From a virus: a stretch of 64,000 nucleotides of DNA. Under the pieces are notes generated by a model. The model saw only the letters and a program-made list of their open reading frames with translations. It was not told where the DNA came from and did not search any database. Position numbers and translations under genes: made by a program. Where the stretch lies: the IMG/VR virus record IMGVR_UViG_3300030616_000017, positions 62,001 through 126,000 of that record, one strand, 5' to 3'. Positions 1 through 64,000 of this stretch are shown piece by piece. Numbering within the stretch: the first letter of the stretch is position 1; every line of letters begins with the position of its first letter.

Positions 1-43
1 ATTCGGCGTAATTAGGGAGCATAAACACTTTTTTAACATCCAC
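1..43 (-). CDS. Start of an unidentified gene, cut by the window edge
   Basis: Only the first 14 codons are in the window. A GTG at 43 (minus strand) lies about 7 bases after a GAGG box and opens the reading VDVKKVFMLPNYAE. An ATG at 40 in another frame is also possible but reads less like a protein. The gene overlaps the end of the NeuB-like gene by a few bases, as in a translationally coupled operon, so a sugar-related role is possible but not shown. Confidence 0.35.
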   Translation of the reverse strand, partial: MDVKKVFMLPNYAE

Positions 44-875
44 GTAAATCCTCTCTCTTTTTAAGTTCGCTGGGAAACACTTCTCTGGGCTCATACCCTG
101 TATATGCGGTACTTAAATCTCTGATGCCTTTGACTAACTTAAAAAATCCCGAAGGCTCTATTGAGGATTTTTGATCACTCCCCCACATAGCGTGGTCCAT
201 TGTAATGTGTGCTTCTACCCATTTAGCTCCTAGGTAAATAGAAGCAATGGTTGGTATAATTCCATAATAGTGATTGCTGTAGCCTGCACAAATATGAGGC
301 CACTTATCCTTTATCCACTCAATATAGCGCAAGTTTAATTCTTCTACGGGAGTAGGATAGGCAGAGTTGGTGTGCATAAGCACGTGAGGTTGTAGCAAAC
401 TGACTGCTTCTGCAACTTCTTGTTCATTACTCATACCAGAGGACATAATCCTAAATCTGAAATTCTCTTTACAAAACTGTAAAAGTTCTTTGTTGGTAAT
501 ATGAGCGGAAGGAATTTTGACAATTTGTGTCAGTTCGGTCATAAATTGAGCGCTCTCTATGTCCCAAACAGAAGCAAAAAAGCCAATGTTGTTCTCTTTT
601 GCTTTTTTACTGAGATACAAGTACTCATCTCTATCAAACTCAATGTCTTTTTTGTATTGAAGGTATGTGGTGGGATCTTTTCGCCAAGGAACAATTTTCT
701 CTTGGTTTTTCTTCTCAGGAGGAACTGCTTTATCTGGGTCTCTTTTTTGGAACTTTACATAGTCCGCGCCAGATAAAGCAGCTACTTGAATTAACTTTAC
801 AGCTGTATCGACATCTTTTCCTTTTTCCTCTGTTACCGCATTGATACCTATTTCTGCAATAATATTTACTTTCAT
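33..875 (-). CDS. NeuB-like N-acetylneuraminate (sialic acid) synthase family protein
   Basis: 280 aa. Matches the NeuB/SpsE TIM-barrel family, which condenses phosphoenolpyruvate with an N-acetylhexosamine. Seen: AEIGIN at residues 7-12, GADYVKFQ at 36-43, SSGMS near 145, a CAGYSNH stretch near 196, and the EAHITMDHAMWGSDQKSS block near 222 corresponding to the family's EkHFT...GpDh..S signature. The protein stops soon after the barrel, so the C-terminal antifreeze-like SAF domain of full NeuB (about 345 aa) is missing. It has its own upstream promoter (920-948). In a phage it could make a nonulosonate-type sugar for a surface or modified component; that is inference. Confidence 0.8.
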   Translation of the reverse strand: MKVNIIAEIGINAVTEEKGKDVDTAVKLIQVAALSGADYVKFQKRDPDKAVPPEKKNQEKIVPWRKDPTTYLQYKKDIEFDRDEYLYLSKKAKENNIGFFASVWDIESAQFMTELTQIVKIPSAHITNKELLQFCKENFRFRIMSSGMSNEQEVAEAVSLLQPHVLMHTNSAYPTPVEELNLRYIEWIKDKWPHICAGYSNHYYGIIPTIASIYLGAKWVEAHITMDHAMWGSDQKSSIEPSGFFKLVKGIRDLSTAYTGYEPREVFPSELKKREDLRGC

Positions 876-919
876 CTTTGCTATATCCTTTTCTATATAG
901 TTTTTACTTGGAACGTTAC

Positions 920-948
920 ATTATATTAGTAAAAGGGGTGAAAGTAAA
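920..948 (-). promoter_or_regulatory. Promoter for the NeuB-like gene
   Basis: On the minus strand, TTTACT (948-943), 17 bases, TATAAT (925-920). It also contains the ACTAATATAA motif at 930-921. The predicted start lies about 40 bases before the ATG at 875, with an AAGGAT box before the ATG. Confidence 0.65.
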
Positions 949-959
949 AGCAAAGATAA

Positions 960-1607
960 TCAAGGAGATAAATATCGCCTGAGATCCTGCTGAATATCTT
1001 TAAGACGAATTTGTATCCATTGAGTAGTATATCCCATTTTTTTCCCAATAGCGTTATAAGTATAACCGCCCAGCCTCATCTCTAGCATAGAGCTATCTTC
1101 TACAGAAAGACTCTTCTTGAAAGAATCAATAGTAATCTTTAAATCTATATCACCCCCGAAACTTTCGTAGTTCTTAGAAGCGCAAATAGAATTATCTATT
1201 CTTTGATCTATTCCTGCTAAAGAGTCGTTAAAGGAATGAGTTACAAGAGCTGCTTCAGGGAGAGGGGTATGTCGGGGTCTTTTTTTTCTTCCGTCCACTT
1301 CAAAAACGGAAAATCTTTCTTTCGTGGCATATCTTTTTATTTGATTGCGAAGAATGTAGTTAAAAATTGCCCAAATCTTCCAAGTAGAAGAATTAGTGAT
1401 TTTATTAAGTTGCACGTTATTTACTGCTTTTTGCATAGAAAAATAGGCATCTGATACAAAATCCTGTTTATCTTCCCTGGTAAACCCATATATTTTGCCT
1501 ATTTTAAAGGCAGTATGGGTTATAAAAGGTTTGTATTTTTCATACAAAGCATATAACATGTCATTATTTCCATTTTTTGCAGCTACTACCATTTGGTAAT
1601 CGTTCAT
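960..1607 (-). CDS. Phage sigma-70-like transcription factor
   Basis: 215 aa. Residues about 15-75 resemble sigma region 2 (LYEKYKPFITHTAFKI followed by DKQDFVSDAYFSMQKAV). Residues about 170-210 look like a sigma region 4 helix-turn-helix (MLEMRLGGYTYNAIGKKMGYTTQWIQIRLKDI). The linker is short, as in group 3 or ECF-type sigma factors. A GGAGGC box precedes the ATG. An ACTAATATAT motif lies just upstream at 1623-1632. Probable role: redirecting host RNA polymerase to phage middle or late promoters; the target is not proven. Confidence 0.7.
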   Translation of the reverse strand: MNDYQMVVAAKNGNNDMLYALYEKYKPFITHTAFKIGKIYGFTREDKQDFVSDAYFSMQKAVNNVQLNKITNSSTWKIWAIFNYILRNQIKRYATKERFSVFEVDGRKKRPRHTPLPEAALVTHSFNDSLAGIDQRIDNSICASKNYESFGGDIDLKITIDSFKKSLSVEDSSMLEMRLGGYTYNAIGKKMGYTTQWIQIRLKDIQQDLRRYLSP

Positions 1608-1622
1608 AGAGCCTCCTGTTAC

Positions 1623-1632
1623 ATATATTAGT
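1623..1632 (-). promoter_or_regulatory. ACTAATATA-type motif upstream of the sigma-like gene
   Basis: Minus-strand ACTAATATAT, about 16 bases before the start codon at 1607. It belongs to a recurrent class also found before terL and several tRNAs. It has no good sigma-70 -35 box at the usual distance, so it may be a late promoter. Confidence 0.4.
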
Positions 1633-1645
1633 GCATATAAAATAG

Positions 1646-1675
1646 CAGGACCCGTTACGGATCCTGCTTTTGAAA
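1646..1675 (-). terminator. Rho-independent terminator after the 86-aa gene
   Basis: GCAGGA and TCCTGC arms enclose an inner CCG/CGG pair with a small loop (about 1648-1670). T-rich sequence flanks both sides, so it may stop transcription in both directions. It lies directly after the stop codon of the minus-strand gene ending at 1684. Confidence 0.6.
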
Positions 1676-1683
1676 AAAGGGGG

Positions 1684-1944
1684 TTAAATAAGGTTATAGG
1701 ATTTCGCCTTTGTAATCAGGTCATCCACTACTTCATCTATCGTGGTTCTTTCTTGAAGAACATCGTCGATGAAATTCGACATCGTAGAAATGTCGGTTCC
1801 CTCTCTTGTATTGACAGCTCTCAGAACAGAAGGAAGAGAGTATCCTGCAGGACTTCCTGTCATACCCTGCGTTTTTGCCTCAAAAACCTTCTGAAGATCC
1901 TGTCCCGTCTTTTCAATCTCGGTCAGTTCAATTCTCTTATTCAT
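1684..1944 (-). CDS. Hypothetical protein, 86 aa
   Basis: No family recognised. The start was placed at MNKRIEL (1944) because a GGAGG box stands 7 bases upstream; an upstream in-frame ATG at 1992 has none. The protein is acidic and mostly helical, with a C-terminal segment DEVVDDLITKAKSYNLI. It sits between the DNA polymerase gene and a terminator. Confidence 0.6.
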   Translation of the reverse strand: MNKRIELTEIEKTGQDLQKVFEAKTQGMTGSPAGYSLPSVLRAVNTREGTDISTMSNFIDDVLQERTTIDEVVDDLITKAKSYNLI

Positions 1945-2036
1945 AAATGCCTCCTGGTTATTGTTTCTATTAATATTATACCTTATTTTCAAACAAAAAG
2001 CCAGGGTTTTTGAATCTTTTTTTGTTTTTTTTTACT

Positions 2037-4814
2037 TTAAGCAGTTATTTCTCTCCCAAACCCCCATACTTCGCCCTTCCCGTACCAATCTGCCTCTTCT
2101 ACCTCTAGTACAAGAGGAACTCCGTTGTTTTCCGGGATGTTTTCCTCAAAAACTTGTTTGGCCAATTTTCTTAAATAGTGCTCATCTTTGTGGGTGTACA
2201 TAACAATAGAATCATGCACTGTTCCTACAACCCTGCTCTTCAAGTTCTTTTTTCTAATTTCATTTACTAAAGCTACAAGAGTGCGATTAATAATAATAAC
2301 TTCATAATTCTGTACAGGAGAATTCGCTGCTATATTTTTTAAGTTTTTAATATCGGCTTGCTCTCCGTGCTTCCCTTTGTACAGTAATTGAGGTAATCGT
2401 CTTATAGCCCCAAAAGCGGAGATAACATATCCGTTATCCTCTGCGAATTTTATTTCCTTTTCTATATTACTCTTTAATCCCGGATATGTTTCGAAGTGTT
2501 TTCTTTTTATATCGCTTGCTACTGCCCAATAATAAGCAAACTCCAAGGGTTCACTTTTATGTTCTTCGCTTAGCATTCTTTGAAGCATATCTACTTTCTT
2601 TTCTAAATTATTTTTCTCTATATAATCTTGACATTCCTTTAATGACCATTCTTTTTCTATACTTGATTTTGCAAAACTGAAGGCAGTGGCATTAAACAAA
2701 AGGGAAAAGTTAATCATTTTGGCCTTAAATCTGTCGTTTTTAATTTCTGAATCTCCTTCCTTTTTCAGGCGTAGAAATTCCTCTAACGTCAGGTCTCTCC
2801 TTAAAACTGATTGGGCTGTTACACTATGCAAATCCCCTCCGAATTCAGTAAAGGCTCTGTACATATTGAGGTCTTGACTATAAATAGTTGCAATTCTAAG
2901 CTGAAAACCTGCCCCATCCAACTCGTCTATTGAAAATTCCGGAGAAGGCGGCTTAAACATTTTTCTTACTTTTATAGCTTTCTCCCCGTGCTTAGGTATA
3001 TTCTGCAAATTAGGTTCGCGGCATTTGTTGCGATGTGAATCTGTAAGATTAACTCCGAATTTAGAATGAACTCTCCCGTCATTTTTGAGATATTTGTAAT
3101 AACCTTTTTTCTCACTTTTGCTTTTTGATGCAAATCCTTTAGAGGGGGCGTGGTCAAAAAAATCAAAATCGGTGCTGCTGTTTTTGTTTTCTTCATCCTC
3201 GCCTATAAAAGTTTTGAAGAGAGTTTTTAATTCTCTGTACTTGAGAAGCTCATCGATACCTTTTTCCCAACCCCTTCTCTTCCACGCCAACAACTGATCT
3301 TCTCCTGTGAGATAAATATTCCCTACCTTAACGTCCTCTTTTATTTTTAATAAGGTCTTAATTCTTTCTACCGTATTAACGTTTGCTCCCTTTTTACCCC
3401 TTTCTATGAAGGGATACCCTTTTAACTCTAGAAGAATACCTAATTCAGAATCACTATTAAAATTAATAGAGTTTGGAGGAACTCCGAAGGCTTTTTCTAC
3501 ATTTTCCAAAGCTATTTTTATTTCTTTTACCATTGAGAGAGAATTGTGATCTAAAGTAGGTTTGTCAACACAAAAACCTTCCAATTCAATATCTATAAAA
3601 GCGTTTACCGCAGGCATAGTTTCATTATAGAAATAATTTGCTTGGGTTTTGTTGGTGTGCTTGGCGGCTATTGCGGTTACTTTCTTAAAGTGATTTACCT
3701 GGTACTTATATACCAAATAAGTAACAATAGCGTCCATTGTTGCATAAGGCTTTAACACCTCCTTTGGTATTTTGGAATAATCCCTTTTGAATTCAGGGTG
3801 TTTGTCTAGGTAATCATCTAAGTCTCTATCATACCCTCCGTAGGGGGTAAACAACCAGGCAGAAGTTTTAAGACCATTTCTTTGAAGCTCGTTTAGCTGA
3901 TGGGAGGCATGCATAGTATCATGATAAATATAAATACTATTTCTTTCTACGCCGTGTTTAATAACAAACTTAGCATCAAACTTGCCGTTTTGCAGAATCT
4001 GTTTTTTAGGTTTCAAAAATTCTGAAAGAAGGCTTTTATCTATTTTGTCCCAGGGGAGATAATATCCTGTTTTCCCATCAAAGGAGCAGGTAAAACATAT
4101 TATTTTTCCTTCGGGATCAAAAGCATCCAATGTGTTTGTCTCAATATCCCACGCAACGTCTCCCTCGTACTCTTTCCATTCTTGTAAAAATTCGTTGGGG
4201 TTTTCGGGCTCGACAATAGCTGGTTTAGGTATTCTCCTAAGAGGCTCAGCCAGCGTAGCGGCCTGTTTGCATTGATATTGAAAAAAGTAATGATCCCAAC
4301 TATCTTTAGGGATTTTACCGTGATTCATCCATATACCTTCGAATCTCACAGGAAATACATAAGATTTTATATCTGGAGAATAAAAATATGACTTGTTAAA
4401 AACAACATCGTAAAATCCCTGATAGTTTACATCATCGCTTTGCATCAATCCGTATAATACTCTCTGGTTCGCTACTATTTTAGCTCCCGGGCGTATATAC
4501 TGAGATAAATCTATAGTATTTTTCTTATAAAACTTCTTAATAGTGTTTTTAAGGTCTTTATCTTCTCTCGCCCTGAACGGAATAACACATAATACATTTA
4601 TATTTACAGGCCGGCCAAACAAAGGTCCAATAGCGGCTTTAGCCTCTTTTACCAATCTGTCTACGTAATAGGTTTCATATACATTATCTTGCAAAAGCCA
4701 TATATCAGGCTGAACACCTCTCTTTCCTTCATAAAGAAGGACATCATGCAAGATATCCTTCCTTCGCTTTACATCTATGTTTCTTGGAACTGCATTCGTA
4801 AAAAAAGAACTCAT
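2037..4814 (-). CDS. Family A DNA polymerase with 3'-5' exonuclease domain
   Basis: 925 aa replicative polymerase. The exonuclease domain carries WDIETNT near residue 222 (Exo I acidic pair) and further conserved acidic residues (KFDAKF). Polymerase motif A is LDGAGFQLR with catalytic Asp about 633; motif B is RFKAKMINFSLLFNA; motif C is TVHDSIV. Odd: at the position of Glu710 of E. coli Pol I (the E of DYSQIELR), this protein has Gln638, and motif B has S instead of G after NF. About 250 N-terminal residues precede the exonuclease. It follows QueC by about 10 bases in the minus-strand operon. Confidence 0.93.
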   Translation of the reverse strand: MSSFFTNAVPRNIDVKRRKDILHDVLLYEGKRGVQPDIWLLQDNVYETYYVDRLVKEAKAAIGPLFGRPVNINVLCVIPFRAREDKDLKNTIKKFYKKNTIDLSQYIRPGAKIVANQRVLYGLMQSDDVNYQGFYDVVFNKSYFYSPDIKSYVFPVRFEGIWMNHGKIPKDSWDHYFFQYQCKQAATLAEPLRRIPKPAIVEPENPNEFLQEWKEYEGDVAWDIETNTLDAFDPEGKIICFTCSFDGKTGYYLPWDKIDKSLLSEFLKPKKQILQNGKFDAKFVIKHGVERNSIYIYHDTMHASHQLNELQRNGLKTSAWLFTPYGGYDRDLDDYLDKHPEFKRDYSKIPKEVLKPYATMDAIVTYLVYKYQVNHFKKVTAIAAKHTNKTQANYFYNETMPAVNAFIDIELEGFCVDKPTLDHNSLSMVKEIKIALENVEKAFGVPPNSINFNSDSELGILLELKGYPFIERGKKGANVNTVERIKTLLKIKEDVKVGNIYLTGEDQLLAWKRRGWEKGIDELLKYRELKTLFKTFIGEDEENKNSSTDFDFFDHAPSKGFASKSKSEKKGYYKYLKNDGRVHSKFGVNLTDSHRNKCREPNLQNIPKHGEKAIKVRKMFKPPSPEFSIDELDGAGFQLRIATIYSQDLNMYRAFTEFGGDLHSVTAQSVLRRDLTLEEFLRLKKEGDSEIKNDRFKAKMINFSLLFNATAFSFAKSSIEKEWSLKECQDYIEKNNLEKKVDMLQRMLSEEHKSEPLEFAYYWAVASDIKRKHFETYPGLKSNIEKEIKFAEDNGYVISAFGAIRRLPQLLYKGKHGEQADIKNLKNIAANSPVQNYEVIIINRTLVALVNEIRKKNLKSRVVGTVHDSIVMYTHKDEHYLRKLAKQVFEENIPENNGVPLVLEVEEADWYGKGEVWGFGREITA

Positions 4815-4823
4815 TTAATCTCC

Positions 4824-5531
4824 TTAAATATTTTTAGTGTAAAAATCTACAGCTCTCTCCCAACTTTCGTCTGAAAGATATAGAGGATCTCGAAGATTAT
4901 TTTCTAGAAACGCTTCCGTTCTTTCTACGCAAGACCCGCATTTTCCGCAAGGCTCCTCTCCCCCTTTGTAACAGGTCCATGTTTTAGAGTAATCGACTCC
5001 GAGCTTGATTCCTCTTTCCAAAATAGAAATCTTATTCAAATGAACAAAGGGAGCTGACATCGTTGCTTCTTCATATGTTCCATACTTAATAGCTTGCGCC
5101 ATTGCTTGTTCAAACTCAGGACGACAATCGGGATAGATAGCATGGTCCCCCGCATGGGCCCCATATAGAATATAATTACATTTTTCTGCTTCTGCAATTG
5201 CGGCTAGAATAGAAAGGATAATTCCATTTCTAAAAGGCACAACTGTTGACTTCATATTTTCGTCTGCATAATTCCCCTCCGGAATAGCCTCCGCTCCTTG
5301 TACAAGGGAGGAGGTTTTAGCAGCGATCTCTCCCAAAAACGAAATATCAATTAAACGATGAGGAATGTTATTCGTTTTGCAATGCTCTGCTGCAAGCTCT
5401 ATTTCTTTGGAATGATTCTGTCCATAATAAAACGAGACAGCTTCGAGCTCAAAGCCTTCGTTAAGTGCATGATACAACAAAGTAGTAGAATCCATTCCCC
5501 CTGAAAGGGCAATAACTGCTTTTCTTTTCAC
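4824..5531 (-). CDS. queC: QueC, 7-cyano-7-deazaguanine (preQ0) synthase
   Basis: 235 aa, full length. Converts 7-carboxy-7-deazaguanine to preQ0 using ATP and ammonia. Seen: the PP-loop ALSGGMDST at residues 8-16, the YYGQNHSKE segment, and the C-terminal zinc site TCYKGGEEPCGKCGSC with four cysteines. The stop of the upstream kinase overlaps its ATG (ATGA type), so the two are translationally coupled. With FolE, QueD and QueE from the same operon it completes preQ0 synthesis for DNA modification. Confidence 0.95.
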   Translation of the reverse strand: MKRKAVIALSGGMDSTTLLYHALNEGFELEAVSFYYGQNHSKEIELAAEHCKTNNIPHRLIDISFLGEIAAKTSSLVQGAEAIPEGNYADENMKSTVVPFRNGIILSILAAIAEAEKCNYILYGAHAGDHAIYPDCRPEFEQAMAQAIKYGTYEEATMSAPFVHLNKISILERGIKLGVDYSKTWTCYKGGEEPCGKCGSCVERTEAFLENNLRDPLYLSDESWERAVDFYTKNI

Positions 5532-6067
5532 TTCAAATCTCCTTTAATAAAATTAATAATATGATGGGCTTTTATAAGGGGAGGGCCAGGTAACTGCACG
5601 GCACGCAATTCGTAGTTTTCTATATAAGTTAAAAAGAGATTATGAGTTTCTTCCCTGAACTCTTTATTGACACTTCTTACTCCATCTTCAATAACAGCTA
5701 TTTCAGGAGGAAGATAAAAAAACACGTCATATTTATCATAAGTTTTTTCAAAAATGTTCAAAAAATACAAAAAATAGGATTCAGGAATCATTTTATGATA
5801 ATATGAGTACGTGGTATATACCATTGCATCCAATACCGATCTATCTGTAATAATATTACCTTTTATTATATTAGATAAATGCTCTAAAAAAACAAAAGCC
5901 TGAGTACAAGATGTCCCCTCTTCATTGATAGCTACGCCCATATTTTTTAAGGTGCGCACTATTTCGGTCTTAAATTCAAAATTATCTTTAAGATAATTAT
6001 CTTCGCGAAGTAAAGCCATTGTTTCTGTTTTGCCAGTACACTGAACACCCGATAAGCTAATAAGCAT
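5528..6067 (-). CDS. P-loop nucleoside/nucleotide kinase-like protein (AAA_28-like)
   Basis: 179 aa. Walker A GVQCTGKTE at residues 7-15. ITDRSVLDAMVY near 75 is a DRS-type motif as in deoxynucleoside kinases and NadR-like kinases. FYLPPEI near 117 fits the Walker-B-like strand. It lies between DpdA and QueC, so it may phosphorylate a nucleotide or a modified base intermediate; the substrate is unknown. A second, different dNMP kinase is encoded at 41975-42562. Confidence 0.65.
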   Translation of the reverse strand: MLISLSGVQCTGKTETMALLREDNYLKDNFEFKTEIVRTLKNMGVAINEEGTSCTQAFVFLEHLSNIIKGNIITDRSVLDAMVYTTYSYYHKMIPESYFLYFLNIFEKTYDKYDVFFYLPPEIAVIEDGVRSVNKEFREETHNLFLTYIENYELRAVQLPGPPLIKAHHIINFIKGDLK

Positions 6068-6925
6068 TTATTTCTCCTTTTTTTGCTTTAAAAATAATTC
6101 CCTGTCAATTATTGCTTTTTCCAACGATAAATATTTTTCATCTTTTATTAGCTGTTTGAAAAAGCGTATATTATATATAATATCCGAAGTTTGATCAAAA
6201 GTCAATTCAGCAAGTAAATTATCTGCTAATTTTCCTTCAGGCTTCGTCTCAAGCCCCTTATCCCCAGAGTATCTCACGTTATTGATACCTGCCATTATGG
6301 GGCTGCTGGTATCTATAGTTTCTATGAAAGAAGAATCTCTATAAAAAGAAAATTCATAAGGAAGAGCGCAGCCCAACAGATGATGCGGTTTCTTTTTATT
6401 TAGGATTTTCTTAGTAGATAACTGATAAACAAATCTTTGACGGGCTTTTACCAATTTTTCATCTTTGGAGAAATTGTCGCCGAATTGTTCCAAATAACAA
6501 GGAAGGCCAAAAGTTATAGCAATTTTATCCGCGTGTTCACTCATAAATCTATAGCATTCAAATAACTCAGTCCAAGTGCTTCCTTGCACCACGCCTATAG
6601 CTTTGCCTGGTAAATTAGGATATTTCTTTGTAAAATCTTTAAACTGGTTTATGGTAAGATTTTTATCTCCCCAAGCATCGGGAACAATATATTCTGTAGG
6701 TTTTAGTTTCTTAATCCAATAAGCAAAACGGTCCGCTTCGAAACTTTCTCCTAATTCAAAAAGACTATTATCTAATATAACTCGCCTACCCTCTAAAAGA
6801 GAGTCCTCAAAAAAAGAATAATAAGAAGGGTGTTCTTCAAAAAGATGAACGAGGGCATAGTCATAATCATTGAATATTTTGCTAATGTCTAATAGTTCTA
6901 AAGGAACTTCGTGTGCTACTTCCAT
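6068..6925 (-). CDS. dpdA: DpdA-like transglycosylase inserting 7-deazaguanine into DNA
   Basis: 285 aa TGT-fold protein of the phage DpdA type, which swaps guanine for preQ0 or a derivative in DNA. Seen: ILDNSLFELG at residues 50-59, VPDAWGD at 81-87, GVVQGSTW at 111-118, HHLLGCALPYEF at 181-192, and a candidate nucleophile region IDTSSPIM at 204-211. There is no C-terminal zinc site as in tRNA TGT. It is flanked by QueC and, upstream, by YhhQ, FolE, QueE and QueD, which strongly supports the function. No QueF is in the window, so the inserted base is probably preQ0 unless genes elsewhere change it. Confidence 0.82.
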   Translation of the reverse strand: MEVAHEVPLELLDISKIFNDYDYALVHLFEEHPSYYSFFEDSLLEGRRVILDNSLFELGESFEADRFAYWIKKLKPTEYIVPDAWGDKNLTINQFKDFTKKYPNLPGKAIGVVQGSTWTELFECYRFMSEHADKIAITFGLPCYLEQFGDNFSKDEKLVKARQRFVYQLSTKKILNKKKPHHLLGCALPYEFSFYRDSSFIETIDTSSPIMAGINNVRYSGDKGLETKPEGKLADNLLAELTFDQTSDIIYNIRFFKQLIKDEKYLSLEKAIIDRELFLKQKKEK

Positions 6926-6934
6926 GTACTCTCC

Positions 6935-7420
6935 CTAAAAGAAAAATGTATGCGTATTAGCTATATATCTTGCCCTTTCTCTCAAAGAAAAAAATTCCTC
7001 TCTATATCTGTTGCTGTTTTTATAAGATCCTAAATACGATAAAAGATTTTCCATAAACTCGTTTTGTTTTTGATGTATATAGCCTTTTTTAAGCCATCTT
7101 TTATTTCTTGCGTGTAAATCTACAAACGTTTTATAAACATCTTCTATGTTGTAGTCTCCTATGGAAGAGTCTTCTACTTCAAAAGAAAAAGAAGGTTGCG
7201 CTTCGACCGAAGCCAAAAACGCATAAGCTTTACGTTTATCTTCTCCTTTAAGAGAGATAGCGCAACCTTTGATGTAATTAACGATTATATCTTTATAATC
7301 GTGATTGAACCTGCCTTCAGCAAACCTTCCTATTCTTACTTCCTTTTCTTCCCAAGAAAGCCCCTTCAAAGAAGCTCTGAAAACCTGCCAATCCATTCTG
7401 TACTTGTCTACCTTGCTCAT
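6935..7420 (-). CDS. Hypothetical protein, 161 aa
   Basis: No family recognised. The protein is highly charged and aromatic (MDWQVFRASLKGLSWEEKEVRIGRF, KRWLKKGY) and ends in THTFFF. A promoter (7428-7456) places the predicted transcription start at or next to the ATG, with no ribosome-binding site, so the mRNA is probably leaderless. It is the first gene of a sub-operon that continues into DpdA, the kinase and QueC. Confidence 0.65.
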   Translation of the reverse strand: MSKVDKYRMDWQVFRASLKGLSWEEKEVRIGRFAEGRFNHDYKDIIVNYIKGCAISLKGEDKRKAYAFLASVEAQPSFSFEVEDSSIGDYNIEDVYKTFVDLHARNKRWLKKGYIHQKQNEFMENLLSYLGSYKNSNRYREEFFSLRERARYIANTHTFFF

Positions 7421-7427
7421 AGTAGAT

Positions 7428-7456
7428 ATTGTACCCTATTATTTAAGAAGTTTCAA
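7428..7456 (-). promoter_or_regulatory. Sigma-70-type promoter with start at the ATG
   Basis: Minus strand: TTGAAA (7456-7451), 17 bases, TACAAT (7433-7428). Only seven bases separate the -10 box from the ATG at 7420, which implies a leaderless transcript. Confidence 0.6.
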
Positions 7457-8069
7457 GTGCCGTGCCCTCAAATTCCCCTGTTTTTCCTTTAGTAAACAAG
7501 TAAAAGAACGGGGTATCTACTGCAGCAATTATTAGCTTGAGTACGTACTGGGAAATAATCATCCACCACAGATCAGGAACGATGCCCGCAAAAGCTATAG
7601 TAATAAAAATAGAAGTATCAATAAGCTGACTAGTCATAGTGCTTGCATTATTTCTTAGCCATTTATGTTTTCCCTTGGTAAAAGATCCTAACTTATGGAA
7701 AAACCATACGTCCCACGACTGGGATAAATAATAAGCAATCATCGAAGCCATTACCAGTCGGAAATTCATTCCCAGCAAGACCTTATAAGCATCGGCCTGT
7801 GCCTGAGCAAAGGGCGGAGAAGGCATAAGCTGAGTCAAATAAATCATACCAGCCGCGAACAGCGAACAAATAAAACCCGTCTGTACAAGCTTTATCGCTT
7901 CCTTTTTTCCCCACAACTCTGAGGTGAGATCCGTCATTAGAAAGGTAATGGCATAAAGAAGAAAGGCTCCCGGAACAATAAATCCAAAGATATTAAGTAC
8001 CTTCCCCGCCACCACATTTGAAACTACCAGAGCAGCAATAAACAAACTCTGAATAAGCAGCTTTTTCAT
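7443..8069 (-). CDS. yhhQ: YhhQ/VUT-family queuosine precursor transporter
   Basis: 208 aa integral membrane protein with about six hydrophobic segments. It matches the VUT (formerly DUF165) family that imports preQ0 or preQ1. Seen: the SNVVAGKV start, a TDLTSELWGKKEA loop near residues 47-59, and TMTSQLIDTSIFITIAFAG near 143. A phage that both makes preQ0 (FolE, QueD, QueE, QueC) and imports it is notable. It lies between the dCTP deaminase-like gene and the leaderless orphan upstream of DpdA. Confidence 0.88.
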   Translation of the reverse strand: MKKLLIQSLFIAALVVSNVVAGKVLNIFGFIVPGAFLLYAITFLMTDLTSELWGKKEAIKLVQTGFICSLFAAGMIYLTQLMPSPPFAQAQADAYKVLLGMNFRLVMASMIAYYLSQSWDVWFFHKLGSFTKGKHKWLRNNASTMTSQLIDTSIFITIAFAGIVPDLWWMIISQYVLKLIIAAVDTPFFYLFTKGKTGEFEGTALETS

Positions 8070-8077
8070 TAGTCCTC

Positions 8078-8569
8078 CTATTTATAATCTTTATGGCCCT
8101 GCCATTGGCCATTGTATAAGTTTTCTTCTTTTACTTCCTCTTTATTTTCAACCATATAAATCTGCGCAACTCTCGCATGCCTTTCAATCACTAACTCACT
8201 AAAGGGAAGAAGAAGAATAGCTCCACAATATTCTGTCTCGAAACCTGCGTCGTATACGCCGCTAGTAATCAAACCTCCTGCCCTGGCCACACTACTTCTA
8301 TGTCGTATAAAAGCGGTAGCCCACGCAGGAACTTTAATACCCTGATCAAATGTTAAAGCGTAAACCCCAGGAGTAAGACGGTATTGAGATCTTGCTTTAA
8401 CTTGAAAAACAGGTTCATAGTCGTTGATAATAGTCTCATCCCGGTTTACAACCCCTCCTTTAATACGATTAACGTATTTAAGAGTTAGGTCGTAGCCTAT
8501 TTGAGTTTTCTTACCTTCCACGTCGTGAATGCGAAGGTAAGAAAACAGTTCATCTGCTGATAATATCAT
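8078..8569 (-). CDS. dCTP deaminase / dUTPase-family protein
   Basis: 163 aa trimeric dUTPase-fold protein. Seen: IRHRSSVARAGGLITSGVYDAGFETEY near residues 87-113 (the RSS..R.G...D.GF core) and LYNGQWQGH at the C-terminus, as in Dcd-type enzymes. It lowers dUTP or supplies dUMP, fitting the uracil-DNA glycosylase downstream in the same operon. The choice between Dcd, bifunctional Dcd-Dut and plain Dut is not certain. Confidence 0.8.
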   Translation of the reverse strand: MILSADELFSYLRIHDVEGKKTQIGYDLTLKYVNRIKGGVVNRDETIINDYEPVFQVKARSQYRLTPGVYALTFDQGIKVPAWATAFIRHRSSVARAGGLITSGVYDAGFETEYCGAILLLPFSELVIERHARVAQIYMVENKEEVKEENLYNGQWQGHKDYK

Positions 8570-9190
8570 TTACTTTCCCTGTTTAATAAGGTGGAAAAAT
8601 TCTTCCCTTACTTCTGGCTTAGAGCGAAATACTCCTCTCAAATCAGAGGTTCGCATGCTTGAATTCTCGCTCTCTTCTACACCCCTCATCACCATACACA
8701 TATGGGTGGCCTCAATAAAAACAGCTACGCCGAGAGGATCAAGAGTTTCCTGCACAAAATCCGCTATCTGCTTTGTTAACTCCTCTTGGATTTGGGGTCT
8801 ACGCATAAACCATTTAGTAATGCGTACCAGCTTACTAATTCCTACCACTTTGTCACCCGGAATATAAGCTACATAAGCGTTCCCCAGGAAAGGCATCCAA
8901 TGATGAGAACACATACTCTTAATCTGAATAGGTCCAAGCACAACCATTTCATCGTATTCTTTTGTATTAGGAAAAACAGTAATCTTAGGTTGCTCATCAT
9001 AATTCCCAGAAAAGACCTCATTAACATACATTTTAGCTATGCGGTGAGGCGACTCCTCAAGCTGAGGATCGTTTCGGTTGAAATGAAGAAGATCAAAAAT
9101 CTCTTCAAACTTTTCTTCTACTTTAGAAATCATATCATCCTTCTCTTCGCGGGTGAGGACAACATTGTCATTACTAACAATAGGTGACAT
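8570..9190 (-). CDS. folE: FolE, GTP cyclohydrolase I
   Basis: 206 aa, typical length. Makes dihydroneopterin triphosphate from GTP, the first step toward preQ0. Seen: [11 protein letters not shown] near residues 46-56, the zinc/catalytic [12 protein letters not shown] near 91-102, [10 protein letters not shown], and HMCMVMRGV near 163-171. Stop and start codons abut the dCTP deaminase-like gene, and its start lies just inside the end of the pyrimidine-dimer glycosylase-like gene. Confidence 0.95.
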
Positions 9191-9530
9191 TAAATAACTC
9201 CTTTTTATTTTTAATATTTTCTCTACAATAAGGACAACGCTTGTTTAGTTCTTTCAAACTGTTTTCGCTGTCTACTGATCCTGCTTCATACAGAAGGCTG
9301 TATTCATCGTCTTTTATAGGACTTTTATGGTTGTAGCCTCTCTTCAACATTTCCTCTACTAGGGCGTCATGTCTTTTAATTACATTATGAACTTCTACAA
9401 GACCGTTAGTAATATAACCCCTTAAAGAAATTCCTTTTCTTAGAGACCCCAGTAAAGTATGCATTTCCCTGTGCTCCCCCAGTAAATGTGATCTGCACAT
9501 TATAGAAGGGTCCACATTCCACATTCTCAT
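9174..9530 (-). CDS. Pyrimidine-dimer DNA glycosylase / endonuclease V-like protein
   Basis: 118 aa. Residues 1-60 ([30 protein letters not shown] and [28 protein letters not shown]) match the Pyr_excise family related to T4 DenV. The C-terminus adds a CPYC motif. The start is at 9530 because an AAGGAG box lies 6 bases upstream; the longer reading from 9554 has none. Probable role: repair of UV or other base damage. The gene splits the que genes. Confidence 0.8.
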
Positions 9531-9531
9531 T

Positions 9532-10218
9532 TTATACTCCTTGAATATTACCAAAAATTATAATATGACTTCTTAGAGAAAGGTTCCAGCCTCTCTCTAT
9601 AAGAATATCATAATATTTTTTCACAATACCTAAAATAGTTTTTGCATCTACTCCTTTGGGTTGAATGTAGATTCTTTCAGAAGGTATAGAATGATTCTTT
9701 TGTTCTTCTATAATATAACCTAAATCTTCATCATTTTCTAGTAAAAACTTAACTATTTTATTTGAGTAGCCTATATCGAGAAGGTAGGGGTAAGTAGCTT
9801 TCTGCAAGCCGGCGCTGTCTTGAGCTACGTTAGTTTTGGGGGAAATGTTAAGCTTAACATTATACTTTTTAAACAAAGACAACACCATTTCATTAGGTAC
9901 CAATGTCCCGTTTGTTTCAATTTCAAATGAAATCTTATCTCCATAGTCCACCAAAAAATCTACAATAAAGCCCTCATGCTTAGGAAGAAGTGGTTCTCCC
10001 CCTGTTATAACTACATTAGAGGTTTTCTTGATCATCTCCCCCACTGTTTCTGCATTATAGGCAATCCCATTATCTGTCCATGTAAACTTAGAATCACAAA
10101 AAGAACATCTAAGATTGCACCCGGGAAATCGAATAAAAAGGGAGTGTTTACCTTGTGTATCTCCTTCTCCCTGAAACCCATAGAAAGGCTCTTCTGCGAG
10201 ATAAATTAATTCTTTCAT
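9532..10218 (-). CDS. queE: QueE, 7-carboxy-7-deazaguanine synthase
   Basis: About 228 aa radical SAM enzyme converting carboxytetrahydropterin to 7-carboxy-7-deazaguanine. Seen: YGFQGEGDTQGKHSLFIRF, the cluster motif CNLRCSFC (CX3CX2C) in residues about 30-45, VVITGGEPLL, and FEIETNGT. The start was placed at MKELIYL (10218), which overlaps the queD stop as TAATG with a GGAG box inside queD; the upstream MRRLGL reading lies within queD. Confidence 0.92.
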   Translation of the reverse strand: MKELIYLAEEPFYGFQGEGDTQGKHSLFIRFPGCNLRCSFCDSKFTWTDNGIAYNAETVGEMIKKTSNVVITGGEPLLPKHEGFIVDFLVDYGDKISFEIETNGTLVPNEMVLSLFKKYNVKLNISPKTNVAQDSAGLQKATYPYLLDIGYSNKIVKFLLENDEDLGYIIEEQKNHSIPSERIYIQPKGVDAKTILGIVKKYYDILIERGWNLSLRSHIIIFGNIQGV

Positions 10219-10589
10219 TAGTCCCAATCTCCGCATTCACACCATGTCTGCTTCCCCACGGCTGTCTCATACACCCTTACCTTAAATTCTAGGCTAGGAT
10301 TAGAAAGCTTAACTTCGTCGTAAAACCGTTGGCAGAGATTTTCTGCTGTAGGGTTAATATTGTCGAATGGAGCGATGTCGTTAATAAATTGGTGATCGTA
10401 CATTTCCTTCAATCGTTTGACATTCCCAAAATCCCAAAGAATCCCTACTTCATCTACTTGAGAAGACTCTCCTCTAACCCACACTTCTACGAACCAAGTG
10501 TGCCCATGAATCCTGCTACAGTTGCCATCATATCCTCTGAGCTGATGAGAACTGTCTATAGTTGTCTCTGTATGCAATGTAAGTATCAC
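10218..10589 (-). CDS. queD: QueD, 6-carboxy-5,6,7,8-tetrahydropterin synthase
   Basis: 123 aa. Converts dihydroneopterin triphosphate to carboxytetrahydropterin. Seen: the first zinc histidine in SSHQLRG (residue 15), the catalytic Cys in DGNCSRIHGHTW with the HGH pair near 29-31, and YETAVGKQTWCECGDW at the end. The start is GTG with a strong AGGAGGAG box. A TTTACA-N17-TATTAA promoter inside the preceding gene may serve it. Confidence 0.92.
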   Translation of the reverse strand: MILTLHTETTIDSSHQLRGYDGNCSRIHGHTWFVEVWVRGESSQVDEVGILWDFGNVKRLKEMYDHQFINDIAPFDNINPTAENLCQRFYDEVKLSNPSLEFKVRVYETAVGKQTWCECGDWD

Positions 10590-10600
10590 TCTTTCTCCTC

Positions 10601-11176
10601 CTATATATTATATATTAATAACTCTTTTTGTGCGTTTTGTAAATCTAAAAGCCACTCATCCCATAAATTAGAGCCTTCACCTCCGTTTCTTACGATGTAA
10701 GAGGGGTGGTAAGTAGGCATAATTAAAAAGCCTAGTTCCTCAAAAGTCTGCCCATGCACTTTAGTAATTTTCGGTGGAATGGTTACAAAAGCATTACAAG
10801 GGTTGTTTCCTAAAGGAATAAGCATTTTATACCCTCTGCCTTTTAGATATTCTAATTCTTCATATAGCCCTTCGTTGCAGTGTTTTTTAAGAGCTATCTT
10901 TGTATTAGTTTCTGTAAACTTATTATCTTTTGGTCTGCAGTTTATTACGTTAGTTAGCCAATAGTAGTGACTTGTTATCCCCACCTCTCTAAGGGCTTTT
11001 CTTAGAAGCTTTCCAGCTGCCCCTATAAAAGGTTCTTTGTTCTCATCTTCCATTTTTCCAGGGGCCTCTCCTATGAAAACAAAATCGCCCCTTTCACTAC
11101 CCCTTCCCCAAACTCTATTTCTATAGGCAAGGGGGCATCCCTCGCATTTTACTTGTTGTCTTTCATATATAAGCAT
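10601..11176 (-). CDS. Uracil-DNA glycosylase, family 4-like (Fe-S type)
   Basis: 191 aa. Seen: CEGCPL at residues about 10-15 and further cysteines in VINCRPKDN and KKHC, the spacing of the family 4 [4Fe-4S] cluster. The active-site segment is IGEAPGKMEDENKEPFIGAAGKLL and the second motif TYHPSYIVRN. It removes uracil from DNA and fits the dUTPase-fold gene in the same operon. Confidence 0.88.
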   Translation of the reverse strand: MLIYERQQVKCEGCPLAYRNRVWGRGSERGDFVFIGEAPGKMEDENKEPFIGAAGKLLRKALREVGITSHYYWLTNVINCRPKDNKFTETNTKIALKKHCNEGLYEELEYLKGRGYKMLIPLGNNPCNAFVTIPPKITKVHGQTFEELGFLIMPTYHPSYIVRNGGEGSNLWDEWLLDLQNAQKELLIYNI

Positions 11177-11182
11177 GCTTCT

Positions 11183-13024
11183 CTACATCTCTCCCTTTAG
11201 TATGTGCTTCCACTCATCTTTGGATAAGCTTTCTCTCTTAAAAATAGATTCATCTAAATCTTTCTTGTTCTTGAGAGATTTATCTAATCTTGTATCAATC
11301 GTATTTTCAAAAATTAAATTATGAACAATCACAGGGTCTTCTTGGCCTATTCTATGAAACCTCTTAATAGATTGAGCGTACTCAACATAGGAAAAACTAC
11401 GAGAAAAATATACGACTCGTTTGCATTGAGTAATATTCACTGCTGTTTGCAGCACTTTAGAGGATGCAATTAAAAGATTACACTTAGGGTCGTGCTTGAA
11501 CTTCTCTAGTTGTTCGTTTCTCCACTCAATAGCTTCTCTCCCCTTCGGAGTATTTTGCCCATGCAGGACTATCGGATTATACTTTGCATACCTTTTTGCT
11601 AATTGTTCTATCGTACTAGGATGAAAATCAAAGATTGTTAATTTCTGTTTTTCATCCTTGATGTATGTAGTTACCAGCGAATCTAAAATGCTCAATTTAC
11701 CATGATGCTTATCAAACTTGAATTGCTGCACGAGAGACGCCAAAGTCGATGAGCGGACAGGATCGATTCTATCCTTTAATAAAGAGGCGTTTTCGTAAGC
11801 TAAAGAAATATAAGGGAACTTATTAAACAGCCTTTTAGGAATAAGTTGCCCGTCATCTTCTTCCTTCAGAACGCTTATAACATAATTGATCAGCTGTTCA
11901 TAAATCATAGATTGGGTAGGTGAAAGGGCTGCATACGTATCTTTTATATATAGATCGGGAAGATCTAACAGTTCATTAGAAGTAAATCTTGATACCCACG
12001 GAGCAAAAAGCTGTTCCCATTCCTCTCTTTTCTTCTCATAAATAAAGTTTATAGCGTAGGCGCTAAATCTATTTCCTGTATTGGCTATCTCATCTACCCA
12101 TTCATAATAATTATGAGGTACCAGACTAGAGTCTAAAAACTTCATCTGAGAATAGACCTCTGTAAAGTTATTAGGAGAAGGGGTTCCTGTCAATAAATAT
12201 CTATACTCAAAAAACTGTTTATGCAAATGCAGTGCTTTCGATTGCCTTGCTTTGTGGTTCTTTATGTTATGAGATTCATCCAATATAATAGCTCTATTAC
12301 TGCCCCAACTATCAAAGGGAATAGTTGCTTTTCTATAATTCTTACTTGTTTTCTTTCCGCTTCTTTTGTGATAATCATCGCTCAGCGTAAGAAAGTGACG
12401 ATATGTCATTATAATAACTTTAGGAGACAAAGGAAGAGGGTCACGCACCGTTTGTGGGCTGGAAATAATAATATCTTTATCCTTATTATCAATAAAAGTA
12501 GCAAATTGAAGTAACTCTCTCCTCCAGTTGTAGACGCCTTCAGGCGGGGTAACAACTAAAACCCTATCGCACTTTCCTTGCTCAAAATAATGATTCAAAG
12601 TAGAAATATTAATAAAAGTTTTTCCACTACCCATCCCCAAAAAGAAAGCATATCGATTGCTGTTGATACCTTTCTGTATGCAATCGAGTTGAAAACTCTC
12701 ATTGGGAGCTTTTCCTTTAATAGGCTCACTTTTTAAAAGCCGTTCGTTTAATTTATTACGTTTGAATTTGGTTTCTCTTTTTCCAAACTGCTGAGATGCT
12801 TCTTTTATTTTTTCTTCAGCCCCTTGCTCAAAGACCACGTCATCATAATCTTGAATATGAGGAAGGGCCTGCATAAGCTTGCGGGCGGAAGCCCCCCACT
12901 CTTTTGTTTCTCCATTATAAGTAAACTTATGGCGTTTAACTGTTTCCAACACGGCTGAAAATGCAGAGCCGGAAAAAGTCACAAAAGCTGTTTCTTCTCC
13001 TGTACTGTAAGAGATCTTAACCAT
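11183..13024 (-). CDS. SNF2-type DNA helicase/translocase
   Basis: 613 aa superfamily 2 ATPase. Residues 1-110 form an N-terminal region with a HARP-like look (KRHKFTYNGETKEWGASA). Motif I is LGMGSGKT near 130, motif II DESH near 249, motif III LTGTPSPN near 280, and motif VI IKRFHRIGQEDPV near 555. It probably remodels replication or repair forks. A TTGCCT-N17-TATATT promoter (13043-13071) lies directly upstream. Confidence 0.9.
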   Translation of the reverse strand: MVKISYSTGEETAFVTFSGSAFSAVLETVKRHKFTYNGETKEWGASARKLMQALPHIQDYDDVVFEQGAEEKIKEASQQFGKRETKFKRNKLNERLLKSEPIKGKAPNESFQLDCIQKGINSNRYAFFLGMGSGKTFINISTLNHYFEQGKCDRVLVVTPPEGVYNWRRELLQFATFIDNKDKDIIISSPQTVRDPLPLSPKVIIMTYRHFLTLSDDYHKRSGKKTSKNYRKATIPFDSWGSNRAIILDESHNIKNHKARQSKALHLHKQFFEYRYLLTGTPSPNNFTEVYSQMKFLDSSLVPHNYYEWVDEIANTGNRFSAYAINFIYEKKREEWEQLFAPWVSRFTSNELLDLPDLYIKDTYAALSPTQSMIYEQLINYVISVLKEEDDGQLIPKRLFNKFPYISLAYENASLLKDRIDPVRSSTLASLVQQFKFDKHHGKLSILDSLVTTYIKDEKQKLTIFDFHPSTIEQLAKRYAKYNPIVLHGQNTPKGREAIEWRNEQLEKFKHDPKCNLLIASSKVLQTAVNITQCKRVVYFSRSFSYVEYAQSIKRFHRIGQEDPVIVHNLIFENTIDTRLDKSLKNKKDLDESIFKRESLSKDEWKHILKGEM

Positions 13025-13042
13025 AATTTCTTCCTTATATAT

Positions 13043-13071
13043 AATATAAGGTTAAAAAGAAGAAAAGGCAA
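13043..13071 (-). promoter_or_regulatory. Promoter for the helicase gene
   Basis: Minus strand: TTGCCT (13071-13066), 17 bases, TATATT (13048-13043). The -35 box overlaps the 3' end of the upstream nuclease gene. An AAGGAAG box precedes the ATG. Confidence 0.6.
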
Positions 13072-14100
13072 TCAACTTCTTTCAATTTTAGGGGGGCGAA
13101 ATTCAAATGCTTTTTGCGGGGGAGAAGGTTTGTAGTGCTGAGATACCTTACTATTATCTTTTCTATCTATGTGGCGAAAAAGGCGAGGATCAATCTTTTC
13201 AATATCAAAAGCTAGCCCTTCATATAATAATGCGAGATTGCGTGGCTTGAATTTCGAGTTGGTAGTAAATTCCTTTATGTAAGATTCTGAGATAGGGATA
13301 AAAGCAACTAACTGGTGGTTTAAGCGTAAGCGCGCGGACCTCTCTTTGAACTCTTGTTTCCATCTATCTGTTAAATAAGGTATTATATCTATATTAGCTA
13401 ATACCTCAAATATATCTTTATAATCCCCTATGAGCTGCTCTAATTTTTTAGAGGGGAAGTTTTTTATGCCTATGGGTATTTCATCGGCCTTATCTCCCCT
13501 TATTACCTTGTACAAGACTACGGAGGACTCGCTGGGCATGAAATTAAAACGTTCATTAAAAAGTTTTCTGTCATATACTTTCTTTCCCATGTATTGAGCC
13601 ACATCTCTTTTTTTATAGTATATGCCTCTTGACCAATCTAAATCTTCGCTTATAATTAAGGAGGATTCTTTCTCGTTTATAGAATTAAGTACGGGAGGTA
13701 ACAAATCATCTGCTTCAAACCCCGTACCATATACAACGGAGATATTCTCGCCGTAATTCATTAGAATCAATCTCAGATAATCCAGTCCTCTATAAAACGA
13801 ATCACTTTTCTTTTTGCGGGATACTTTATAAGTAGGATCATATAATTGCTGTCTCATGTTCTTTTTGCTATCCGCATTATCAAATAAGCAATAAATCCTT
13901 CCTCCCTGTTTGAGAAACTCCCTTTTAAATCTTTTAAGAGATTGAAGAAAACCCCACACTCCTCCTGTTATTAGATGTTTGCCGTCTATTTCAACTGTCA
14001 GATTTTTATGGATTTCGTAGTTACGATAATACCAATTATTGACGTCTATTATGAGGTTGTCATAATATTTCTGCGGTTGAAAAAAATCTTTTTTACTCAT
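13072..14100 (-). CDS. FEN/PIN-type 5'-3' exonuclease
   Basis: 342 aa. Resembles T4 RNase H and T5 D15-type flap nucleases. Acidic metal ligands are visible in IIDVNNWYYR (residues 17-26), YCLFDNADS near 70, TGFEADDLL near 125, ISEDLDW near 147, and RGDKADEIPIG near 203, where a helix-hairpin-helix region follows. Expected role: removal of RNA primers or flaps in phage replication. The last 25 residues are basic and proline-rich. Confidence 0.8.
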   Translation of the reverse strand: MSKKDFFQPQKYYDNLIIDVNNWYYRNYEIHKNLTVEIDGKHLITGGVWGFLQSLKRFKREFLKQGGRIYCLFDNADSKKNMRQQLYDPTYKVSRKKKSDSFYRGLDYLRLILMNYGENISVVYGTGFEADDLLPPVLNSINEKESSLIISEDLDWSRGIYYKKRDVAQYMGKKVYDRKLFNERFNFMPSESSVVLYKVIRGDKADEIPIGIKNFPSKKLEQLIGDYKDIFEVLANIDIIPYLTDRWKQEFKERSARLRLNHQLVAFIPISESYIKEFTTNSKFKPRNLALLYEGLAFDIEKIDPRLFRHIDRKDNSKVSQHYKPSPPQKAFEFRPPKIERS

Positions 14101-14104
14101 ATCT

Positions 14105-14578
14105 TTATGCTTCTAACGTATCTTTTAAGTAAAGCTCAAACACTTCTTGCAACATAAGGTTATTTTCTTGTAATTGTGCAAGGAATTGTTTTTGATTTTC
14201 TTCGTCTTGGGCTATTTTCTTTGCTTCATCCTTCGCATGAAGAAAGTCAAAGGAGGAATCTACAGAAGAAGAGAAATTCATTTTCTCTGGTTTTTCTCCT
14301 CCTTCCATTGCCTCACCAACCAGTCCTAAAATATTTTGCACAGTATAGGCTATACCTTGTTCAGATTCTTCCTCTTCTAATAAGTTTTCTTGAATATTTT
14401 CTAAAAAATCTTCCAAAAAAATACCATATTTTTCTAAAAAAGATCGTAATGCCTTGAATAGGGACGCAGAAAGATCTTCGTCTGAGTCCCACTCATAAAC
14501 AGGAGCTTCTGATGAAATAATATCTTTAACGGACTCCCGATTAGAGGTTGTAAGTTCAATTTTTATTGTTCCCATCAT
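14105..14578 (-). CDS. Hypothetical acidic protein, 157 aa
   Basis: No family recognised. Strongly acidic with long helices and coiled-coil-like stretches (LEKYGIFLEDFLENIQENL, EEENQKQFLAQLQENN). Its ATG overlaps the stop of the phosphoesterase gene (ATGATG), so it is translationally coupled to it. It may act as an accessory or chaperone-like partner of the neighbouring nucleases; nothing in the sequence proves this. Confidence 0.65.
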   Translation of the reverse strand: MMGTIKIELTTSNRESVKDIISSEAPVYEWDSDEDLSASLFKALRSFLEKYGIFLEDFLENIQENLLEEEESEQGIAYTVQNILGLVGEAMEGGEKPEKMNFSSSVDSSFDFLHAKDEAKKIAQDEENQKQFLAQLQENNLMLQEVFELYLKDTLEA

Positions 14579-16032
14579 TGGTACTTGTCCCCTAGTTTAA
14601 GTTCATCGACAAATCTTACGCCGTTCTCTTCGTCCACCACGTAATATGTTTGCGTGGGTTGTTCCCCTTTCTTCAAAGCTCCGAGGGAAAATTCATTAGG
14701 ACCTATAAGAGAGCCGTTCATAATAATCTTGGCTCCGCTAAAAGACTTGGTAATATTAGAAGAATGAAAATGGCCCATGTTCACGTATTCAAAACTCTTG
14801 TCTATCTGATTAAGAGTTCCTCCCAACAGAGAAATGTCTCTGGATAGATTACCTGGAACAGAGTTCAAACCATTTCCTCCTTTAATTACATCTCCATGCA
14901 GAGAAAGAAATTCATGCCCTACAATCTCGTGCAACTTCATATGTGATTCTGGAATATCAAATTCAACAATATTCTTGGTTTCTCTTTTTATAAATTCATA
15001 AAGAATATATTCATGGTTTTGTCTCTGCTTATGCTTGTAGCGGGGCTTGATATGATGACGAGGATGATTACCTACCAAGCCTAAAGCTTTAATTTTAGCA
15101 AAATGTTTGGACAGATTTTGAATATGCTGAGCGGTATAATCAGCAAGTTCTATAATTCCTTTGGTTACGCCTAGTTCACTATTCTCCGCCAAATCATGAA
15201 GCGTCCCTGAAATCATATCTCCAAGAAAAAGAATATTCAAAACATTTGTACCAAAGATTTTATTATTCTCTAAAACTTTTCTAAAAAGCTTATCAATTCT
15301 CTTTCGTGATATCGAAACAGAATATGCATTAAGGCCTAACATCTCCTCATAATCAACCACCTCATCCCAATGCCAGTCGCTAGCAAGAATGACCGATTCT
15401 GCATTATCCTTGAAATTCTTAACATTGATGTTAGAGGGCTTGAATTCGAAAGGTTCGTACTCTTCTACAACCTGTTCTAAAATGCTTACGAGTTTTTCAT
15501 CTTGAATTTGTCGTGTTTTGTAAAAATCTAATTCTTTTCTAATTTTTTTATTTTCGTGCTCTACTTTATTAACTTTTTTATCTGTCTGAATATGAAATAA
15601 ATTCATTTCATAAATACTTTTTAACACCTGCTTCAAATCAGGTATTTGATATAAGAATGCTTTGTAAGGTATGCTTACTTCTGCAGCTAAATCCCTCACA
15701 TCATCCATTTGAAAAGGCTTTTTAAGTTTTTTAGACTTTGCCTCCAAAAGAGAAATTAAATACTCTTCATCGTACTCTGCGTATTTCTCTTTTTCTCTCT
15801 CTTGTTCTTTTGCCTGCTCTTCTTTGGTTTCTGTTAAGTCGCTTTCTCCATCAGCCATCAGCTGATTGTAGTACAGATGAATAGCTTTCCTATAAGATAG
15901 ATAAGAAGAGTTTGAATCAGTATCTTTAATAAAGTCCGTGTACATACTTTCTGACAGAACCGGCTCTAATTCATAATTATGTTCTGACAGTTTTTCTAGT
16001 ATCCAATCTTTTTTCTTTATGGGTTTCGCCAT
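14575..16032 (-). CDS. Mre11/SbcD-like metallophosphoesterase
   Basis: 485 aa. Residues 1-200 are a charged, coiled-coil-like region with a helix-turn-helix-like segment (DVRDLAAEVSIPYKAFLYQIPDL). The phosphoesterase core follows: ASDWHWDE, LFLGDMISG, LVGNHPRHH, LSLHGD and NMGHFHSS, covering the usual metal ligands. It may work with the Rad50-like ATPase encoded far away at 38993-41026, but the extended N-terminus is not typical of SbcD. Confidence 0.75.
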   Translation of the reverse strand: MAKPIKKKDWILEKLSEHNYELEPVLSESMYTDFIKDTDSNSSYLSYRKAIHLYYNQLMADGESDLTETKEEQAKEQEREKEKYAEYDEEYLISLLEAKSKKLKKPFQMDDVRDLAAEVSIPYKAFLYQIPDLKQVLKSIYEMNLFHIQTDKKVNKVEHENKKIRKELDFYKTRQIQDEKLVSILEQVVEEYEPFEFKPSNINVKNFKDNAESVILASDWHWDEVVDYEEMLGLNAYSVSISRKRIDKLFRKVLENNKIFGTNVLNILFLGDMISGTLHDLAENSELGVTKGIIELADYTAQHIQNLSKHFAKIKALGLVGNHPRHHIKPRYKHKQRQNHEYILYEFIKRETKNIVEFDIPESHMKLHEIVGHEFLSLHGDVIKGGNGLNSVPGNLSRDISLLGGTLNQIDKSFEYVNMGHFHSSNITKSFSGAKIIMNGSLIGPNEFSLGALKKGEQPTQTYYVVDEENGVRFVDELKLGDKYQ

Positions 16033-16304
16033 TATGCCCTCTTTCTATTCTTGCGATGGTTTTGTATATGCTTGGTTCGATGTTCGCTGTTGGTCTTAAT
16101 GGTTCCATCTCTCCACCAACAACGAAACTTCATTCTACGTCTTTGAGCTCTATTTGGCCCCGCGGAGCCTTCAATATAAAAAGCAGCTTCTAAAGGCCGG
16201 GTCATTCTTTTATCCCATTTCCTCTTCTCTGCTCCATCCATTTTTTCAATTTTAGCTCTCTCGTAGCTTGTCAAATAATATATGCCTGTTTTTGCTCTAA
16301 ACAT
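16032..16304 (-). CDS. Hypothetical very basic protein, 90 aa
   Basis: No family recognised. The C-terminal half is rich in Arg, Lys and His (PNRAQRRRMKFRCWWRDG, then HRTKHIQNHRKNRKRA), which suggests nucleic-acid binding. It overlaps the start of the phosphoesterase gene by one base. Confidence 0.6.
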   Translation of the reverse strand: MFRAKTGIYYLTSYERAKIEKMDGAEKRKWDKRMTRPLEAAFYIEGSAGPNRAQRRRMKFRCWWRDGTIKTNSEHRTKHIQNHRKNRKRA

Positions 16305-16319
16305 CTTTTCTACTCCTTT

Positions 16320-16907
16320 TTATTCATCTGTGGGGTCAAGCGGTTTTTGTTCTGATTTTTCTTCAAACAATTCCCAAGCCGCTATGGGAGTCAAGATGCC
16401 TTCCTGTAGCTTAGAAAGAAAGCTGGTGATAGGCATCTTCATCTTAAACCTATATAGATAGTTGTCATATAGATTGCGGACAAACAGTTCGTCTCTCTCT
16501 ATAAGCGCTTTCTCGATTCTCCACGTTCTTTCTGTTTCCTTCCAAAAACCTTCTCCTGTTACGTCTACTAACCCTAGAGTTCCTTCAGAGATCTTTTGAT
16601 TAATTTCTTCAGCAGGAGCCCTCACTTCCTCTCTTACTTTTTGTATCATGAGGGGAAGATAGGGTAAAAGTTTTTTCTTGATAAGATAAATGTTCTTTCT
16701 CACGTCCATCTCATAGTCATATTCAAAATAAAACAGCCTTTCTTTATTCTCAGGGTCATTTTCATCAAAATGTTTATAAAGAATAACTCCACTAGGCTGC
16801 AGAATAAAAGAAATCAGAATAGGAAGTTTGCTGCAGAAATTCGTGAATTTTTTCGTAAACACTTTCTTGAATTGATGGACATCGATGTTTTTCTTGTGTA
16901 CAATCAT
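16320..16907 (-). CDS. Hypothetical protein, 195 aa
   Basis: No family recognised. Mixed alpha/beta composition with a segment LPILISFILQPSGVILYKHFDEND near the N-terminus and FYFEYDYEMDVRKNIYLIKKKLLPYLPLM in the middle. An AGGAG box precedes the ATG. It is the second gene after the sliding-clamp-like gene in the replication operon, so a replication accessory role is possible. Confidence 0.65.
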   Translation of the reverse strand: MIVHKKNIDVHQFKKVFTKKFTNFCSKLPILISFILQPSGVILYKHFDENDPENKERLFYFEYDYEMDVRKNIYLIKKKLLPYLPLMIQKVREEVRAPAEEINQKISEGTLGLVDVTGEGFWKETERTWRIEKALIERDELFVRNLYDNYLYRFKMKMPITSFLSKLQEGILTPIAAWELFEEKSEQKPLDPTDE

Positions 16908-16941
16908 GGTGCTTCGTCTCCTTAATTATTATTTTATAATG

Positions 16942-18039
16942 TCACACAAACCGAATTGTGGCCACATGTCTCTCTATATTAGTCTCGCCAATCGTGTTAA
17001 AGGCAGGTTGATCTGTATCAAACTGAAAAACAATAAAATCATCATTTATAGATGCAACTGCTTTTTTAACAAGACTCCTTGAAACCCAAAATTCTTCGCC
17101 TACAAGCGCTTCGCTGCACTCTTTCAAAGCCATCTGTCTATTAGCAGGCGTATCTGATTGAGATTCCACCGAAAGAGTTTCCTCGTCTATAATACGAAAA
17201 CAAATCTGTTGATTAGGAACTGTAGTGACAAATACTTCTAAAAAGTCCAAAATATTGATTATTTCGCTTTTCTCAACACAGAGGCTTGTATCATGTTTGT
17301 ACTTACTAATGTGGTCTTCGTCGAAGACATCGGGCGTTGTTAAATCCGCACTGTCTGTCGTTAGACGAAGTTCCTCTCCCTCGCCTATAGTAAAATATAC
17401 GTCGCCATTTTCTTCATTAAAAAACAAGTAGGTGGGAAAAAGAGAAGCCACAGATGATATAAGGCGGGCGATATCTCCTCTTATTCTTATGTTGGGGTAG
17501 TCAATGGGGTTACCATCTTCGTCTTTCTCATCAACCTGAGCTTCGAATATCTGCGAGATGTCATTAGCTATTACTTCGTTTTTCCATAGAGAAACGCCAT
17601 AAAAATTCTCTCCGGGGACAGAAGAGTGTGACCCCGCGTAATTCATGGCTGTTTTAATATTCCGAATAAGGTTGGAAGTAAGAAAATAAGATGTAAAATT
17701 GTTTTCCTCTATTTCTGGAACCGGCATTTCTTCTTCAATAAGAGGAATCTTAAACTTTTCCTCGCCATTATAAAACTCGTAATCTTCATTGAGATAAAGC
17801 GTGTCATATTGACTACAGAGAGTAAGAAAAATGTTTTTATCTACGCTAATGGAGGGGAAAGCTTCTGCAGCCTCAAATTCAAATTCAAATGCAAGCTTTC
17901 CAAAAAGATGTTCTCCTGAAAAAGAAGCTTCTGATGATTCGAAGTTAAGACACAGGTACTTATGCCTTTTATCTTCTTTTTTATAAGAAGCCTCTATAAT
18001 CTTAGCGTACTTATTAAAATTTTCTGTTGAAATCTTCAT
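16942..18039 (-). CDS. Sliding-clamp (DnaN beta)-like protein
   Basis: 365 aa, the length of a bacterial beta clamp. The three-part layout fits: MKISTENFNKYAKIIEASYKK at the start, a middle domain beginning near YFLTSNLIRNIKTAMNYAG, and a third near KSEIINILDFLEVF that ends VFQFDTDQPAFNTIGETNIERHVATIRFV, similar to the beta-clamp C-terminus. A GGAGG box precedes the ATG. It is the first gene of the long minus-strand replication and modification operon, which supports a processivity role. Identity at motif level is weak. Confidence 0.6.
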   Translation of the reverse strand: MKISTENFNKYAKIIEASYKKEDKRHKYLCLNFESSEASFSGEHLFGKLAFEFEFEAAEAFPSISVDKNIFLTLCSQYDTLYLNEDYEFYNGEEKFKIPLIEEEMPVPEIEENNFTSYFLTSNLIRNIKTAMNYAGSHSSVPGENFYGVSLWKNEVIANDISQIFEAQVDEKDEDGNPIDYPNIRIRGDIARLISSVASLFPTYLFFNEENGDVYFTIGEGEELRLTTDSADLTTPDVFDEDHISKYKHDTSLCVEKSEIINILDFLEVFVTTVPNQQICFRIIDEETLSVESQSDTPANRQMALKECSEALVGEEFWVSRSLVKKAVASINDDFIVFQFDTDQPAFNTIGETNIERHVATIRFV

Positions 18040-18122
18040 TTACCACCTCCAAATGGCTTATTATTTTTTATTTTAGTAGATATTATCTCACTAACATAAT
18101 ACATCCTGCAGTTACATTATAT

Positions 18123-18151
18123 AATATAACCTAAAAAAATAGGAAAGTAAA
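18123..18151 (-). promoter_or_regulatory. Promoter of the minus-strand replication operon
   Basis: Minus strand: TTTACT (18151-18146), 17 bases, TATATT (18128-18123). The -35 box overlaps the start codon of the divergent plus-strand gene, so the two directions may be mutually regulated. Intergenic region 18040-18150 is very AT-rich. Confidence 0.6.
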
Positions 18152-18549
18152 TGGATCAACAACAAAAAATAAAAATAATTGTAGCTTTTCCTCGTAACCA
18201 AAGATACTATGGCTATTACGTCAATAACAATCTTACAGATAAACACTTAATGAAAAGAGATGCGTTTTATCTTTTTTTAGCTAAGATGGTAAAGGCTCCT
18301 CAAACAGCTAAAATCAAAGAGTTTATAGATTTAAATTTTTTCTTTATCGTTGATATAGAGAATAACATGGCAACGAGGCTTGAATTAAGTAATCAACAAG
18401 ATGTACAAAAATTAAAAGAATCAATCAGAAAAATAGATGGGAATAGAGTCAAAAAAGAACTAGAAAGAGAGATAAATAAAGTAAAAAACGATTTATATGA
18501 GCAAGATGTAAAGAAACTGCAAGATTCTTGTTTAAATTCGGAGGAATAA
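18151..18549 (+). CDS. Hypothetical protein, 132 aa
   Basis: No family recognised. The N-terminal half is a probable alpha/beta domain (IKIIVAFPRNQRYYGYYVNNNLTDKHLMKRDAFYLFL). The C-terminal half is a charged coiled coil (VKKELEREINKVKNDLYEQDVKKLQDS). An AGGAAAG box precedes the ATG. First gene of the plus-strand replication block, just upstream of the primase-like gene. Confidence 0.65.
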   Translation: MDQQQKIKIIVAFPRNQRYYGYYVNNNLTDKHLMKRDAFYLFLAKMVKAPQTAKIKEFIDLNFFFIVDIENNMATRLELSNQQDVQKLKESIRKIDGNRVKKELEREINKVKNDLYEQDVKKLQDSCLNSEE

Positions 18550-18559
18550 AAGTTATATT
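18531..18559 (+). promoter_or_regulatory. Promoter with start at the primase ATG
   Basis: TTTAAA (18531-18536), 17 bases, TATATT (18554-18559). The next ATG is at 18569, nine bases on, with no ribosome-binding site between, so the transcript should be leaderless. Confidence 0.55.
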
Positions 18560-18568
18560 ATATATAAT

Positions 18569-20176
18569 ATGAATGCTCAAAAAAATAAAACTATTTTAGA
18601 AAAGTTTCCTGGTGTAAGTGGTTTTGATTTTACTTCCAATAAAGTAGCTCTTAATCATGGGGGCCGGAACTGGGTTTCAAAAAACTTCAAAAATATTACT
18701 CCTAAATTGCTGAAAAAACATTTCAGCGGGGAGCAAACTATGGCCCTACCTAAATACCCTCATTCTAAATATTTGATCTTTGACATAGACCAGAGAAGTC
18801 AATTAAAAACAGTAAGGGTAAAAAAAATAGTCGATCAAATTATAAAAGATTTTGGATTTCCTTTTTATATAGAGCGCTCTTCACAAACAGGCAATTATCA
18901 TTTATACTATGAGATGGAAGAGTACTTATCTAAAAAAGGAATAAGCGCCCTTCTCGATTATTATGGAAAAAATTATGGATATATAATAGAAGTAGTTCAT
19001 GATCGTAAGGTTATGAGGCTACCTTTCTCATCTCCCTACCAGCAAAAGGCATTTACTTACAAGAATGAAAAAATAGAAGAGGTAGAGAGGCTTCTTGAAG
19101 TGTTTGCTTCTCATGAGCTTTCTCCCCTGCCTTCTTGGTTAAAAAAAGAAAACACATTTGGAGACCCTATTTCTAAAAGAAGGGATGTAAACAAAGACGG
19201 GGGCAAAGATAAAGTGTCTCCTCATTTATTTTACGGGGCCGGAGACAGGCATGAAAAACAACCTCGTATTGGCCTTGAAACCATAAGACTTTACGGCCCG
19301 GAAAGAGAAAGGTTTTATGAGTTGTGTGAATACTACAACGACGGCACCTCTAAAGATATGAAAAAAAATCTTTATGAAAGAAATCAAATCTTGGATAAGG
19401 TTTGGGACTGGTGCTTAACCCATTATGATGATTCTCTTACCTTTGAGAAAACAGAAGAGGGTATGATAGTAGATTATTACGGGAATTTTAAGTTCCTTAA
19501 TAAAAGTGAATTCTCATTTGATGACGAAGAATACAAAAAACTTGAAAAAATTCTAACTTTCTTTTTTAGGAGAAACAAAATAGGAAAGATAAATAGCAAA
19601 TATGAAAAGAGATTTATATTAGACGCTATTATCTTATTAGAGGCAGCGGAAAGCAAAAGATTGTATGATGAGGAAACCAACGCCCATTATTCTAAAGAGG
19701 AATTTTCTAAGTTCTCTAATGCAACTTTACTAACTCATAATCTAAAGAAAAATATAGCCAAATTCTATAAAATTAAAAATGGGATTAAGGTGTGGAGATT
19801 TTTAGAAAGTATCAGAGCTATCACCCCCGTATATATTGGGAAGTACACTCATTCGTATAAAGGAACAAAAAGATTCGGCAAGCATTACCGAATTAAAAGA
19901 GTCTCCCATCTCTATAATAGGTATATGAGAATTAGGAAAAACCACCAAAATCTAAAAAATCTCAAACGTACTCCTATTATTTATAATTATATTAATAAAA
20001 ATATTAATATTAATAATATTAATTCTCTTAGAGAGAGGAAGAAAAACAATATAAATTATAGTACCAACTTTTTGTTACAAGGAAAATCCTTAGATGAAAG
20101 ATTGGAGGCTGTACGCAAATGGAAGAAGACAAAACCTAAGGCTTATTTAAGAGCTTTAAGAAAAAAAGCGTTATAG
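18569..20176 (+). CDS. AEP-superfamily primase/primase-polymerase-like protein
   Basis: 535 aa. Residues 68-74 (YLIFDID) supply the acidic metal pair, and RSSQTGNYHLYYE (103-115) supplies the sxH motif of archaeo-eukaryotic primases. VMRLPFSSPYQQ near 150 fits the third conserved strand. The C-terminal part is helical and basic, with an Asn/Ile low-complexity stretch near 475-485 coded by an almost pure AT tract. It probably primes phage replication. No DnaG-type primase is seen in the window. Confidence 0.7.
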   Translation: MNAQKNKTILEKFPGVSGFDFTSNKVALNHGGRNWVSKNFKNITPKLLKKHFSGEQTMALPKYPHSKYLIFDIDQRSQLKTVRVKKIVDQIIKDFGFPFYIERSSQTGNYHLYYEMEEYLSKKGISALLDYYGKNYGYIIEVVHDRKVMRLPFSSPYQQKAFTYKNEKIEEVERLLEVFASHELSPLPSWLKKENTFGDPISKRRDVNKDGGKDKVSPHLFYGAGDRHEKQPRIGLETIRLYGPERERFYELCEYYNDGTSKDMKKNLYERNQILDKVWDWCLTHYDDSLTFEKTEEGMIVDYYGNFKFLNKSEFSFDDEEYKKLEKILTFFFRRNKIGKINSKYEKRFILDAIILLEAAESKRLYDEETNAHYSKEEFSKFSNATLLTHNLKKNIAKFYKIKNGIKVWRFLESIRAITPVYIGKYTHSYKGTKRFGKHYRIKRVSHLYNRYMRIRKNHQNLKNLKRTPIIYNYINKNININNINSLRERKKNNINYSTNFLLQGKSLDERLEAVRKWKKTKPKAYLRALRKKAL

Positions 20177-20179
20177 AAG

Positions 20180-20207
20180 TTACTTATTGAGTTTTTTAGG
20201 TTATATT
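20180..20207 (+). promoter_or_regulatory. Promoter for the SSB-like gene
   Basis: TTACTT (20180-20185), 16 bases, TATATT (20202-20207). It is followed by a leader of about 55 bases and an AGGAGG box before the GTG start at 20270. Confidence 0.5.
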
Positions 20208-20269
20208 ATAGTGTGAACAGATAAGCTATCGGTTATAGCTTTGTATATTTCTATTAGGAGGTTGTACTA

Positions 20270-21595
20270 GTGAGTAGTACCGAAGACATTTTTCAAGCTG
20301 CGCTAAAGAACAGGCAGCAGGAGAGATCAAATCAAAACAATTATGGATTTGACTCAGCATTTGAACAGCCGGAATACACGGCTCTGGAAGCGAATGAGTT
20401 TAAGCTTCTTCGTTTTCTAGGAGAACCTATTTCAGTGAGAAAGGACCCTACTTCTCCTTCTCTTATCTTTCATTCTTTTATTGCAGGAGACGATGGGAAG
20501 AATTTTCGCTGCGTCTGGCCCGATAAGAAAGCTCAGCCGGATTGGCTTCTTTGGAAGATTTACAACAAGGTAATGGCGTACGATTGGGATAAGGACAGTC
20601 AGGTGCCCCGCTATCATCACAGCACCTCTCATCCTGATCTTTTTAACAGGGTCGCAAAAAACAACAAGATTGACAACAAGTATGAAACAGGGTGGAGACC
20701 TACTTCTTATGTTCTGTGGAATGTAATTGACAGGGCCGAGAAGGTGTATAATGGTTTTCATAAGGAACAAAAGAAAACACTTCTTCTTTCTAAGAAAGGA
20801 AGTCCTACTCAGTCTGGCTCCATGTTTTATTTGCCCGGTGTTCCTGTTTCTCTTTACAACATTATTCTTGATGAGATAGTGGAGATTAACGGGGATTGGA
20901 ATAAGTACGATATTTTTGTTACCAAGATGCAGCAAGACCCTTGGTACAAGGCTTATCATGCTGTAGATGATTTCAAAAAAGTATCTGCACGCTTAAACGA
21001 TGAGGCCACTATGAGAGCTATGGGATATGATCCTTCTGTTGCAGAGAGACCTCTCACCGAAGAAGAACTTACGTGGGAGAGATACAATATCGATAAGATG
21101 TTCCCCCTTACTTCGTATAGAAAGATTCATAATCGTCTTGGCGTTTTTATTCAGTCTGTAGATAAAGCTTTCGGAACTCATTTTTATGAAGAGCTGGAAA
21201 CTCTGAAAGAGAAAGAAATTGCGGAACAGCCAGAAAAAGAAGAAAGAACCCCAAGCAGGTCTGCTACGCCCTCTCCTTCACCGCAGCCTGAAGCTTCCAC
21301 AGATGAGGCTCCTGCACCAGAAAAAGCAGAAGCCAGGCCAAGACCGAGACGTACCCCTCCTGTAGAGGGGCAACTCAAAGAACCCAGCTTTGATGAAATT
21401 GCCAAGGAGAACAATTTTGTAGGAATGGACAAACTCACAGAAGAGATGAAAGCAATGATTACAGGGTACGATGATACTAAAGGCACATTCACCTACAGAA
21501 CCGATGAAACTGTGTATAGTTGCGTCGACGAAAACTGTACTATGGAGTCCCCCGAATCATTTACTCATTGTCCGAAATGCGGCGCTGAATTTTAA
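20270..21595 (+). CDS. Probable single-stranded DNA-binding protein with C-terminal zinc ribbon
   Basis: 441 aa from a GTG start behind a strong AGGAGG box. The N-terminal 330 residues have strands compatible with an OB-type fold (EFKLLRFLGEPISVRKDPTSPSLIFHSFIAGDDGKNFRCVWPDKK). Residues about 315-365 are a Pro/Ala/Glu-rich linker. The end carries CVDENCT...HCPKCGAEF, a four-cysteine zinc ribbon. Length, own promoter, strong RBS and terminator suggest an abundant protein, which fits an SSB between primase and recombination genes. The assignment is by context and general look. Confidence 0.45.
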   Translation: MSSTEDIFQAALKNRQQERSNQNNYGFDSAFEQPEYTALEANEFKLLRFLGEPISVRKDPTSPSLIFHSFIAGDDGKNFRCVWPDKKAQPDWLLWKIYNKVMAYDWDKDSQVPRYHHSTSHPDLFNRVAKNNKIDNKYETGWRPTSYVLWNVIDRAEKVYNGFHKEQKKTLLLSKKGSPTQSGSMFYLPGVPVSLYNIILDEIVEINGDWNKYDIFVTKMQQDPWYKAYHAVDDFKKVSARLNDEATMRAMGYDPSVAERPLTEEELTWERYNIDKMFPLTSYRKIHNRLGVFIQSVDKAFGTHFYEELETLKEKEIAEQPEKEERTPSRSATPSPSPQPEASTDEAPAPEKAEARPRPRRTPPVEGQLKEPSFDEIAKENNFVGMDKLTEEMKAMITGYDDTKGTFTYRTDETVYSCVDENCTMESPESFTHCPKCGAEF

Positions 21596-21621
21596 GATAA
21601 GATTTTTTAGATAATTTAAAT

Positions 21622-21665
21622 GCAGGGTACCGAAATGAAAATATTTTTGGTATCCTGCTTTTTTT
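21622..21665 (+). terminator. Rho-independent terminator after the SSB-like gene
   Basis: A 10-bp stem (GCAGGGTACC with GGTATCCTGC) is followed directly by seven T residues. Confidence 0.85.
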
Positions 21666-21670
21666 ATTGA

Positions 21671-21683
21671 CTAATAAAAATAG
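21671..21683 (+). promoter_or_regulatory. ACTAATA-type motif directly before an ATG
   Basis: GACTAATAAAAATAG directly precedes the ATG at 21684 and resembles GACTAATATATATAG before terL. No ribosome-binding site is present, so a leaderless mRNA is likely. Confidence 0.35.
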
Positions 21684-22193
21684 ATGAAAGAAAAAGATTT
21701 AAATACAGTGATAAATAATTCATTTAAGTGTTTGGGCTTTTCACATAAGATTTCAGATCCTATGGGAGGACAAGGAAGTCAAAATCCGTTTGATGGTTTT
21801 TCTGTATGTTTCGACCAGGCCTGGTACTGGGAAAGCAAGTTAATTAAAGAGGGCTACTACGCCTTTAATTTTAATAAAATAGAAGAACATCAGTGGGGGA
21901 ATCTCCTGCGTATCAAAAAAGAGATGCCAACCGCTAACTGTGTGATTATTGTAGGGTTTTGGGCTTCCAGATCTTTTTTTGAGTATTTGGTATTTGATGT
22001 TGTTTGTTTGTGGAAAATGAAGAATCAAGGTCAAAAATCAATTAAGAAAACAGAGTTGGAGAAGTTGCGAAAAAAAGGATATAATATGATTATTAAAAAG
22101 AATAAAAACACTAACAAGCTTATGACAGAGAACATGGAAGCAATACAAAATAAAATTATCACGTGCGAGGTGTTACAACATGCAGATAGTTAA
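21684..22193 (+). CDS. RecU-like PD-(D/E)XK Holliday-junction resolvase
   Basis: 169 aa. Residues 26-60 hold the nuclease core: NPFDGFSVCF (Asp), then WYWESK (E-x-K), then FNFNKIEEHQWGNL, where the HQ matches the conserved H-Q of RecU. A basic tail follows. The expected role is cleavage of branched recombination intermediates, in line with RecA downstream. The start codon has no clear RBS. Confidence 0.65.
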   Translation: MKEKDLNTVINNSFKCLGFSHKISDPMGGQGSQNPFDGFSVCFDQAWYWESKLIKEGYYAFNFNKIEEHQWGNLLRIKKEMPTANCVIIVGFWASRSFFEYLVFDVVCLWKMKNQGQKSIKKTELEKLRKKGYNMIIKKNKNTNKLMTENMEAIQNKIITCEVLQHADS

Positions 22194-23022
22194 TACGAAA
22201 AAAACTACGAAACAAGGGGTGCTCTATTACCGCACTTGTGCCTATTGCGGCAATGTAGTCACTTATTACCACACAAACAAACCCACCCACTGCCCCTATT
22301 GTGGAGCTTCTAAGTTTGTAAAACCAAAAACAGAAACAACACTTTTTCTTCTTCAAAAGAAGTATTTTGATTCGGGAAGAGACCCCGCCGTTCTAGCTGA
22401 GTTATATAAAAAAATGAAACCGTATACTATTAGTCTTATAAAAAAAGGTCCCCTAAAAAACTTTTATTATGAATATGATGATCTGGACATTAAAGCTTCT
22501 GAAGCTACAAGTCTTGTGATAGAATACTATTTGGCCAAGCCCGCATTTAAGATAGAAAGTTCTTTCGGAGGTTATTTAAATTATAAAATTAAAGAAGTGT
22601 TTTACAATAAGGTCGACCAAAAAGAAGATCAAATGTTATCTCTAAATGGGCTGATTCCCAATCAAGAAGGTAAAACCAAAGAAGTACAAGACCTATCTAT
22701 GCAAATGAACCTCCAACCTATTTTTTACGACGAAAATAAACACCTTCGATACGAAAGGAATAAAAAAGAAGTATTGGAGGGAGTATATAAAATAATCGAT
22801 TTAATTTACAATACAGCGAGACAAGAATTGTCGGTTAAAGATGCAACCTTCGTAATACTAGGTATTTTAATAAGGGTGCAGAAAGATGGTTTAAGAAACA
22901 TAGATGCATATTACCATTTATTTGGCAGCAAATACAAAAAACACGTAGATAAGGCTCTCCTATTTCTTTATGAATTTATTAAGGAGAGCGAACAACACCA
23001 TGAGGAATGGGATCATGAATAA
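22180..23022 (+). CDS. Zinc-ribbon protein with sigma-region-2-like domain
   Basis: 280 aa. Residues 19-43 form a zinc ribbon (CAYC and CPYC). Residues about 62-130 resemble sigma region 2 (ELYKKMKPYTISLIKKG, YDDLDIKASEATSLVIEYY, FGGYLNYKIKEVFYNK). A helical C-terminus could serve as region 4, but a clear helix-turn-helix is not evident. A GAGG box lies upstream of the ATG. It may be a second phage transcription factor alongside the sigma-like protein at 960-1607. Confidence 0.5.
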   Translation: MQIVNTKKTTKQGVLYYRTCAYCGNVVTYYHTNKPTHCPYCGASKFVKPKTETTLFLLQKKYFDSGRDPAVLAELYKKMKPYTISLIKKGPLKNFYYEYDDLDIKASEATSLVIEYYLAKPAFKIESSFGGYLNYKIKEVFYNKVDQKEDQMLSLNGLIPNQEGKTKEVQDLSMQMNLQPIFYDENKHLRYERNKKEVLEGVYKIIDLIYNTARQELSVKDATFVILGILIRVQKDGLRNIDAYYHLFGSKYKKHVDKALLFLYEFIKESEQHHEEWDHE

Positions 23023-23467
23023 CAAAGAAGAAAAAAGAGAATATAAAAATGTTTGGGAATATAGAGTAAAAGAATATTTCAGAAAAAAAGAAAAACAACA
23101 CCAAAATAATTCTTCCACCATACTGTGGGAGATTGTTAATTTGGTTCTTTACGAAAGCACCAAAGATCGACTATTGGTGGACTTGTACAATGTATTAGAC
23201 AAAGAGAATTTTGTAAAAGTTATTTCCCTTCTCGACGGCCGTACTTTCAAATGCCCTACTAAAAAAGAGTTAGAAGAAACCCTTTTACTAGCTTTGTTGT
23301 ATTACGAGAGGGAGGTAGAGCATAAGAGTTGGGGGGAAATACAAAAGACATTCGACTTCCCCGTCTCGTCTATTAAGTATGGTATAAGGATTAAAAATCT
23401 AAACAACTGGATTAAACAAAAAATACAAGAGTTGATACGAGCTCAAGTAGGAGAAAGCAATGGATGA
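23015..23467 (+). CDS. Hypothetical protein with possible C-terminal HTH
   Basis: About 150 aa from the ATG at 23015, which overlaps the previous stop; starts at 23000 or 22970 are possible. No family recognised. The C-terminal region (LALLYYEREVEHKSWGEIQKTFDFPVSSIKYGIRIKNLNNWIKQKI) looks like a helix-turn-helix. It sits in a tightly overlapping operon with the zinc-ribbon/sigma-like gene and could act in the same regulatory step. Confidence 0.55.
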   Translation: MNNKEEKREYKNVWEYRVKEYFRKKEKQHQNNSSTILWEIVNLVLYESTKDRLLVDLYNVLDKENFVKVISLLDGRTFKCPTKKELEETLLLALLYYEREVEHKSWGEIQKTFDFPVSSIKYGIRIKNLNNWIKQKIQELIRAQVGESNG

Positions 23468-23921
23468 AGAAACTAAACAAGAGACACAAGAACTTATAAA
23501 TACACTGAAAAATAAAGATATAGCAGAGGAAATTAAAACCGTCCAAGCGCAAAGTCCTGTGCAGCAATTGAGAGAAAGTTTATTTAACTTTTTTGACAGC
23601 CGATTAAAGGCTATCGAGAAAGAAGACGATTTCCTCCGGGTGGTGAGGGAAGCCCTGATAGCTAAGGTAGAAACAGATGAGATGTCTACCGCCCAACTTA
23701 TGCAACTTTTTAATCAAATTAAAAATCAAAGCAGCAAGTCATTAGAAGTATTACTAAATGCATTTAAGCCAACCGAAGGGGATTCTACTATTATGGGGTC
23801 TAGTTCTCACCCGGATACAGATAGAGCTATTGAGGAATTCAATAATCTTTCCCCCGATCAAAAAGATAATCTGAATAAGATTGCTAATCTGTTGGAGATT
23901 ATGAAACAAAGTAGCGAATAG
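23460..23921 (+). CDS. Hypothetical protein, 153 aa
   Basis: No family recognised. Acidic and helical, with coiled-coil-like ends (TKQETQELINTLKNKDIAEEIK and DQKDNLNKIANLLEIMKQ). An AGGAG box precedes the ATG and the gene overlaps its upstream neighbour by 8 bases. Confidence 0.6.
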   Translation: MDEETKQETQELINTLKNKDIAEEIKTVQAQSPVQQLRESLFNFFDSRLKAIEKEDDFLRVVREALIAKVETDEMSTAQLMQLFNQIKNQSSKSLEVLLNAFKPTEGDSTIMGSSSHPDTDRAIEEFNNLSPDQKDNLNKIANLLEIMKQSSE

Positions 23922-23924
23922 TAC

Positions 23925-23953
23925 TTTACTATTCACAATAAAGTAGTTATATT
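23925..23953 (+). promoter_or_regulatory. Promoter with start at the HNH-gene ATG
   Basis: TTTACT (23925-23930), 17 bases, TATATT (23948-23953). The ATG at 23961 is seven bases after the -10 box and has no RBS, so the transcript should be leaderless. Confidence 0.6.
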
Positions 23954-23960
23954 ATATAAG

Positions 23961-24539
23961 ATGTTACCATATTTATCATACAAAGATTATACTGAATTTT
24001 ACAATAGGAATGGGCGTACGGTTGACCAAATGGTTAAACCCAAGAACCCACTTAGCGAAAGGCAACTCCATTCGAAATACGAAAAGTATTTGAAAAAGTT
24101 GGATAAGCAAACCGCTAAGATAGAAAGGGGTATGAAAAAATCTCTTAAACCCTCTAAGACTAAGATTGACGAGGCGTGGAAAAAAGTAGCCACTAAAGTG
24201 AGAAGAAGAGATAGAGTATGCCAACTTTGGCCTCGTCTCTTCGCTAATGAGCAGAACGAAGTAATAACATCTACTGGCTATTTTTTACTAGACATTACAG
24301 ATCCTGCTCACATTTTTAGTAGAGGTTCGTACCCCCATATGAAATATGACGAAGAAAATGTAGTATTGTTATCACGTCTTTTTCATAGCCGCATTGATCA
24401 ACTCCAAGATCCTGTTACAGGAGAGTCAATTAGCCCTGAAGAAAGGCAACAGTGGTGGATACGCATTGTAGGTAAAAATCGTTACGACAAATTATATAAC
24501 AAAGCTCACAAGAAGGAAAAAGAGGAAACGAATGGCTAA
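23961..24539 (+). CDS. HNH-like endonuclease, NinG-type layout
   Basis: 192 aa. The core is DITDPAHIFSRGSYPHMKYDEENVVLLSRLFHSRIDQLQDPVTGE (residues about 110-155), which fits D-x-AH...N...H of HNH enzymes of the NinG/recombination type. The usual zinc cysteines are mostly absent; only one Cys is seen upstream. The N-terminal 80 residues are basic and helical. It overlaps recA by 8 bases, which suggests a recombination role. Confidence 0.65.
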   Translation: MLPYLSYKDYTEFYNRNGRTVDQMVKPKNPLSERQLHSKYEKYLKKLDKQTAKIERGMKKSLKPSKTKIDEAWKKVATKVRRRDRVCQLWPRLFANEQNEVITSTGYFLLDITDPAHIFSRGSYPHMKYDEENVVLLSRLFHSRIDQLQDPVTGESISPEERQQWWIRIVGKNRYDKLYNKAHKKEKEETNG

Positions 24540-25665
24540 AAGACCAAAAAAAGAACAAGAAGCAACTACACCCGATGTAACAAAAGAATTAAATTCACTT
24601 ATGAATTCAATTAACAAAGCTTACGGAGATGGCATAGTACAAATAGGCGAAAGCGTAATGAATCAAAAAGTGGAAAGATGGGAAATTGATTCTCCGAACG
24701 TGTCTTATGTGTTAGGAGGAGGAATTCCTAAAGGACGTATTATAGAGTTGTACGGGCCGGAGAGTTCTGGCAAAACAACATTAGCTACTTTTATGGCCGC
24801 TCAGATTCAGCAGAGAGGTGGAAAAGTAGCTGTTATAGACGCTGAACATGGTTTCGATATGGAGTATGCAGAAACGCTCGGCTTGAAAAAAGAAGAGGTA
24901 GTTTTCTCTCAACCCAGCTCAGGAGAGCAAGCCCTCAATGTTACACAAAAAATGGCTGAATCCGGTTTAATCGATTTTATCGTTATAGATTCTGTTGCTG
25001 CTCTCACGCCCGAAGCAGAAATTGCAGGAGAAATGGGCGACCAGACTATGGGTCTTCAAGCTCGTTTGATGGGGAGAGCTTTAAGAAAACTCATCGCTGT
25101 TTGCAACGAAACAAAAACTACTCTTTGTTTTATTAACCAAATCAGAATGAAAATCGGGGTATTGTATGGTAACCCCGAAACCACTCCTGGAGGCAAAGCC
25201 CTCAAATTCTACAGTTCTGTTCGTCTTGAAATCCGTAAAGTAGAGTGGATCAAAGAGAAACAAGAAGTAATAGGAGTTACTTCTCGTGTAAAGGGGGCTA
25301 AGAATAAAGTAGCACCTCCTTTTAGAAAAGCGGAAATAAATATTATTTTTGGAAAAGGACTGCAATACGAAATGGAATACGTAGACCATGCCATCACCTA
25401 CGACATTGTAAAGAAAGGAGGGGCGTGGTATAGTGTATTTGATGAAAAGGGGGAATTCATAGATAAGTTTCAAGGCAAAGACAATCTTGTGGCTTATCTA
25501 AAAGAGAACGATGATGTATTCTCTCTCATCAAAGAACAAACTAAAAAAGCTATTGCAGGTAAGGTTATTAACGAGGTAGAGGAGGAAGAAAATGAACAAG
25601 CATTTGAAACCGATGAAATCGATTCCAATAGACTACAAGAAGATGGCTTACAATCAACTGATTGA
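24532..25665 (+). CDS. recA: RecA/UvsX-type recombinase
   Basis: 377 aa. Seen: Walker A GPESSGKTT (about residues 74-82), VIDAEHGFD, Walker B LIDFIVIDSVAALTP, the loop 1 region MGDQTMGLQARLM, LCFINQIRMKIGVLYGNPETTPGGKALKFYSS (loop 2) and VKNKVAPPF-like residues GAKNKVAPPF. The C-terminus is acidic, as in bacterial RecA. It resembles bacterial RecA more than T4 UvsX. Confidence 0.95.
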   Translation: MAKRPKKEQEATTPDVTKELNSLMNSINKAYGDGIVQIGESVMNQKVERWEIDSPNVSYVLGGGIPKGRIIELYGPESSGKTTLATFMAAQIQQRGGKVAVIDAEHGFDMEYAETLGLKKEEVVFSQPSSGEQALNVTQKMAESGLIDFIVIDSVAALTPEAEIAGEMGDQTMGLQARLMGRALRKLIAVCNETKTTLCFINQIRMKIGVLYGNPETTPGGKALKFYSSVRLEIRKVEWIKEKQEVIGVTSRVKGAKNKVAPPFRKAEINIIFGKGLQYEMEYVDHAITYDIVKKGGAWYSVFDEKGEFIDKFQGKDNLVAYLKENDDVFSLIKEQTKKAIAGKVINEVEEEENEQAFETDEIDSNRLQEDGLQSTD

Positions 25666-25759
25666 GGTTATCTATTACAGCCAGTTGGAATTAGAAGAAA
25701 GGGGAACCAAAACCTCTTGTAAGGAAAACTCGCTAAGACAAAAATATATAAGACAATAA
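25592..25759 (+). CDS. Small basic protein overlapping the recA 3' end, 55 aa
   Basis: Starts MNKHLKPMKSIPIDYKKMAY and ends SLRQKYIRQ. It begins 74 bases inside recA in another frame, behind a strong GGAGG box, and extends about 95 bases past the recA stop. Good RBS, operon position and filling of the gap before the MazG gene support it. No family recognised. Confidence 0.6.
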   Translation: MNKHLKPMKSIPIDYKKMAYNQLIEVIYYSQLELEERGTKTSCKENSLRQKYIRQ

Positions 25760-25775
25760 AAGGAGTACAACAATA

Positions 25776-26162
25776 ATGGATTGGAGTGAATATCAGGAAG
25801 GTACAACAGCAACAGCCATGTTTAAGAATTCTGTAAAGGATATTATTCTTTTTGATAGAGAGGAAGGACAGAGCAATCAGAGAGTATTGAATTCCTTAGA
25901 GTTAAGTTACATAGGCCTAGGTTTAGGAGAAGTAGGAGAAATTCAGAATAAGCTTAAAAAGATTATTCGTGATGATAAAGGGATTATTAGAGAAGAGGTC
26001 CGCAAGGATTTGTTAAAAGAAGCAGGAGACGCTCTTTATTATCTTACACAATTAGTTGATAAGCTTGGAGGAACATTAGAAGAAACAGCTCAGGATAATC
26101 ATGATAAACTTTTTTCACGAATGGATAGAGGGGTTATTCAGGGTTCTGGTGATAATAGATAA
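25776..26162 (+). CDS. MazG-like nucleotide pyrophosphohydrolase
   Basis: 128 aa. The motif GLGEVGEIQNKLKKIIRDD (residues 49-67) followed by LLKEAGDALYYLTQLVDKLG (87-106) is the EExxE...ExxD metal site of MazG proteins, though the first pair is only partly kept. The C-terminus NHDKLFSRMDRGVIQGSGDNR is typical of phage MazG. It may act on dNTPs, fitting the ribonucleotide reductase gene 18 bases downstream, or lower (p)ppGpp. Confidence 0.8.
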   Translation: MDWSEYQEGTTATAMFKNSVKDIILFDREEGQSNQRVLNSLELSYIGLGLGEVGEIQNKLKKIIRDDKGIIREEVRKDLLKEAGDALYYLTQLVDKLGGTLEETAQDNHDKLFSRMDRGVIQGSGDNR

Positions 26163-26179
26163 AAAGTATAAGGAGTAGT

Positions 26180-28486
26180 ATGGTGGAGAAGTTTACGTTC
26201 AAGCAGAACATAAGTGAAGAAATATTTGAACAAAAATATAATCTGTATAATCAAGCAACTGTAGAAGATGTCATGGAGAGCGTTGCTGAAGAAGTGGCTT
26301 TAGCAGAAGAAACAAAAGAAGATGTGGAAAAATGGAAAAGTGTTTTTTATGATGAGTTAATAAGTACGCGATTAATCCCTGCAGGCCGTATTCTTGCGAA
26401 TGCAAGACCTTTTTCCACCATGAAAAATTACAACAATTGTTTTACCATTGATGTAGAAGATAATATGGAGGGAATTTATCAATCCATCTATGAAGATGCT
26501 ATGATAAGTAGAACAGGAGGAGGAGTAGGGTTTGATATTTCTAAATTACGCCCCAAAAATTCTCCTCTTTCTAAGTTACAGGGGGCTGTCAGTTCTGGTC
26601 CTATGTCTTTTCTGCGTATTTTTAACGAAAGTGCTAAAATTATTCAGACAGGGGGTTATAGAAGAAGTGCTCATATAGCCCTTATGGATATTTCTCACCC
26701 AGATATTGAAGAATTCATTACTGCTAAAAGAGGAGATATAAATAAAGAGTTTACTCAGTTTAATATATCTGTAAAAATACCAGACGCTTTTATGAAAGCG
26801 GTAAAAGATGATGCAGATTGGGATTTAGAGTTTGAAGGAACGGTTTATAAAACAGTCAAAGCCCGCCATTTATACAAGCTTCTTTCTGATAACGCTTTTA
26901 TGCACAATGAACCCGGTGTATTTTATTCTGATACCGTTGAAAAGTATAATAACGGCTGGTGGGCATTTAAACTTGATCGTGTTAATCCCTGTGGCGAGAT
27001 CGTAATGCCTCCTTATTCACTCTGTTGTTTGAGCGCGGTTAATTTATCTCAATTTGTAAGAAACCCTTTCGAAAAGGAAGCCGCTTTTGATTACAAAGCT
27101 TATGCGGAAACAGTCCGAGTAGGAATTAGATTTTTAGATAATGTGTTGGAGCGCACAGATTATCCCCTTGAGCGAATTGAAGAGTTTTCAAAGGAATGGA
27201 GAAGAATAGGTTTAGGTATTACAGGCTTAGGAGATGCCTTTGCTATGCTAGGAATAAAGTATGGCAGTAAAGAATCTAAAATACTAGCTGAAGCGATTGC
27301 AGAAACGCATATGGTAGAGTCTTATACTACCAGTGTAGAGCTTGCTAAAGAAAAAGGGCCTTTTTTAGCTTGTGATAAGAAAAAGCTATCTCAAAGCGCC
27401 TTCATTACAAACAGACTTCCTGAAAGCTTGCAGAAGAAAATAGCAAAAGTGGGTTTAAGGAATATCGCTCTTAATACAATTGCACCTACCGGCACCATTT
27501 CTTTTTCTATAGGGCAGAACTGCAGTAGTGGAGTAGAACCCATCTTTTCTCTTCAGTATGATAGAAATATCAGAACAGGAAGAGGGGACGAAACAAGAAC
27601 AGAAACAGTGTATGATTATGCTTGGTTGAAATATATAGAGCATCTAGGAGAAAATCATTTAGAGTTTAATGGAGATGTTCCTGAGTTTTTTAATACGACG
27701 CTAAATATTGATCCTTATGACGCTATTGATATCCAAGCTATTTGGCAAACGTATATTGATCACTCTATCTCCAAAACTCTCAATTTACCCAAAGGAACTA
27801 AAAAAGCAGATTATGATAAACTTTTTGAGTATGCTTACGAAAAAGGTCTTAAAGGGTTTACAACATTTAATCCTGAAGGTTCTATGAAGGGCGTGCTAGA
27901 ATATAACGAAGCGAAAGAAGAGCAGGTAGATGAATTCGGCCGTCCGCTTACTATTAATAGAACTAATGCTCCAAAGCGCCCTAAAGAGCTACAATGTGAT
28001 ATGCATCAAATCGTAGTGAATAAAGAAAAACATTTGGTGTTAATAGGAAGATTAGACGATGGGTCTATTTATGAAGTATTTGTTACTCCTAATACCGACA
28101 ACCAAATTGACATAGGAACATATAAAAAAGGCCTGCTGAGAAAAGTAAAGAAAGGGCATTATCAGTTGGTTGTCGTGAATGGAGAAGAGAAGAAGATTAT
28201 TGAAGATATTGGAAAACAGTTTAATGAACTTTATGGCTCCCTCTCTCGTTTTATATCTATGGGGCTAAGGCATGGAATTGATCTTCAGTTTGTAATTACA
28301 CAGCTTCAAAAAGATACTTCTTTTGCTTCATTTGAAAAAGCTGTCGCAAGAGTGCTTAAAAAATATCTGAGAGAAGGAGAGAAGGTAAAAATCTCAGAGG
28401 CATGCCCCGTGTGTGATTCAACTAATCTCTTTTTCAAAGAAGGCTGTATGACTTGTGCTGATTGTGGGTGGTCAAAATGCAGTTAG
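26180..28486 (+). CDS. nrdJ: Adenosylcobalamin-dependent (class II) ribonucleotide reductase
   Basis: 768 aa single-chain enzyme. Seen: NNCFTIDV (first redox Cys), RTGGGVGFDISKLRP, VNPCGEI (Asn-Cys-Glu catalytic set), SLCCLSAVNLS, APTGTISFSIG, and a C-terminal zinc/redox tail with CPVC and CADCGWSKC. Class II use means the host must supply or import B12. It is oxygen-independent and needs no small subunit. It provides dNTPs for phage replication. Confidence 0.95.
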   Translation: MVEKFTFKQNISEEIFEQKYNLYNQATVEDVMESVAEEVALAEETKEDVEKWKSVFYDELISTRLIPAGRILANARPFSTMKNYNNCFTIDVEDNMEGIYQSIYEDAMISRTGGGVGFDISKLRPKNSPLSKLQGAVSSGPMSFLRIFNESAKIIQTGGYRRSAHIALMDISHPDIEEFITAKRGDINKEFTQFNISVKIPDAFMKAVKDDADWDLEFEGTVYKTVKARHLYKLLSDNAFMHNEPGVFYSDTVEKYNNGWWAFKLDRVNPCGEIVMPPYSLCCLSAVNLSQFVRNPFEKEAAFDYKAYAETVRVGIRFLDNVLERTDYPLERIEEFSKEWRRIGLGITGLGDAFAMLGIKYGSKESKILAEAIAETHMVESYTTSVELAKEKGPFLACDKKKLSQSAFITNRLPESLQKKIAKVGLRNIALNTIAPTGTISFSIGQNCSSGVEPIFSLQYDRNIRTGRGDETRTETVYDYAWLKYIEHLGENHLEFNGDVPEFFNTTLNIDPYDAIDIQAIWQTYIDHSISKTLNLPKGTKKADYDKLFEYAYEKGLKGFTTFNPEGSMKGVLEYNEAKEEQVDEFGRPLTINRTNAPKRPKELQCDMHQIVVNKEKHLVLIGRLDDGSIYEVFVTPNTDNQIDIGTYKKGLLRKVKKGHYQLVVVNGEEKKIIEDIGKQFNELYGSLSRFISMGLRHGIDLQFVITQLQKDTSFASFEKAVARVLKKYLREGEKVKISEACPVCDSTNLFFKEGCMTCADCGWSKCS

Positions 28487-28503
28487 TTTTTAAGATATTA
28501 GCT

Positions 28504-28514
28504 ACTAATATAAA
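28504..28514 (+). promoter_or_regulatory. ACTAATATAAA motif after nrdJ
   Basis: ACTAATATAAA in the intergenic region before the terminator at 28560. No gene start follows at close range except the permease at 28616, which lies beyond the terminator. Confidence 0.3.
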
Positions 28515-28559
28515 AATGGTAGACATTGTAGATCGGGATAATTTTTATTGACTCATTTT

Positions 28560-28588
28560 AATACCCCCTTCGTGGAGGTATTTTTTTT
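28560..28588 (+). terminator. Rho-independent terminator after nrdJ
   Basis: AATACC and GGTATT arms, extended inward by two more G-C pairs across one mismatch, have a small loop and are followed by eight T residues. Confidence 0.75.
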
Positions 28589-28615
28589 GGGTAAAAACAA
28601 CTATAGGAGGTTGGA

Positions 28616-29827
28616 ATGAAACTTTTCACAGAAACATGGAAACAAAAGATGCAGGATATCATTGTAGGTATTCAGTATCTTTTCGTAGCGGCAGGAGCAA
28701 CAATTCTTGTTCCTCTGTTAACAGGTATTCCTGTATCAGTATGCGTAGTGACAGCTGGTATAGGGACTCTTATTTTTCACTTCATTACGGGTAAGGGAGT
28801 ACCTGTTCTTCTTTCTTCATCGTTTGCATTTATTGCGCCGATTGTGGCTGTAAAAGAACTATATGGTTTGCCTTTTGCATACGGAGGAGTTATTGTAGCT
28901 GGTTTATTGTACTTACTGTTTGCAGCTCTTATCTATTTTGTTGGGTTAGAGTTTATTAAAAAACTATTTCCCACCCCTGTGACAGCAACGATGGTAATTC
29001 TAATCGGTTTAATTTTAGCTCCTGTTGCGATTTCAAGTGCTTCACAAAACTGGATTATTGCTTTGATTACTCTTGCTGCTGGAGCTGCTATTAAAGTTGT
29101 GTGGGATAATAAATTCATTGGCTCATTAGCTATAATTGGAGCAATGGCTGTAGGATATCTTGTTTCAATAGCAGCAGGAATTGTAGATGTAAGCGCTGTT
29201 CAAGCAGCTGCGCTTGTAGGTGTTCCTGAATTTCAATTACCTCAATTTAATGCAAACGCTATTATGATTATTGCTCCGATTGCTATTGTAACATTTCTAG
29301 AACATTTTGCAGATATTTCCGCAGTGAGTAAAGTAGTTGAAAAAGATTTTCTAAAAGATCCTGGTGTACATAAAACATTGATAGGCGATGGTATAGCAAC
29401 AGCAATTGCTGGTTGTTTAGGAGGTTGTCCTAATACCACGTATTCAGAAAATATAGGGGCATTAGAGATTACAGGAGTTAAGAGAGCTAGCGTACTAAGA
29501 ATAACAGCTATAGCTTTAATCGTGGTAGGGTTTCTTCCTAAGATTGCATACCTTATTCATTCTATTCCTGCTCCTGTTGTGGGAGGAATCAGCATTCTTC
29601 TTTTCGGTCTTATCTCAGCAAATGGAGTTAAAAACCTAGTACAAGAACAAATTGATCTCAAAGATCATAAGAACCTCTTTATTATAGCGTCCATGTTAAT
29701 TGTTGGTGCTGGAGGCTCAGTTATTGAAATAGGTTCAGTTACATTTTCCAGCTTAGCTCTTGCAGCTCTTGTAGGTATAGTGATGAACGTAGCGTTCAAT
29801 TGGAAAACTTTTTTCAAAAAAAGTTAA
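28616..29827 (+). CDS. NCS2-family uracil/xanthine permease
   Basis: 403 aa with about 12-14 hydrophobic helices. Family signatures: LLSSSFAFIAPI, IAPIAIVTFLEHFADISAVSKVV, GCPNTTYSENIGALEITGV and PAPVVGGISILLFGLISANGVK, matching UraA-type nucleobase:proton or sodium symporters. A strong AGGAGG box precedes the ATG. It imports uracil or a purine base; the QPNTTYGENIG-like loop favours uracil. Such a transporter is rare in phage. It may feed pyrimidine supply during infection. The gene stands alone between a terminator and the tmRNA-like RNA. Confidence 0.92.
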   Translation: MKLFTETWKQKMQDIIVGIQYLFVAAGATILVPLLTGIPVSVCVVTAGIGTLIFHFITGKGVPVLLSSSFAFIAPIVAVKELYGLPFAYGGVIVAGLLYLLFAALIYFVGLEFIKKLFPTPVTATMVILIGLILAPVAISSASQNWIIALITLAAGAAIKVVWDNKFIGSLAIIGAMAVGYLVSIAAGIVDVSAVQAAALVGVPEFQLPQFNANAIMIIAPIAIVTFLEHFADISAVSKVVEKDFLKDPGVHKTLIGDGIATAIAGCLGGCPNTTYSENIGALEITGVKRASVLRITAIALIVVGFLPKIAYLIHSIPAPVVGGISILLFGLISANGVKNLVQEQIDLKDHKNLFIIASMLIVGAGGSVIEIGSVTFSSLALAALVGIVMNVAFNWKTFFKKS

Positions 29828-29835
29828 GAAAGTAG

Positions 29836-29864
29836 TTGAAAAATCTCTTTCGCTTGGTTATATT
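29836..29864 (+). promoter_or_regulatory. Promoter of the tmRNA-like RNA and first tRNA cluster
   Basis: TTGAAA (29836-29841), 17 bases, TATATT (29859-29864). The predicted start falls at about 29871-29874, the first base of the tmRNA-like acceptor stem. Confidence 0.7.
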
Positions 29865-29873
29865 ATGAGGAGA

Positions 29874-29978
29874 GGGGGAGAAAATGGATTCGACTGCTAC
29901 ACTGCTGAAGCGACGAAAGGCCCAAAGTAACGAAAGCTGAGGTGTAGCAGGACTCGGGTTCGATGCCCGACTCCTCCA
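29874..29978 (+). ncRNA. Minimal tmRNA-like RNA (105 nt) without a normal mRNA-like domain
   Basis: Acceptor GGGGGAG (29874-29880) pairs with CTCCTCC (29971-29977), with G3-U70 at the third pair and A73, the alanine identity set of tmRNA. The D-region AAAATGGATTCGA matches the conserved tmRNA form (GGAUUCGAC) and has no D-stem. A perfect 9-bp helix (CTGCTACAC 29894-29902 with GTGTAGCAG 29942-29950) takes the place of tmRNA helix P2. The T-arm is TCGGG-TTCGATG-CCCGA. Only a 39-nt loop (29903-29941) replaces the pseudoknots and tag region of a normal ~350-nt tmRNA. A short frame GCT GAA GCG ACG AAA GGC CCA AAG TAA lies in the loop but may be chance. Own promoter; tRNAs follow. CCA is not encoded. 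Confidence 0.8.
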
Positions 29979-29991
29979 AAATAAAAAATAT

Positions 29992-30081
29992 GGGCAAGTG
30001 GCGAAGCTGGTTGAAACGCATGAGACTTAAAATCTCATACCCAAGCGGTAAACATCGTGGGTTCGATCCCCACCTTGCCTA
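29992..30081 (+). tRNA. tRNA-Leu(UAA)
   Basis: Acceptor GGGCAAG/CTTGCCT. Anticodon arm TGAGA-CTTAAAA-TCTCA with UAA. Long variable arm (type II) and T-arm GTGGG-TTCGATC-CCCAC. CCA not encoded. Confidence 0.93.
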
Positions 30082-30085
30082 ATAT

Positions 30086-30159
30086 GGCACCTTAGCTCAG
30101 CTGGATAGAGCATGAGATTTCTAATCTCAGGGTCACAGGTTCGAATCCTGTAGGTGTCA
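30086..30159 (+). tRNA. tRNA-Arg(UCU)
   Basis: Acceptor GGCACCT/AGGTGTC, D-arm GCTC...GAGC, anticodon loop TTTCTAA (UCU), T-arm ACAGG-TTCGAAT-CCTGT, discriminator A. CCA not encoded. Confidence 0.93.
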
Positions 30160-30160
30160 T

Positions 30161-30171
30161 ACTAATATAAA
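30161..30171 (+). promoter_or_regulatory. ACTAATATAAA motif between tRNAs
   Basis: ACTAATATAAA lies two bases after tRNA-Arg and a few bases before tRNA-Lys. It could be a promoter element or a spacer shared among tRNA units. Confidence 0.3.
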
Positions 30172-30175
30172 AAAT

Positions 30176-30248
30176 GGACCGTTAGCTCAGTCGGTAGAGC
30201 AACGCACTTTTAATGCGTAGGTCACAGGATCGTAGCCTGTACGGTTCA
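30176..30248 (+). tRNA. tRNA-Lys(UUU)
   Basis: Acceptor GGACCGT/ACGGTTC, D-arm GCTC...GAGC, anticodon arm ACGCA-CTTTTAA-TGCGT (UUU). The T-loop reads ATCGTAG, so position 54 is A rather than T and the loop loses its standard T54-A58 pair. CCA not encoded. Confidence 0.88.
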
Positions 30249-30252
30249 CTAA

Positions 30253-30324
30253 GGTTTATTCGTATATTGGTTAGTACGCTGGATTGTCGATCCAGAAGGC
30301 GGGGTTCGATTCCCCGATAGACCG
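30253..30324 (+). tRNA. tRNA-Asp(GUC)
   Basis: Acceptor GGTTTAT/ATAGACC, anticodon arm CTGGA-TTGTCGA-TCCAG (GUC), T-arm GGGG-TTCGATT-CCCC, discriminator G as expected for Asp. Confidence 0.9.
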
Positions 30325-30368
30325 TTTTTGTAAGAAATCTATATAGTTTTTTCTTACAAAATCTCTTT

Positions 30369-30442
30369 GCTCCCTTCGTCTAATCGGTTAGGATATCGCC
30401 CTTTCAAGGCGAAGATATCGGGTTCAAGTCCCGTAGGGAGTA
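30369..30442 (+). tRNA. tRNA-Glu(UUC)
   Basis: Acceptor GCTCCCT/AGGGAGT, anticodon arm TCGCC-CTTTCAA-GGCGA (UUC), T-arm CGGG-TTCAAGT-CCCG. Last tRNA of the first cluster. Confidence 0.92.
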
Positions 30443-30453
30443 AAACATTTTAC

Positions 30454-30482
30454 TTTACTTTTTGGTAGAAAATGATTATATT
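30454..30482 (+). promoter_or_regulatory. Promoter of the three-element structured RNA / TerD-protein leader
   Basis: TTTACT (30454-30459), 17 bases, TATATT (30477-30482). The predicted start (about 30489) coincides with the first base of element 1. Confidence 0.65.
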
Positions 30483-30488
30483 ATATAT

Positions 30489-30546
30489 GTAGGCAGAGGG
30501 AGTTCCTCTAAAAAACACGGTGAAAGTTTGAATACTCTCCGCCTAC
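30489..30546 (+). ncRNA. Structured RNA element 1 of 3
   Basis: 58 nt closed by GTAGGC (30489-30494) and GCCTAC (30541-30546). The inner layout repeats in the two following elements: closing stem ending GGC/GCC, an asymmetric A-rich bulge, a second purine-rich stem (here GAG..GAGT with ACTCTC), then GTTCCT on the 5' side. It begins exactly at a predicted transcription start. No Rfam family was recognised. Confidence 0.5.
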
Positions 30547-30561
30547 TTTATTGAAATTAAT

Positions 30562-30617
30562 ATGGCATAGAGGGTTCCTATACTATCAACTTTAAATTGA
30601 ATTCTACCCTCCGCCAT
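30562..30617 (+). ncRNA. Structured RNA element 2 of 3
   Basis: 56 nt closed by ATGGC (30562-30566) and GCCAT (30613-30617). The bulge is ATA, the second stem GAGGGT/ACCCTC, then GTTCCTA as in the other copies. The apical hairpin TCAA-CTTTAAA-TTGA has a 7-nt anticodon-like loop. Confidence 0.5.
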
Positions 30618-30633
30618 TTTAATATGAGTAATT

Positions 30634-30723
30634 AAGGGCATAAGAAGTTCCTAATGTAAAGAATTTACAGGGCAACTCCTACGGGAGCAGGGCCCTGTGC
30701 CAACAAACTTACTTCTCGCCCTT
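30634..30723 (+). ncRNA. Structured RNA element 3 of 3
   Basis: 90 nt closed by AAGGGC (30634-30639) and GCCCTT (30718-30723). A second stem AGAAGT/ACTTCT and GTTCCTA follow the shared plan. The interior is enlarged by TGTAAA/TTTACA and by a CAGGGC/GCCCTG stem that carries a CTCC-TACG-GGAG hairpin (a stable UNCG-type loop). It ends 27 bases before the TerD-protein ATG. Confidence 0.5.
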
Positions 30724-30750
30724 TTATTAACCTACCAAAAGGAGAATCAA

Positions 30751-32694
30751 ATGATTTCCACTCTACGTCTTTTTAATGGTATTATTATTCCCAACAAAGA
30801 AGTTCCTGAAGATACTAATTCAGTAATATGGCCTCATGAAAAGTCTTACGAACAGCTTACTAAAGAAACTCTCAAGAAAGGATACATTGTTGATAAGGCT
30901 ATCTATTTTAATCTTACTCCTGAAGGCTTAAAAGACTTTAACAAGGCTATGAAAGAAAAGCTTACTTTTCATCGAGATTGGAATAATAGCTTTTATAAGT
31001 CTTGGAATAAACTGGAAACTCTTTCAGATTTTGAATTGCGTTTAGACCAGCTTTTTCATTACTTTACTACGTATGGAGCCGAAGCTCTTGGAATAAAAGA
31101 TTCTTTTGTTTACCTCCCTAAAGGCAATACTTTTATGCCCCCTGTAAGTGAAGATTTTTCTTTTCTTTATATTCGTGGATTTGAAAGAGAAGAAATTCAG
31201 GAAAAGATTGTAGCTATGGTTGGTTCTGGAATTGCTCTAAAAGAAGAAACCATTGAAGATCTTCTTACTATTGTTATGGAATTTTCAAAGAAGCACATTT
31301 TCGACATCTTCTCTGTTTGCAAGAACAAGGAAGTGAAGGTTCGATTAGCAGAGTTATATGATTTTATTCCTAAAAATGTAGGAGAATTTCTTAGATACGT
31401 TATTTACAAGAATACAGGGAAGTCTCTTGTTATTAAGAATAAAGCTACAATTGACGCTATAAAGATAGGGAGAGATAGAAAAACTCCTTCTTATTTCTAT
31501 GCGTATAGAGATGCTTATGGGCTTGAAAGTCTTGCTAAAAACTTTTATCGGTATAAGCCTCTTCTTCTTGCTTTTCGGTCTGCATTCCCTGAACTAAAGC
31601 CACTGATTAATCAAGTAAGAAAACTTGCTGTAAAGTTCCATGAACCTATGAAAGAAGATTTTCTTAATACTGTTACCAAAAAAATCAAACAGAATGCTGT
31701 TCTTAATCTCACCACTTTAGAACAAGAACTCTTTAAGGCAAACACCTTTAGAAAAGTACGGTTGCTATATGCTCTTCAGAATCTGGAAAGCCAAACTGAA
31801 GATAAAATCTATAATATTCGGAACGGTAAACAGTATGTAACGAAAGCAAGTATGCCTCGATTTAAAAAAGAGGATGTTGCTTTTTTAGCTGATAAGGTCT
31901 ATTCTCATATTGTTGAAGATATTAAACCAAATGTAGAAGGTAAGACAGTTTTGGTTCATCCAAGACTTGCATATGCTCTTCCTTCTTCAGAAAAGAATTT
32001 TATAGGAAACTACCCTGTCAAGAGTAAGGTAGAATTCAACAGTACAAGAGACCTGATTATTGGTGTTCACTGGAAAAATCAAAAAAATAGAGTAGATCTA
32101 GATCTTTCTCTTCTTAGTCTTGATGGAACCAAGTTTGGATGGAATGGTCGTTATAGGGATGAAGGAATTCTTTTTTCAGGCGATGTGACTGATGCTCCTG
32201 GAGCAGGAGCTTCTGAGTTTTATTATTTCAAAGGTGTTAAAGACGGGATGTATTCAGTAGTTTTGAATTATTACAATTCTTATGGGGTAGAAGAAGAATG
32301 CCCTTTTGATATAATTATTGGGGCTTTTGATGGACAAGATATTAATAGGAATTTTATGTTACGCCCTGAAAATATTGTTTTTCAAGCCTCCTCATCTATC
32401 GGCCCTGAACAGATTAATCTGGGAATGGTGGTTATAGAGGGAGACAAAAAAGTATTTAGTATGATAGAGGGAAAGAGAGCTCGTGCTTCAGTGTCTGCTA
32501 ACGATGAACTCAATGCTGTATATTTGAATGCACTTAAATCTGAAACTGAAAATATTATATTTCTAACAGATGTGCTTACTGATGCTGGAGCTGTAGTAGT
32601 AGAAGATCGAGAAGATTCAGTTATTGATTTTGATCTTACTCCTACCTATATTCAGAAAGATACCATTATGTCAATGTTTACAAAGGAGAGGTAA
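30751..32694 (+). CDS. Large protein with C-terminal TerD-like domain
   Basis: 647 aa. The start is at MISTLRL (30751) behind AAAAGGAG; the 54-base upstream extension lies in the structured leader. Residues about 430-560 resemble the TerD/TerZ tellurite-resistance fold (RVDLDLSLLSLDGTKFG, then GILFSGDVTDAPGAGASEFYYF, then YSVVLNYYNSYG), with the DLDLS and SGD-x-T motifs of calcium-binding Ter proteins. The first ~420 residues are mostly helical and unassigned; a repeat-type RNA- or protein-binding scaffold is possible. An RNA ligase gene follows one base later, so the pair may act together on RNA. Confidence 0.6.
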   Translation: MISTLRLFNGIIIPNKEVPEDTNSVIWPHEKSYEQLTKETLKKGYIVDKAIYFNLTPEGLKDFNKAMKEKLTFHRDWNNSFYKSWNKLETLSDFELRLDQLFHYFTTYGAEALGIKDSFVYLPKGNTFMPPVSEDFSFLYIRGFEREEIQEKIVAMVGSGIALKEETIEDLLTIVMEFSKKHIFDIFSVCKNKEVKVRLAELYDFIPKNVGEFLRYVIYKNTGKSLVIKNKATIDAIKIGRDRKTPSYFYAYRDAYGLESLAKNFYRYKPLLLAFRSAFPELKPLINQVRKLAVKFHEPMKEDFLNTVTKKIKQNAVLNLTTLEQELFKANTFRKVRLLYALQNLESQTEDKIYNIRNGKQYVTKASMPRFKKEDVAFLADKVYSHIVEDIKPNVEGKTVLVHPRLAYALPSSEKNFIGNYPVKSKVEFNSTRDLIIGVHWKNQKNRVDLDLSLLSLDGTKFGWNGRYRDEGILFSGDVTDAPGAGASEFYYFKGVKDGMYSVVLNYYNSYGVEEECPFDIIIGAFDGQDINRNFMLRPENIVFQASSSIGPEQINLGMVVIEGDKKVFSMIEGKRARASVSANDELNAVYLNALKSETENIIFLTDVLTDAGAVVVEDREDSVIDFDLTPTYIQKDTIMSMFTKER

Positions 32695-32695
32695 A

Positions 32696-33808
32696 ATGAG
32701 AGACCTTGCTTATATTGCTAAAATTGAAAAGCTTGAACCCATTAAAGATAAGGATAGAATTGAACTCGCCACAGTAGCTAATTGGGAAGTAATTGTAGGA
32801 AAAGGAGAATATAAGGTTGGAGACCTTGTGGTGTATGTTGAGTATGATACTGTTCTTCCTGTCAAGCCCGAATTCGAGTTTCTAAGAAAAAGATGTTATT
32901 CAAAACTTTATGACGGGTTTAGAATTCGTAATATGTCAATGGCTGGTGTATTTTCTCAAGGAATTGTGTTTCCTCTCTCTATTCTCCCAAAGAGTGTTAA
33001 GATTGAGGAGGGAAGAAATGTTGCTAAAGAACTAGAAATTGTTCGATATGATCCAGAAGAGATACGAGAAAATAGAATGATTCATAATTCCAAGCCTAAA
33101 AATCCTCTTATGAGATTTAAGTGGTTTAGAAAACTTCGGAATAAATATTTTGGTAAAACTTCCTCTTATCCTTCTACAGTAAAGAAATCTGATGAAACAA
33201 ATATTCAGAAGCTTTTCAACGCGTACAAAGAAAATTATAATGATGTGAAGTTTTATGCTACGGAAAAAGTAGAAGGACAAGCAGCAACCTATGTGCTTAA
33301 ACGAGGTCGCTTTCACGTTTACTCCCACAATAAGAGTGTGCGGAACGATGGAAAAAACAATTGGTCAGCAACTGCTAAACTGTATGACATTGAAAAGAAG
33401 CTGCGTCAGTATAAAAGAAAACACGGAGTAGAGCTTGCAATCCAAGGAGAAATTGCGGGGCCGGGAATTCAAAAGAATATCTATGGGTTTGATACATTTA
33501 GATTTTTCGTATATAAAATCACTAATGTGAAAACAGGTGAAGCGTACAACTTCGTGGATTTAGTTAATCTTATTGTAAAGTTAGATCTATTTCTTTGTCC
33601 TCTTGTTTATACATCTATATATCTTAATGCGTTTGAAACCGTACAGGAAATTCTTGAGCATAGTAATGGAGATAGTGTATTAAGAAAGGATAAGAAGATT
33701 CCAAGAGAAGGGCTTGTATGGAGAGCTGTAGAAGATCAAAATATAGGGTTTAAAGCTAAGAGTCCGGTATACCTTGCAGCTTGGGATAAAAAAGATAAAA
33801 CTGAATAA
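32696..33808 (+). CDS. RNA ligase, DRB0094/Rnl5-like with N-terminal OB domain
   Basis: 370 aa from the ATG at 32696 (GGAGAG box). Residues 1-110 match the OB-type N-terminal domain of Deinococcus DRB0094-type ligases (AYIAKIEKLEPIKDKDRIELATVANWEVIVG). The nucleotidyltransferase core has motif I ATEKVEGQAA with the adenylated Lys at about 191, VYSHNKSV, ELAIQGEIAGPGIQ (motif III-like), REGLVWRA (motif IV) and GFKAKSPVYL (motif V). Joins RNA ends, possibly cleaved tRNA. The genome has a second, Rnl1-type ligase. Confidence 0.88.
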   Translation: MRDLAYIAKIEKLEPIKDKDRIELATVANWEVIVGKGEYKVGDLVVYVEYDTVLPVKPEFEFLRKRCYSKLYDGFRIRNMSMAGVFSQGIVFPLSILPKSVKIEEGRNVAKELEIVRYDPEEIRENRMIHNSKPKNPLMRFKWFRKLRNKYFGKTSSYPSTVKKSDETNIQKLFNAYKENYNDVKFYATEKVEGQAATYVLKRGRFHVYSHNKSVRNDGKNNWSATAKLYDIEKKLRQYKRKHGVELAIQGEIAGPGIQKNIYGFDTFRFFVYKITNVKTGEAYNFVDLVNLIVKLDLFLCPLVYTSIYLNAFETVQEILEHSNGDSVLRKDKKIPREGLVWRAVEDQNIGFKAKSPVYLAAWDKKDKTE

Positions 33809-33814
33809 AATTAC

Positions 33815-33843
33815 TTGATTTTTTTCAAATTAGCTGTTATATT
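33815..33843 (+). promoter_or_regulatory. Promoter of the muramidase gene
   Basis: TTGATT (33815-33820), 17 bases, TATATT (33838-33843). It is followed by a short leader with a GAAGGAG box. Confidence 0.65.
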
Positions 33844-33874
33844 ATAATCTGTAACCAAAATGAAGGAGTTTAAA

Positions 33875-34381
33875 ATGAAAAAACTACTGCTTGTAATTAT
33901 GTTGTTTCTTTTTACCACGTCTTTTACTTTTGCAGGTAAAGCTATCAATACTGAGTTAACTAAGTTTACTTATGAGACTTGTCAGGCACATAATGTCCCT
34001 TTTGATATTGTTATTGCAATAGGGATAGTAGAAAGCGATTGGAGAAATCTTAAATCATATAGATCCAATTCTAATGGTTCTTATGATGTGGGAATCTTTC
34101 AATTGAATAGCCGTTATACTGATTATTATGAAAGAACATTTTGGTATAAAGAGGAGGATTTTAATCCTTGGAATGAATATCATAATGTAGAAATGGCTGT
34201 TATGTATTTGGAACATCTTTACAGTTATACGAAAAATTGGGAGGATGCTGTTAAAGCGTATAATACTGGTCTTCATGGTTTGAAAAAGTATCCTGAAACC
34301 GCTATGGCGTATTTAGCTAAAGTAGCTAATGCATTAAATCGAATTCAGGTGTTTACAGAGGATTATATTTATTATGATTGA
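33875..34381 (+). CDS. Exported SLT-type lytic transglycosylase/lysozyme
   Basis: 168 aa. The start is at MKKLLLVIM (33875; GAAGGAG box), which gives a clean signal peptide ending near TFAG (residue 19). The SLT core is FDIVIAIGIVESDWRNLKSY, with catalytic Glu about 45, then GSYDVGIFQLNSRY (the G-x-x-Q/N motif) and AVKAYNTGLHGLKKYPETAMAYLAKV. It cleaves peptidoglycan after export, so it is probably an endolysin of the signal-peptide type or a secreted muramidase. Confidence 0.88.
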   Translation: MKKLLLVIMLFLFTTSFTFAGKAINTELTKFTYETCQAHNVPFDIVIAIGIVESDWRNLKSYRSNSNGSYDVGIFQLNSRYTDYYERTFWYKEEDFNPWNEYHNVEMAVMYLEHLYSYTKNWEDAVKAYNTGLHGLKKYPETAMAYLAKVANALNRIQVFTEDYIYYD

Positions 34382-34435
34382 ATCCATTATTAAAAAGAAA
34401 TAGATTGAAGTAACTGTTAAAGAAGGAGAAGAATA

Positions 34436-34633
34436 ATGAAAAGAGTTTGGTATAAACCTGAAGATAAACTTCCAGAGGATGGGGTTACAGTTATAGCAGA
34501 ATTATGCTGTGGGTTTGAACCAGATGAGCTTTTTGAACTTTATTATGACTCCAAAAAAGATGCTTGGTTTGATCCGGAAGACGGTCAAGAAGTTGTGAAT
34601 AAAGTACTAAAATGGAGCCACACTTCTTACTAA
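34436..34633 (+). CDS. DUF551-like small protein, 65 aa
   Basis: Pattern W-x-P-x-D-KLPEDGVTVIA...VLKWSH resembles the short DUF551 phage proteins (W.P.s..LP..g..Vlv...i.hW). Function unknown. AGGAG box upstream. Confidence 0.6.
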   Translation: MKRVWYKPEDKLPEDGVTVIAELCCGFEPDELFELYYDSKKDAWFDPEDGQEVVNKVLKWSHTSY

Positions 34634-34639
34634 TATAAA
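34629..34639 (+). promoter_or_regulatory. ACTAATATAAA motif
   Basis: ACTAATATAAATA overlaps the end of the 65-aa gene and lies 17 bases before the next small gene. It resembles a T4-type late box (TATAAATA). Confidence 0.35.
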
Positions 34640-34656
34640 TACACGAGAGGTTATTT

Positions 34657-34827
34657 ATGGGAAAAAGTATTAGCAAAAACGCTCGCCGTAGTGGAGAAGA
34701 TATATTAATTTCACGCTGGGGAGGAGAGATAAAGATGAAAACCATCTTTGAAAACGGCAAGATGAGACATGTTGCTGTATGTCAAAAAACAGGTAATGCA
34801 GCAAGAAAGCCAAAGGATTTGATGTAA
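34657..34827 (+). CDS. Small basic protein, 56 aa
   Basis: Begins MGKSISKNARRSGEDILISRWG and ends TGNAARKPKDLM. GAGAGG box upstream. Not recognised. Many Arg and Lys residues suggest nucleic-acid binding. It lies directly before the second tRNA cluster. Confidence 0.5.
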   Translation: MGKSISKNARRSGEDILISRWGGEIKMKTIFENGKMRHVAVCQKTGNAARKPKDLM

Positions 34828-34835
34828 TAGGTTTT

Positions 34836-34908
34836 TGAGGTATAGCTCAGTTGGCAGAGCGCTTGACTGTTAATCAAGATGTCGCAGGTTCAAGTCCTGC
34901 TACCTCAG
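34836..34908 (+). tRNA. tRNA-Asn(GUU)
   Basis: Acceptor TGAGGTA/TACCTCA, D-arm GCTC...GAGC, anticodon arm CTTGA-CTGTTAA-TCAAG (GUU), T-arm GCAGG-TTCAAGT-CCTGC, discriminator G. Confidence 0.93.
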
Positions 34909-34926
34909 ATATTTTAACAGAAAATT

Positions 34927-35017
34927 GGAAGGGTGACCGAGTCTGGCTTATGGTGATGCCCTGCTAAGGCATTGGGGGAAATAATTTCTTCTGAAGGTTC
35001 AAATCCTTCTCCTTCCG
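34927..35017 (+). tRNA. tRNA-Ser(GCU)
   Basis: Acceptor GGAAGGG/TCCTTCC, anticodon arm ATGCC-CTGCTAA-GGCAT (GCU), long variable arm, T-arm GAAGG-TTCAAAT-CCTTC, discriminator G. Confidence 0.92.
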
Positions 35018-35024
35018 TTTTTAC

Positions 35025-35096
35025 GCCTCTCTAGCTCAACGGTAGAGCAACGCTCTTGTAAAGCGTAGGTTATCTGTTCGAATCAGATGAGGGGCT
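35025..35096 (+). tRNA. tRNA-Thr(UGU)
   Basis: Acceptor GCCTCTC/GAGGGGC, anticodon arm ACGCT-CTTGTAA-AGCGT (UGU), T-arm ATCTG-TTCGAAT-CAGAT. Confidence 0.92.
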
Positions 35097-35098
35097 AT

Positions 35099-35172
35099 GT
35101 GGCTGTAGCTCAGTAGGCTAGAGCGTCTGTCTGTGGAACAGAAGGCCGAGGGTTCAATTCTCTCCAGCCACC
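35099..35172 (+). tRNA. tRNA-His(GUG)
   Basis: Acceptor GTGGCTG/CAGCCAC, anticodon arm TCTGT-CTGTGGA-ACAGA (GUG), T-arm GAGGG-TTCAATT-CTCTC, discriminator C. The base before G1 is T, so the G-1 needed by His-tRNA synthetase is not encoded at the usual place. Confidence 0.9.
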
Positions 35173-35177
35173 TTTAT

Positions 35178-35250
35178 AGGTCTGTAATTCAATTGGCAGA
35201 ATACTGGTCTCCAAATCCAAAAGTTGAGGGTTCGATTCCTTCCGGGCCTG
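35178..35250 (+). tRNA. tRNA-Trp(CCA)
   Basis: Acceptor AGGTCTG/CGGGCCT, D-arm ATTC...GAAT, anticodon loop CTCCAAA (CCA), T-arm GAGGG-TTCGATT-CCTTC, discriminator G. The anticodon stem has only three sound pairs (CTGGT with TCCAA), weaker than in its neighbours. Confidence 0.85.
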
Positions 35251-35258
35251 TATATTAT

Positions 35259-35339
35259 AGAGTCTAGCGCTAAGGTAGCAAACTGGACTTGAAATCCAGG
35301 CCATGTGTATGCATGAGGGTTCGATTCCTTTAGGCTCTG
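35259..35339 (+). tRNA. tRNA-Ser(UGA)
   Basis: Acceptor AGAGTCT/AGGCTCT, anticodon arm CTGGA-CTTGAAA-TCCAG (UGA), extended variable arm, T-arm GAGGG-TTCGATT-CCTTT, discriminator G. Confidence 0.9.
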
Positions 35340-35410
35340 TATAGTAAAAGGAGTAAAAGAATGAAAAGGAGAGCTGTTTTCTAACTACTTAAATAAAGGA
35401 GTTAGAAGCA

Positions 35411-35731
35411 ATGAGTAAAACGTATCGTAAGGTTATTAGTTTTAACGACGGCCAAACATCAGGAACTAAATGGGCTCAAAGACAAGCTAATAAGAAAGTT
35501 AGAAGAACTAAAGACGTTCCAAATGGTAGAGCTTATAAAAAGCTTTATGATAGTTGGAATATTAGAGACTTCAAAAGCAATTTCTACACAGAAAGAGAAG
35601 CAAGAGAGTATATAGAAGATTCTTGGTTTAGTACTTGGAAGGGGGATTTCCACAAAGTATGGAAGTATAAAGGCTTTCAAAAGAAAAAGCTTTTTTCCAG
35701 AACTTCTATACGTAAGCTTGAAAACGAATGA
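35411..35731 (+). CDS. Hypothetical basic protein, 106 aa
   Basis: No family recognised. Rich in Lys/Arg and aromatic residues (KWAQRQANKKVRRTKDVPNGRAYKKLYDSWNIRDF, later WKYKGFQKKKLFSR), which suggests RNA or DNA binding. A GGAGTTAG box precedes the ATG. A seven-codon frame (MKRRAVF) at 35361 sits just upstream and may be chance. The gene stands between tRNAs and the 145-nt RNA. Confidence 0.6.
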   Translation: MSKTYRKVISFNDGQTSGTKWAQRQANKKVRRTKDVPNGRAYKKLYDSWNIRDFKSNFYTEREAREYIEDSWFSTWKGDFHKVWKYKGFQKKKLFSRTSIRKLENE

Positions 35732-35746
35732 GTTTTTGATTATATT
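35718..35746 (+). promoter_or_regulatory. Promoter of the 145-nt RNA
   Basis: TTGAAA (35718-35723), 17 bases, TATATT (35741-35746). The predicted start lies at 35753, the first base of the closing stem. Confidence 0.65.
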
Positions 35747-35752
35747 ATAATT

Positions 35753-35897
35753 GTAAGTTCAGTCAACCAACAGGGGGTCATGTCCTTGTAGAAGGTGTTA
35801 CTGAAATATACGTGACGACGAAAGTAGATGCTGCAGAATCAAAATCTTTGGCGGTATTTTGGTAGAGGAGGACTTTTAATCCTCCTCCTGAACTTAC
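35753..35897 (+). ncRNA. 145-nt multi-hairpin RNA with a tRNA-Lys-like anticodon hairpin
   Basis: Closed by a perfect 10-bp stem, GTAAGTTCAG (35753-35762) with CTGAACTTAC (35888-35897). Inside are four hairpins: CAGGG/CCTTG (35771/35884 region start 35771-35788), GTTAC/GTGAC (35797-35816), CAAAAT/ATTTTG (35840-35861) and GAGGAGGA/TCCTCCTC (35865-35887). The last has the 7-nt loop CTTTTAA, identical to the anticodon loop of this phage's tRNA-Lys(UUU). A T-run follows the closing stem. Own promoter. It may be a decoy for a tRNA-Lys anticodon nuclease; that is inference. A 85-codon frame across it is rejected as coding. Confidence 0.65.
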
Positions 35898-35907
35898 TTT
35901 TTATTAT

Positions 35908-35981
35908 GGGGTTGCATGTACCAAGGCTGGCGATTTTCCTTTGCAAGGAAGATGAGCTCGGTTCAATTCCGAGGGGCTCCA
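35908..35981 (+). tRNA. tRNA-Ala(UGC), degenerate D-arm
   Basis: Anticodon loop TTTGCAA (UGC) on TTTCC/GGAAG. T-arm CTCGG-TTCAATT-CCGAG. Acceptor GGGGTTG/GGGCTCC has one mismatch at pair 7; G3-U70 is present, which supports Ala. The D-arm shows only two or three pairs. Confidence 0.8.
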
Positions 35982-35987
35982 CTTTTT

Positions 35988-36062
35988 CCCTCCATACCCA
36001 AGTTGGTTTAAGGGAACGGATTGCAAACCCGTTATTCGCAAGTTCGAATCTTGCTGGGGGGT
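35988..36062 (+). tRNA. tRNA-Cys(GCA)
   Basis: Acceptor CCCTCCA/TGGGGGG, D-arm CCC...GGG, anticodon loop TTGCAAA (GCA) on ACGG/CCGT, T-arm GCAAG-TTCGAAT-CTTGC, discriminator T, all as expected for Cys. Confidence 0.88.
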
Positions 36063-36081
36063 TTAGAAAAAGGAGAAATAA

Positions 36082-36795
36082 ATGAGTGTATTTGTATGTG
36101 GTGATACGCATCATGATTATGACATAGAGAAATTAAGTATAGAAAGATGGCCCGAACAAGAACAACTTACACTTGATGACTTTCTTATTCAGCTTGGCGA
36201 TTTTGGTGTGCCTTGGAGCAATGATAGAGAAAACCCCTCTGATTTGAGAATGTTTCAATGGTGGGCAAGTAGACCTTGGACTACTTTAGTTATCCCAGGA
36301 AACCATGAGAATTATGATCGTCTTGCTTTATATCCGGAAATAGAGATGTTTGGAGGCCCAGTGCAAAGAATGGCCAATAATGTTTATATTCTTCAAAGAG
36401 GGTATGTATATGAAGTAGATGGTAAAAAAATATTTGCAATGAGCGGAGGGTTTTCAATCGATAAGGATTGGAGAACAGAGTTTGTTAGTTGGTGGAGTCA
36501 AGAAATGCCAACATATCAGGAAATTCTTGATGCAAGAAAAAGATTAGAAGAAGCAGGTTGTGATGTTGATTATGTTCTTACTCACACCTGCTCTAATATT
36601 ACATTTGAAAAACTTTTTCTTCAGATTGATCTTATGCCTGAAAAAAATAAAAGAAATCCTCTAAGGCATTTTCTCGATTGGGTAGAAGAAAATGTAAAGT
36701 TTAAGGAATGGCATTTTGGTCATTTCCATGACGATGTACAGGTAGATGAAAAGCATTTTCTTCATTACAATAAACCGCCTGTACGGTTAATATAA
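36082..36795 (+). CDS. Calcineurin-like metallophosphoesterase
   Basis: 237 aa. Seen: FVCGDTHHDYD (D-x-H), LIQLGDFGV (GD), VIPGNHENYD (GNHE), VLTHTCSN (H) and WHFGHFHDDV (GHFH), the full set of metal ligands. Compact form typical of phage phosphoesterases. Substrate unknown; RNA 2'-3' cyclic phosphate or nucleotide ends are possible because the gene lies among tRNAs. Confidence 0.85.
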   Translation: MSVFVCGDTHHDYDIEKLSIERWPEQEQLTLDDFLIQLGDFGVPWSNDRENPSDLRMFQWWASRPWTTLVIPGNHENYDRLALYPEIEMFGGPVQRMANNVYILQRGYVYEVDGKKIFAMSGGFSIDKDWRTEFVSWWSQEMPTYQEILDARKRLEEAGCDVDYVLTHTCSNITFEKLFLQIDLMPEKNKRNPLRHFLDWVEENVKFKEWHFGHFHDDVQVDEKHFLHYNKPPVRLI

Positions 36796-36804
36796 AAAGT
36801 ATAT

Positions 36805-36878
36805 GCCCCGGTAGACCAATTGGAAGAGTTAGCAGATTTAGAATCTGTACAGTGTGAGTTCAAATCTCACTCGGGGCA
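36805..36878 (+). tRNA. tRNA with UAG anticodon, nominally Leu(UAG), short variable loop
   Basis: Acceptor GCCCCGG/TCGGGGC, three-pair D-stem GAC/GTT, anticodon arm GCAGA-TTTAGAA-TCTGT (UAG reads CUA), T-arm GTGAG-TTCAAAT-CTCAC, discriminator A. The variable region is only five bases (ACAGT), whereas bacterial tRNA-Leu has a long variable arm. Confidence 0.8.
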
Positions 36879-36910
36879 ATATCTGAAAAATAAAGGAGAA
36901 AAAAAAATAA

Positions 36911-37510
36911 ATGATTGATCCTCCAAAAAAGGAATATCGAGGAAAACTACCCGATGGACAAGTTAAGACTTATTTAGCGTGCTTGCGGCACATAGAAAGT
37001 GGAGTATGGTTTTCGAAAATAGGGACGACAAGCGACCAAGATGCAGAAGATCGTTTAACGTATTGGGGTCTATACCCTGATAGAAAAGGGTACTTAGAAT
37101 TTACAGATATAAAAATTATCTGGTCTATAAAATTCACAAAAAGATATTGGGCAGAAGCTCTGGAGCAACTCTATTTAGGCCTCTCCCCAAAAATTAATAT
37201 TGCAGCCATAGCTAACGAAGTCGGTAAGTGTAATATAGAACATGATAGATATGGACCTGGATATCTTAATGGATATAGCGAGTTTAGGTATCTTAGTGAA
37301 GAAGAGCTAAAGGATGCACGAGATACAGGGTATGCGATAAAACAACGTATGTTTGGAATAAAGGAAGTAGGAGATCAAGAGAGGGAGAAAGTAGTCAGTG
37401 GTGAGGAAGCGCAAAGAATAATGAAAGTATTACAAGACTATGATGTTCATTCGATTGAAGCTTTACACAGCCGTATTAATACGCATTATCCTCGCCGTTG
37501 GTATCACTAA
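36911..37510 (+). CDS. Protein with possible GIY-YIG-like (T5orf172-type) N-terminal domain
   Basis: 199 aa. Residues 18-80 (KTYLACLRHIESGVWFSKIGTTSDQDAEDRL, later FTKRYWAEALEQLYLGL) resemble T5orf172/GIY-YIG-fold nucleases, where a KIGTT segment and a following Arg and Glu are conserved. The remainder is helical. Homing or RNA/DNA cleavage is possible; catalytic identity is not certain. It lies between two tRNAs. Confidence 0.4.
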   Translation: MIDPPKKEYRGKLPDGQVKTYLACLRHIESGVWFSKIGTTSDQDAEDRLTYWGLYPDRKGYLEFTDIKIIWSIKFTKRYWAEALEQLYLGLSPKINIAAIANEVGKCNIEHDRYGPGYLNGYSEFRYLSEEELKDARDTGYAIKQRMFGIKEVGDQEREKVVSGEEAQRIMKVLQDYDVHSIEALHSRINTHYPRRWYH

Positions 37511-37516
37511 TATAAA
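37506..37516 (+). promoter_or_regulatory. ACTAATATAAA motif before a tRNA
   Basis: ACTAATATAAATA overlaps the preceding stop codon and ends one to two bases before the tRNA at 37518. Confidence 0.35.
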
Positions 37517-37517
37517 T

Positions 37518-37602
37518 AGCGGGGTAGAGTAGAGGTCAAACTCGGTGGTCTCATAAGCCACTGCACGAAAGTGCTCGTTGGGTTCAATTCCCACCCCCGT
37601 TA
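37518..37602 (+). tRNA. tRNA with CAU anticodon and long variable arm (type II)
   Basis: Acceptor AGCGGGG/CCCCGTT, three-pair D-stem GAG/CTC with GG in the loop, anticodon arm GTGGT-CTCATAA-GCCAC (CAU), variable arm with a TGCAC-GAAA-GTGC hairpin, T-stem with four pairs, discriminator A. CAU tRNAs (fMet, Met, Ile2) are normally type I, so the amino-acid identity is unclear. The acceptor and D-region look partly initiator-like. Confidence 0.75.
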
Positions 37603-37619
37603 TACCTTTTTATATCAAT

Positions 37620-37694
37620 GCGCCTGTGGTGTTTAACGGATTAGCATGACAGCCTTCCAAGCTGACGGTACGGGTTCGAATCCCGTCAGGCGCT
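37620..37694 (+). tRNA. tRNA-Gly(UCC)
   Basis: Acceptor GCGCCTG/CAGGCGC, anticodon loop CTTCCAA (UCC) on CAGC/GCTG, T-arm ACGGG-TTCGAAT-CCCGT, discriminator T. Confidence 0.9.
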
Positions 37695-37704
37695 CTTATA
37701 ATAA

Positions 37705-37793
37705 GGAGATGATCTTCACGGGGGACTGTAAATCCCTTCTGCGTTAACAATTGTGAAGTGGCTGCAGGGTTGGGTTCGATTCCCTCATCTCCC
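37705..37793 (+). tRNA. tRNA-Tyr(GUA)-like gene lacking a normal D-arm
   Basis: Acceptor GGAGATG/CATCTCC and anticodon arm GGGGA-CTGTAAA-TCCCT (GUA) are clear. Only about nine or ten bases separate them, too few for a D-arm. CTTCAC (37714-37719) in that stretch pairs with GTGAAG (37753-37758) in the long variable region. The T-stem (TTGGG with CCCTC) keeps three pairs. Aberrant but probably transcribed with its neighbours. Confidence 0.6.
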
Positions 37794-37821
37794 ATTTTTT
37801 TTGAAAAAGTTTAATTTTTAC

Positions 37822-37850
37822 TTGAATTTTAGAAAAAACTTCGTTATATT
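37822..37850 (+). promoter_or_regulatory. Promoter of the tRNA-Gln/tRNA-Pro unit
   Basis: TTGAAT (37822-37827), 17 bases, TATATT (37845-37850). The start is predicted near 37857, about 50 bases before tRNA-Gln. Confidence 0.65.
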
Positions 37851-37905
37851 ATAAATATGAATAAGATAATAAGAGGGAGTAAGGAATCGGTTAACTTAAA
37901 CATTT

Positions 37906-37976
37906 AGGGGTATCGTCTAACGGTAAGACGCAGGGTTTTGGTCCCTGAGATAGGAGTTCGATTCTTCTTACCCCTA
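37906..37976 (+). tRNA. tRNA-Gln(UUG)
   Basis: Acceptor AGGGGTA/TACCCCT, D-arm GTCT...AGAC, anticodon arm CAGGG-TTTTGGT-CCCTG (UUG), T-arm AGGAG-TTCGATT-CTTCT. Confidence 0.92.
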
Positions 37977-37982
37977 TACTAT

Positions 37983-38056
37983 CTAGATGTGGTGTTTAAC
38001 GGTAGCACGCCTGGTTTGGGACCAGGATGGTGGAGGTTCAAATCCTTCCATCTAGA
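37983..38056 (+). tRNA. tRNA-Pro(UGG)
   Basis: Acceptor CTAGATG/CATCTAG, D-arm GTGT...GCAC, anticodon arm CCTGG-TTTGGGA-CCAGG (UGG), T-arm GGAGG-TTCAAAT-CCTTC. Last of the 19 tRNA genes. Confidence 0.92.
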
Positions 38057-38084
38057 CTTTTTAAAAAACTTAAAGGAGCTTAAA

Positions 38085-38486
38085 ATGAAAGAAACTGAAA
38101 TGACTTTACCAATCGAATCAGTAGCAGCACTGTGGAGAGTTTCCTGTAAGACTCTCAGAGACCATTATCCTAACTCTTGTTGTGGAGAGCGTTTTGCTTA
38201 CAACACATACGAGAGAGAGGAGAAAAAGAAAAGAGACGGGTATTTTTGCGAACGAAAACATCTCGCTCTTTACTTGCAGGAAATAGGCTACGAAGAACGA
38301 GCATCATACTACAAAATTGAGCGCATTTATGATACGCGAGTATGCGGTAAGAAGATGATTCACGTTGAAGACGCAAAAGAAGCTGTAGAGCATCTTGCTG
38401 GGTTTTTCTACCCCGCTAAGGAAGTGCCGAATGCTGTTACTGAGTTTGTAAAAAGAGAGAAGGACGGGTATTATGAAGCAACCTGA
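38085..38486 (+). CDS. Hypothetical protein, 133 aa
   Basis: Start at MKETEMTLPIE (38085) behind AAAGGAG; the longer frame to 37938 runs through tRNAs and is rejected. The N-terminus IESVAALWRVSCKTLRDHYPN resembles a helix-turn-helix. Cys-rich elements (SCCGERF, FCERKH, CGKK) could bind a metal. No family recognised. Confidence 0.6.
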   Translation: MKETEMTLPIESVAALWRVSCKTLRDHYPNSCCGERFAYNTYEREEKKKRDGYFCERKHLALYLQEIGYEERASYYKIERIYDTRVCGKKMIHVEDAKEAVEHLAGFFYPAKEVPNAVTEFVKREKDGYYEAT

Positions 38487-38883
38487 TGTGCTGGTGATAT
38501 CAGATAGAAAAGGGGGATTTCTGCAAGTTGATTCTTATGAAACTTTTAAGCAGTCAATCCTGATTCAGTATGGGAACGGAGCATGGAAGGAGATGCTATC
38601 TGAATGGTATAAATCGCTATTGTTCCACCAGCGTTATGCCCATATTGAAAAAGAGCTAAAGGAGATGGGAGCAATCGTAGGATCAAAAAACGATCCTTCT
38701 TTTGCAGATGCTCTTGACAATTCTGTTATCTTTATTCGTTCACAAGTTGTGAGAGAATACGGAAACGGATATGTAGTTATTCTAGAAAGCGCTATGAATG
38801 TGAGATGGGAACAATTACGTACAGCTCTCAACGAAGGAGAGACAGAAAAGGTAAAAGAGTTTTTTGAAAAGAATCTATTTTGA
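38473..38883 (+). CDS. Hypothetical protein, 136 aa
   Basis: No family recognised. Overlaps its neighbour by 14 bases, so the two are coupled. Mixed alpha/beta with VLVISDRKGGFLQVDSYETF at the start and VREYGNGYVVILESAMNVRWEQL later. Ends just before a strong terminator. Confidence 0.6.
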   Translation: MKQPDVLVISDRKGGFLQVDSYETFKQSILIQYGNGAWKEMLSEWYKSLLFHQRYAHIEKELKEMGAIVGSKNDPSFADALDNSVIFIRSQVVREYGNGYVVILESAMNVRWEQLRTALNEGETEKVKEFFEKNLF

Positions 38884-38900
38884 AGCGTCTAATTAGCCAT

Positions 38901-38925
38901 AAGCCCTCAATTGAGGGCTTTTTTT
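38901..38925 (+). terminator. Rho-independent terminator
   Basis: AAGCCCTCAATTGAGGGCTT is a perfect inverted repeat followed by five more T residues. Confidence 0.9.
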
Positions 38926-38926
38926 A

Positions 38927-38955
38927 TTTACTTTTTCTGTTATTTTGTTTATATT
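38927..38955 (+). promoter_or_regulatory. Promoter of the Rad50-like operon
   Basis: TTTACT (38927-38932), 17 bases, TATATT (38950-38955). It starts two bases after the terminator T-run. Confidence 0.65.
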
Positions 38956-38992
38956 ATAAAAGATAATACTTTGTAGCAAAGGAATATATAAT

Positions 38993-41026
38993 ATGCAATT
39001 CAAATCTTTATATCTTAAAAATTATGGTATTTTTAAAGAAACCACGTTTAATTTCAAAGAGGGCTTCAATGTGCTGTCCGGGGAAAATGGACAAGGAAAG
39101 TCGCACGTGCTGAGAGCCATCAACTATTTACTTCTTAATAAAACTTTTGGAAAAATAGAGGAAGACTGCAACTGGGGAGCAGACTCTTTTGATATTAAGT
39201 TAGAGTTTGAACACAATGGTCAGACATTTATCGCTCACAATACTTTTGATAGAAAAAAAGGTGTTTCAAAAGAACTTTGGATTGATAAAGAATATTACTC
39301 AGGCAATAAAGATGTTACAGAAGTCCTTTCTCTTTATTTCGAGCCCTCTCTTACTTCAGCCGCTATGATAGCGCTGCAAGGAGATATGGATGTAGTAACA
39401 TCGGGTTCAGCTAAAAGACGAGACAACTTGAAAAAAATCTATGATTTAGATTTTACCAAACAAATTAATTATGTTAAAGAAGAGAAAGAGGTGAAGGACA
39501 AAGAGATCCAAGAAATTGATAAAAAGATTTATCACTTGGAGCAAAAAGAGTACAAAAAAGAGAGGCCTCAAAAGCTTCCTTTTTCCGAAGATGATAAGAG
39601 AGGCAAGAAAGAAGAAATAGAGAGAATTCAACAAACCGTTCGTCAACAAGAAACCATCCTAAATGCTAAACAAGAAAAAGAAAACTTAATTGATACTCTA
39701 GGCGAAAAAATTACAAACAAGCAAGCTAAGCTTTCTCAAATGGAAAGGGAAAGAGGGGAGCTGCAGAGTAAAGCCTCAGAGGATTCAGAGACTCTTATAA
39801 ATCTTCGCGAAGCTCGAGAAGGAGAACTGCAAAGTACTAAAGAAGATCTTGATAAAATTGTTATAGAGCGTGTTAAAGCCTTTGACGACCAGATTTTGGA
39901 AAAAGCTTATAAAGAGTATTTAGATACACAAAACGAACTCAAACAAGCAAGAGAGCACCTCAGCTTAGTGAAGCAAGGCCAATGCCCCGTTTGTAAGAGA
40001 GCTTTCGATAGCGGAGAAGAGAGTACATATACTCAGAAAATAGAAGAGTTGGAGAAGGAAGAGCAAAAGCGTTTCAAGCATTACACAGAACTTAGCGAGG
40101 AAAAGAAAAAGCTAGATAAGCTGAGGGAAGAACAAAAACAAAAACTAAACGAAAAAACAAGATTAGAGACCCAACTTTCTCATTTAGGAGAAGTATACCA
40201 AAGCAAAATAGAGAATGCTCTCAATGTACAGAAACAACATATTGAACAAAAAGTTTCTTTACACAAGGCTATAAAAGAGTCTCTTAAAGAATTGGTGGAT
40301 TTAGAAAAACAGAAAAAAGAAGCGAAAGATTCTCTTGAGGCGCTAGAAAAAGAAATAAAAGATTTCGATATTGATTTTCTCACTTCTATGAAGAAAGAGC
40401 TTGAAGAAGAAATAGCAGAATACGATAGAGTGGTCTCCACCAACGAAATAATTGTAAAGAATAACCAAAAGGTAGAGGAAGAAAAACAAGAAGATGCGAA
40501 AGAGATGGGGCAACTAAAGAAACAAAGGGAAAGTGCTGTAAGGCAAAGTTCTATTTGTACAACAGAAATAGACATTCTTAAAAAGACCTTTCCTAATTTT
40601 GTCATCTCCACTCTTGTACATTCGATTGAAAGTGGAATGAATGAGTTGTTAGATAAGGCGTATGCAGGAAGATACCACTGCAGTATTAAAGAATCGAGAA
40701 GTGGCCTAGACGTTGTGTATGCTGACAAAGAGGTAGATATTAAGCTCTCCTCTGGCGCTGAGCAGAATCTTTTTAATCTTGGATTTAAAAACGCTTTTAC
40801 TAAAATAGCAGGGTTAAAACTTCTTGTGCTGGATGAAGCTCTTAACTTTGCTAATGACACTATTGCTAAAAACGTATTTCATGCTATCAAAGATATGATA
40901 GATGAAGGAACAATCGAGCAAGTGCTTCTTATTACTCATAAAGATGAGGTTAAAGATATGCTTGCAAGTGATTATAGTTCTCGTACCTTTACAATCAAGG
41001 AGGGCGAAATTGAACGAACAGAATAA
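38993..41026 (+). CDS. Rad50/SbcC-like SMC-family ATPase (T4 gp46 type)
   Basis: 677 aa. Walker A GENGQGKS at residues 30-37. Long coiled coils (about 165-560) surround the zinc hook CPVC near residue 330. The ABC signature LSSGAEQNLFNL lies near 585, with Walker B LLVLDEALNF near 608 and a distal ITHKDEV His. Likely the ATPase half of a phage Mre11-Rad50 nuclease for recombination and end processing. The nuclease partner is not adjacent; candidates are the phosphoesterases at 14575-16032, 36082-36795 or 58289-58891. Confidence 0.9.
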   Translation: MQFKSLYLKNYGIFKETTFNFKEGFNVLSGENGQGKSHVLRAINYLLLNKTFGKIEEDCNWGADSFDIKLEFEHNGQTFIAHNTFDRKKGVSKELWIDKEYYSGNKDVTEVLSLYFEPSLTSAAMIALQGDMDVVTSGSAKRRDNLKKIYDLDFTKQINYVKEEKEVKDKEIQEIDKKIYHLEQKEYKKERPQKLPFSEDDKRGKKEEIERIQQTVRQQETILNAKQEKENLIDTLGEKITNKQAKLSQMERERGELQSKASEDSETLINLREAREGELQSTKEDLDKIVIERVKAFDDQILEKAYKEYLDTQNELKQAREHLSLVKQGQCPVCKRAFDSGEESTYTQKIEELEKEEQKRFKHYTELSEEKKKLDKLREEQKQKLNEKTRLETQLSHLGEVYQSKIENALNVQKQHIEQKVSLHKAIKESLKELVDLEKQKKEAKDSLEALEKEIKDFDIDFLTSMKKELEEEIAEYDRVVSTNEIIVKNNQKVEEEKQEDAKEMGQLKKQRESAVRQSSICTTEIDILKKTFPNFVISTLVHSIESGMNELLDKAYAGRYHCSIKESRSGLDVVYADKEVDIKLSSGAEQNLFNLGFKNAFTKIAGLKLLVLDEALNFANDTIAKNVFHAIKDMIDEGTIEQVLLITHKDEVKDMLASDYSSRTFTIKEGEIERTE

Positions 41027-41192
41027 TCCTTTTGTAGAAGAAAATAATATCATTCCTATGCCTTATGTATATAAGGATAAAGTAGCTATGCTAGCTGCTA
41101 CTATAAATCATAATCTAACTGTGCCTGAAATTCATAGGCTATACAAAATGTTAGAGAAAACTTTAGTGGAGGAGTATGGACAAATACCATGA
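41010..41192 (+). CDS. Small hypothetical protein, 60 aa
   Basis: Starts at TTG (41010) behind a strong AAGGAGG box, overlapping the end of the Rad50-like gene. Sequence begins LNEQNNPFVEENNIIPMPYVYKD (first residue Met in the cell). No family recognised. Confidence 0.55.
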   Translation: MNEQNNPFVEENNIIPMPYVYKDKVAMLAATINHNLTVPEIHRLYKMLEKTLVEEYGQIP

Positions 41193-41449
41193 GTGAAAAG
41201 AAGCCCGAACTAGTTCCTGTCAATACACGCTATCTATGCGACATTATCGAAGATCTAAGAAAGACGTATGAAACACGCAATTTCTCCTATCTTCCTGGTA
41301 TTATTGAAGAGCTTCAATACCGAGCAAATAGAATGGAAAATTATATTGAAATAGGACGAGAATTGACGCGTATGGAAGATAGAAGAAGAACACTAAAAGA
41401 AGAAGTAAAAAAGTTGGAAAAAGAATTGGGAAAGAAAAATAGGTGGTAG
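41189..41449 (+). CDS. Hypothetical coiled-coil protein, 86 aa
   Basis: C-terminal half is a strong coiled coil (LTRMEDRRRTLKEEVKKLEKELGKK). Overlaps the previous gene by ATGA. Not recognised. Confidence 0.6.
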   Translation: MSEKKPELVPVNTRYLCDIIEDLRKTYETRNFSYLPGIIEELQYRANRMENYIEIGRELTRMEDRRRTLKEEVKKLEKELGKKNRW

Positions 41450-41453
41450 AAGA

Positions 41454-41972
41454 ATGAAAAGATTCTGGAGTTATTTCAAGTATGTAGCAAGACACAAATG
41501 GTTTGTAATGCAGGAGTGTTTTAAGCAGGGTCTTTTTTGGAGGGGGCTTGTTCATGATATGAGTAAGTTTCTTCCTTCTGAGTGGAAGCCTTACTCACAT
41601 TTTTTCTATAATCGAGACGGCAGTAAGAGGCAAGTTAGAGGTACAACAGGTTATTATAAGCCCACTGATACAGGAGATGAAGCTTTTGATTTTGCATGGC
41701 TATTACATCAGAAAAGAAATAAGCATCATTGGCAATGGTGGATTCTTCCTGAAGATGAAGGTAAGGTAAAAATACTTCCTATGCCTGTACAGTATTGGTT
41801 GGAAATGATTTGTGATTGGGTAGGAGCGGGAAAAGCTCAAGGGTTTGTATCTCCGAAGGATGACCCCTATTTAGAGACTAGAAAATGGTATGGGGTAAAT
41901 AAAAACAAAATGCAACTACACCCTAGTACTCGCACCGCTGTGGAGAAGTATATAAGGTATACAGGAGATTAA
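41454..41972 (+). CDS. DUF5662-like protein
   Basis: 172 aa. The segments VHDMSKFLPSEWKPYSHFF (residues 34-52) and LLHQKRNKHHWQWW (near 84) match the DUF5662 pattern, a phage and bacterial family with HD-like His/Asp residues and unknown function. AGAAG box upstream. Confidence 0.7.
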   Translation: MKRFWSYFKYVARHKWFVMQECFKQGLFWRGLVHDMSKFLPSEWKPYSHFFYNRDGSKRQVRGTTGYYKPTDTGDEAFDFAWLLHQKRNKHHWQWWILPEDEGKVKILPMPVQYWLEMICDWVGAGKAQGFVSPKDDPYLETRKWYGVNKNKMQLHPSTRTAVEKYIRYTGD

Positions 41973-41974
41973 AA

Positions 41975-42562
41975 ATGATTATTGCAATTACTGGTTATAA
42001 ACAAAGCGGAAAAGATACAATAGCTTCTCACATTGTTAAGAAGTATGGCTACACTCGTTCTGCTTTTGCAGACCCTATCCGAGAAGCTTGCAAGATATTT
42101 TTTGGATGGGACGACTCTCACTTTTTTGGTGAGTTAAAAGAGGTGGTCGATGTAAGATGGGGGTTTAGCCCCAGACAGTTCATGCAATGGCTCGGCACGG
42201 AAGCTGTACAATTTCATCTTGGTGATGCTTTCCCTTCTTTTAAAGATCTTGTGGGAAGGAAGTTTTGGGTAAACCGCCTTATTCAACATTGCAAGCAAAA
42301 TCAGTTAGAAAACGTAGTAGTGCCTGACTGGAGATTCTATCACGAACAAACAGCTCTTATTGAAGCTTTTTCCTTTAACCAGCTTATCTTTCTCAGGGTT
42401 GAACGCCCTTCTGTTACTCCTAATGATCCCCACCCTTCTGAACAGGATATTCCTTATATGCTTGTTCACTCTACCATTGTAAACGCTGGATCTATAAAGG
42501 AGTTGTATGAAAAAGTAGATATGGTTTTAGATGCTGGGTGGAAGTTTCTAAAAGATTATTAA
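41975..42562 (+). CDS. Deoxynucleoside monophosphate kinase (T4 gp1-like)
   Basis: 195 aa. Walker A ITGYKQSGKDT at residues 5-15, FADPIREACKIFFGW, PRQFMQWLGTEAVQ, and VVVPDWRFYHEQ near 109 (the DxR segment). It converts dNMPs to dNDPs, supporting DNA synthesis with RNR and MazG. AGGAG box upstream. Confidence 0.88.
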   Translation: MIIAITGYKQSGKDTIASHIVKKYGYTRSAFADPIREACKIFFGWDDSHFFGELKEVVDVRWGFSPRQFMQWLGTEAVQFHLGDAFPSFKDLVGRKFWVNRLIQHCKQNQLENVVVPDWRFYHEQTALIEAFSFNQLIFLRVERPSVTPNDPHPSEQDIPYMLVHSTIVNAGSIKELYEKVDMVLDAGWKFLKDY

Positions 42563-42585
42563 TTTGAAACTTTTTCAAAAAAACA

Positions 42586-42614
42586 TTGAAATTCTCTGGT
42601 TTTTATGTTATATT
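42586..42614 (+). promoter_or_regulatory. Promoter of the STAS-protein gene
   Basis: TTGAAA (42586-42591), 17 bases, TATATT (42609-42614), with TG one base upstream as an extended -10. A strong AGGAGG box follows at 42635. Confidence 0.7.
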
Positions 42615-42646
42615 ATAAGTGTAACTAAAACAGAAGGAGGCCTAAA

Positions 42647-43165
42647 ATGACAGATGATAAGATGAAAATGGAAGGAGATGGCTTAACAGGCTTTGTCGGT
42701 AAGAATAAGAATATCGTACAGGTGAATCTGTACGGCGGGGTAGATACTTATAACTGCGGTCGAATGAGAGATCTTGTCGCGGACGTTATGGTGAAGTTTG
42801 AAGACGACGAATATGAACATCTAGTTTTAAATCTGGAGGGTGTTCACTACATATCTTCTATGGGCTTCGGAGTTCTGACTGAGATTTGGAAGATGGCCAG
42901 CAACCAAGGAAAGAAACTTTCAATCTATCGGGTACAGCCAAAAGTAGCAGAAGTTGTATCTCTGCTTGGCTTGACCCGATACTTTAACTTCATTGAAAGC
43001 TTTAGAGAGTTGGAAGAACCCAAACCTCATGTTTTCCCTAAAGTAGTGAGTTGCCCAAAGTGCGGCAAAAAGTATCGTGTCAAAAAGGATGGGAAATATC
43101 GTTGCAGCAACTGTAAGTGTCTTTTTCAGGTATTCCCGCAGGGTAATGCTCAATTAGCCCGATAA
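42647..43165 (+). CDS. STAS-domain (anti-anti-sigma-like) protein with zinc ribbon
   Basis: 172 aa. Residues 20-115 form a STAS domain: VQVNLYGGVDTYNCGRM, then HLVLNLEGVHYISSMGFGVL, where Ser70/Ser71 occupies the phosphorylated serine site of SpoIIAA/RsbV, then VAEVVSLLGLTRYF. Residues 130-160 form a zinc ribbon with CPKCGKKY and CSNCKC. Anti-anti-sigma proteins free host sigma factors from anti-sigma kinases, so this protein may alter host transcription. It has its own promoter and a strong RBS. Confidence 0.8.
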   Translation: MTDDKMKMEGDGLTGFVGKNKNIVQVNLYGGVDTYNCGRMRDLVADVMVKFEDDEYEHLVLNLEGVHYISSMGFGVLTEIWKMASNQGKKLSIYRVQPKVAEVVSLLGLTRYFNFIESFRELEEPKPHVFPKVVSCPKCGKKYRVKKDGKYRCSNCKCLFQVFPQGNAQLAR

Positions 43166-43170
43166 AAAGT

Positions 43171-43184
43171 ACTAATATTTATAT
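43171..43184 (+). promoter_or_regulatory. ACTAATATTTATA motif
   Basis: ACTAATATTTATATG precedes the hairpin and the M23 gene, suggesting late transcription of this lysis or virion gene. Confidence 0.35.
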
Positions 43185-43204
43185 GGGGAGCTTTATTGCT
43201 CCCC
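43185..43204 (+). other. Leader hairpin of the M23 peptidase gene
   Basis: GGGGAGC-TTTATT-GCTCCCC is a perfect 7-bp hairpin without a T-run, so it is not a terminator. It would form the 5' end of a transcript starting at the ACTAATA motif and may stabilise that mRNA. Confidence 0.45.
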
Positions 43205-43226
43205 CACATTATATGGAGGTCTATAA

Positions 43227-43922
43227 ATGGCTACGATTATTAAGAAACAAAAGACAAGAAAAAGGGTTAAGAAAAACCCTGCTCCTGTACTTGGGATTGC
43301 TTTTCTTATATCTCTTCTCCTCCTTAGTGCTACTATTTTTATGCTCGCGGTAAGTACTGTAGAACTGATTCAGGTACAAAGGCAGAATCAAACATTTATT
43401 GTAGAGCGAGGGGCAACAACTCAAGCTCTTAATCAGATGGGAGTACGGGTACAGGAACTTGAAAGCGATCTGTATCTTTTTCCTATTCATCCTGAAGATG
43501 TAACCGGAAAGTTTACTTCTGCTTTTGGTGTACGGAATAACCCTCTGATTGAAGGTATCGGTGGTGAAGATTTTAATGAACACAATGGAATTGATGTTGT
43601 GGGAAGACCGAAAGCCCGAATAATTGCAATAGCTGATGGTGTTGTTGAAGATCATTGGTATCCTGCTGGATATCATTATGGCCGTTGGTTTAGGGGGCAT
43701 CCTGTATTTGATGGTTATATAGTAATTAGGCATGACGATGGCCGAAAAAGCGAATATGGGCACCTTTCGGAAACTATGGTTCACATGGGTCAGCGAGTAG
43801 AGGCTGGAGATATTATCGGTAGACAAGGTAATGGGGGAATTTCTACTGGTGAACATTTACATTTTGGTTTGCAGAATATGATAGGAGAATATGTACAGCC
43901 GTTGAACTATATTAAGTATTAA
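43227..43922 (+). CDS. Membrane-anchored M23-family peptidoglycan endopeptidase
   Basis: 231 aa. Basic N-terminus, one membrane segment at about residues 23-45 (VLGIAFLISLLLLSATIFMLAVS), then an M23 LytM domain: FTSAFGVRNNP, EHNGIDVVG (first His and Asp ligands), HLSETMVHMGQRVEAGDIIG and GEHLHFGL (HxH). A GGAGG box precedes the ATG. It may be a virion-associated or lysis enzyme cutting the peptide cross-links. Confidence 0.88.
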   Translation: MATIIKKQKTRKRVKKNPAPVLGIAFLISLLLLSATIFMLAVSTVELIQVQRQNQTFIVERGATTQALNQMGVRVQELESDLYLFPIHPEDVTGKFTSAFGVRNNPLIEGIGGEDFNEHNGIDVVGRPKARIIAIADGVVEDHWYPAGYHYGRWFRGHPVFDGYIVIRHDDGRKSEYGHLSETMVHMGQRVEAGDIIGRQGNGGISTGEHLHFGLQNMIGEYVQPLNYIKY

Positions 43923-43938
43923 ATGAAGGAGTAATAAA

Positions 43939-44568
43939 GTGAAGGTAAAGGAATTTCTCCGCAAATACGAACTCACTGAAAAACGCCGTTTTAATCGAGA
44001 TGAGTTTTGCGAAGACATGCTTGAAGAGCTTTGGTATATGTTTAAGAATACCAGTAAAGCTATGCACCCAGTTCCTCGCTGGGAAAAAATCATATCTGAT
44101 CTTAAAATGAAATGGGACTCAGTCTTCAACAAATCAATTCTTTCTTACGAAGCAGGTGAGAATCTCTGGAAATATTTCTTTGCTACTAAAATTATTCCTA
44201 CTCGTGAGGCTGTATTTGGGGATTGGAAACAAGCAAAACATGAATTTCGTTATCAGTATGATGCTGATTTTAGACGCCGTTATGATAATTGGAAGTTTCA
44301 TCAAGAGTTTGAAGAAAAGGAAAGAACTTGGTATCAAAACATTTTCAATGATCATATCAATTTCCTAAAGAAACTTTTATTTGGAGTTGATAAGTATGTT
44401 GAAGTACTTGAGATTCCTTCAGGGGTTGAGCTAACTCCAGACGTGGTGAACATGCAGTACCGCAAATTATCTAAATCTTGTCATCCAGATGTAGGAGGTA
44501 GCCAAGAAGCTTTTATTAAAATAAATCGAGCTAAAGATAAGTTGATGGCTTATCTAAAGGAGAATTAA
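43939..44568 (+). CDS. J-domain (DnaJ-like) protein
   Basis: 209 aa from a GTG start (AAGGAG box). Residues about 150-205 form a C-terminal J-domain: VEVLEIPSGVELTPDVVNMQYRKLSKSCHPDVGG with the essential HPD, then AFIKINRAKDKLM. The N-terminal 145 residues are basic and unassigned. It may recruit host DnaK for replication or assembly. Confidence 0.8.
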   Translation: MKVKEFLRKYELTEKRRFNRDEFCEDMLEELWYMFKNTSKAMHPVPRWEKIISDLKMKWDSVFNKSILSYEAGENLWKYFFATKIIPTREAVFGDWKQAKHEFRYQYDADFRRRYDNWKFHQEFEEKERTWYQNIFNDHINFLKKLLFGVDKYVEVLEIPSGVELTPDVVNMQYRKLSKSCHPDVGGSQEAFIKINRAKDKLMAYLKEN

Positions 44569-44569
44569 A

Positions 44570-44893
44570 ATGAAAAAGAGAGAAATGATGAAGAAAATGA
44601 ATACAGTCTTGAGGGAGAAAAGCCGAGAAACAATCCATGTTGCTGTTTCCCTTGCCTCACCCACTCATTGTGATGTCAACCTTTCCCTAGATATCGAAAA
44701 AATTATCAGCATTAAAGCAGAGGTGGAGATGGTTCTGATCGAAAGCAGAAGAATTGCAGAGTACAACAAATTCTTTTCTATTTATAATGAACTTGAACTG
44801 CTCCACCATAATCTCCAGAATCTTTTGACTTCTGCAAGAAAACGATACAAGGAGTATATCGTTAATCAGGTTTATCTTGGAGAAGAGGAATAA
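44570..44893 (+). CDS. Hypothetical helical protein, 107 aa
   Basis: No family recognised. Long helices with coiled-coil character (IKAEVEMVLIESRRIAEYNKFFSIYNELELLHHNLQNLLTSARKRYKEY). AAGGAG box upstream. Confidence 0.6.
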   Translation: MKKREMMKKMNTVLREKSRETIHVAVSLASPTHCDVNLSLDIEKIISIKAEVEMVLIESRRIAEYNKFFSIYNELELLHHNLQNLLTSARKRYKEYIVNQVYLGEEE

Positions 44894-44897
44894 CACA

Positions 44898-46037
44898 ATG
44901 AAAGAGTTGTCATTACAAAGATTTTTAAAATCCTATAATACTGTTTTTCATAATGAGAAGTGGATAGATACCCTCACTAAAGATCCTTACAATATTAAAG
45001 TAATGGGTAAAGGTGAACGAGTACTATTTAAGTACAATCAGATAGCCAGCGATTTTAATAAAACCCTTGTGCAGGAGTGTAGAGGGATTATTCTTTGGAA
45101 GGATAATTGGGATAAAATTGTATGCCACCCTCTTCATAAGTTCTTCAACTATGGAGAACAGAATGCAGCAGAGCTGGATTGGGAAAGTACTGTAGTTCTT
45201 GAAAAAATGGATGGCTCCCTAATTAAGGTCTACTGGTGGGATGGAGAATGGAGAGTAGCTACTAATGGGACTATTGAAGCTTGTGACGCGGAGTTGCAGT
45301 TCCCTGCAGAAAGTAAAGGATTATATACATTTGATGACCTCTTTCATTATACATTGAGTGAATACACCGCTGACTCTGAAGGGGATTTCTTCTCTCAGCT
45401 TGATAAAGAATATACATATTTGTTTGAACTTTGCACACCATATAACCGTGTGGTTGTTCCTCATACGGAGTGCAAGCTGTATTATATTACAGCTAAAAAG
45501 AATGATGCGGAAGGAGAGGAAATAAGAGAGAATCATACTATTGTTGATACTATTCGTGAATATAAAATGAATAGTTATGATGATGCGATTAAGATGGCTC
45601 AACTTCTTCCGTATGATAATGAGGGATATGTCTTGGTAGATAAATACAATAATAGAGTGAAAGTGAAAAGCCCAGCATATCTTGCTGTACATCGATTAAA
45701 AGGTGAAGACGTCCCCTCTAAAAGAAAAATATTTGATCTTATTCTTATGGGAGAGGAAGGAGAATTCCTTTCCTACTTTCCTGAATATACCGAAGAATTT
45801 GAAAGAATAAAAAAAGGCTGGGAGATTATTCAAGAAAAGGTGCGTATGGATATTAAGTTTCTTGCTATGGGAACAGAGTTTAATACACGAAAAGAGTTTG
45901 CAATGGTAGCTAAAGAAGCTGTTTTTCCCGGATTAATGTTTCAGCTTTATGATGGTAAAGAAATCACTATCACTGAATATGTTCAGAATATGAGTCAAAA
46001 AAGTAAGGATACTCTTCTTAAAGATATGGAGGATTAA
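44898..46037 (+). CDS. RNA ligase, T4 Rnl1-like
   Basis: 379 aa from the ATG at 44898. Motif I is EKMDGSLIKVYW with the adenylated Lys at about 103. Upstream CRGIILWKD and downstream FELCTPYNRVV (motif IIIa region), DNEGYVLVD (motif IV) and RVKVKSPAYLAVH (motif V) complete the fold. The C-terminal domain is unlike the T4 one. With Pnkp at 48416-49306 it can seal anticodon-nicked tRNAs, the classic reply to PrrC-type nucleases. Confidence 0.88.
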   Translation: MKELSLQRFLKSYNTVFHNEKWIDTLTKDPYNIKVMGKGERVLFKYNQIASDFNKTLVQECRGIILWKDNWDKIVCHPLHKFFNYGEQNAAELDWESTVVLEKMDGSLIKVYWWDGEWRVATNGTIEACDAELQFPAESKGLYTFDDLFHYTLSEYTADSEGDFFSQLDKEYTYLFELCTPYNRVVVPHTECKLYYITAKKNDAEGEEIRENHTIVDTIREYKMNSYDDAIKMAQLLPYDNEGYVLVDKYNNRVKVKSPAYLAVHRLKGEDVPSKRKIFDLILMGEEGEFLSYFPEYTEEFERIKKGWEIIQEKVRMDIKFLAMGTEFNTRKEFAMVAKEAVFPGLMFQLYDGKEITITEYVQNMSQKSKDTLLKDMED

Positions 46038-46039
46038 AA

Positions 46040-46345
46040 ATGAACAGTGATTTTAATAAATCAGCGATGGCGTGGCAGGCAATATTATCTGAACTAGGGG
46101 CATTTCATAGACCTAAACCTAAAACAATAAAACTGGTAGATGAACCTAAATACACTATTAATCTGTTTGATACTTTTGAATCTCTAAAAGATAAGGTACT
46201 TAGTATTCTTGAAGAATCTGTAGATGGAAAAAGTTATCTTTGTGTAGTGAAGAATAGTGTTCAAGATCATCATGGTCTATATCTTATTGATGTTGATAAG
46301 AGAGATATCAAAAGAGAGGAGAGAAATGTTAACGATTCAGATTAG
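46040..46345 (+). CDS. Hypothetical protein, 101 aa
   Basis: No family recognised. Contains PKPKTIKLVDEPKYTINLFDTFESL and ends in a charged stretch. Two bases after the RNA ligase stop. Confidence 0.55.
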   Translation: MNSDFNKSAMAWQAILSELGAFHRPKPKTIKLVDEPKYTINLFDTFESLKDKVLSILEESVDGKSYLCVVKNSVQDHHGLYLIDVDKRDIKREERNVNDSD

Positions 46346-46541
46346 CTTAAAAAATAATAAAGCCCTATCCATAAATATTGGAAATAAGGGACCGCAGTGT
46401 TCTCAGGTATATTGGATTACAGTTGTACGAGAAGAATACAATGAGAACAGAGAAGTGGTTTACGCTACTATGATTTGGAAGTTCTGGGAATTCAAAAAAT
46501 ATAAAATTCAAAGAAAAAAACTTGAAAAGATAAAGAGGTGA
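46326..46541 (+). CDS. Hypothetical protein, 71 aa
   Basis: Start at MLTIQISLKNN (46326) behind GAGGAG, overlapping the previous gene by 20 bases. Predicted mostly beta with a basic tail (KKYKIQRKKLEKIKR). Not recognised. Confidence 0.5.
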   Translation: MLTIQISLKNNKALSINIGNKGPQCSQVYWITVVREEYNENREVVYATMIWKFWEFKKYKIQRKKLEKIKR

Positions 46542-46542
46542 C

Positions 46543-46821
46543 GTGTTGCTAAGATGTCAGCTGTGTGGTCGCGAAGGGGATGGGAAATACTTTGAAAAAC
46601 ATCACCTTGAACTTCAAAATAAGAAATCCGAAACAATAACTGTTTGTCATCAGTGTGGTGATCAGCTGCATCTCATGTTCTCCAACTACGAACTAAAAAC
46701 TAAACTTTTTTCACTTTCCGCTTTACTTAACGAAGAAAAAGTGTTATATTATATACGATGGGTAAGAAACAAACCATTAAACCGCCATTTTTCGGCGGCA
46801 AAAAAGAAACGGAGGACTTAA
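46543..46821 (+). CDS. Small HNH-like zinc protein
   Basis: 92 aa from GTG (AGAGG box). CQLCGREGDGKYFEKHHLELQNKKSETITVCHQCGDQLHLMF has two CxxC pairs and the HH...N...H layout of small phage HNH nucleases. A promoter for the next gene lies inside its 3' end. Confidence 0.65.
   Translation: MLLRCQLCGREGDGKYFEKHHLELQNKKSETITVCHQCGDQLHLMFSNYELKTKLFSLSALLNEEKVLYYIRWVRNKPLNRHFSAAKKKRRT
46722..46750 (+). promoter_or_regulatory. Promoter inside the HNH gene
   Basis: TTTACT (46722-46727), 17 bases, TATATT (46745-46750). It drives the exported beta-barrel-like gene at 46823. A 22-codon frame starts at 46758 but is not convincing. Confidence 0.6.
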
Positions 46822-46822
46822 A

Positions 46823-47671
46823 ATGAAGAAAATGATAATGTTTGTACTTTTAATGCTAATACCTTTGTCCCTCTTTTCTCTATCGATAGATGGGGAAATG
46901 GGGTGGACATCTTCTCCTTTTGGAGACATCTCCACATCTACCGGCAACGAAGACACGCCTTACAATGTTTATACTAGCGTAGATGTTTCTATCCCCTTCT
47001 TTCAAGTGTTTTGGATGCAAGGAAGTATAGCGTGTCAAATGTATCAAGAAGAGAAAGTTGGAACAGGAAGTTGGACTCTTACTCCAACCTTCCTTAATTA
47101 CTCTTTTTCTACAGGTCTACAGCTTGAGGTTTTTAAGATCGGTTGGGAGCATTCATGCACGCATCCTCAATTTGTATATTCTCACGTTATTAACCCAGAA
47201 GAAGTGTACAAGGAAGGGAGTCTCGATAGAGTATTTATTTCTTTCTTTACTGAAGACTACAATCAGCGAGAAAAGCCAAGTATTGATGATGGGTATGAAC
47301 TCGAGTTTTTATTTGAAGCTGGTAAAGTAAGAGGAGGATATGTTGATTATGATCTTGTAGCCTCCACACAAACTGCTCATATCTTGAATAATGCATACGC
47401 GCATCTAGGAATAAAGCTGTGGTTAGTAAATGTGCTGTATTTTGAAGAACTGTTTACTGTACAGTTTGAACAGCCTCTGAGCGCACACTCTTCTATTTAT
47501 TTCAGTGATTTTAGGTGGGAAGGAGGCCTACAGCTTCAAAGCTTTAATATCTTTATAGCAAGAATTTTAACCCTTCCTCGTTCTGAAGAAGACTACTCTT
47601 ACAGAATAAAGAATTTGTGGGGCGGCAGCGCTTCTGGGGTAACACAAATAGGAATTAAGTATACGTACTAA
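46823..47671 (+). CDS. Exported outer-membrane beta-barrel-like protein
   Basis: 282 aa. Signal peptide (MKKMIMFVLLMLIPLSLFSLS) followed by a protein made of alternating aromatic/polar strands (SVDVSIPFFQVFWMQGSIACQM, LEVFKIGWEHSC, WEGGLQLQSFNIFIARILTL) and ending GVTQIGIKYTY with an aromatic last residue, typical of outer-membrane barrels. A phage-coded barrel could block superinfection or change permeability. Own promoter and GGAGG box. Confidence 0.6.
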   Translation: MKKMIMFVLLMLIPLSLFSLSIDGEMGWTSSPFGDISTSTGNEDTPYNVYTSVDVSIPFFQVFWMQGSIACQMYQEEKVGTGSWTLTPTFLNYSFSTGLQLEVFKIGWEHSCTHPQFVYSHVINPEEVYKEGSLDRVFISFFTEDYNQREKPSIDDGYELEFLFEAGKVRGGYVDYDLVASTQTAHILNNAYAHLGIKLWLVNVLYFEELFTVQFEQPLSAHSSIYFSDFRWEGGLQLQSFNIFIARILTLPRSEEDYSYRIKNLWGGSASGVTQIGIKYTY

Positions 47672-47683
47672 GGAGACATGGGA

Positions 47684-47983
47684 ATGGAAAGACCTACAAT
47701 TAATTGGGGCTATAGATTTTTTGAATACAAAAATGGAGAGGTTGCTCTTCATCCTGTAGTGTTTAATTTGCATGGAGAGGCAATTGGTTTTTCAACTAAG
47801 CCGGTTGGCTCTCCCAAAGAATCTAAAGAAGAGGTAATTAAAGACCTGAAACTACAGCTACGAGACGCAGTAGTCAATAGGGAAACAACTTTTAATTATA
47901 AAGAGGCTATTGAGAAAGCACGAAAAAATGCAGAAAATATGCCCGAAGAAAAACTAGATGTACTAGAGGAGGAAAAGAAATGA
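47684..47983 (+). CDS. Hypothetical protein, 99 aa
   Basis: The second ATG (47684) is chosen because the AAGGAG box is 8 bases upstream of it. Begins MERPTINWGYRFFEYKNGEVALH and ends in a charged helix. Not recognised. Confidence 0.55.
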   Translation: MERPTINWGYRFFEYKNGEVALHPVVFNLHGEAIGFSTKPVGSPKESKEEVIKDLKLQLRDAVVNRETTFNYKEAIEKARKNAENMPEEKLDVLEEEKK

Positions 47984-48405
47984 AGAAGGTTATGCTGCTG
48001 ATTGTTGTATTGATGTGTCTGTTGGGAATGCCTCTTATGGCTCAGCAGAGAACAGTTATTGATCTCACTGCAGGAGAAATGTGGGGCGTCTATTCCGAGG
48101 ATGAAAAGCTGGCTTTTGTTATCGGGTACATGATGGCTATGGCTATGACAATGGAATTCGCTGATGGAATGGTTGAAGAAGAACTAATAGAGGGAGTAGG
48201 CCTGATGGTTCTTTACCGCTGGCTTCTGTATGATATTCAGGTAGGATATCTTGTTGAGCAAATTGATTATGTAGCCAATAAGCATAGGGCTTGGGATTAT
48301 CCCCTCAGTGATGTAATTCTAATGGCAGCAGGAGTAAACCCTGAATACCTGATGCAAGACTATGAAGAGGAAATAGTTCCACAGCCAAATAACTCATCTA
48401 TGTGA
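47980..48405 (+). CDS. Exported hypothetical protein, 141 aa
   Basis: Signal peptide MKKVMLLIVVLMCLLGMPLMA with cleavage before QQRTV. The mature part is acidic with a hydrophobic helical middle (FVIGYMMAMAMTMEFADGM). Overlaps the previous gene by ATGA. Possibly a periplasmic phage factor; no family known. Confidence 0.6.
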   Translation: MKKVMLLIVVLMCLLGMPLMAQQRTVIDLTAGEMWGVYSEDEKLAFVIGYMMAMAMTMEFADGMVEEELIEGVGLMVLYRWLLYDIQVGYLVEQIDYVANKHRAWDYPLSDVILMAAGVNPEYLMQDYEEEIVPQPNNSSM

Positions 48406-48415
48406 GGGTTTTAAA

Positions 48416-49306
48416 ATGAAGAATCAAAGAATAATTTTTCTAAAAGGACTTCCCGCTTCTGGGAAGTCCACTAGAGCCAGATATATGGTAACAGAAGGTA
48501 AAGGCGATTATGTCCGTGTAAACAAGGATGATCTTCGTCTCATGCTTTTTGATAAGCATTGGAGCTCTAGTAGAGAGAAACTCGTAGTGAAAGTTCGTGA
48601 TCAGATTGTAAGGGAAATTCTTGAAAGCGGAAGAACCCCCATTGTTGATGATACCAACTATGCACCTAAGCATTATAATACTATCAAAGCAATTGCGAAC
48701 GCATATGGGGTTGAAGTTGTAGTAGTGGAAATGGAGACCTCTATTGCGGAATGCATAGAAAGAAATCGTAATCGTCCTATCTCTGAAAGAGTTCCTGAGC
48801 ATGTTATTTGGGATATGTATGAAAAATATATTCTTCCTAGAAAGCAGCAAGAGCTTATTTTTGCTAAACTTCTTCCTAAAGCTATTATGGTGGATGTAGA
48901 TGGTACTCTTGCTCTTCATGAAGAGAGATCTCCTTTTAACTATCATGAGTGTCTCGATGATACTTTGAATGAACCAATTGCAGAGCTTGTACGAGAATAT
49001 GCCCTTACTCATAGGGTATTAATTGTAACAGGCAGAGAGAATATGAAGTATGGGGATAAAGAGTTTAGCTCTGTTTTAGAATTCACAAAGGAATGGCTTG
49101 ATAGAAATGGTGTGCCTTATGATGCAGTTTTCATTCGAGAAGAAGGTGATCATCGAAAAGATTATCTAGTGAAGAAAGAACTTTGGGACAGATATATCAA
49201 AGGACAGTATAACGTGAAGTTTGTTCTAGATGATCGTAAACAGGTAATAGATATGTGGCGCGAAGAGGGGCTTACTGTTCTTGATGTAGCGGGGCATACC
49301 TTTTAG
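48416..49306 (+). CDS. pseT: Polynucleotide 5'-kinase/3'-phosphatase (T4 PseT/Pnkp-like)
   Basis: 296 aa. N-terminal kinase: GLPASGKST at residues 11-19, VNKDDLRLMLF, VDDTNYAPKH. C-terminal HAD phosphatase: AIMVDVDGTLALHE near 158-171, VTGRENMKY and FVLDDRKQVIDMW. Same domain order and size as T4 Pnkp. It heals 2',3'-cyclic phosphate and 5'-OH ends, working with the Rnl1-like ligase. Confidence 0.95.
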   Translation: MKNQRIIFLKGLPASGKSTRARYMVTEGKGDYVRVNKDDLRLMLFDKHWSSSREKLVVKVRDQIVREILESGRTPIVDDTNYAPKHYNTIKAIANAYGVEVVVVEMETSIAECIERNRNRPISERVPEHVIWDMYEKYILPRKQQELIFAKLLPKAIMVDVDGTLALHEERSPFNYHECLDDTLNEPIAELVREYALTHRVLIVTGRENMKYGDKEFSSVLEFTKEWLDRNGVPYDAVFIREEGDHRKDYLVKKELWDRYIKGQYNVKFVLDDRKQVIDMWREEGLTVLDVAGHTF

Positions 49307-49315
49307 GAGGTAAAT

Positions 49316-49531
49316 ATGTTTATAACTCAAGATGGAAAAGATTGGATTAATTTGGGACAATTGTATGCTATTACAAAGGTGCCAGCTCAAGAGGTAGGGA
49401 CGTCAAAACATCAAATCTATTTTAGATTACCAGGTGTTCCTAAAATCTGGTATTATTCTACTGAAGAAGAGATGAACAAAGCTTTTGATCAAATTATGGA
49501 GACTATTCCAAAGAAGTGGATAATAGAATGA
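49316..49531 (+). CDS. Hypothetical protein, 71 aa
   Basis: Begins MFITQDGKDWINLGQLYAI, a beta-rich pattern common in small phage proteins. AGGAGG box upstream. Not recognised. Confidence 0.55.
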   Translation: MFITQDGKDWINLGQLYAITKVPAQEVGTSKHQIYFRLPGVPKIWYYSTEEEMNKAFDQIMETIPKKWIIE

Positions 49532-49920
49532 TAGACAAGACAAAAGTTGAAGAATATTTGGATCTGTCTATTGAAATAGAAGATGCTGCAAATAAGCTTT
49601 TAGAATGGGCTGAAAAAGTTCCTGAAATTATAGTGCCTACTTATTCGGTTTTATCTTTTGAATATATTGAGGATAATAAACTCTGGTATACTGGATATGA
49701 AAATTATTGTGGTTATTCTGAAGATGTTGGTTTTATCCTTCCTTTAAATCTTCTTTATAGTGAAGAAAATCGCCAAGCCTATGTAAATAAGATAAAAGAA
49801 GAAAAACGTAAAAAGGAAGAACGGAAGAAACAAATAGAAAAAGAAAAGAAAGTAAAGCGTCAGAAAGAGCTCTTTGAATATTATCAAGAACTCAAGAAAG
49901 AGTTTGAAGGAAAGGAGTAA
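49528..49920 (+). CDS. Hypothetical protein with C-terminal charged coil, 130 aa
   Basis: ATG at 49528 overlaps the previous stop (ATGA); a GTG at 49516 is possible. Acidic N-terminal domain, then a Lys/Glu-rich helix (KIKEEKRKKEERKKQIEKEK). Not recognised. Confidence 0.55.
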   Translation: MIDKTKVEEYLDLSIEIEDAANKLLEWAEKVPEIIVPTYSVLSFEYIEDNKLWYTGYENYCGYSEDVGFILPLNLLYSEENRQAYVNKIKEEKRKKEERKKQIEKEKKVKRQKELFEYYQELKKEFEGKE

Positions 49921-49923
49921 AAA

Positions 49924-50304
49924 ATGGAACTTGTGCAGTACGTAACAGATGAAAAAGGAAAAAAGATTGGCTGTTTGGTATCCACTGGAAAGGGAAAGAT
50001 TGGTTGGAGTATTTGTCATCGACTAGATACCTTTAACAAACAGAAGGCAAGGGAAATTGCAAGAGGCCGAGCTGAAAAGGGAAAGAAAATGGTGATTGTA
50101 GACTCGAATGATACAGCTATGACTATTTTTTCTCAAAGCTTTATTATTGCGAAGGAAGAATATAATATGATTCTGAATGATCCTTTGTCTAAATGGGATG
50201 TGGCTTCTGAGATTGTTTTCGCTCCTCGTGAGTATAAAAGACATTTTATGCTTAAAGCAGCAAAGAAGTTCGAAGAACGAGTTAACAAGTACTACAAGGA
50301 CTAA
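49924..50304 (+). CDS. Hypothetical protein, 126 aa
   Basis: Contains KGKIGWSICHRLDTFNKQKAREIARGRAEKGKKM in the first half and a helical second half. AAAGGAG box upstream. A basic strand-helix layout like this may bind nucleic acid. Not recognised. Confidence 0.6.
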   Translation: MELVQYVTDEKGKKIGCLVSTGKGKIGWSICHRLDTFNKQKAREIARGRAEKGKKMVIVDSNDTAMTIFSQSFIIAKEEYNMILNDPLSKWDVASEIVFAPREYKRHFMLKAAKKFEERVNKYYKD

Positions 50305-50307
50305 GAT

Positions 50308-50478
50308 ATGAATCTGAAGCTAAAGTATCAGAAATACAGATTTCGCCGGGGGCTTTTTGGAAGGATTATTCTTCAGGTTAGTCATGGAAGAAAAGCCCTT
50401 ACTTCCCCAGGAGACTTTAGGGACATATGGCGGGACGCTAAGATGACCGATTTTAAGGTGGAGGATAATGGAGATTAA
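50308..50478 (+). CDS. Small basic protein, 56 aa
   Basis: Begins MNLKLKYQKYRFRRGLFGRIIL and ends VEDNGD. AAGGA box upstream; overlaps the next gene by 11 bases and fills the gap exactly, which supports it. Not recognised. Confidence 0.5.
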   Translation: MNLKLKYQKYRFRRGLFGRIILQVSHGRKALTSPGDFRDIWRDAKMTDFKVEDNGD

Positions 50479-50773
50479 AAGAATTATTCAACTTAATCTA
50501 GATACTCCTGATTCTATTTATACAGATATTTGTAATATCATGGAAAATCAAGGTGTCTTTGTGCGCTGTGGCTCCCCTGATGATAAATGGATTGAGGGTA
50601 AGTGGCCCGATGAAGAAGCATATATGGCTTGGTTAGCCGCGATAGGTGTAGGAGGAAAAGTAGAAGACCCTCCATCAACTGTAGGTAATGAAAGAACTTG
50701 TCCTTTTTGTAAACTAGTAATTCCAAATGTTGGGAATTACTGCCCTTATTGTGGAGCTAATATATGCGATTAG
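50468..50773 (+). CDS. Zinc-ribbon protein, 101 aa
   Basis: C-terminal CPFCKLVIPNVGNYCPYCGANIC is a short zinc ribbon. The N-terminal part includes DDKWIEGKWPDEEAYMAWLAAIG. GGTGGAGG box upstream. Function unknown. Confidence 0.65.
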   Translation: MEIKRIIQLNLDTPDSIYTDICNIMENQGVFVRCGSPDDKWIEGKWPDEEAYMAWLAAIGVGGKVEDPPSTVGNERTCPFCKLVIPNVGNYCPYCGANICD

Positions 50774-51123
50774 GAATAGTAGGTAGTAGAGACTTTACAG
50801 ACTTCGATTTTATGGAACAGCATATTTTTCAAAACTTCAAAGTTGACTATATCACAGCTATCGTTTCAGGTGGGGCTATGGGAGCAGATATACTTGCCGA
50901 ACGTTTTGCAGACAAATATAAAATACCTACACTTATCTACGAGCCAAAATGGGCTACATATGGTAAAAAAGCAGGCTATATGCGTAATATAGACATTGTG
51001 AAAAACAGTGACCATTTACTTGCTTTTTGGGACGGAAAAAGCAAAGGCACGTCCCACTCTATCAATTTAGCTAAAGATATTCTTGGACCAACAAAAGTCA
51101 CTATTGTTTACTTTACAAAATAA
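50764..51123 (+). CDS. SLOG/DUF2493 (YspA-like) Rossmann-fold protein
   Basis: 119 aa. MRLGIVGSRDFTDFDFM, VSGGAMGADILAERFADKYKIP and LLAFWDGKSKGTSHSINLAK match the DprA-related SLOG family that binds nucleotide-like ligands. Small stand-alone members may sense or process a nucleotide signal. Function in phage unknown. Confidence 0.8.
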   Translation: MRLGIVGSRDFTDFDFMEQHIFQNFKVDYITAIVSGGAMGADILAERFADKYKIPTLIYEPKWATYGKKAGYMRNIDIVKNSDHLLAFWDGKSKGTSHSINLAKDILGPTKVTIVYFTK

Positions 51124-51140
51124 TATTTTTTTGTTATATT
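51112..51140 (+). promoter_or_regulatory. Promoter of the nucleotidyltransferase gene
   Basis: TTTACA (51112-51117), 17 bases, TATATT (51135-51140). A GAAAGGAG box follows. Confidence 0.65.
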
Positions 51141-51160
51141 ATAGATGAAAGGAGATGAAA

Positions 51161-52159
51161 ATGCTTGAGAAAACAATGAAACAGATTCTTACTAAGAAAA
51201 TTAAAGCTTGGAAAGCAACGATTGAGGACACAGAAATTCAAAGGATCATAGATAAAGATCTTATTGTAACTGGTGGTTGTTTTACTTCTATGATTCTTAA
51301 TGAAGCCCCAAAGGATTATGATTGTTATTTTCGTACTAAAGAAAGTGTTCTTAAAGTGGCTAATTACTATGTAGATAAATGGAATGAAGAACATGGGAAA
51401 AAGAAAAACGGAGCGGGATATCATTCTAAAGTATTTGTGGTAGATGGAGACAATCCTTCTCAAGAGGTTCTTGAATATTTTCATGTTGAAGATCCTAATG
51501 AATCACGAGCAGTAATGATGAGTAATATCCAGAAAGGAAGAGTCAAGATCATTTATCCATCAGATGGAGTAGTGGGCGATCCTGAGGAAATTCATGCAAG
51601 TGAAGAGCTTGGAACCGCAGTAGAAAATATTGGAGAAATTGATGAAGTAAAAGCAGATGAAATTCTGGAAAAAGAAAAGAAAGAATATTTTCCTGTTTTT
51701 ATCTCTTCTAATGCAATAACCCTTTCTAATGGAGTTCAGATTGTAGTACGCTTCTATGGTGAGCCAAGTGATATTCATGATACATATGATTTTGAACATA
51801 CTAAAGCATACTACGATAACAAGGCTAAAGAAGTTGTAATTCCTAAAGAAGTTTATGAGATGGTTATTAATAAGACCCTCCGTTATTCAGGAAGCAGATA
51901 TCCTGTATGTAGTCTTTTTAGATTAAGAAAGTTTATCAATCGAGGGTGGAAGATAAACGCTGGTCAAATCCTCAAAATAGCTATGCAAGTGTCTGAACTT
52001 AATCTTATGGATATCAATGTTTTGGAAGATCAGCTTATCGGAGTAGATAGCCTTTACTTTATGAATCTTATTCATCAGTTCCGCAAACAGAAAGAAAAGA
52101 GTCCTGATTTTGAACTAACACCGAACTACATTATTTCTATTATTGATAAAATATTTTAA
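51161..52159 (+). CDS. Pol-beta-type nucleotidyltransferase-like protein
   Basis: 332 aa; start at MLEKTMKQ (51161), 7 bases after GGAG. Residues 28-52 (LIVTGGCFTSMILNEAPKDYDCYFR) match the GG-S...D-x-D motif of pol-beta-superfamily NTases such as CCA-adding and RNA-modifying enzymes. The C-terminal half is helical. A CCA-repair role is tempting because none of the phage tRNAs encodes CCA, but the motif alone does not show this. Confidence 0.6.
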   Translation: MLEKTMKQILTKKIKAWKATIEDTEIQRIIDKDLIVTGGCFTSMILNEAPKDYDCYFRTKESVLKVANYYVDKWNEEHGKKKNGAGYHSKVFVVDGDNPSQEVLEYFHVEDPNESRAVMMSNIQKGRVKIIYPSDGVVGDPEEIHASEELGTAVENIGEIDEVKADEILEKEKKEYFPVFISSNAITLSNGVQIVVRFYGEPSDIHDTYDFEHTKAYYDNKAKEVVIPKEVYEMVINKTLRYSGSRYPVCSLFRLRKFINRGWKINAGQILKIAMQVSELNLMDINVLEDQLIGVDSLYFMNLIHQFRKQKEKSPDFELTPNYIISIIDKIF

Positions 52160-52168
52160 GGAAAAATT

Positions 52169-52702
52169 ATGCCAGAAAACCATATAATGGTAGACCTTGA
52201 AACAATGAACTCCACTCCCGATTCTGCTATCACTTCAATAGGGGCTGTAAAGTTTAATCTCGATAAGGGGCTTATTACTGATGATTTTTATGTAAGAGTT
52301 AAGCTTCAATCTTGTCTTGATGTTGGTTTAACTATAGGAGCCGACACTATTCAATGGTGGCTAAAACAAAGTGAAGAAGCGAGAATGGAAATAGCCAAGC
52401 CAGGAGATTATCGAATTGAAGAAGCTTTAGAACAACTTAAAAAGTGGATGGGAGATTATCCTGTTGTTTGGGGCAATGGGGCTGCATTTGATAATGTTAT
52501 TCTTAAAAATGCATATAAGGCCGTAGGAGAAGAAGCTCCGTGGCCCTATTGGAATGATAGATGTTTTAGAACATTAAAAGCTCTGTTGCCTAAAATAAAG
52601 TTTGAAAGAAAAGGAGCCCATATAGCAGTTGAAGATGCCCGTTATCAGGCTATTTATCTTATGAAAGCATTGGGAGTATACGGTGGCGAAGAAAAAAACT
52701 AA
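52169..52702 (+). CDS. DEDD-type 3'-5' exonuclease (Rv2179c-like)
   Basis: 177 aa. IMVDLETMNSTPDSAITSIGAVKF (residues 6-29) carries the DxE, WGNGAAFDNVIL near 109 the second Asp, and HIAVEDARYQAIYL near 151 the final D. This layout fits the exoribonuclease family related to Rv2179c (DUF5051). Confidence 0.85.
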   Translation: MPENHIMVDLETMNSTPDSAITSIGAVKFNLDKGLITDDFYVRVKLQSCLDVGLTIGADTIQWWLKQSEEARMEIAKPGDYRIEEALEQLKKWMGDYPVVWGNGAAFDNVILKNAYKAVGEEAPWPYWNDRCFRTLKALLPKIKFERKGAHIAVEDARYQAIYLMKALGVYGGEEKN

Positions 52703-52898
52703 AGATACGGAGCTTACACCGAAGCAAAAGAAAAAAGTAGAAGCTTCTAAAAGGAGACCTTCTTTATCAGACTTTATAGGTCTTAAACTTACAGATGTAA
52801 GTGGTGAGGATGGAAAAGCATATTTACATTTTTCTAACAATTATAAGCTTATCTTATCAGGTAATATATCATTTAAGGTAGAGGAAGTAAATAAATGA
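52683..52898 (+). CDS. Hypothetical protein, 71 aa
   Basis: GTG start overlapping the exonuclease end. Lys-rich N-terminus, then LSDFIGLKLTDVSGEDGKAYLHFSNNYKLILSG, a small beta domain. Not recognised. Confidence 0.55.
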   Translation: MAKKKTKDTELTPKQKKKVEASKRRPSLSDFIGLKLTDVSGEDGKAYLHFSNNYKLILSGNISFKVEEVNK

Positions 52899-53560
52899 TA
52901 AAGATTAAGAATGTCAAGATTTATGGATTAGAAGAATCAATTAAACGTAGTGGTTATCCAATGCAGTGTGGAGAGCCAGATGATTTTGGATTTTTTGGAG
53001 TATTACCTACTGCAAAGCCTACAGAAGAACAAGAATCGGTTTGGCAGGATAATATCATTCTTTCTGATAAAGATTGGAACAGAGCAGAAAAGTTAAGTAG
53101 TGTCCGAACAGGAACAGGACATGATAATTTTCTAAAAGGAATTGTTGTACAATTTGATCTTAAATATCCTCTCTATTTTACCAAACAGCTACAGCGGTAT
53201 CATTTTATTGATTTTGTTTCTTCTCAATCCACCATGCATAGTGTTACTAAGAGAGGATCTATTGCTCCTTTTTGTAATAAGTATGTGGAGCATCATATAA
53301 TTGAATTAGTGAATCTTTTTATTCAGTCTTACAATAATGCAAAACTTAAAGAAGATAAGTATTTTTGGTTTATGAAGATTGTTTCTAATCTTCCTTCTGG
53401 ATTTGAACTTTGGGCTGGAATGACAACGAATTATCTTCAGCTTAAAACAATTTATCAGCAACGCAAAAAGCATAAGTTGAAAGAAGATTGGGGTGAATTT
53501 TGTGAATGGATAGAAACATTACCTTATTTTAGAGACTGGGTTATCAAGGAAAAGAAATGA
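52895..53560 (+). CDS. Hypothetical protein, 221 aa, distant ThyX-like look
   Basis: GHDNFLKGIVVQFDLKYPLYFTKQLQRYHFIDFVSSQSTMHSVTKR (residues about 75-120) recalls the ThyX pattern of a buried helix followed by RY/S-rich flavin-binding residues, but the RHR motif is absent. Widespread phage proteins with a QRYHF..SSQSTMH core exist without known function. AGGAAG box upstream. Confidence 0.45.
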   Translation: MIKIKNVKIYGLEESIKRSGYPMQCGEPDDFGFFGVLPTAKPTEEQESVWQDNIILSDKDWNRAEKLSSVRTGTGHDNFLKGIVVQFDLKYPLYFTKQLQRYHFIDFVSSQSTMHSVTKRGSIAPFCNKYVEHHIIELVNLFIQSYNNAKLKEDKYFWFMKIVSNLPSGFELWAGMTTNYLQLKTIYQQRKKHKLKEDWGEFCEWIETLPYFRDWVIKEKK

Positions 53561-53892
53561 TAATAAGAGACAGAGAAGAAAAATTAATTCGTGTGAAAAT
53601 CGAAAACGAATGGCCTGAAGCTATCAGTGACGGGCTTAATATTTCTTGTGCCTGGTGCGGAAGAAAGGTTTTTTTAGACTACGCTGTTAAAGATGAGATT
53701 TGGAAGAAAGTAGTTCCTCCTGCCGATCGTCCTAAAGTTATTTGTATCGATTGTTTTCTCAAAGAAGCTCTTAGATTAAAAATAGATGTAGGAACAGCAT
53801 TTGAGGATATCCAGATTGTTACAGGAGCAGGGCAAACTATACAAATGCTTCCTACAGTAGTATTTCATTATGAGGATTGGATAAATGAGTAA
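53557..53892 (+). CDS. Hypothetical zinc-binding protein, 111 aa
   Basis: CAWCGRKV and VICIDCFLKEALRL supply two CxxC pairs. The C-terminal half is beta-rich. ATGA overlap with the previous gene. Not recognised. Confidence 0.6.
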   Translation: MIIRDREEKLIRVKIENEWPEAISDGLNISCAWCGRKVFLDYAVKDEIWKKVVPPADRPKVICIDCFLKEALRLKIDVGTAFEDIQIVTGAGQTIQMLPTVVFHYEDWINE

Positions 53893-53925
53893 TGATAAAA
53901 CTTTTAAAATATCAGGGGTAGAGGG

Positions 53926-54138
53926 ATGAAAACAAAAAAAGCTAAAGTATTTTCGTTTATTGGTTTGCTAACAATTCTGTTTATACTGATGGTAATAGGA
54001 GTTGTAGCAGTACATTTTAATTGGGGAGACAACGGACCTTTTGTATGCTTTTTCTGTGGTGCATTAGCTGCTAAGGTTGTCGATTGGTTTGGCAAGATGA
54101 GTGATGAAGAAGAAAAAGAGGTAACAGATGGAAAATAG
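53926..54138 (+). CDS. Small two-helix membrane protein, 70 aa
   Basis: Hydrophobic segments at residues 9-32 (FSFIGLLTILFILMVIGVVAVHF) and about 43-56, with a basic start and an acidic tail. Could be a holin or spanin-like factor given two membrane segments, but it does not lie next to a lysin. Position and function open. Confidence 0.5.
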   Translation: MKTKKAKVFSFIGLLTILFILMVIGVVAVHFNWGDNGPFVCFFCGALAAKVVDWFGKMSDEEEKEVTDGK

Positions 54139-54331
54139 TGTAGGTTTTTCTCTTCTATCACTAACTGTTTATCCTAATATTGATTTTTCTGTAGGGACTG
54201 TTCATATAGGAGAGAGTGCTATCTCTCTTTTTAGGGTTAAGGTTTTTGAAAACGGGGTAACTGTATTTCATAGTTTGGGATTAAACTTTGCAATAGGAGA
54301 AATATCTGATGATTACCAGGACAAAGAGTAA
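54128..54331 (+). CDS. Hypothetical protein, 67 aa
   Basis: Predicted beta-rich (GFSLLSLTVYPNIDFSVGTVHIG). Overlaps both neighbours. Not recognised. Confidence 0.5.
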   Translation: MENSVGFSLLSLTVYPNIDFSVGTVHIGESAISLFRVKVFENGVTVFHSLGLNFAIGEISDDYQDKE

Positions 54332-54668
54332 ACGGACTATTTACATTTCAGGGCCAATGGAAGGAAAACCCAATAACAACTTTGCAGCATTTGAAGAAGC
54401 AGAGGAAATGCTAAAAGGGATGGGGTATGAGGTTATCAACCCCGCTAAACTTGCTGTCGATTCTAATTTTATAATTACCAATACTCCCAATAGACAGGAT
54501 TATTATCGAAAGGATGTTAGAGCTCTTTCATATTGTACTGATATTTTTATGCTAAAGGATTGGAACCTCTCTCATGGAGCAAAGTTTGAAAGGTATGTTG
54601 CTCTTGAAATTGGGGTAAAAATTCATTATTTTGGTGAGGTAGAAAGCGGGGTTTTGCGAGAAAGATAA
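54309..54668 (+). CDS. DUF4406 (nucleoside deoxyribosyltransferase-like) protein
   Basis: 119 aa. TIYISGPMEGKPNNNFAAFEEAEEML, VINPAKL, DYYRKDVRALSYCTDIFMLKDWNLSHGAKFERYVALEIG follow the DUF4406 pattern, related to 2-deoxyribosyltransferases. Possible nucleotide metabolism role. Confidence 0.8.
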   Translation: MITRTKSKRTIYISGPMEGKPNNNFAAFEEAEEMLKGMGYEVINPAKLAVDSNFIITNTPNRQDYYRKDVRALSYCTDIFMLKDWNLSHGAKFERYVALEIGVKIHYFGEVESGVLRER

Positions 54669-54669
54669 T

Positions 54670-54680
54670 ACTAATATAAT
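54670..54680 (+). promoter_or_regulatory. ACTAATATAAT motif before the tRNA-like RNA
   Basis: ACTAATATAATATG lies about 30 bases before the tRNA-like RNA at 54710 and is the closest promoter-like sequence. Confidence 0.35.
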
Positions 54681-54709
54681 ATGAAGCATACCTTCTATTG
54701 CTTGCCGAT

Positions 54710-54830
54710 CCTAATTAGCTTAAAGGTAAAAGTGTCCTCACATCATCAAACAGAAAGTAGGGTTTTGAGAGCTCTCCCCACCGAGCTGTTTGTAGAGGAA
54801 GAGACGTGGGTTCAATTCCCGCGATTAGCC
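54710..54830 (+). ncRNA. tRNA-like RNA with extended anticodon arm (121 nt)
   Basis: Acceptor CCTAATT (54710-54716) pairs with GATTAGC (54823-54829) except at the first pair. A D-arm (CTT-AAAGGTAA-AAG), a 5-nt variable loop (GAGAC) and a standard T-arm (GTGGG-TTCAATT-CCCGC) are present. The anticodon stem TCCTC/GAGGA does not close on a 7-nt loop. It continues into a second stem CAAACAG (54747-54753)/CTGTTTG (54786-54792) and a ~32-nt apical region. No anticodon is evident. It may be an intron-bearing tRNA, a tRNA mimic or a decayed tRNA. Confidence 0.55.
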
Positions 54831-54956
54831 GTAGAATAGTAAAAGAAGAGTATGTAACCCTTTCTGAAAAGGAGGTTGCTTTTTGAAGTTTTTCTAATAA
54901 CATTCACTACTTGCGTTGCAAGAAAGCAAACCAAAAATGAAAGGAGTAAAAACATC

Positions 54957-54982
54957 AACCCCTCTTTTTGAGGGGTTTTTAT
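54957..54982 (+). terminator. Rho-independent terminator
   Basis: AACCCCTC-TTTTT-GAGGGGTT with a following T-run. It ends just where the next promoter begins. Between 54831 and 54956 only a CTTGC-GTT-GCAAG hairpin and no gene were seen. Confidence 0.85.
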
Positions 54983-55010
54983 TTACAAATACAAAGAAAG
55001 TTGTTATATT
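54982..55010 (+). promoter_or_regulatory. Promoter of the 433-aa orphan gene
   Basis: TTTACA (54982-54987), 17 bases, TATATT (55005-55010), then AGGAAGG before the ATG at 55046. Confidence 0.65.
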
Positions 55011-55045
55011 ATAAATAGAGACATAAACATAGGAAGGTGAAGTAT

Positions 55046-56347
55046 ATGAGTTTGAGAGAAGGCATCCGCCAAAAAGTTCTTATTCGAGCGCTAGATCAAA
55101 CACCTTGGGCTGTTAGTCTAGGGTTCGACTTTACAGCTGAGCACGAATGGGGCGTAAAAGCTATCGCGGAGAAACTTGGAATAGAAGAGAAGCCTAAAAA
55201 TTGGAAGAATCTCTTAGTGCGCAAAACCTCAGAATTGCACATTGGGGAGACGAAGACTAAAGAGGAAGACACTCTTTACTACCTCTCCACTACAGAAGAC
55301 CCTCTTGTAGTAAAAGAAAAACTTAATTATCTCAAGCCTAAAGAGGATATGTTCACTTTTTGGAATTGGGATGATTTTGTAATCTTCTTCCGGAGAGAGT
55401 ACGATAGAGACTCTCTATATGCAAAATTCAAGGAAAAGAAGATGATGGTAGGCACAGTACTTCCTGTCCGCACATACTTGCAAGAAGTCTACGGAAAGGA
55501 AGCTGGAGGTTTGATTTTTATAGATCAGACACATCTGCCTACTTCTGTTAAAGTAGAGATAGGGGAGTACTATCGTCAGCGTCACAATCTGGATATTGTG
55601 GCTAAGAATACACAAGTGGAGCAAGCACTTGAAAAAGTTAGTCAGCAATGGAAGAAAACTTTTCCAAATAGCTTCAGTTCCCCATGGGCTACCTTTAGCA
55701 TTCACCCCACATGGATCGAGCAGACATCTTTGGATGAGACCTCTTCCGAACACGCTGTTGCTTTCTTTATTAACCCAATGTACCAAGATGCAGTAGCATC
55801 AGGATGGTTTACTGTTGAGCAGATATTTGATTGGGTCAATGAAGAGGTAAAAGAAGGGGGAATGATTAAAGATAAAGCTGAGTGGGAAAAAGTCGTTTTT
55901 TCTTGTAAGAACCATTCTCTTTACTCTGTTTTTCATCATTATAAGAATTTTAATCATTACGAAAGCAAGCATTGGAGTACCGGCAAGAGACATCCTCACG
56001 AACAGGTAAGAATTCTTAAAAAAGATTTTGATGATGAGGAAACCTTTTCGACTATTGAAGCACACATTAAGTGGATTATGCGCGATGCTCTAAATGCTCA
56101 AAATTATATTACCCCTTCTACTATAGCTGATTACAATTTTGTTCTTCCTGTCTCTATTCAAGAGAGAACGTTTGGCATTTTTGAAGCACTATCAGCTATG
56201 GGTTTTTGCTATTTCGGAGCTGTGAATCATCCAGAGGAAAAAGAGAATGCTTCCTACTTGCTCGAGAAACTGCATGCAGAGGTAATACTAGAAATTGTAA
56301 GAGAATATTACCCTAATGAAATTCAAAGTACTTGGTTTGACAACTAA
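55046..56347 (+). CDS. Hypothetical protein, 433 aa
   Basis: No family recognised. Start at MSLREGIRQK (55046), 8 bases after AGGAAGG. Soluble alpha/beta protein rich in Trp and Phe. The N-terminal 100 residues look like a small domain (GVKAIAEKLGIEEKPKNWKNLLVRKTSELHIG, HTH-like). A His-rich loop (HSLYSVFHHYKNFNHYESKHWSTGKRHPHEQ) near residue 290 might bind metal. Own terminator-insulated promoter suggests strong, separate expression. Confidence 0.6.
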   Translation: MSLREGIRQKVLIRALDQTPWAVSLGFDFTAEHEWGVKAIAEKLGIEEKPKNWKNLLVRKTSELHIGETKTKEEDTLYYLSTTEDPLVVKEKLNYLKPKEDMFTFWNWDDFVIFFRREYDRDSLYAKFKEKKMMVGTVLPVRTYLQEVYGKEAGGLIFIDQTHLPTSVKVEIGEYYRQRHNLDIVAKNTQVEQALEKVSQQWKKTFPNSFSSPWATFSIHPTWIEQTSLDETSSEHAVAFFINPMYQDAVASGWFTVEQIFDWVNEEVKEGGMIKDKAEWEKVVFSCKNHSLYSVFHHYKNFNHYESKHWSTGKRHPHEQVRILKKDFDDEETFSTIEAHIKWIMRDALNAQNYITPSTIADYNFVLPVSIQERTFGIFEALSAMGFCYFGAVNHPEEKENASYLLEKLHAEVILEIVREYYPNEIQSTWFDN

Positions 56348-56364
56348 GAAGGAGAAAACAAAGT

Positions 56365-56592
56365 ATGTCCGGAGAAAAGGTTTTTGATAAACGAGAAATC
56401 GATAGAATGCATAAAGGGGAGTTGTATCGAGAAAGAAGCTCAACTGAGCGCCAGATCAGAACACAAATTCAACATCTTGAACGGCTTGGGCCTACAGACA
56501 AATACCATGATATTAGAAGACAGCATCTCCGTGTATTATACGAAAAGAGATCTTATATAGAGAAGAGAATCAAAGAACTAAATAAAGGATAA
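56365..56592 (+). CDS. Hypothetical charged protein, 75 aa
   Basis: Two basic helices (ELYRERSSTERQIRTQIQHLERLG and RRQHLRVLYEKRSYIEKRIKEL), probably a helical hairpin. AAGGAG box upstream. Not recognised. Confidence 0.55.
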   Translation: MSGEKVFDKREIDRMHKGELYRERSSTERQIRTQIQHLERLGPTDKYHDIRRQHLRVLYEKRSYIEKRIKELNKG

Positions 56593-56595
56593 AAA

Positions 56596-57018
56596 ATGCC
56601 TACTCAAATTAAAATTGATCATAACTCATACTTTAATGGGTTAGCAGATGAGAAACTTGTGGTGTTATTATCTCGCTACGTGACTACATCTTCTCCTCAA
56701 GATGTTACACAGGAATTTATAAGAGAAGAACTAGGATCTATTTCTGAAGCTTTTGTATACAAAATGCTTCTTTCATATAAAGAAAACTTAATTAGAGAAG
56801 CAGCCAAAAGATGGTATGCTAAAGAGAAAAAGAATAATCAGCAATATATCTTACAATGCTTAACTTGTAAGCACATTGAGTTGGTTACAAAAGAAGAAAA
56901 AGATAAATTAGAAAAGGCTTTTTCAGTTTGTGGAGCCTATTGGTGGCGTTGCCCCGTATGTGGTGTTAATCACTATTTAAAAGATATTTTGGTAAATGCC
57001 AAAATAAAAGGAGAATAA
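56596..57018 (+). CDS. Hypothetical zinc-binding protein, 140 aa
   Basis: The C-terminal half has CLTCKHIELV and WWRCPVCGVNHYL, a zinc-ribbon-like pair. N-terminal helical domain with RYVTTSSPQDVTQEFIREELGSISEAFVYKML. Not recognised. Confidence 0.6.
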   Translation: MPTQIKIDHNSYFNGLADEKLVVLLSRYVTTSSPQDVTQEFIREELGSISEAFVYKMLLSYKENLIREAAKRWYAKEKKNNQQYILQCLTCKHIELVTKEEKDKLEKAFSVCGAYWWRCPVCGVNHYLKDILVNAKIKGE

Positions 57019-57020
57019 AT

Positions 57021-57209
57021 ATGAAAGGCTATAGAATAAGAAGAATCTATTTTCATGTCACTCCGTGGACGGATTGGTTTATAATTCCAACACTTCGAGT
57101 TTATCGCGCTAGTGTAGAGAAGAGTTCTTTAGTGGCTTATGTAGAAGTGGGTGTAATGTTTTTGAAATGGGAAGTTGTATGTACTTATTATCCTGGTAGA
57201 AAGGTATAA
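57021..57209 (+). CDS. Hypothetical protein, 62 aa
   Basis: Basic, aromatic and beta-rich (RRIYFHVTPWTDWFIIPTLRVYRASV). AAAGGAG box upstream. Not recognised. Confidence 0.5.
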   Translation: MKGYRIRRIYFHVTPWTDWFIIPTLRVYRASVEKSSLVAYVEVGVMFLKWEVVCTYYPGRKV

Positions 57210-57212
57210 AAA

Positions 57213-58049
57213 ATGATAGACCCTAAAAGCTATCAACTATTAAGAAGCGAAGAAGAACTGGAATGGTTCTATGAAAATGTAATGCCTCCTTTGAATAATC
57301 ATGAGGTGTATTTTCTCTCTCTTAGTGCAAGAAAAAAACTTCTCACCGATTTTGAAAAGCAAACAATTCAGCTTGGTAGAACAGAAATGTTTGAAAGAAG
57401 AATTGTAAGAACAAAAGAATGGAATCGGCTGTATAGAACCGTTCGAAAGTTTGAAGCGAATTGGGGAGCATATACAAGTAAAAGAGGTTCTAATATTCCT
57501 AATCATGCAATAGTGGTGTATGTTAATATTAATCCTTCTGATGTTCTTAAAGCATATAAAGAGTTTAACCAAACTATGAATGAATATATGTATGAGCTGG
57601 TTCAATGTGCTGCAGAAAAGAGAAGTACAGACAATATTCTTTATCGTATCAAAAAACAAGATACACTTCTTATGAATTGCTATCAGAAGAATAGGGGAAC
57701 AAAACATTGGATGGATTTTGATTTCGATATTCCTAGAAGCCCAAAAATTCTTTCTATTTTATACTTGTTCGTTGAAGAGATTAAAGAACATAAAGGAAAA
57801 GCATATATTGTAGAGACACAAGGAGGATACCATATCTTAGTAAGTATGGATACTGAATTTAATCAGCAGTTTAACCCTCCTGTTTTAACTAAAAAATATG
57901 GAGAGGCCATTGCAAGATACATATCTCAAGGAGCTTGTGCAAAGATAGAAAACTTAGGGTATGAAGTAATTCATAATAAGAATGCTATGATCCCTCTTCC
58001 AGGAACTGTGCATAATGGTACGTTAGTAAAAATTCTAAATAAGGAGTAA
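57213..58049 (+). CDS. AEP-like (small primase fold) protein
   Basis: 278 aa. HWMDFDFDI (about residues 167-175) gives the acidic pair, and YIVETQGGYHILVSMD (about 199-214) gives the sxH-type His. MIPLPGTVHNG near the end matches the last conserved strand of AEP primases. A second AEP protein besides that at 18569-20176; it may be a polymerase or DNA-repair primase, or inactive. Confidence 0.6.
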   Translation: MIDPKSYQLLRSEEELEWFYENVMPPLNNHEVYFLSLSARKKLLTDFEKQTIQLGRTEMFERRIVRTKEWNRLYRTVRKFEANWGAYTSKRGSNIPNHAIVVYVNINPSDVLKAYKEFNQTMNEYMYELVQCAAEKRSTDNILYRIKKQDTLLMNCYQKNRGTKHWMDFDFDIPRSPKILSILYLFVEEIKEHKGKAYIVETQGGYHILVSMDTEFNQQFNPPVLTKKYGEAIARYISQGACAKIENLGYEVIHNKNAMIPLPGTVHNGTLVKILNKE

Positions 58050-58053
58050 TAAG

Positions 58054-58296
58054 ATGGATGTGGATGTAACAGTTACTATCAACATTAGGGGCATGAAGAT
58101 CGAACTTGATCTAAACGAAGTAGATGAACTTCGTCTTAAACTAGAGGAAATAGGTAATAGGTTCGGAGGGCCAAGGCAAATTGAGTATATTCCAATTGCT
58201 CCGCATACTCCCCCTATAGATCCTCCTTGGGTAAATCCTTGGACTAATCCTACCATCACCTATTCTGTTGGAACAAGGAGTAAAGCAAATGATTAG
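58054..58296 (+). CDS. Hypothetical proline-rich protein, 80 aa
   Basis: N-terminal strand-helix unit (VDVTVTINIRGMKIELDLNEVDELRLKLEEIG) followed by a Pro/Trp-rich tail (HTPPIDPPWVNPWTNP). AAGGAG box upstream. Not recognised. Confidence 0.5.
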   Translation: MDVDVTVTINIRGMKIELDLNEVDELRLKLEEIGNRFGGPRQIEYIPIAPHTPPIDPPWVNPWTNPTITYSVGTRSKAND

Positions 58297-58891
58297 GCAA
58301 TGGTTCACCTCTGATTGGCACCTGAGACATCAGAATATGGCTAAACTAAGAGGCTTTGAAAGTGTAGAAAAAATGGATACACTTATTTATAATCATCTTA
58401 TAGAAAAAGTTCAAAAGCATGATGAGCTGTATGTGCTAGGTGATCTGGGATGGGAAGTTCCGGTTGTAGAGGAAATTCTTAAACTGCTCAAGCAAATGAA
58501 AGTTAAAGTTTATTGGGTTACAGGAAACCACGACAAGCGTCTGCCTCTTACTAAACTTGCTCCTTACTGTGTGGAGATTCAACAAACGCGAATAGTTAGG
58601 AATGTAGATGGTAATGGTCGCAAGTTTTTTCTTTCACATTATCCTCACGTTGTGTTTGAGAATTCTTTTCGAGATTCTATCAATCTTTACGGGCATGTTC
58701 ATAAAAGCAGTAAAGAGTTTTTAGAAGTTGAAGATATGATGAGAGGACAAGCCCTAAATGTTAACGTAGAGTTGCATGATTATTATCCTCTCTCAAAAGA
58801 AGAAATTCTTGAAAAAGTTTCAAAGAAAGAACACAATTGGGACTATGTTGTTTTCCAAAGAGAAATAGAAAGGGAGAAAAATAATGTATGA
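58289..58891 (+). CDS. Metallophosphoesterase
   Basis: 200 aa; start at MIRQWFTSDWHLRH (58289, AAGGAG box). FTSDWHLRHQN (DxH), LGDLGWE (GD), VTGNHDKRLP (GNHD), LSHYPHVV and LYGHVHKSS (GHxH) supply all metal ligands. Typical of small phage phosphoesterases of unknown substrate. Third such enzyme in the window. Confidence 0.85.
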   Translation: MIRQWFTSDWHLRHQNMAKLRGFESVEKMDTLIYNHLIEKVQKHDELYVLGDLGWEVPVVEEILKLLKQMKVKVYWVTGNHDKRLPLTKLAPYCVEIQQTRIVRNVDGNGRKFFLSHYPHVVFENSFRDSINLYGHVHKSSKEFLEVEDMMRGQALNVNVELHDYYPLSKEEILEKVSKKEHNWDYVVFQREIEREKNNV

Positions 58892-59204
58892 AGGAATAAA
58901 AATTGAAAACTTCATAAGTGAAATAAGCCCTTTAAGAAAGACTAACCCTGCTACAGGAAAAGAAACGGTTCGATTTCTGTTCTCAGGGGATGGGAGGGGA
59001 GATTTTACCAAAAGAGGCTACGATGCCTCTGTTGATGCCCTCGTGGATTATTGGGCTTATCTCACCAAGCAGTTAGATTTTGTTTCAGAAATTGTTTCTG
59101 AAAAATACAAAAGCACCAATCTTCCAGAAGAAGATAAAGAAAAGATCCAAAAACATTTAGAACAGATATATAAAGAAACTTTAGCTATTTTTAGAAAAGA
59201 TTAG
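58884..59204 (+). CDS. Hypothetical protein, 106 aa
   Basis: Contains FLFSGDGRGDFTKRGYDASVDALVDYWAYLTKQLDFVSEI. Helical C-terminus. Overlaps the phosphoesterase by 8 bases. Not recognised. Confidence 0.55.
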   Translation: MYEGIKIENFISEISPLRKTNPATGKETVRFLFSGDGRGDFTKRGYDASVDALVDYWAYLTKQLDFVSEIVSEKYKSTNLPEEDKEKIQKHLEQIYKETLAIFRKD

Positions 59205-59213
59205 CGTTTTTTC

Positions 59214-59242
59214 TTGAAATCTTTCTGATTTTATGTTATAAT
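59214..59242 (+). promoter_or_regulatory. Consensus-like promoter
   Basis: TTGAAA (59214-59219), 17 bases, TATAAT (59237-59242), with an extended -10 TG. The best match to sigma-70 consensus in the window. A GGAGG box follows at 59261. Confidence 0.75.
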
Positions 59243-59271
59243 ATAGAAAGACACAAGAAAGGAGGCAGAAG

Positions 59272-59535
59272 ATGATTATAACAAAGCATGCGGAGAAGCG
59301 CTTACGTTCACGTGTAGGCATTCCTAAGAAAGCTGTTAAGAGGTATGTAGAAATTGCCACTACAAAAGGAACACCTCATACCGAGCTTAAAGGCCAGCTA
59401 AAGGAGTATGCTGATAAGATGGAGAAGGAGTACGCAATAGAGGGAAGTAACTACTACGTATTTGGTACTATTATGTTTGTGTGTGCTAATGATGTGCTGA
59501 TTACCGTATATCCTCTGAGAGGAGGCTTGACTTAA
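59272..59535 (+). CDS. Hypothetical protein, 87 aa, possible RelE/DUF4258-like fold
   Basis: MIITKHAEKRLRSRVGIPKKAVKRYVEIA followed by YYVFGTIMFVCANDVLITVYPL follows the H-A-x-x-R-h plan of DUF4258-type proteins related to RelE/HigB toxins. No antitoxin is recognised next to it. Strong GGAGG box. Confidence 0.5.
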   Translation: MIITKHAEKRLRSRVGIPKKAVKRYVEIATTKGTPHTELKGQLKEYADKMEKEYAIEGSNYYVFGTIMFVCANDVLITVYPLRGGLT

Positions 59536-59548
59536 AAAGGAGAAAACT

Positions 59549-59953
59549 ATGGATAATGAAAAACTAAGAGAATACATTGAGTTAAAAAACCAAGAAGCTG
59601 AAATTAAGAAGAAGATTAAAGAGATTGAAAAGACTGAATTGAAAGGAAAGGTCAAAGAAACCCTTTTCTTTGCAGATCTAGGCTACAAGATTACATATGT
59701 AGCTCCTAAAGAGAAAGCAGAAGTAAGGGTGGCGGATTTTTTTAAAGCTCTTAAAGCTGAGGGCAAAGAATATTCCTTTCCCAAATACTGCTCCGTATCT
59801 TTGGCTTCCTTGGACAAGTTTTACCGAGAAGATGATTGCGTAGGATTTCCTTATCGAGAAGCTGATTTTATTGATATAAAAGATAATGCTATTTCAGAAA
59901 GTTTCAGAGTAACTAAAATGGATAAAAATGAATTGAGAGAACATGAGGAGTAA
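59549..59953 (+). CDS. Hypothetical protein, 134 aa
   Basis: N-terminal coiled coil (LREYIELKNQEAEIKKKIKEIEKTEL) then a beta-rich part; similar in plan to small phage DNA-metabolism accessory proteins. AAGGAG box. Not recognised. Confidence 0.55.
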   Translation: MDNEKLREYIELKNQEAEIKKKIKEIEKTELKGKVKETLFFADLGYKITYVAPKEKAEVRVADFFKALKAEGKEYSFPKYCSVSLASLDKFYREDDCVGFPYREADFIDIKDNAISESFRVTKMDKNELREHEE

Positions 59954-59955
59954 AT

Positions 59956-60948
59956 ATGTTTGTAGGAATAATTGCAATTCTTGCTGCGGTGGCTCTTAGT
60001 TTAGTTTCCGCCGTATTTTCTATATCAGGAGTTATGACCATTTTTTCTGGCGCTGCGGTAGGTGCTGGGATTATGGGCGGTGTACTTGAGTTTGCCAAAA
60101 CTGTTGCAACAGTATGGCTATATAATTTCTGGAAAAAAGCCAACACATTACTTAAAACGTATTTTCTTATCGCTATTACTATTTTGATTCTGATTTCATC
60201 TATTGGTATTTATGGCTATCTCTCTAAAGCATATATCGGGCAGGGAACAGTAGCTCTTCAAATTGAAACAAAGATGGAAAGGCTGAATCAATATATTAGC
60301 AGAGAACAAAGAGACATTGATAGGGCTAATTCTCAGCTGGATATGTTAGAAGAAGCTTTTGATCGATATCTAGAATTGAATATTATTACAAGAGCTCTCG
60401 ATGCAAGAGATCAGCAGGAAGAAGAGCGTAGTAAATTAATTGGTATTATTGAAGAAGCTGAAAATAATATTGCTCAGTATGAAGATGAACTTTTCGAGTA
60501 CAGACAAGAATTGAACACTATTGAAGTAAATGTTGGGCCTGTTAAATATCTTGCTATGTTGATGTATGGAGAGGATAAAGCAAAAGAAAAGTTTGATGAT
60601 ACTGCTCGTATTCTTATTCTTCTTATTGTGGCGGTGTTTGACCCCTTTGCTGTTCTACTGATGGTAGCTGGGAATATTTCTCTTGATAGGAAAATGAGAA
60701 AAAGGAAAAGGAGAAGAAAACCTTCTACTCCTAAACCGCCTGTTACTGAAAAGAAGAAACCAGAGGAAGCCCTCGTAAGTGATACATATGAGTTAAGGGA
60801 GATAGCTAAAGACAGTGTAAAAGAAGAAAGGAAGCCTTCTCACCCAGCCCATGAAAAAACCTTTATCACAAAAAGAGGGCTAGTAGATAATGATACACCT
60901 CCGGAGATTCATAAAAAACGTAAAATTGTAAAACCGGGAAAAAAATAA
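59956..60948 (+). CDS. Membrane protein with periplasmic or cytoplasmic coiled coil
   Basis: 330 aa. Three hydrophobic segments in the first 85 residues, a coiled coil at about 90-195 (MERLNQYISREQRDIDRANSQLDMLEEAF...), another hydrophobic segment near 212-235 (ILILLIVAVFDPFAVLLMVAG), and a very basic Pro/Lys-rich tail. It resembles large-phage coiled-coil membrane proteins of unknown role. Directly upstream of terL. Confidence 0.65.
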   Translation: MFVGIIAILAAVALSLVSAVFSISGVMTIFSGAAVGAGIMGGVLEFAKTVATVWLYNFWKKANTLLKTYFLIAITILILISSIGIYGYLSKAYIGQGTVALQIETKMERLNQYISREQRDIDRANSQLDMLEEAFDRYLELNIITRALDARDQQEEERSKLIGIIEEAENNIAQYEDELFEYRQELNTIEVNVGPVKYLAMLMYGEDKAKEKFDDTARILILLIVAVFDPFAVLLMVAGNISLDRKMRKRKRRRKPSTPKPPVTEKKKPEEALVSDTYELREIAKDSVKEERKPSHPAHEKTFITKRGLVDNDTPPEIHKKRKIVKPGKK

Positions 60949-60976
60949 TATTTTTAGGTTTTTGTTTCGGTGAGTG

Positions 60977-60987
60977 ACTAATATATA
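60977..60987 (+). promoter_or_regulatory. ACTAATATATA motif before terL
   Basis: GACTAATATATATAG lies four bases before the terL ATG; no ribosome-binding site is visible. Probable late-type promoter giving a leaderless mRNA. Confidence 0.45.
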
Positions 60988-60991
60988 TAGT

Positions 60992-63043
60992 ATGGAAGAT
61001 AAAAGACTCACCGAAGCAAAAGCTATTATTAAAGATCTGCTCTACGGGGACAACTCTGTAACATACCGAGAAGACTATAACGACTTGACGGGAGAGGAGA
61101 TAAGAAAAGCTCTCTCCCTCATAGTTAACAATCCTAACTTATCAGAAAATACTAAAACACATTTTTTAGAGAATACATGGAGAATTCATTATGAGGTAAA
61201 ACCTCCCACTGTAAATGAATTCTTAACACCTAAATGGATTGGTGCTGTTGCAGATTCCGTTTATCCCCATGTAGCTGATGTGTTCCGTTCTTTTATGGAT
61301 CCGTATTCTAATAAAAGAGTGTTAGCCTTGTCTACATGTATTGGATTTGGAAAGAGTTCCCTTTCCTCTCTTATTGCTCTTTACATTATTGTGCATTTGC
61401 AGTATATGAGAAATCCAAAAGAATTCTTTGGCTTAAATGTAATGGGTTCTCTTGTAATAGCTCTTCTTTCTTTTACCATGAAAAAGGTTGAACAAGTACT
61501 GTTACAACCCTTTGCGAATTTGTTAAGAGCTTCTCCTATGTTTGATAAAGTCAGAAGAGAAGATAGACTAGAGGCAAGACAAACGGAAATAGGTCCCGAG
61601 CATATTGTGTACACGTCTGCTGGTAGAATGGGCTCGTTTCAGTTTTCTAAAGACATTCATATCACCACCGTATCCGACAGAAGTGCACTCTTAGGATTGA
61701 ATATTATTCTTGGAATAGCTTCTGAGATTTCTTTTTGGCTTCAAAAAGGTGTTCCTATTCAAGAAATATGGGGTACATTTAATGACTTGTGGAATAGAGT
61801 TGATTCTCGTTTTGCTATGCGCTATTTAAGTGGGGTGATTTTAGACAGTTCCCCATTAGACCTTTCTCTTTCCCCTATTGATAAATGGATATATTCAGGG
61901 GAGGCAGAAAAAGATCCAAGTGTTATGGTGGTGCAAGCAAAACATTGGGAAGTGTTTCCCGAGAAGTATCCGAAATGGTATAAAGAAGGACAAACCTTTC
62001 CTGTATTTAGAGGAGATGCATCTAAACCTCCTAAAGTACTTCTCACAACCGAACAAATATCCGAATATGCAAAAGAGGATATACTGCATGTACCTATTGA
62101 CGTAAAACAAAAGTTTATCAACGATACTAAAAAAATGGTAGCAGACTTTGCGGGGTGGCCTGCAGGAGGAATTGCAAAACTTATTAGTGACTTTAGATAC
62201 ATTGAAAGCATGTTCACACCTGTTCTCTTAAATCAGTATGGGGCAATCACAGCCCCTGCGGACAAAAGGCCAGAAGGACTTATTTGGAATAAAGTGGTGA
62301 ATGACTTCTTTATCAACGTGAATGGAAGATATGAATTTTACAGAGCACCTAAAGCAAAAAGAACGGTGCACATCGACTTGGCGGAAGCAAAGGATATGGC
62401 GAGCATTAGCATGAACCATTTCGAAATCGATAACGAAGGGGAATTATATATTGTAAACGATTTTACTATTCCTATTTCCCCCGAGAAATCAAGAATCAAT
62501 ATCGATGCAGTAGCTCAGTTTGTTCTAGACCTAAAAAGAAAAGGACATATTTATTTTCATTCTATTACCGCTGACCAGTATCAAAGCTCCGATCTTTTAC
62601 AGAGACTAGCGAGAGAGGGTTTGCCCGTTTCAAAGCTTTCTGTAGATAGAGAGACAGCCCCATACAGAGTGGTAGCTTCTTGGATATTAAATGGAAGAGT
62701 GAAAGTGGGGAAAAACATTTTCTTAAAAAATAATTTTCAATCGCTTATAGAAACTCGGACAGAAAAAGGTAAAGTAAAAATTGATCACACACAAGGCGAC
62801 ACAGTATATGATGACGGAGGAGATTGGGATCAGTCTTTTATGGGTGTTCATGCAAAGGACGTATCAGACTCTTTCACGGGGAGTGCTTACACTCTTATTA
62901 CAGATTTGCTTCACGAAATACCTCAATATCATTGGACTAATGATGATCAATTTGTGAAAGATAGTGAGGGAAATGTTACAAATATTAATAACCAAATCTT
63001 AAAAGAACTTCAAGAAAAGTTTAGCATGACAGTATCCTTCTAA
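60992..63043 (+). CDS. terL: Terminase large subunit
   Basis: 683 aa from the ATG at 60992; a GTG at 60974 is inside the promoter-like motif. N-terminal ATPase: Walker A-like LSTCIGFGKSSL near residue 115 and SEISFW near 250 as the acidic/coupling region. C-terminal RNase H-type nuclease: RTVHIDLAEAKDMASIS near 458, ITADQYQS near 530 and DVSDSFTGS near 630 with the metal Asp residues. It cuts and packages DNA. No small subunit was recognised nearby. Confidence 0.92.
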   Translation: MEDKRLTEAKAIIKDLLYGDNSVTYREDYNDLTGEEIRKALSLIVNNPNLSENTKTHFLENTWRIHYEVKPPTVNEFLTPKWIGAVADSVYPHVADVFRSFMDPYSNKRVLALSTCIGFGKSSLSSLIALYIIVHLQYMRNPKEFFGLNVMGSLVIALLSFTMKKVEQVLLQPFANLLRASPMFDKVRREDRLEARQTEIGPEHIVYTSAGRMGSFQFSKDIHITTVSDRSALLGLNIILGIASEISFWLQKGVPIQEIWGTFNDLWNRVDSRFAMRYLSGVILDSSPLDLSLSPIDKWIYSGEAEKDPSVMVVQAKHWEVFPEKYPKWYKEGQTFPVFRGDASKPPKVLLTTEQISEYAKEDILHVPIDVKQKFINDTKKMVADFAGWPAGGIAKLISDFRYIESMFTPVLLNQYGAITAPADKRPEGLIWNKVVNDFFINVNGRYEFYRAPKAKRTVHIDLAEAKDMASISMNHFEIDNEGELYIVNDFTIPISPEKSRINIDAVAQFVLDLKRKGHIYFHSITADQYQSSDLLQRLAREGLPVSKLSVDRETAPYRVVASWILNGRVKVGKNIFLKNNFQSLIETRTEKGKVKIDHTQGDTVYDDGGDWDQSFMGVHAKDVSDSFTGSAYTLITDLLHEIPQYHWTNDDQFVKDSEGNVTNINNQILKELQEKFSMTVSF

Positions 63044-63061
63044 GTTTTATTCTTCTTTTAC

Positions 63062-63090
63062 TTTACTTTTTTGAGTTTTTTACTTATATT
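63062..63090 (+). promoter_or_regulatory. Promoter after terL
   Basis: TTTACT (63062-63067), 17 bases, TATATT (63085-63090). A GAAAGGAG box follows at 63100. Confidence 0.65.
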
Positions 63091-63115
63091 ATAAATATGA
63101 AAGGAGCGGCAAGAA

Positions 63116-63322
63116 ATGAGGTACAAGATTGTGGCTATGGAAGATTTTCCCATCTTCCACATCAAGGATTCTCATTTTCCCCAAGGCGAGGAGATTCACC
63201 TTACAAGAAAAGAGTTGGACGAGTATATGCAAGTTACAACAGAATATCTTCACATACAAGATAAGCTGAAGAGACTGTATACGAAAGCCAAGAGAGAAAA
63301 AAGAAAAGAGGAGGTAGTATGA
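63116..63322 (+). CDS. Hypothetical protein, 68 aa
   Basis: Beta-rich start (MRYKIVAMEDFPIFHIKDSHF) and a basic coiled-coil tail (IQDKLKRLYTKAKREKRKEE). Not recognised. Confidence 0.55.
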   Translation: MRYKIVAMEDFPIFHIKDSHFPQGEEIHLTRKELDEYMQVTTEYLHIQDKLKRLYTKAKREKRKEEVV

Positions 63323-63465
63323 GCGACGAAAAAAAGATCAAACTCAACGAACAATTTCTGACCGAAGAAGAATTCCAAAAAAAGAAAGAAGAAATTGAAA
63401 AGCAAAAAGATGCTGAACTCGTTGAAGTTGCTCCCAATGAATACAAACTTAGACTACGAGATTAA
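63319..63465 (+). CDS. Small charged protein, 48 aa
   Basis: Begins MSDEKKIKLNEQFLTEEEF and ends NEYKLRLRD. ATGA overlap with the previous gene and a GAGG box support it. Helical, alternating Lys/Glu. Not recognised. Confidence 0.55.
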   Translation: MSDEKKIKLNEQFLTEEEFQKKKEEIEKQKDAELVEVAPNEYKLRLRD

Positions 63466-63477
63466 AGGAGTACTTGT

Positions 63478-63825
63478 GTGAAAGTTACAAACAACGAAAA
63501 AGAGACTCTTGAGAAGGTGCATTTAATAAGCGGTGTACGTAAAGATGACGTACGCCTTGTTTTTGAAGCACTCTTTTCATTAGTAGTGATGAATTATATG
63601 GAAGAGGAAACAACCCTACTACCTTTCTTAGGCGACTTGGTAGTAGAAAAGAAAGGAGATGAATACGAAAATGATAAAAAGAAAGCTCTCTTAGACGCTT
63701 ATCTTGTGCCTGGATACAATCTCATTAGAAACATAGGGCAGGTGGCGGACGGAGAAGAGACTGATGTGGAGGAGTTGTTTCGTAAGAGGTTACGGAACAC
63801 ATTATACGAACAGATAAATTCATAG
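63478..63825 (+). CDS. HU/IHF-like DNA-binding protein
   Basis: 115 aa from GTG (AAGGAG box). LEKVHLISGVRKDDVRLVFEALFSLVVMNYMEEETTLLPFLGDLVVEKK follows the HU/IHF helical-dimer plan (two helices, then the G-x-F-like strand as LPFLGDLVV). The DNA-arm region is divergent and the C-terminus is longer. Possible role: packaging or replication nucleoprotein. Confidence 0.6.
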   Translation: MKVTNNEKETLEKVHLISGVRKDDVRLVFEALFSLVVMNYMEEETTLLPFLGDLVVEKKGDEYENDKKKALLDAYLVPGYNLIRNIGQVADGEETDVEELFRKRLRNTLYEQINS

Positions 63826-63832
63826 AGGCAGT

Positions 63833-64000
63833 ATGGCAGAAACATTTATTCCATGTGACAAATGTAATAGTGGATACATTTATGACGAAAAGACAGACAG
63901 TGCTGTAAAATGTGAATGTTTGAAAGAATTTCAAAGAAAAAGAAAACTAGAAATTACACTTAATAAAGCTTCAATTCCATATGACTACATTAAAGACTAC
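63833..64000 (+). CDS. DnaC-like helicase loader, 3' truncated by the window
   Basis: 56 codons in the window. MAETFIPCDKCNSGYIYDEKTDSAVKCECLKEFQRKRKLEI has a Cys cluster (CxxC...CxC) as in N-termini of DnaC/DnaI-type AAA+ loaders, followed by ASIPYDYIKDY, similar to the IP..Y that precedes their ATPase domain. The Walker motifs lie outside the window. Confidence 0.55.
   Translation, partial: MAETFIPCDKCNSGYIYDEKTDSAVKCECLKEFQRKRKLEITLNKASIPYDYIKDY

What the first reader, a model, noticed from the sequence alone, without database searches (positions are those of the whole stretch)
29874..29978. A 105-nt minimal tmRNA-like RNA in a phage
The RNA has every visible landmark of the tmRNA tRNA-like domain: a 7-bp acceptor with G3-U70 and A73 (the alanine identity set), the conserved GGATTCGAC D-region without a D-stem, a T-arm, and a P2-like perfect 9-bp helix. 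The ~250 nt that hold the tag frame and pseudoknots in a normal tmRNA are replaced by a 39-nt loop. Established knowledge: some mitochondrial tmRNAs have lost the mRNA-like domain, while known phage tmRNAs are full length as far as I know. Inference: it could rescue stalled ribosomes without tagging, use a very short tag (a frame GCT...TAA is present), or act as an alanylated SmpB/EF-Tu mimic. The loop also holds ACGAAAG twice.
Basis: partly seen in the sequence, partly recalled or inferred. Interest (0 to 1): 0.92.

Follow-up and report, generated by a model that had tools for sequence, protein, structure and literature searches.

The report
Phage tmRNA stripped of its tag
This phage encodes a 105-base RNA that keeps only the tRNA-like half of the bacterial ribosome-rescue RNA, and the same stripped-down RNA turns up, mostly unannotated, in many unrelated phages, probably to charge with alanine and block or divert the host's ribosome rescue.

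Summary
Window 29874-29978(+) scores 59.9 bits against Rfam tmRNA (RF00023, cut-off 47), aligned end to end with the tag/pseudoknot region skipped. It has a 7-bp acceptor with G3-U70, A73, GGATTCGAC without a D-stem, a T-arm, and a 9-10-bp P2 closed by a 39-nt loop. It sits behind a 10/12 sigma-70-like promoter and heads a tRNA array.

It is not a one-off. Pattern scans of viral contigs gave 35 more contigs (24 further distinct sequences, 61-122 nt). All 25 have a perfect acceptor, invariant G3-U70 and A73, and strong compensatory change. A covariance model built without the window finds it (48.7 bits) and unannotated copies in Streptomyces phages LuckySocke, BRock, Alone3 and pSt2308.

A precedent exists: mycobacteriophage DS6A carries a "TLD only" tmRNA, and such an RNA inhibits tmRNA in E. 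coli (PMC4131195, PMC11915505).

Likely mechanism (inferred): an alanylated SmpB/EF-Tu ligand that competes with host tmRNA. Invariant G3-U70 suggests charging matters, beyond simple SmpB titration. A tag in the loop is unsupported.

The parts
29836..29864 (+). sigma-70-like promoter TTGAAA-17-TATATT just upstream of the RNA
   Evidence: 10 of 12 consensus matches; 5 promoter-like sites found in the 1.1 kb scanned against 2.1 expected, so suggestive only
29874..29978 (+). TLD-only tmRNA (G1 to A73, 105 nt; CCA not encoded)
   Evidence: RF00023 59.9 bits; R1 model built without it 48.7 bits
29874..29880 (+). acceptor stem 5' strand GGGGGAG (G3 at 29876)
29886..29894 (+). D-region GGATTCGAC, no D-stem
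29894..29902 (+). P2 5' strand CTGCTACAC
   Evidence: P2 covariation in relatives
29903..29941 (+). 39-nt loop that replaces tag frame and pseudoknots; ACGAAAG at 29913 and 29930; frame GCT GAA GCG ACG AAA GGC CCA AAG TAA (no evidence of use)
29942..29950 (+). P2 3' strand GTGTAGCAG
29954..29970 (+). T-arm TCGGG-TTCGATG-CCCGA
29971..29978 (+). acceptor 3' strand CTCCTCC (U70 at 29975) and A73
29991..30443 (+). five-tRNA array (Leu, Arg, Lys, Asp, Glu) downstream; none encodes CCA

Best explanation
The locus encodes a TLD-only (CDS-less) tmRNA. Shown: it is homologous to tmRNA, keeps acceptor, G3-U70, A73, D/T elbow and P2, lacks tag frame and pseudoknots, and belongs to a phage RNA class under selection for that structure. 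Inferred: it is transcribed with the tRNA array, trimmed by host RNase P, given CCA by the host CCA-adding enzyme, charged by host AlaRS, and bound by host SmpB and EF-Tu. As Ala-TLD-SmpB-EF-Tu it competes with host tmRNA for SmpB and for stalled ribosomes, and can accept a nascent chain without offering a resume codon. The net effect would be to block or divert host trans-translation (tagging, proteolysis, nonstop-mRNA decay) during infection.
For: Rfam match above cut-off over the whole model. 25/25 distinct relatives keep the 7-bp acceptor, G3-U70 and A73 although positions 4-7 carry up to 5 pair types. Covariation score 0.766 against 0.151 shuffled; 134 double-change cells against 38. Model R1, built without the window, finds it at E 3e-9. 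No SmpB, RF-1-domain protein or full-length tmRNA in the records holding these RNAs (0 of 30), so host partners are needed. Loops of 3-6 nt in L038, L040, L041, L052 rule out tagging there. Published: DS6A TLD-only tmRNA; a similar RNA strongly inhibits tmRNA in E. coli, perhaps by titrating SmpB (PMC4131195, PMC11915505). The 61-63-nt forms resemble the engineered SmpB-binding TLD construct of PDB 2CZJ (5' 25 nt + 3' 34 nt joined by UUCG; PMC3985003).
Against: No expression, charging, SmpB-binding or phenotype data for this RNA. The cited inhibition works 'whether or not chargeable', so it does not explain invariant G3-U70. G3-U70 could partly reflect repeated recent capture from host tmRNAs. 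The window's 39-nt loop is longer than in most relatives and its role is unknown. The host is unidentified.
Confidence: 0.6

Rival explanations
1. Untagged rescue: Ala-TLD-SmpB enters stalled ribosomes, accepts the nascent chain, and the complex is then dismantled by host factors (for example peptidyl-tRNA hydrolase). The phage thus recycles ribosomes without degrading its proteins, as proposed for mitochondrial tmRNAs.
For: Invariant G3-U70 and A73 imply charging matters, which rescue requires; mitochondrial tmRNAs without a tag frame persist together with SmpB (PMC11915505).
Against: No stop codon or release step is provided; no phage-encoded RF-1-domain protein was found in these records; the published effect of a TLD RNA is inhibition (PMC4131195).
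Confidence: 0.2
2. Full but miniature trans-translation: the 39-nt loop serves as a very short message (A)EATKGPK-stop.
For: A GCT...TAA frame is present at 29904-29930.
Against: 40% of shuffled loops contain such a frame; relatives with 3-6-nt loops cannot encode a tag; pseudoknots are absent; the peptide lacks a usual hydrophobic/LAA end.
Confidence: 0.03
3. Decaying remnant or attachment-site scar of a captured host tmRNA.
For: Temperate phages use the ssrA 3' end as attachment site; 3'-end-only, unannotated blastn matches to named phages occur.
Against: The whole TLD, both acceptor strands and P2 are intact here; 25 lineages show compensatory change; in the syntenic Streptomyces set P2 letters differ while pairing is mostly kept.
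Confidence: 0.05
4. Alanyl-RNA donor or decoy for something other than trans-translation (for example an Ala-tRNA-using transferase, or tRNA-cleaving defence enzymes).
For: Charging identity is conserved; several members lie in phage tRNA arrays.
Against: The conserved D/T elbow without D-stem, and P2, are SmpB-type features that a plain Ala minihelix or tRNA decoy would not need; no common neighbouring gene.
Confidence: 0.1

Closest known systems
Mycobacteriophage DS6A TLD-only tmRNA (Mao et al. 2009, as cited in PMC4131195 and PMC11915505)
   Same: [quoted passage not shown] a similar RNA inhibits tmRNA in E. coli.
   Different: The DS6A record was not in the collections, so sequences were not compared; the window form has a 39-nt loop, lies in a tRNA array of a phage with unknown host, and belongs to a much wider set of lineages than the one reported.
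Canonical bacterial tmRNA (RF00023)
   Same: Acceptor with G3-U70/A73, D-region, P2, T-arm; passes the gathering score.
   Different: No supported tag frame, no pseudoknots; 105 instead of ~360 nt.
Mitochondrial and Mallomonadaceae plastid CDS-less tmRNAs (PMC11915505)
   Same: Lost the mRNA-like region.
   Different: Mitochondrial ones are mostly permuted genes beside a nucleus-encoded SmpB; this is a standard-order one-piece phage gene.
Engineered T. thermophilus TLD fragment in the SmpB crystal structure PDB 2CZJ (PMC3985003)
   Same: 5' 25 nt plus 3' 34 nt joined by a 4-nt loop, nearly the layout of the 61-63-nt phage forms L038, L040, L052.
   Different: A laboratory construct lacking CCA; the phage RNAs are natural genes.
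Full-length or permuted phage tmRNAs (for example Melnitz, PMC9004378)
   Same: Phage-borne ssrA homologues.
   Different: They keep a tag frame and presumably perform trans-translation.

Membership tests
tmRNA (RF00023) | covariance-model match above the gathering score | tested here: met
   59.9 bits against 47, model 1-374; 28 of 30 related records also over cut-off
tmRNA (RF00023) | 7-bp acceptor with G3-U70 and A73 | tested here: met
tmRNA (RF00023) | D-region GGAUUCGAC without D-stem, T-arm, P2 | tested here: met
tmRNA (RF00023) | mRNA-like domain with resume codon, tag and stop | tested here: not met
   288 model positions skipped; the only frame in the loop is of a kind expected by chance; relatives with 3-6-nt loops
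tmRNA (RF00023) | pseudoknots PK1-PK4 | tested here: not met
   no room in a 39-nt loop; not predicted
CDS-less / TLD-only tmRNA (DS6A type; 'Standard, no CDS') | standard gene order, TLD kept, mRNA-like region lost | tested here: met
CDS-less / TLD-only tmRNA (DS6A type; 'Standard, no CDS') | inhibits host tmRNA when expressed | not testable with these tools
   shown only for a DS6A-like RNA in the literature (PMC4131195)
CDS-less / TLD-only tmRNA (DS6A type; 'Standard, no CDS') | sequence and structure comparison with DS6A itself | not tested
   record absent under the accessions tried
Permuted tmRNA (RF04321) | 3' half upstream of 5' half | tested here: not met
   25.3 bits, below cut-off 47; both halves in standard order
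tRNA | D-stem and anticodon arm | tested here: not met
   ARAGORN finds no tRNA here; no RF00005 match above threshold at the site

The most novel reading that the evidence does not exclude
Phages of many lineages carry a dedicated RNA class, chargeable TLD-only tmRNAs of 61-122 nt, that disables or reroutes host ribosome rescue through SmpB and stalled ribosomes: an RNA-based counter to trans-translation in which alanylation is part of the mechanism.
Probability: 0.55. Interest if true: 0.88.

Novelty: new variant of a known kind. Interest (0 to 1): 0.76.

Why it matters
One odd phage (DS6A) was the documented case found of a tmRNA reduced to its tRNA-like domain. Here the form is shown to be widespread in phages, structurally constrained, and invisible to ARAGORN. 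That points to host ribosome rescue as a repeated target of phages, and gives a testable question: why must the RNA stay alanylatable if titrating SmpB is enough? Named Streptomyces phages make it testable in laboratory strains.

Tried and rejected
First pattern (42-72-nt gap) gave only tandem tRNAs and permuted tmRNAs, which briefly suggested a singleton; shorter and relaxed gaps found the class. Genome contigs pattern hit L014 is a chance match inside a likely coding sequence. L036 (a tRNA-Glu) and L050 were rejected. Terminase and ORF665 scans found no informative relative; the terminase alignment was too diverse. blastn hits in Pseudomonas SM1, Xanthomonas Rb1, S-CAM1/3, DLP_6, QDWS359 and Tunturi_4 are permuted tmRNAs, not minis. 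Attachment-site scar, tag-in-loop and significance of the ACGAAAG repeat were rejected. No shared neighbouring gene explains function. Pattern in 396 genomes of one bacterial phylum: 2 matches; one is the rejected L014 match, the other (a 39-nt match) was not examined for an acceptor.

Full report
Observation. The RNA is at 29874-29978 on the + strand as described. Against all Rfam families the site gives RF00023 tmRNA at 59.9 bits (cut-off 47, E 6e-21), spanning model positions 1-374 with 288 positions of the mRNA-like/pseudoknot region skipped. Permuted tmRNA reaches only 25 bits, below its cut-off. ARAGORN calls nothing there. The fold is 3.7 standard deviations more stable than dinucleotide shuffles. 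It is the only RF00023 match above cut-off in the 147-kb virus record. A sigma-70-like promoter (TTGAAA-17-TATATT, 29836-29864) lies 9 nt upstream and five tRNA genes without encoded CCA follow, so the absence of an encoded CCA is in keeping with its neighbours.

Relatives. A first pattern scan with a gap fitted to the window returned only tandem tRNAs and permuted tmRNAs, and a bacterial-genome scan returned one chance match. Scans of viral contigs with other gap sizes and a relaxed T-stem then gave 37 contigs. Two are not tmRNA-like (L036 a tRNA, L050 chance). The other 35 contigs hold 24 distinct RNAs of 61-122 nt, 25 with the window. The patterns fixed only the D-region and the T-arm core, not the acceptor, P2 or position 73. 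Even so, all 25 have 7 of 7 acceptor pairs, G3-U70 and A73, and 5 of 5 T-stem pairs. The acceptor 5' strand was chosen as the best of four linker lengths (3-6 nt), a small freedom. Positions 4-7 of the acceptor show up to five pair types each. P2 is paired in 92.7% of cells. Over the 18 pairs the covariation score is 0.766 against 0.151 +/- 0.020 after shuffling, and 134 cells carry double changes against 38. When partners are slid, the score falls to 0.08-0.13. Rfam accepts 28 of 30 of these records, counting the window's own and two named phages.

Independent test. Model R1 was built from ten other sequences, the window left out. It finds the window at 48.7 bits, E 3e-9. It also finds unannotated stretches in tRNA arrays of isolated Streptomyces phages: LuckySocke OR725497 17977-18054 (63.4 bits), BRock KX925554 97143-97220 (60.1), pSt2308 (65.1), Alone3 (42.6) and Tomas (40.9); in Tomas the D-region departs from consensus. 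LuckySocke and BRock pass RF00023 (57.1 and 64.5 bits). In these phages the RNA follows tRNA-Val(tac); P2 letters differ while pairing is mostly kept, and an inner element GAAAGCC.CA.G.GG is nearly invariant.

Anatomy of the class. Most members are 76-82 nt: acceptor, 3-5-nt linker, GGAUUYGAC, P2 of 5-9 pairs, often an A-rich bulge and a small inner hairpin, then GGAN, T-arm, acceptor, A73. The smallest, 61-63 nt, have 4-6-nt loops, close to the engineered TLD construct crystallised with SmpB (PDB 2CZJ: 5' 25 nt and 3' 34 nt joined by UUCG; PMC3985003). The window (39-nt loop), L033, L055, L056 and L057 are the large-loop members; L055 and L056 pair poorly in P2. Some encode CCA, others do not.

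Partners. No SmpB, no RF-1-domain protein and no second tmRNA above cut-off were found in the records holding these RNAs, including the window's own. Most records are fragments, so the absence is weak evidence. Flanking genes share nothing.

Literature. [quoted passage not shown] PMC11915505, both citing Mao et al. 2009, which was not held). The 2025 database counts nine 'Standard, no CDS' sequences among 97,179. Seven literature searches found no report of a wider phage class, within an open-access library only.

Mechanism. Shown: homology, loss of the message, and selection on acceptor, P2 and T-arm. From established knowledge: G3-U70 with A73 is the AlaRS identity, and the elbow and P2 region is what SmpB and EF-Tu read. 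Inferred: competition with host tmRNA by an alanylated TLD. If SmpB titration were all, G3-U70 could drift; it has not in 25 distinct sequences, so charging is probably part of the function, unless each RNA was captured recently and separately. An Ala-TLD that accepts a nascent chain yet gives no resume codon would be a stronger block than SmpB titration. Untagged rescue remains the main rival.

Verdict. As a single RNA this is a new case of a form known from one phage. As a class it is new in extent and in the evidence for conserved alanine identity. Hosts, expression and effect are untested.

Noticed in passing
window 54710-54832: Unannotated tRNA-like sequence: acceptor- and D-arm-like 5' part, TCCTC/GAGGA stem with a ~54-nt structured insertion where an anticodon loop would be, then a T-arm. 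ARAGORN with introns allowed finds nothing; weak RF00023 match of 17.7 bits.
   Followed up: partly
window 37517-37603: 87-nt tRNA with anticodon CAT but a long (class II) variable arm; ARAGORN draws 8 acceptor and 4 T-stem pairs. Unusual for a Met tRNA; could be Leu-like with a CAU anticodon.
   Followed up: partly
L064 (Tunturiibacter phage Tunturi_4, PP885687): An annotated RF-1-domain protein (gp53) lies directly beside an unannotated permuted tmRNA (79 bits RF04321): a phage with two ribosome-rescue-like genes side by side.
   Followed up: partly
L060, L061, L062, L063, L067, L068: Permuted or cyanobacterial-type tmRNAs in named phages (Xanthomonas Rb1, Pseudomonas SM1, Stenotrophomonas QDWS359 and DLP_6, S-CAM1, S-CAM3) with no tmRNA annotated at the match.
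   Followed up: partly
L023 5916-6012 (-): Pistol ribozyme match (50.7 bits, cut-off 34.5) on a viral contig that also carries a mini-tmRNA.
   Followed up: no
window 4824-10236 (-): Genes that look by eye like QueC, GTP cyclohydrolase and QueE plus a YhhQ-like transporter: probable 7-deazaguanine DNA modification or queuosine pathway of the phage; no family search was run.
   Followed up: no
window 28616-29827 (+): A purine/uracil permease-like gene (phrog_20031, E 7e-66; best phage relatives ~40% identical) directly upstream of the RNA.
   Followed up: no
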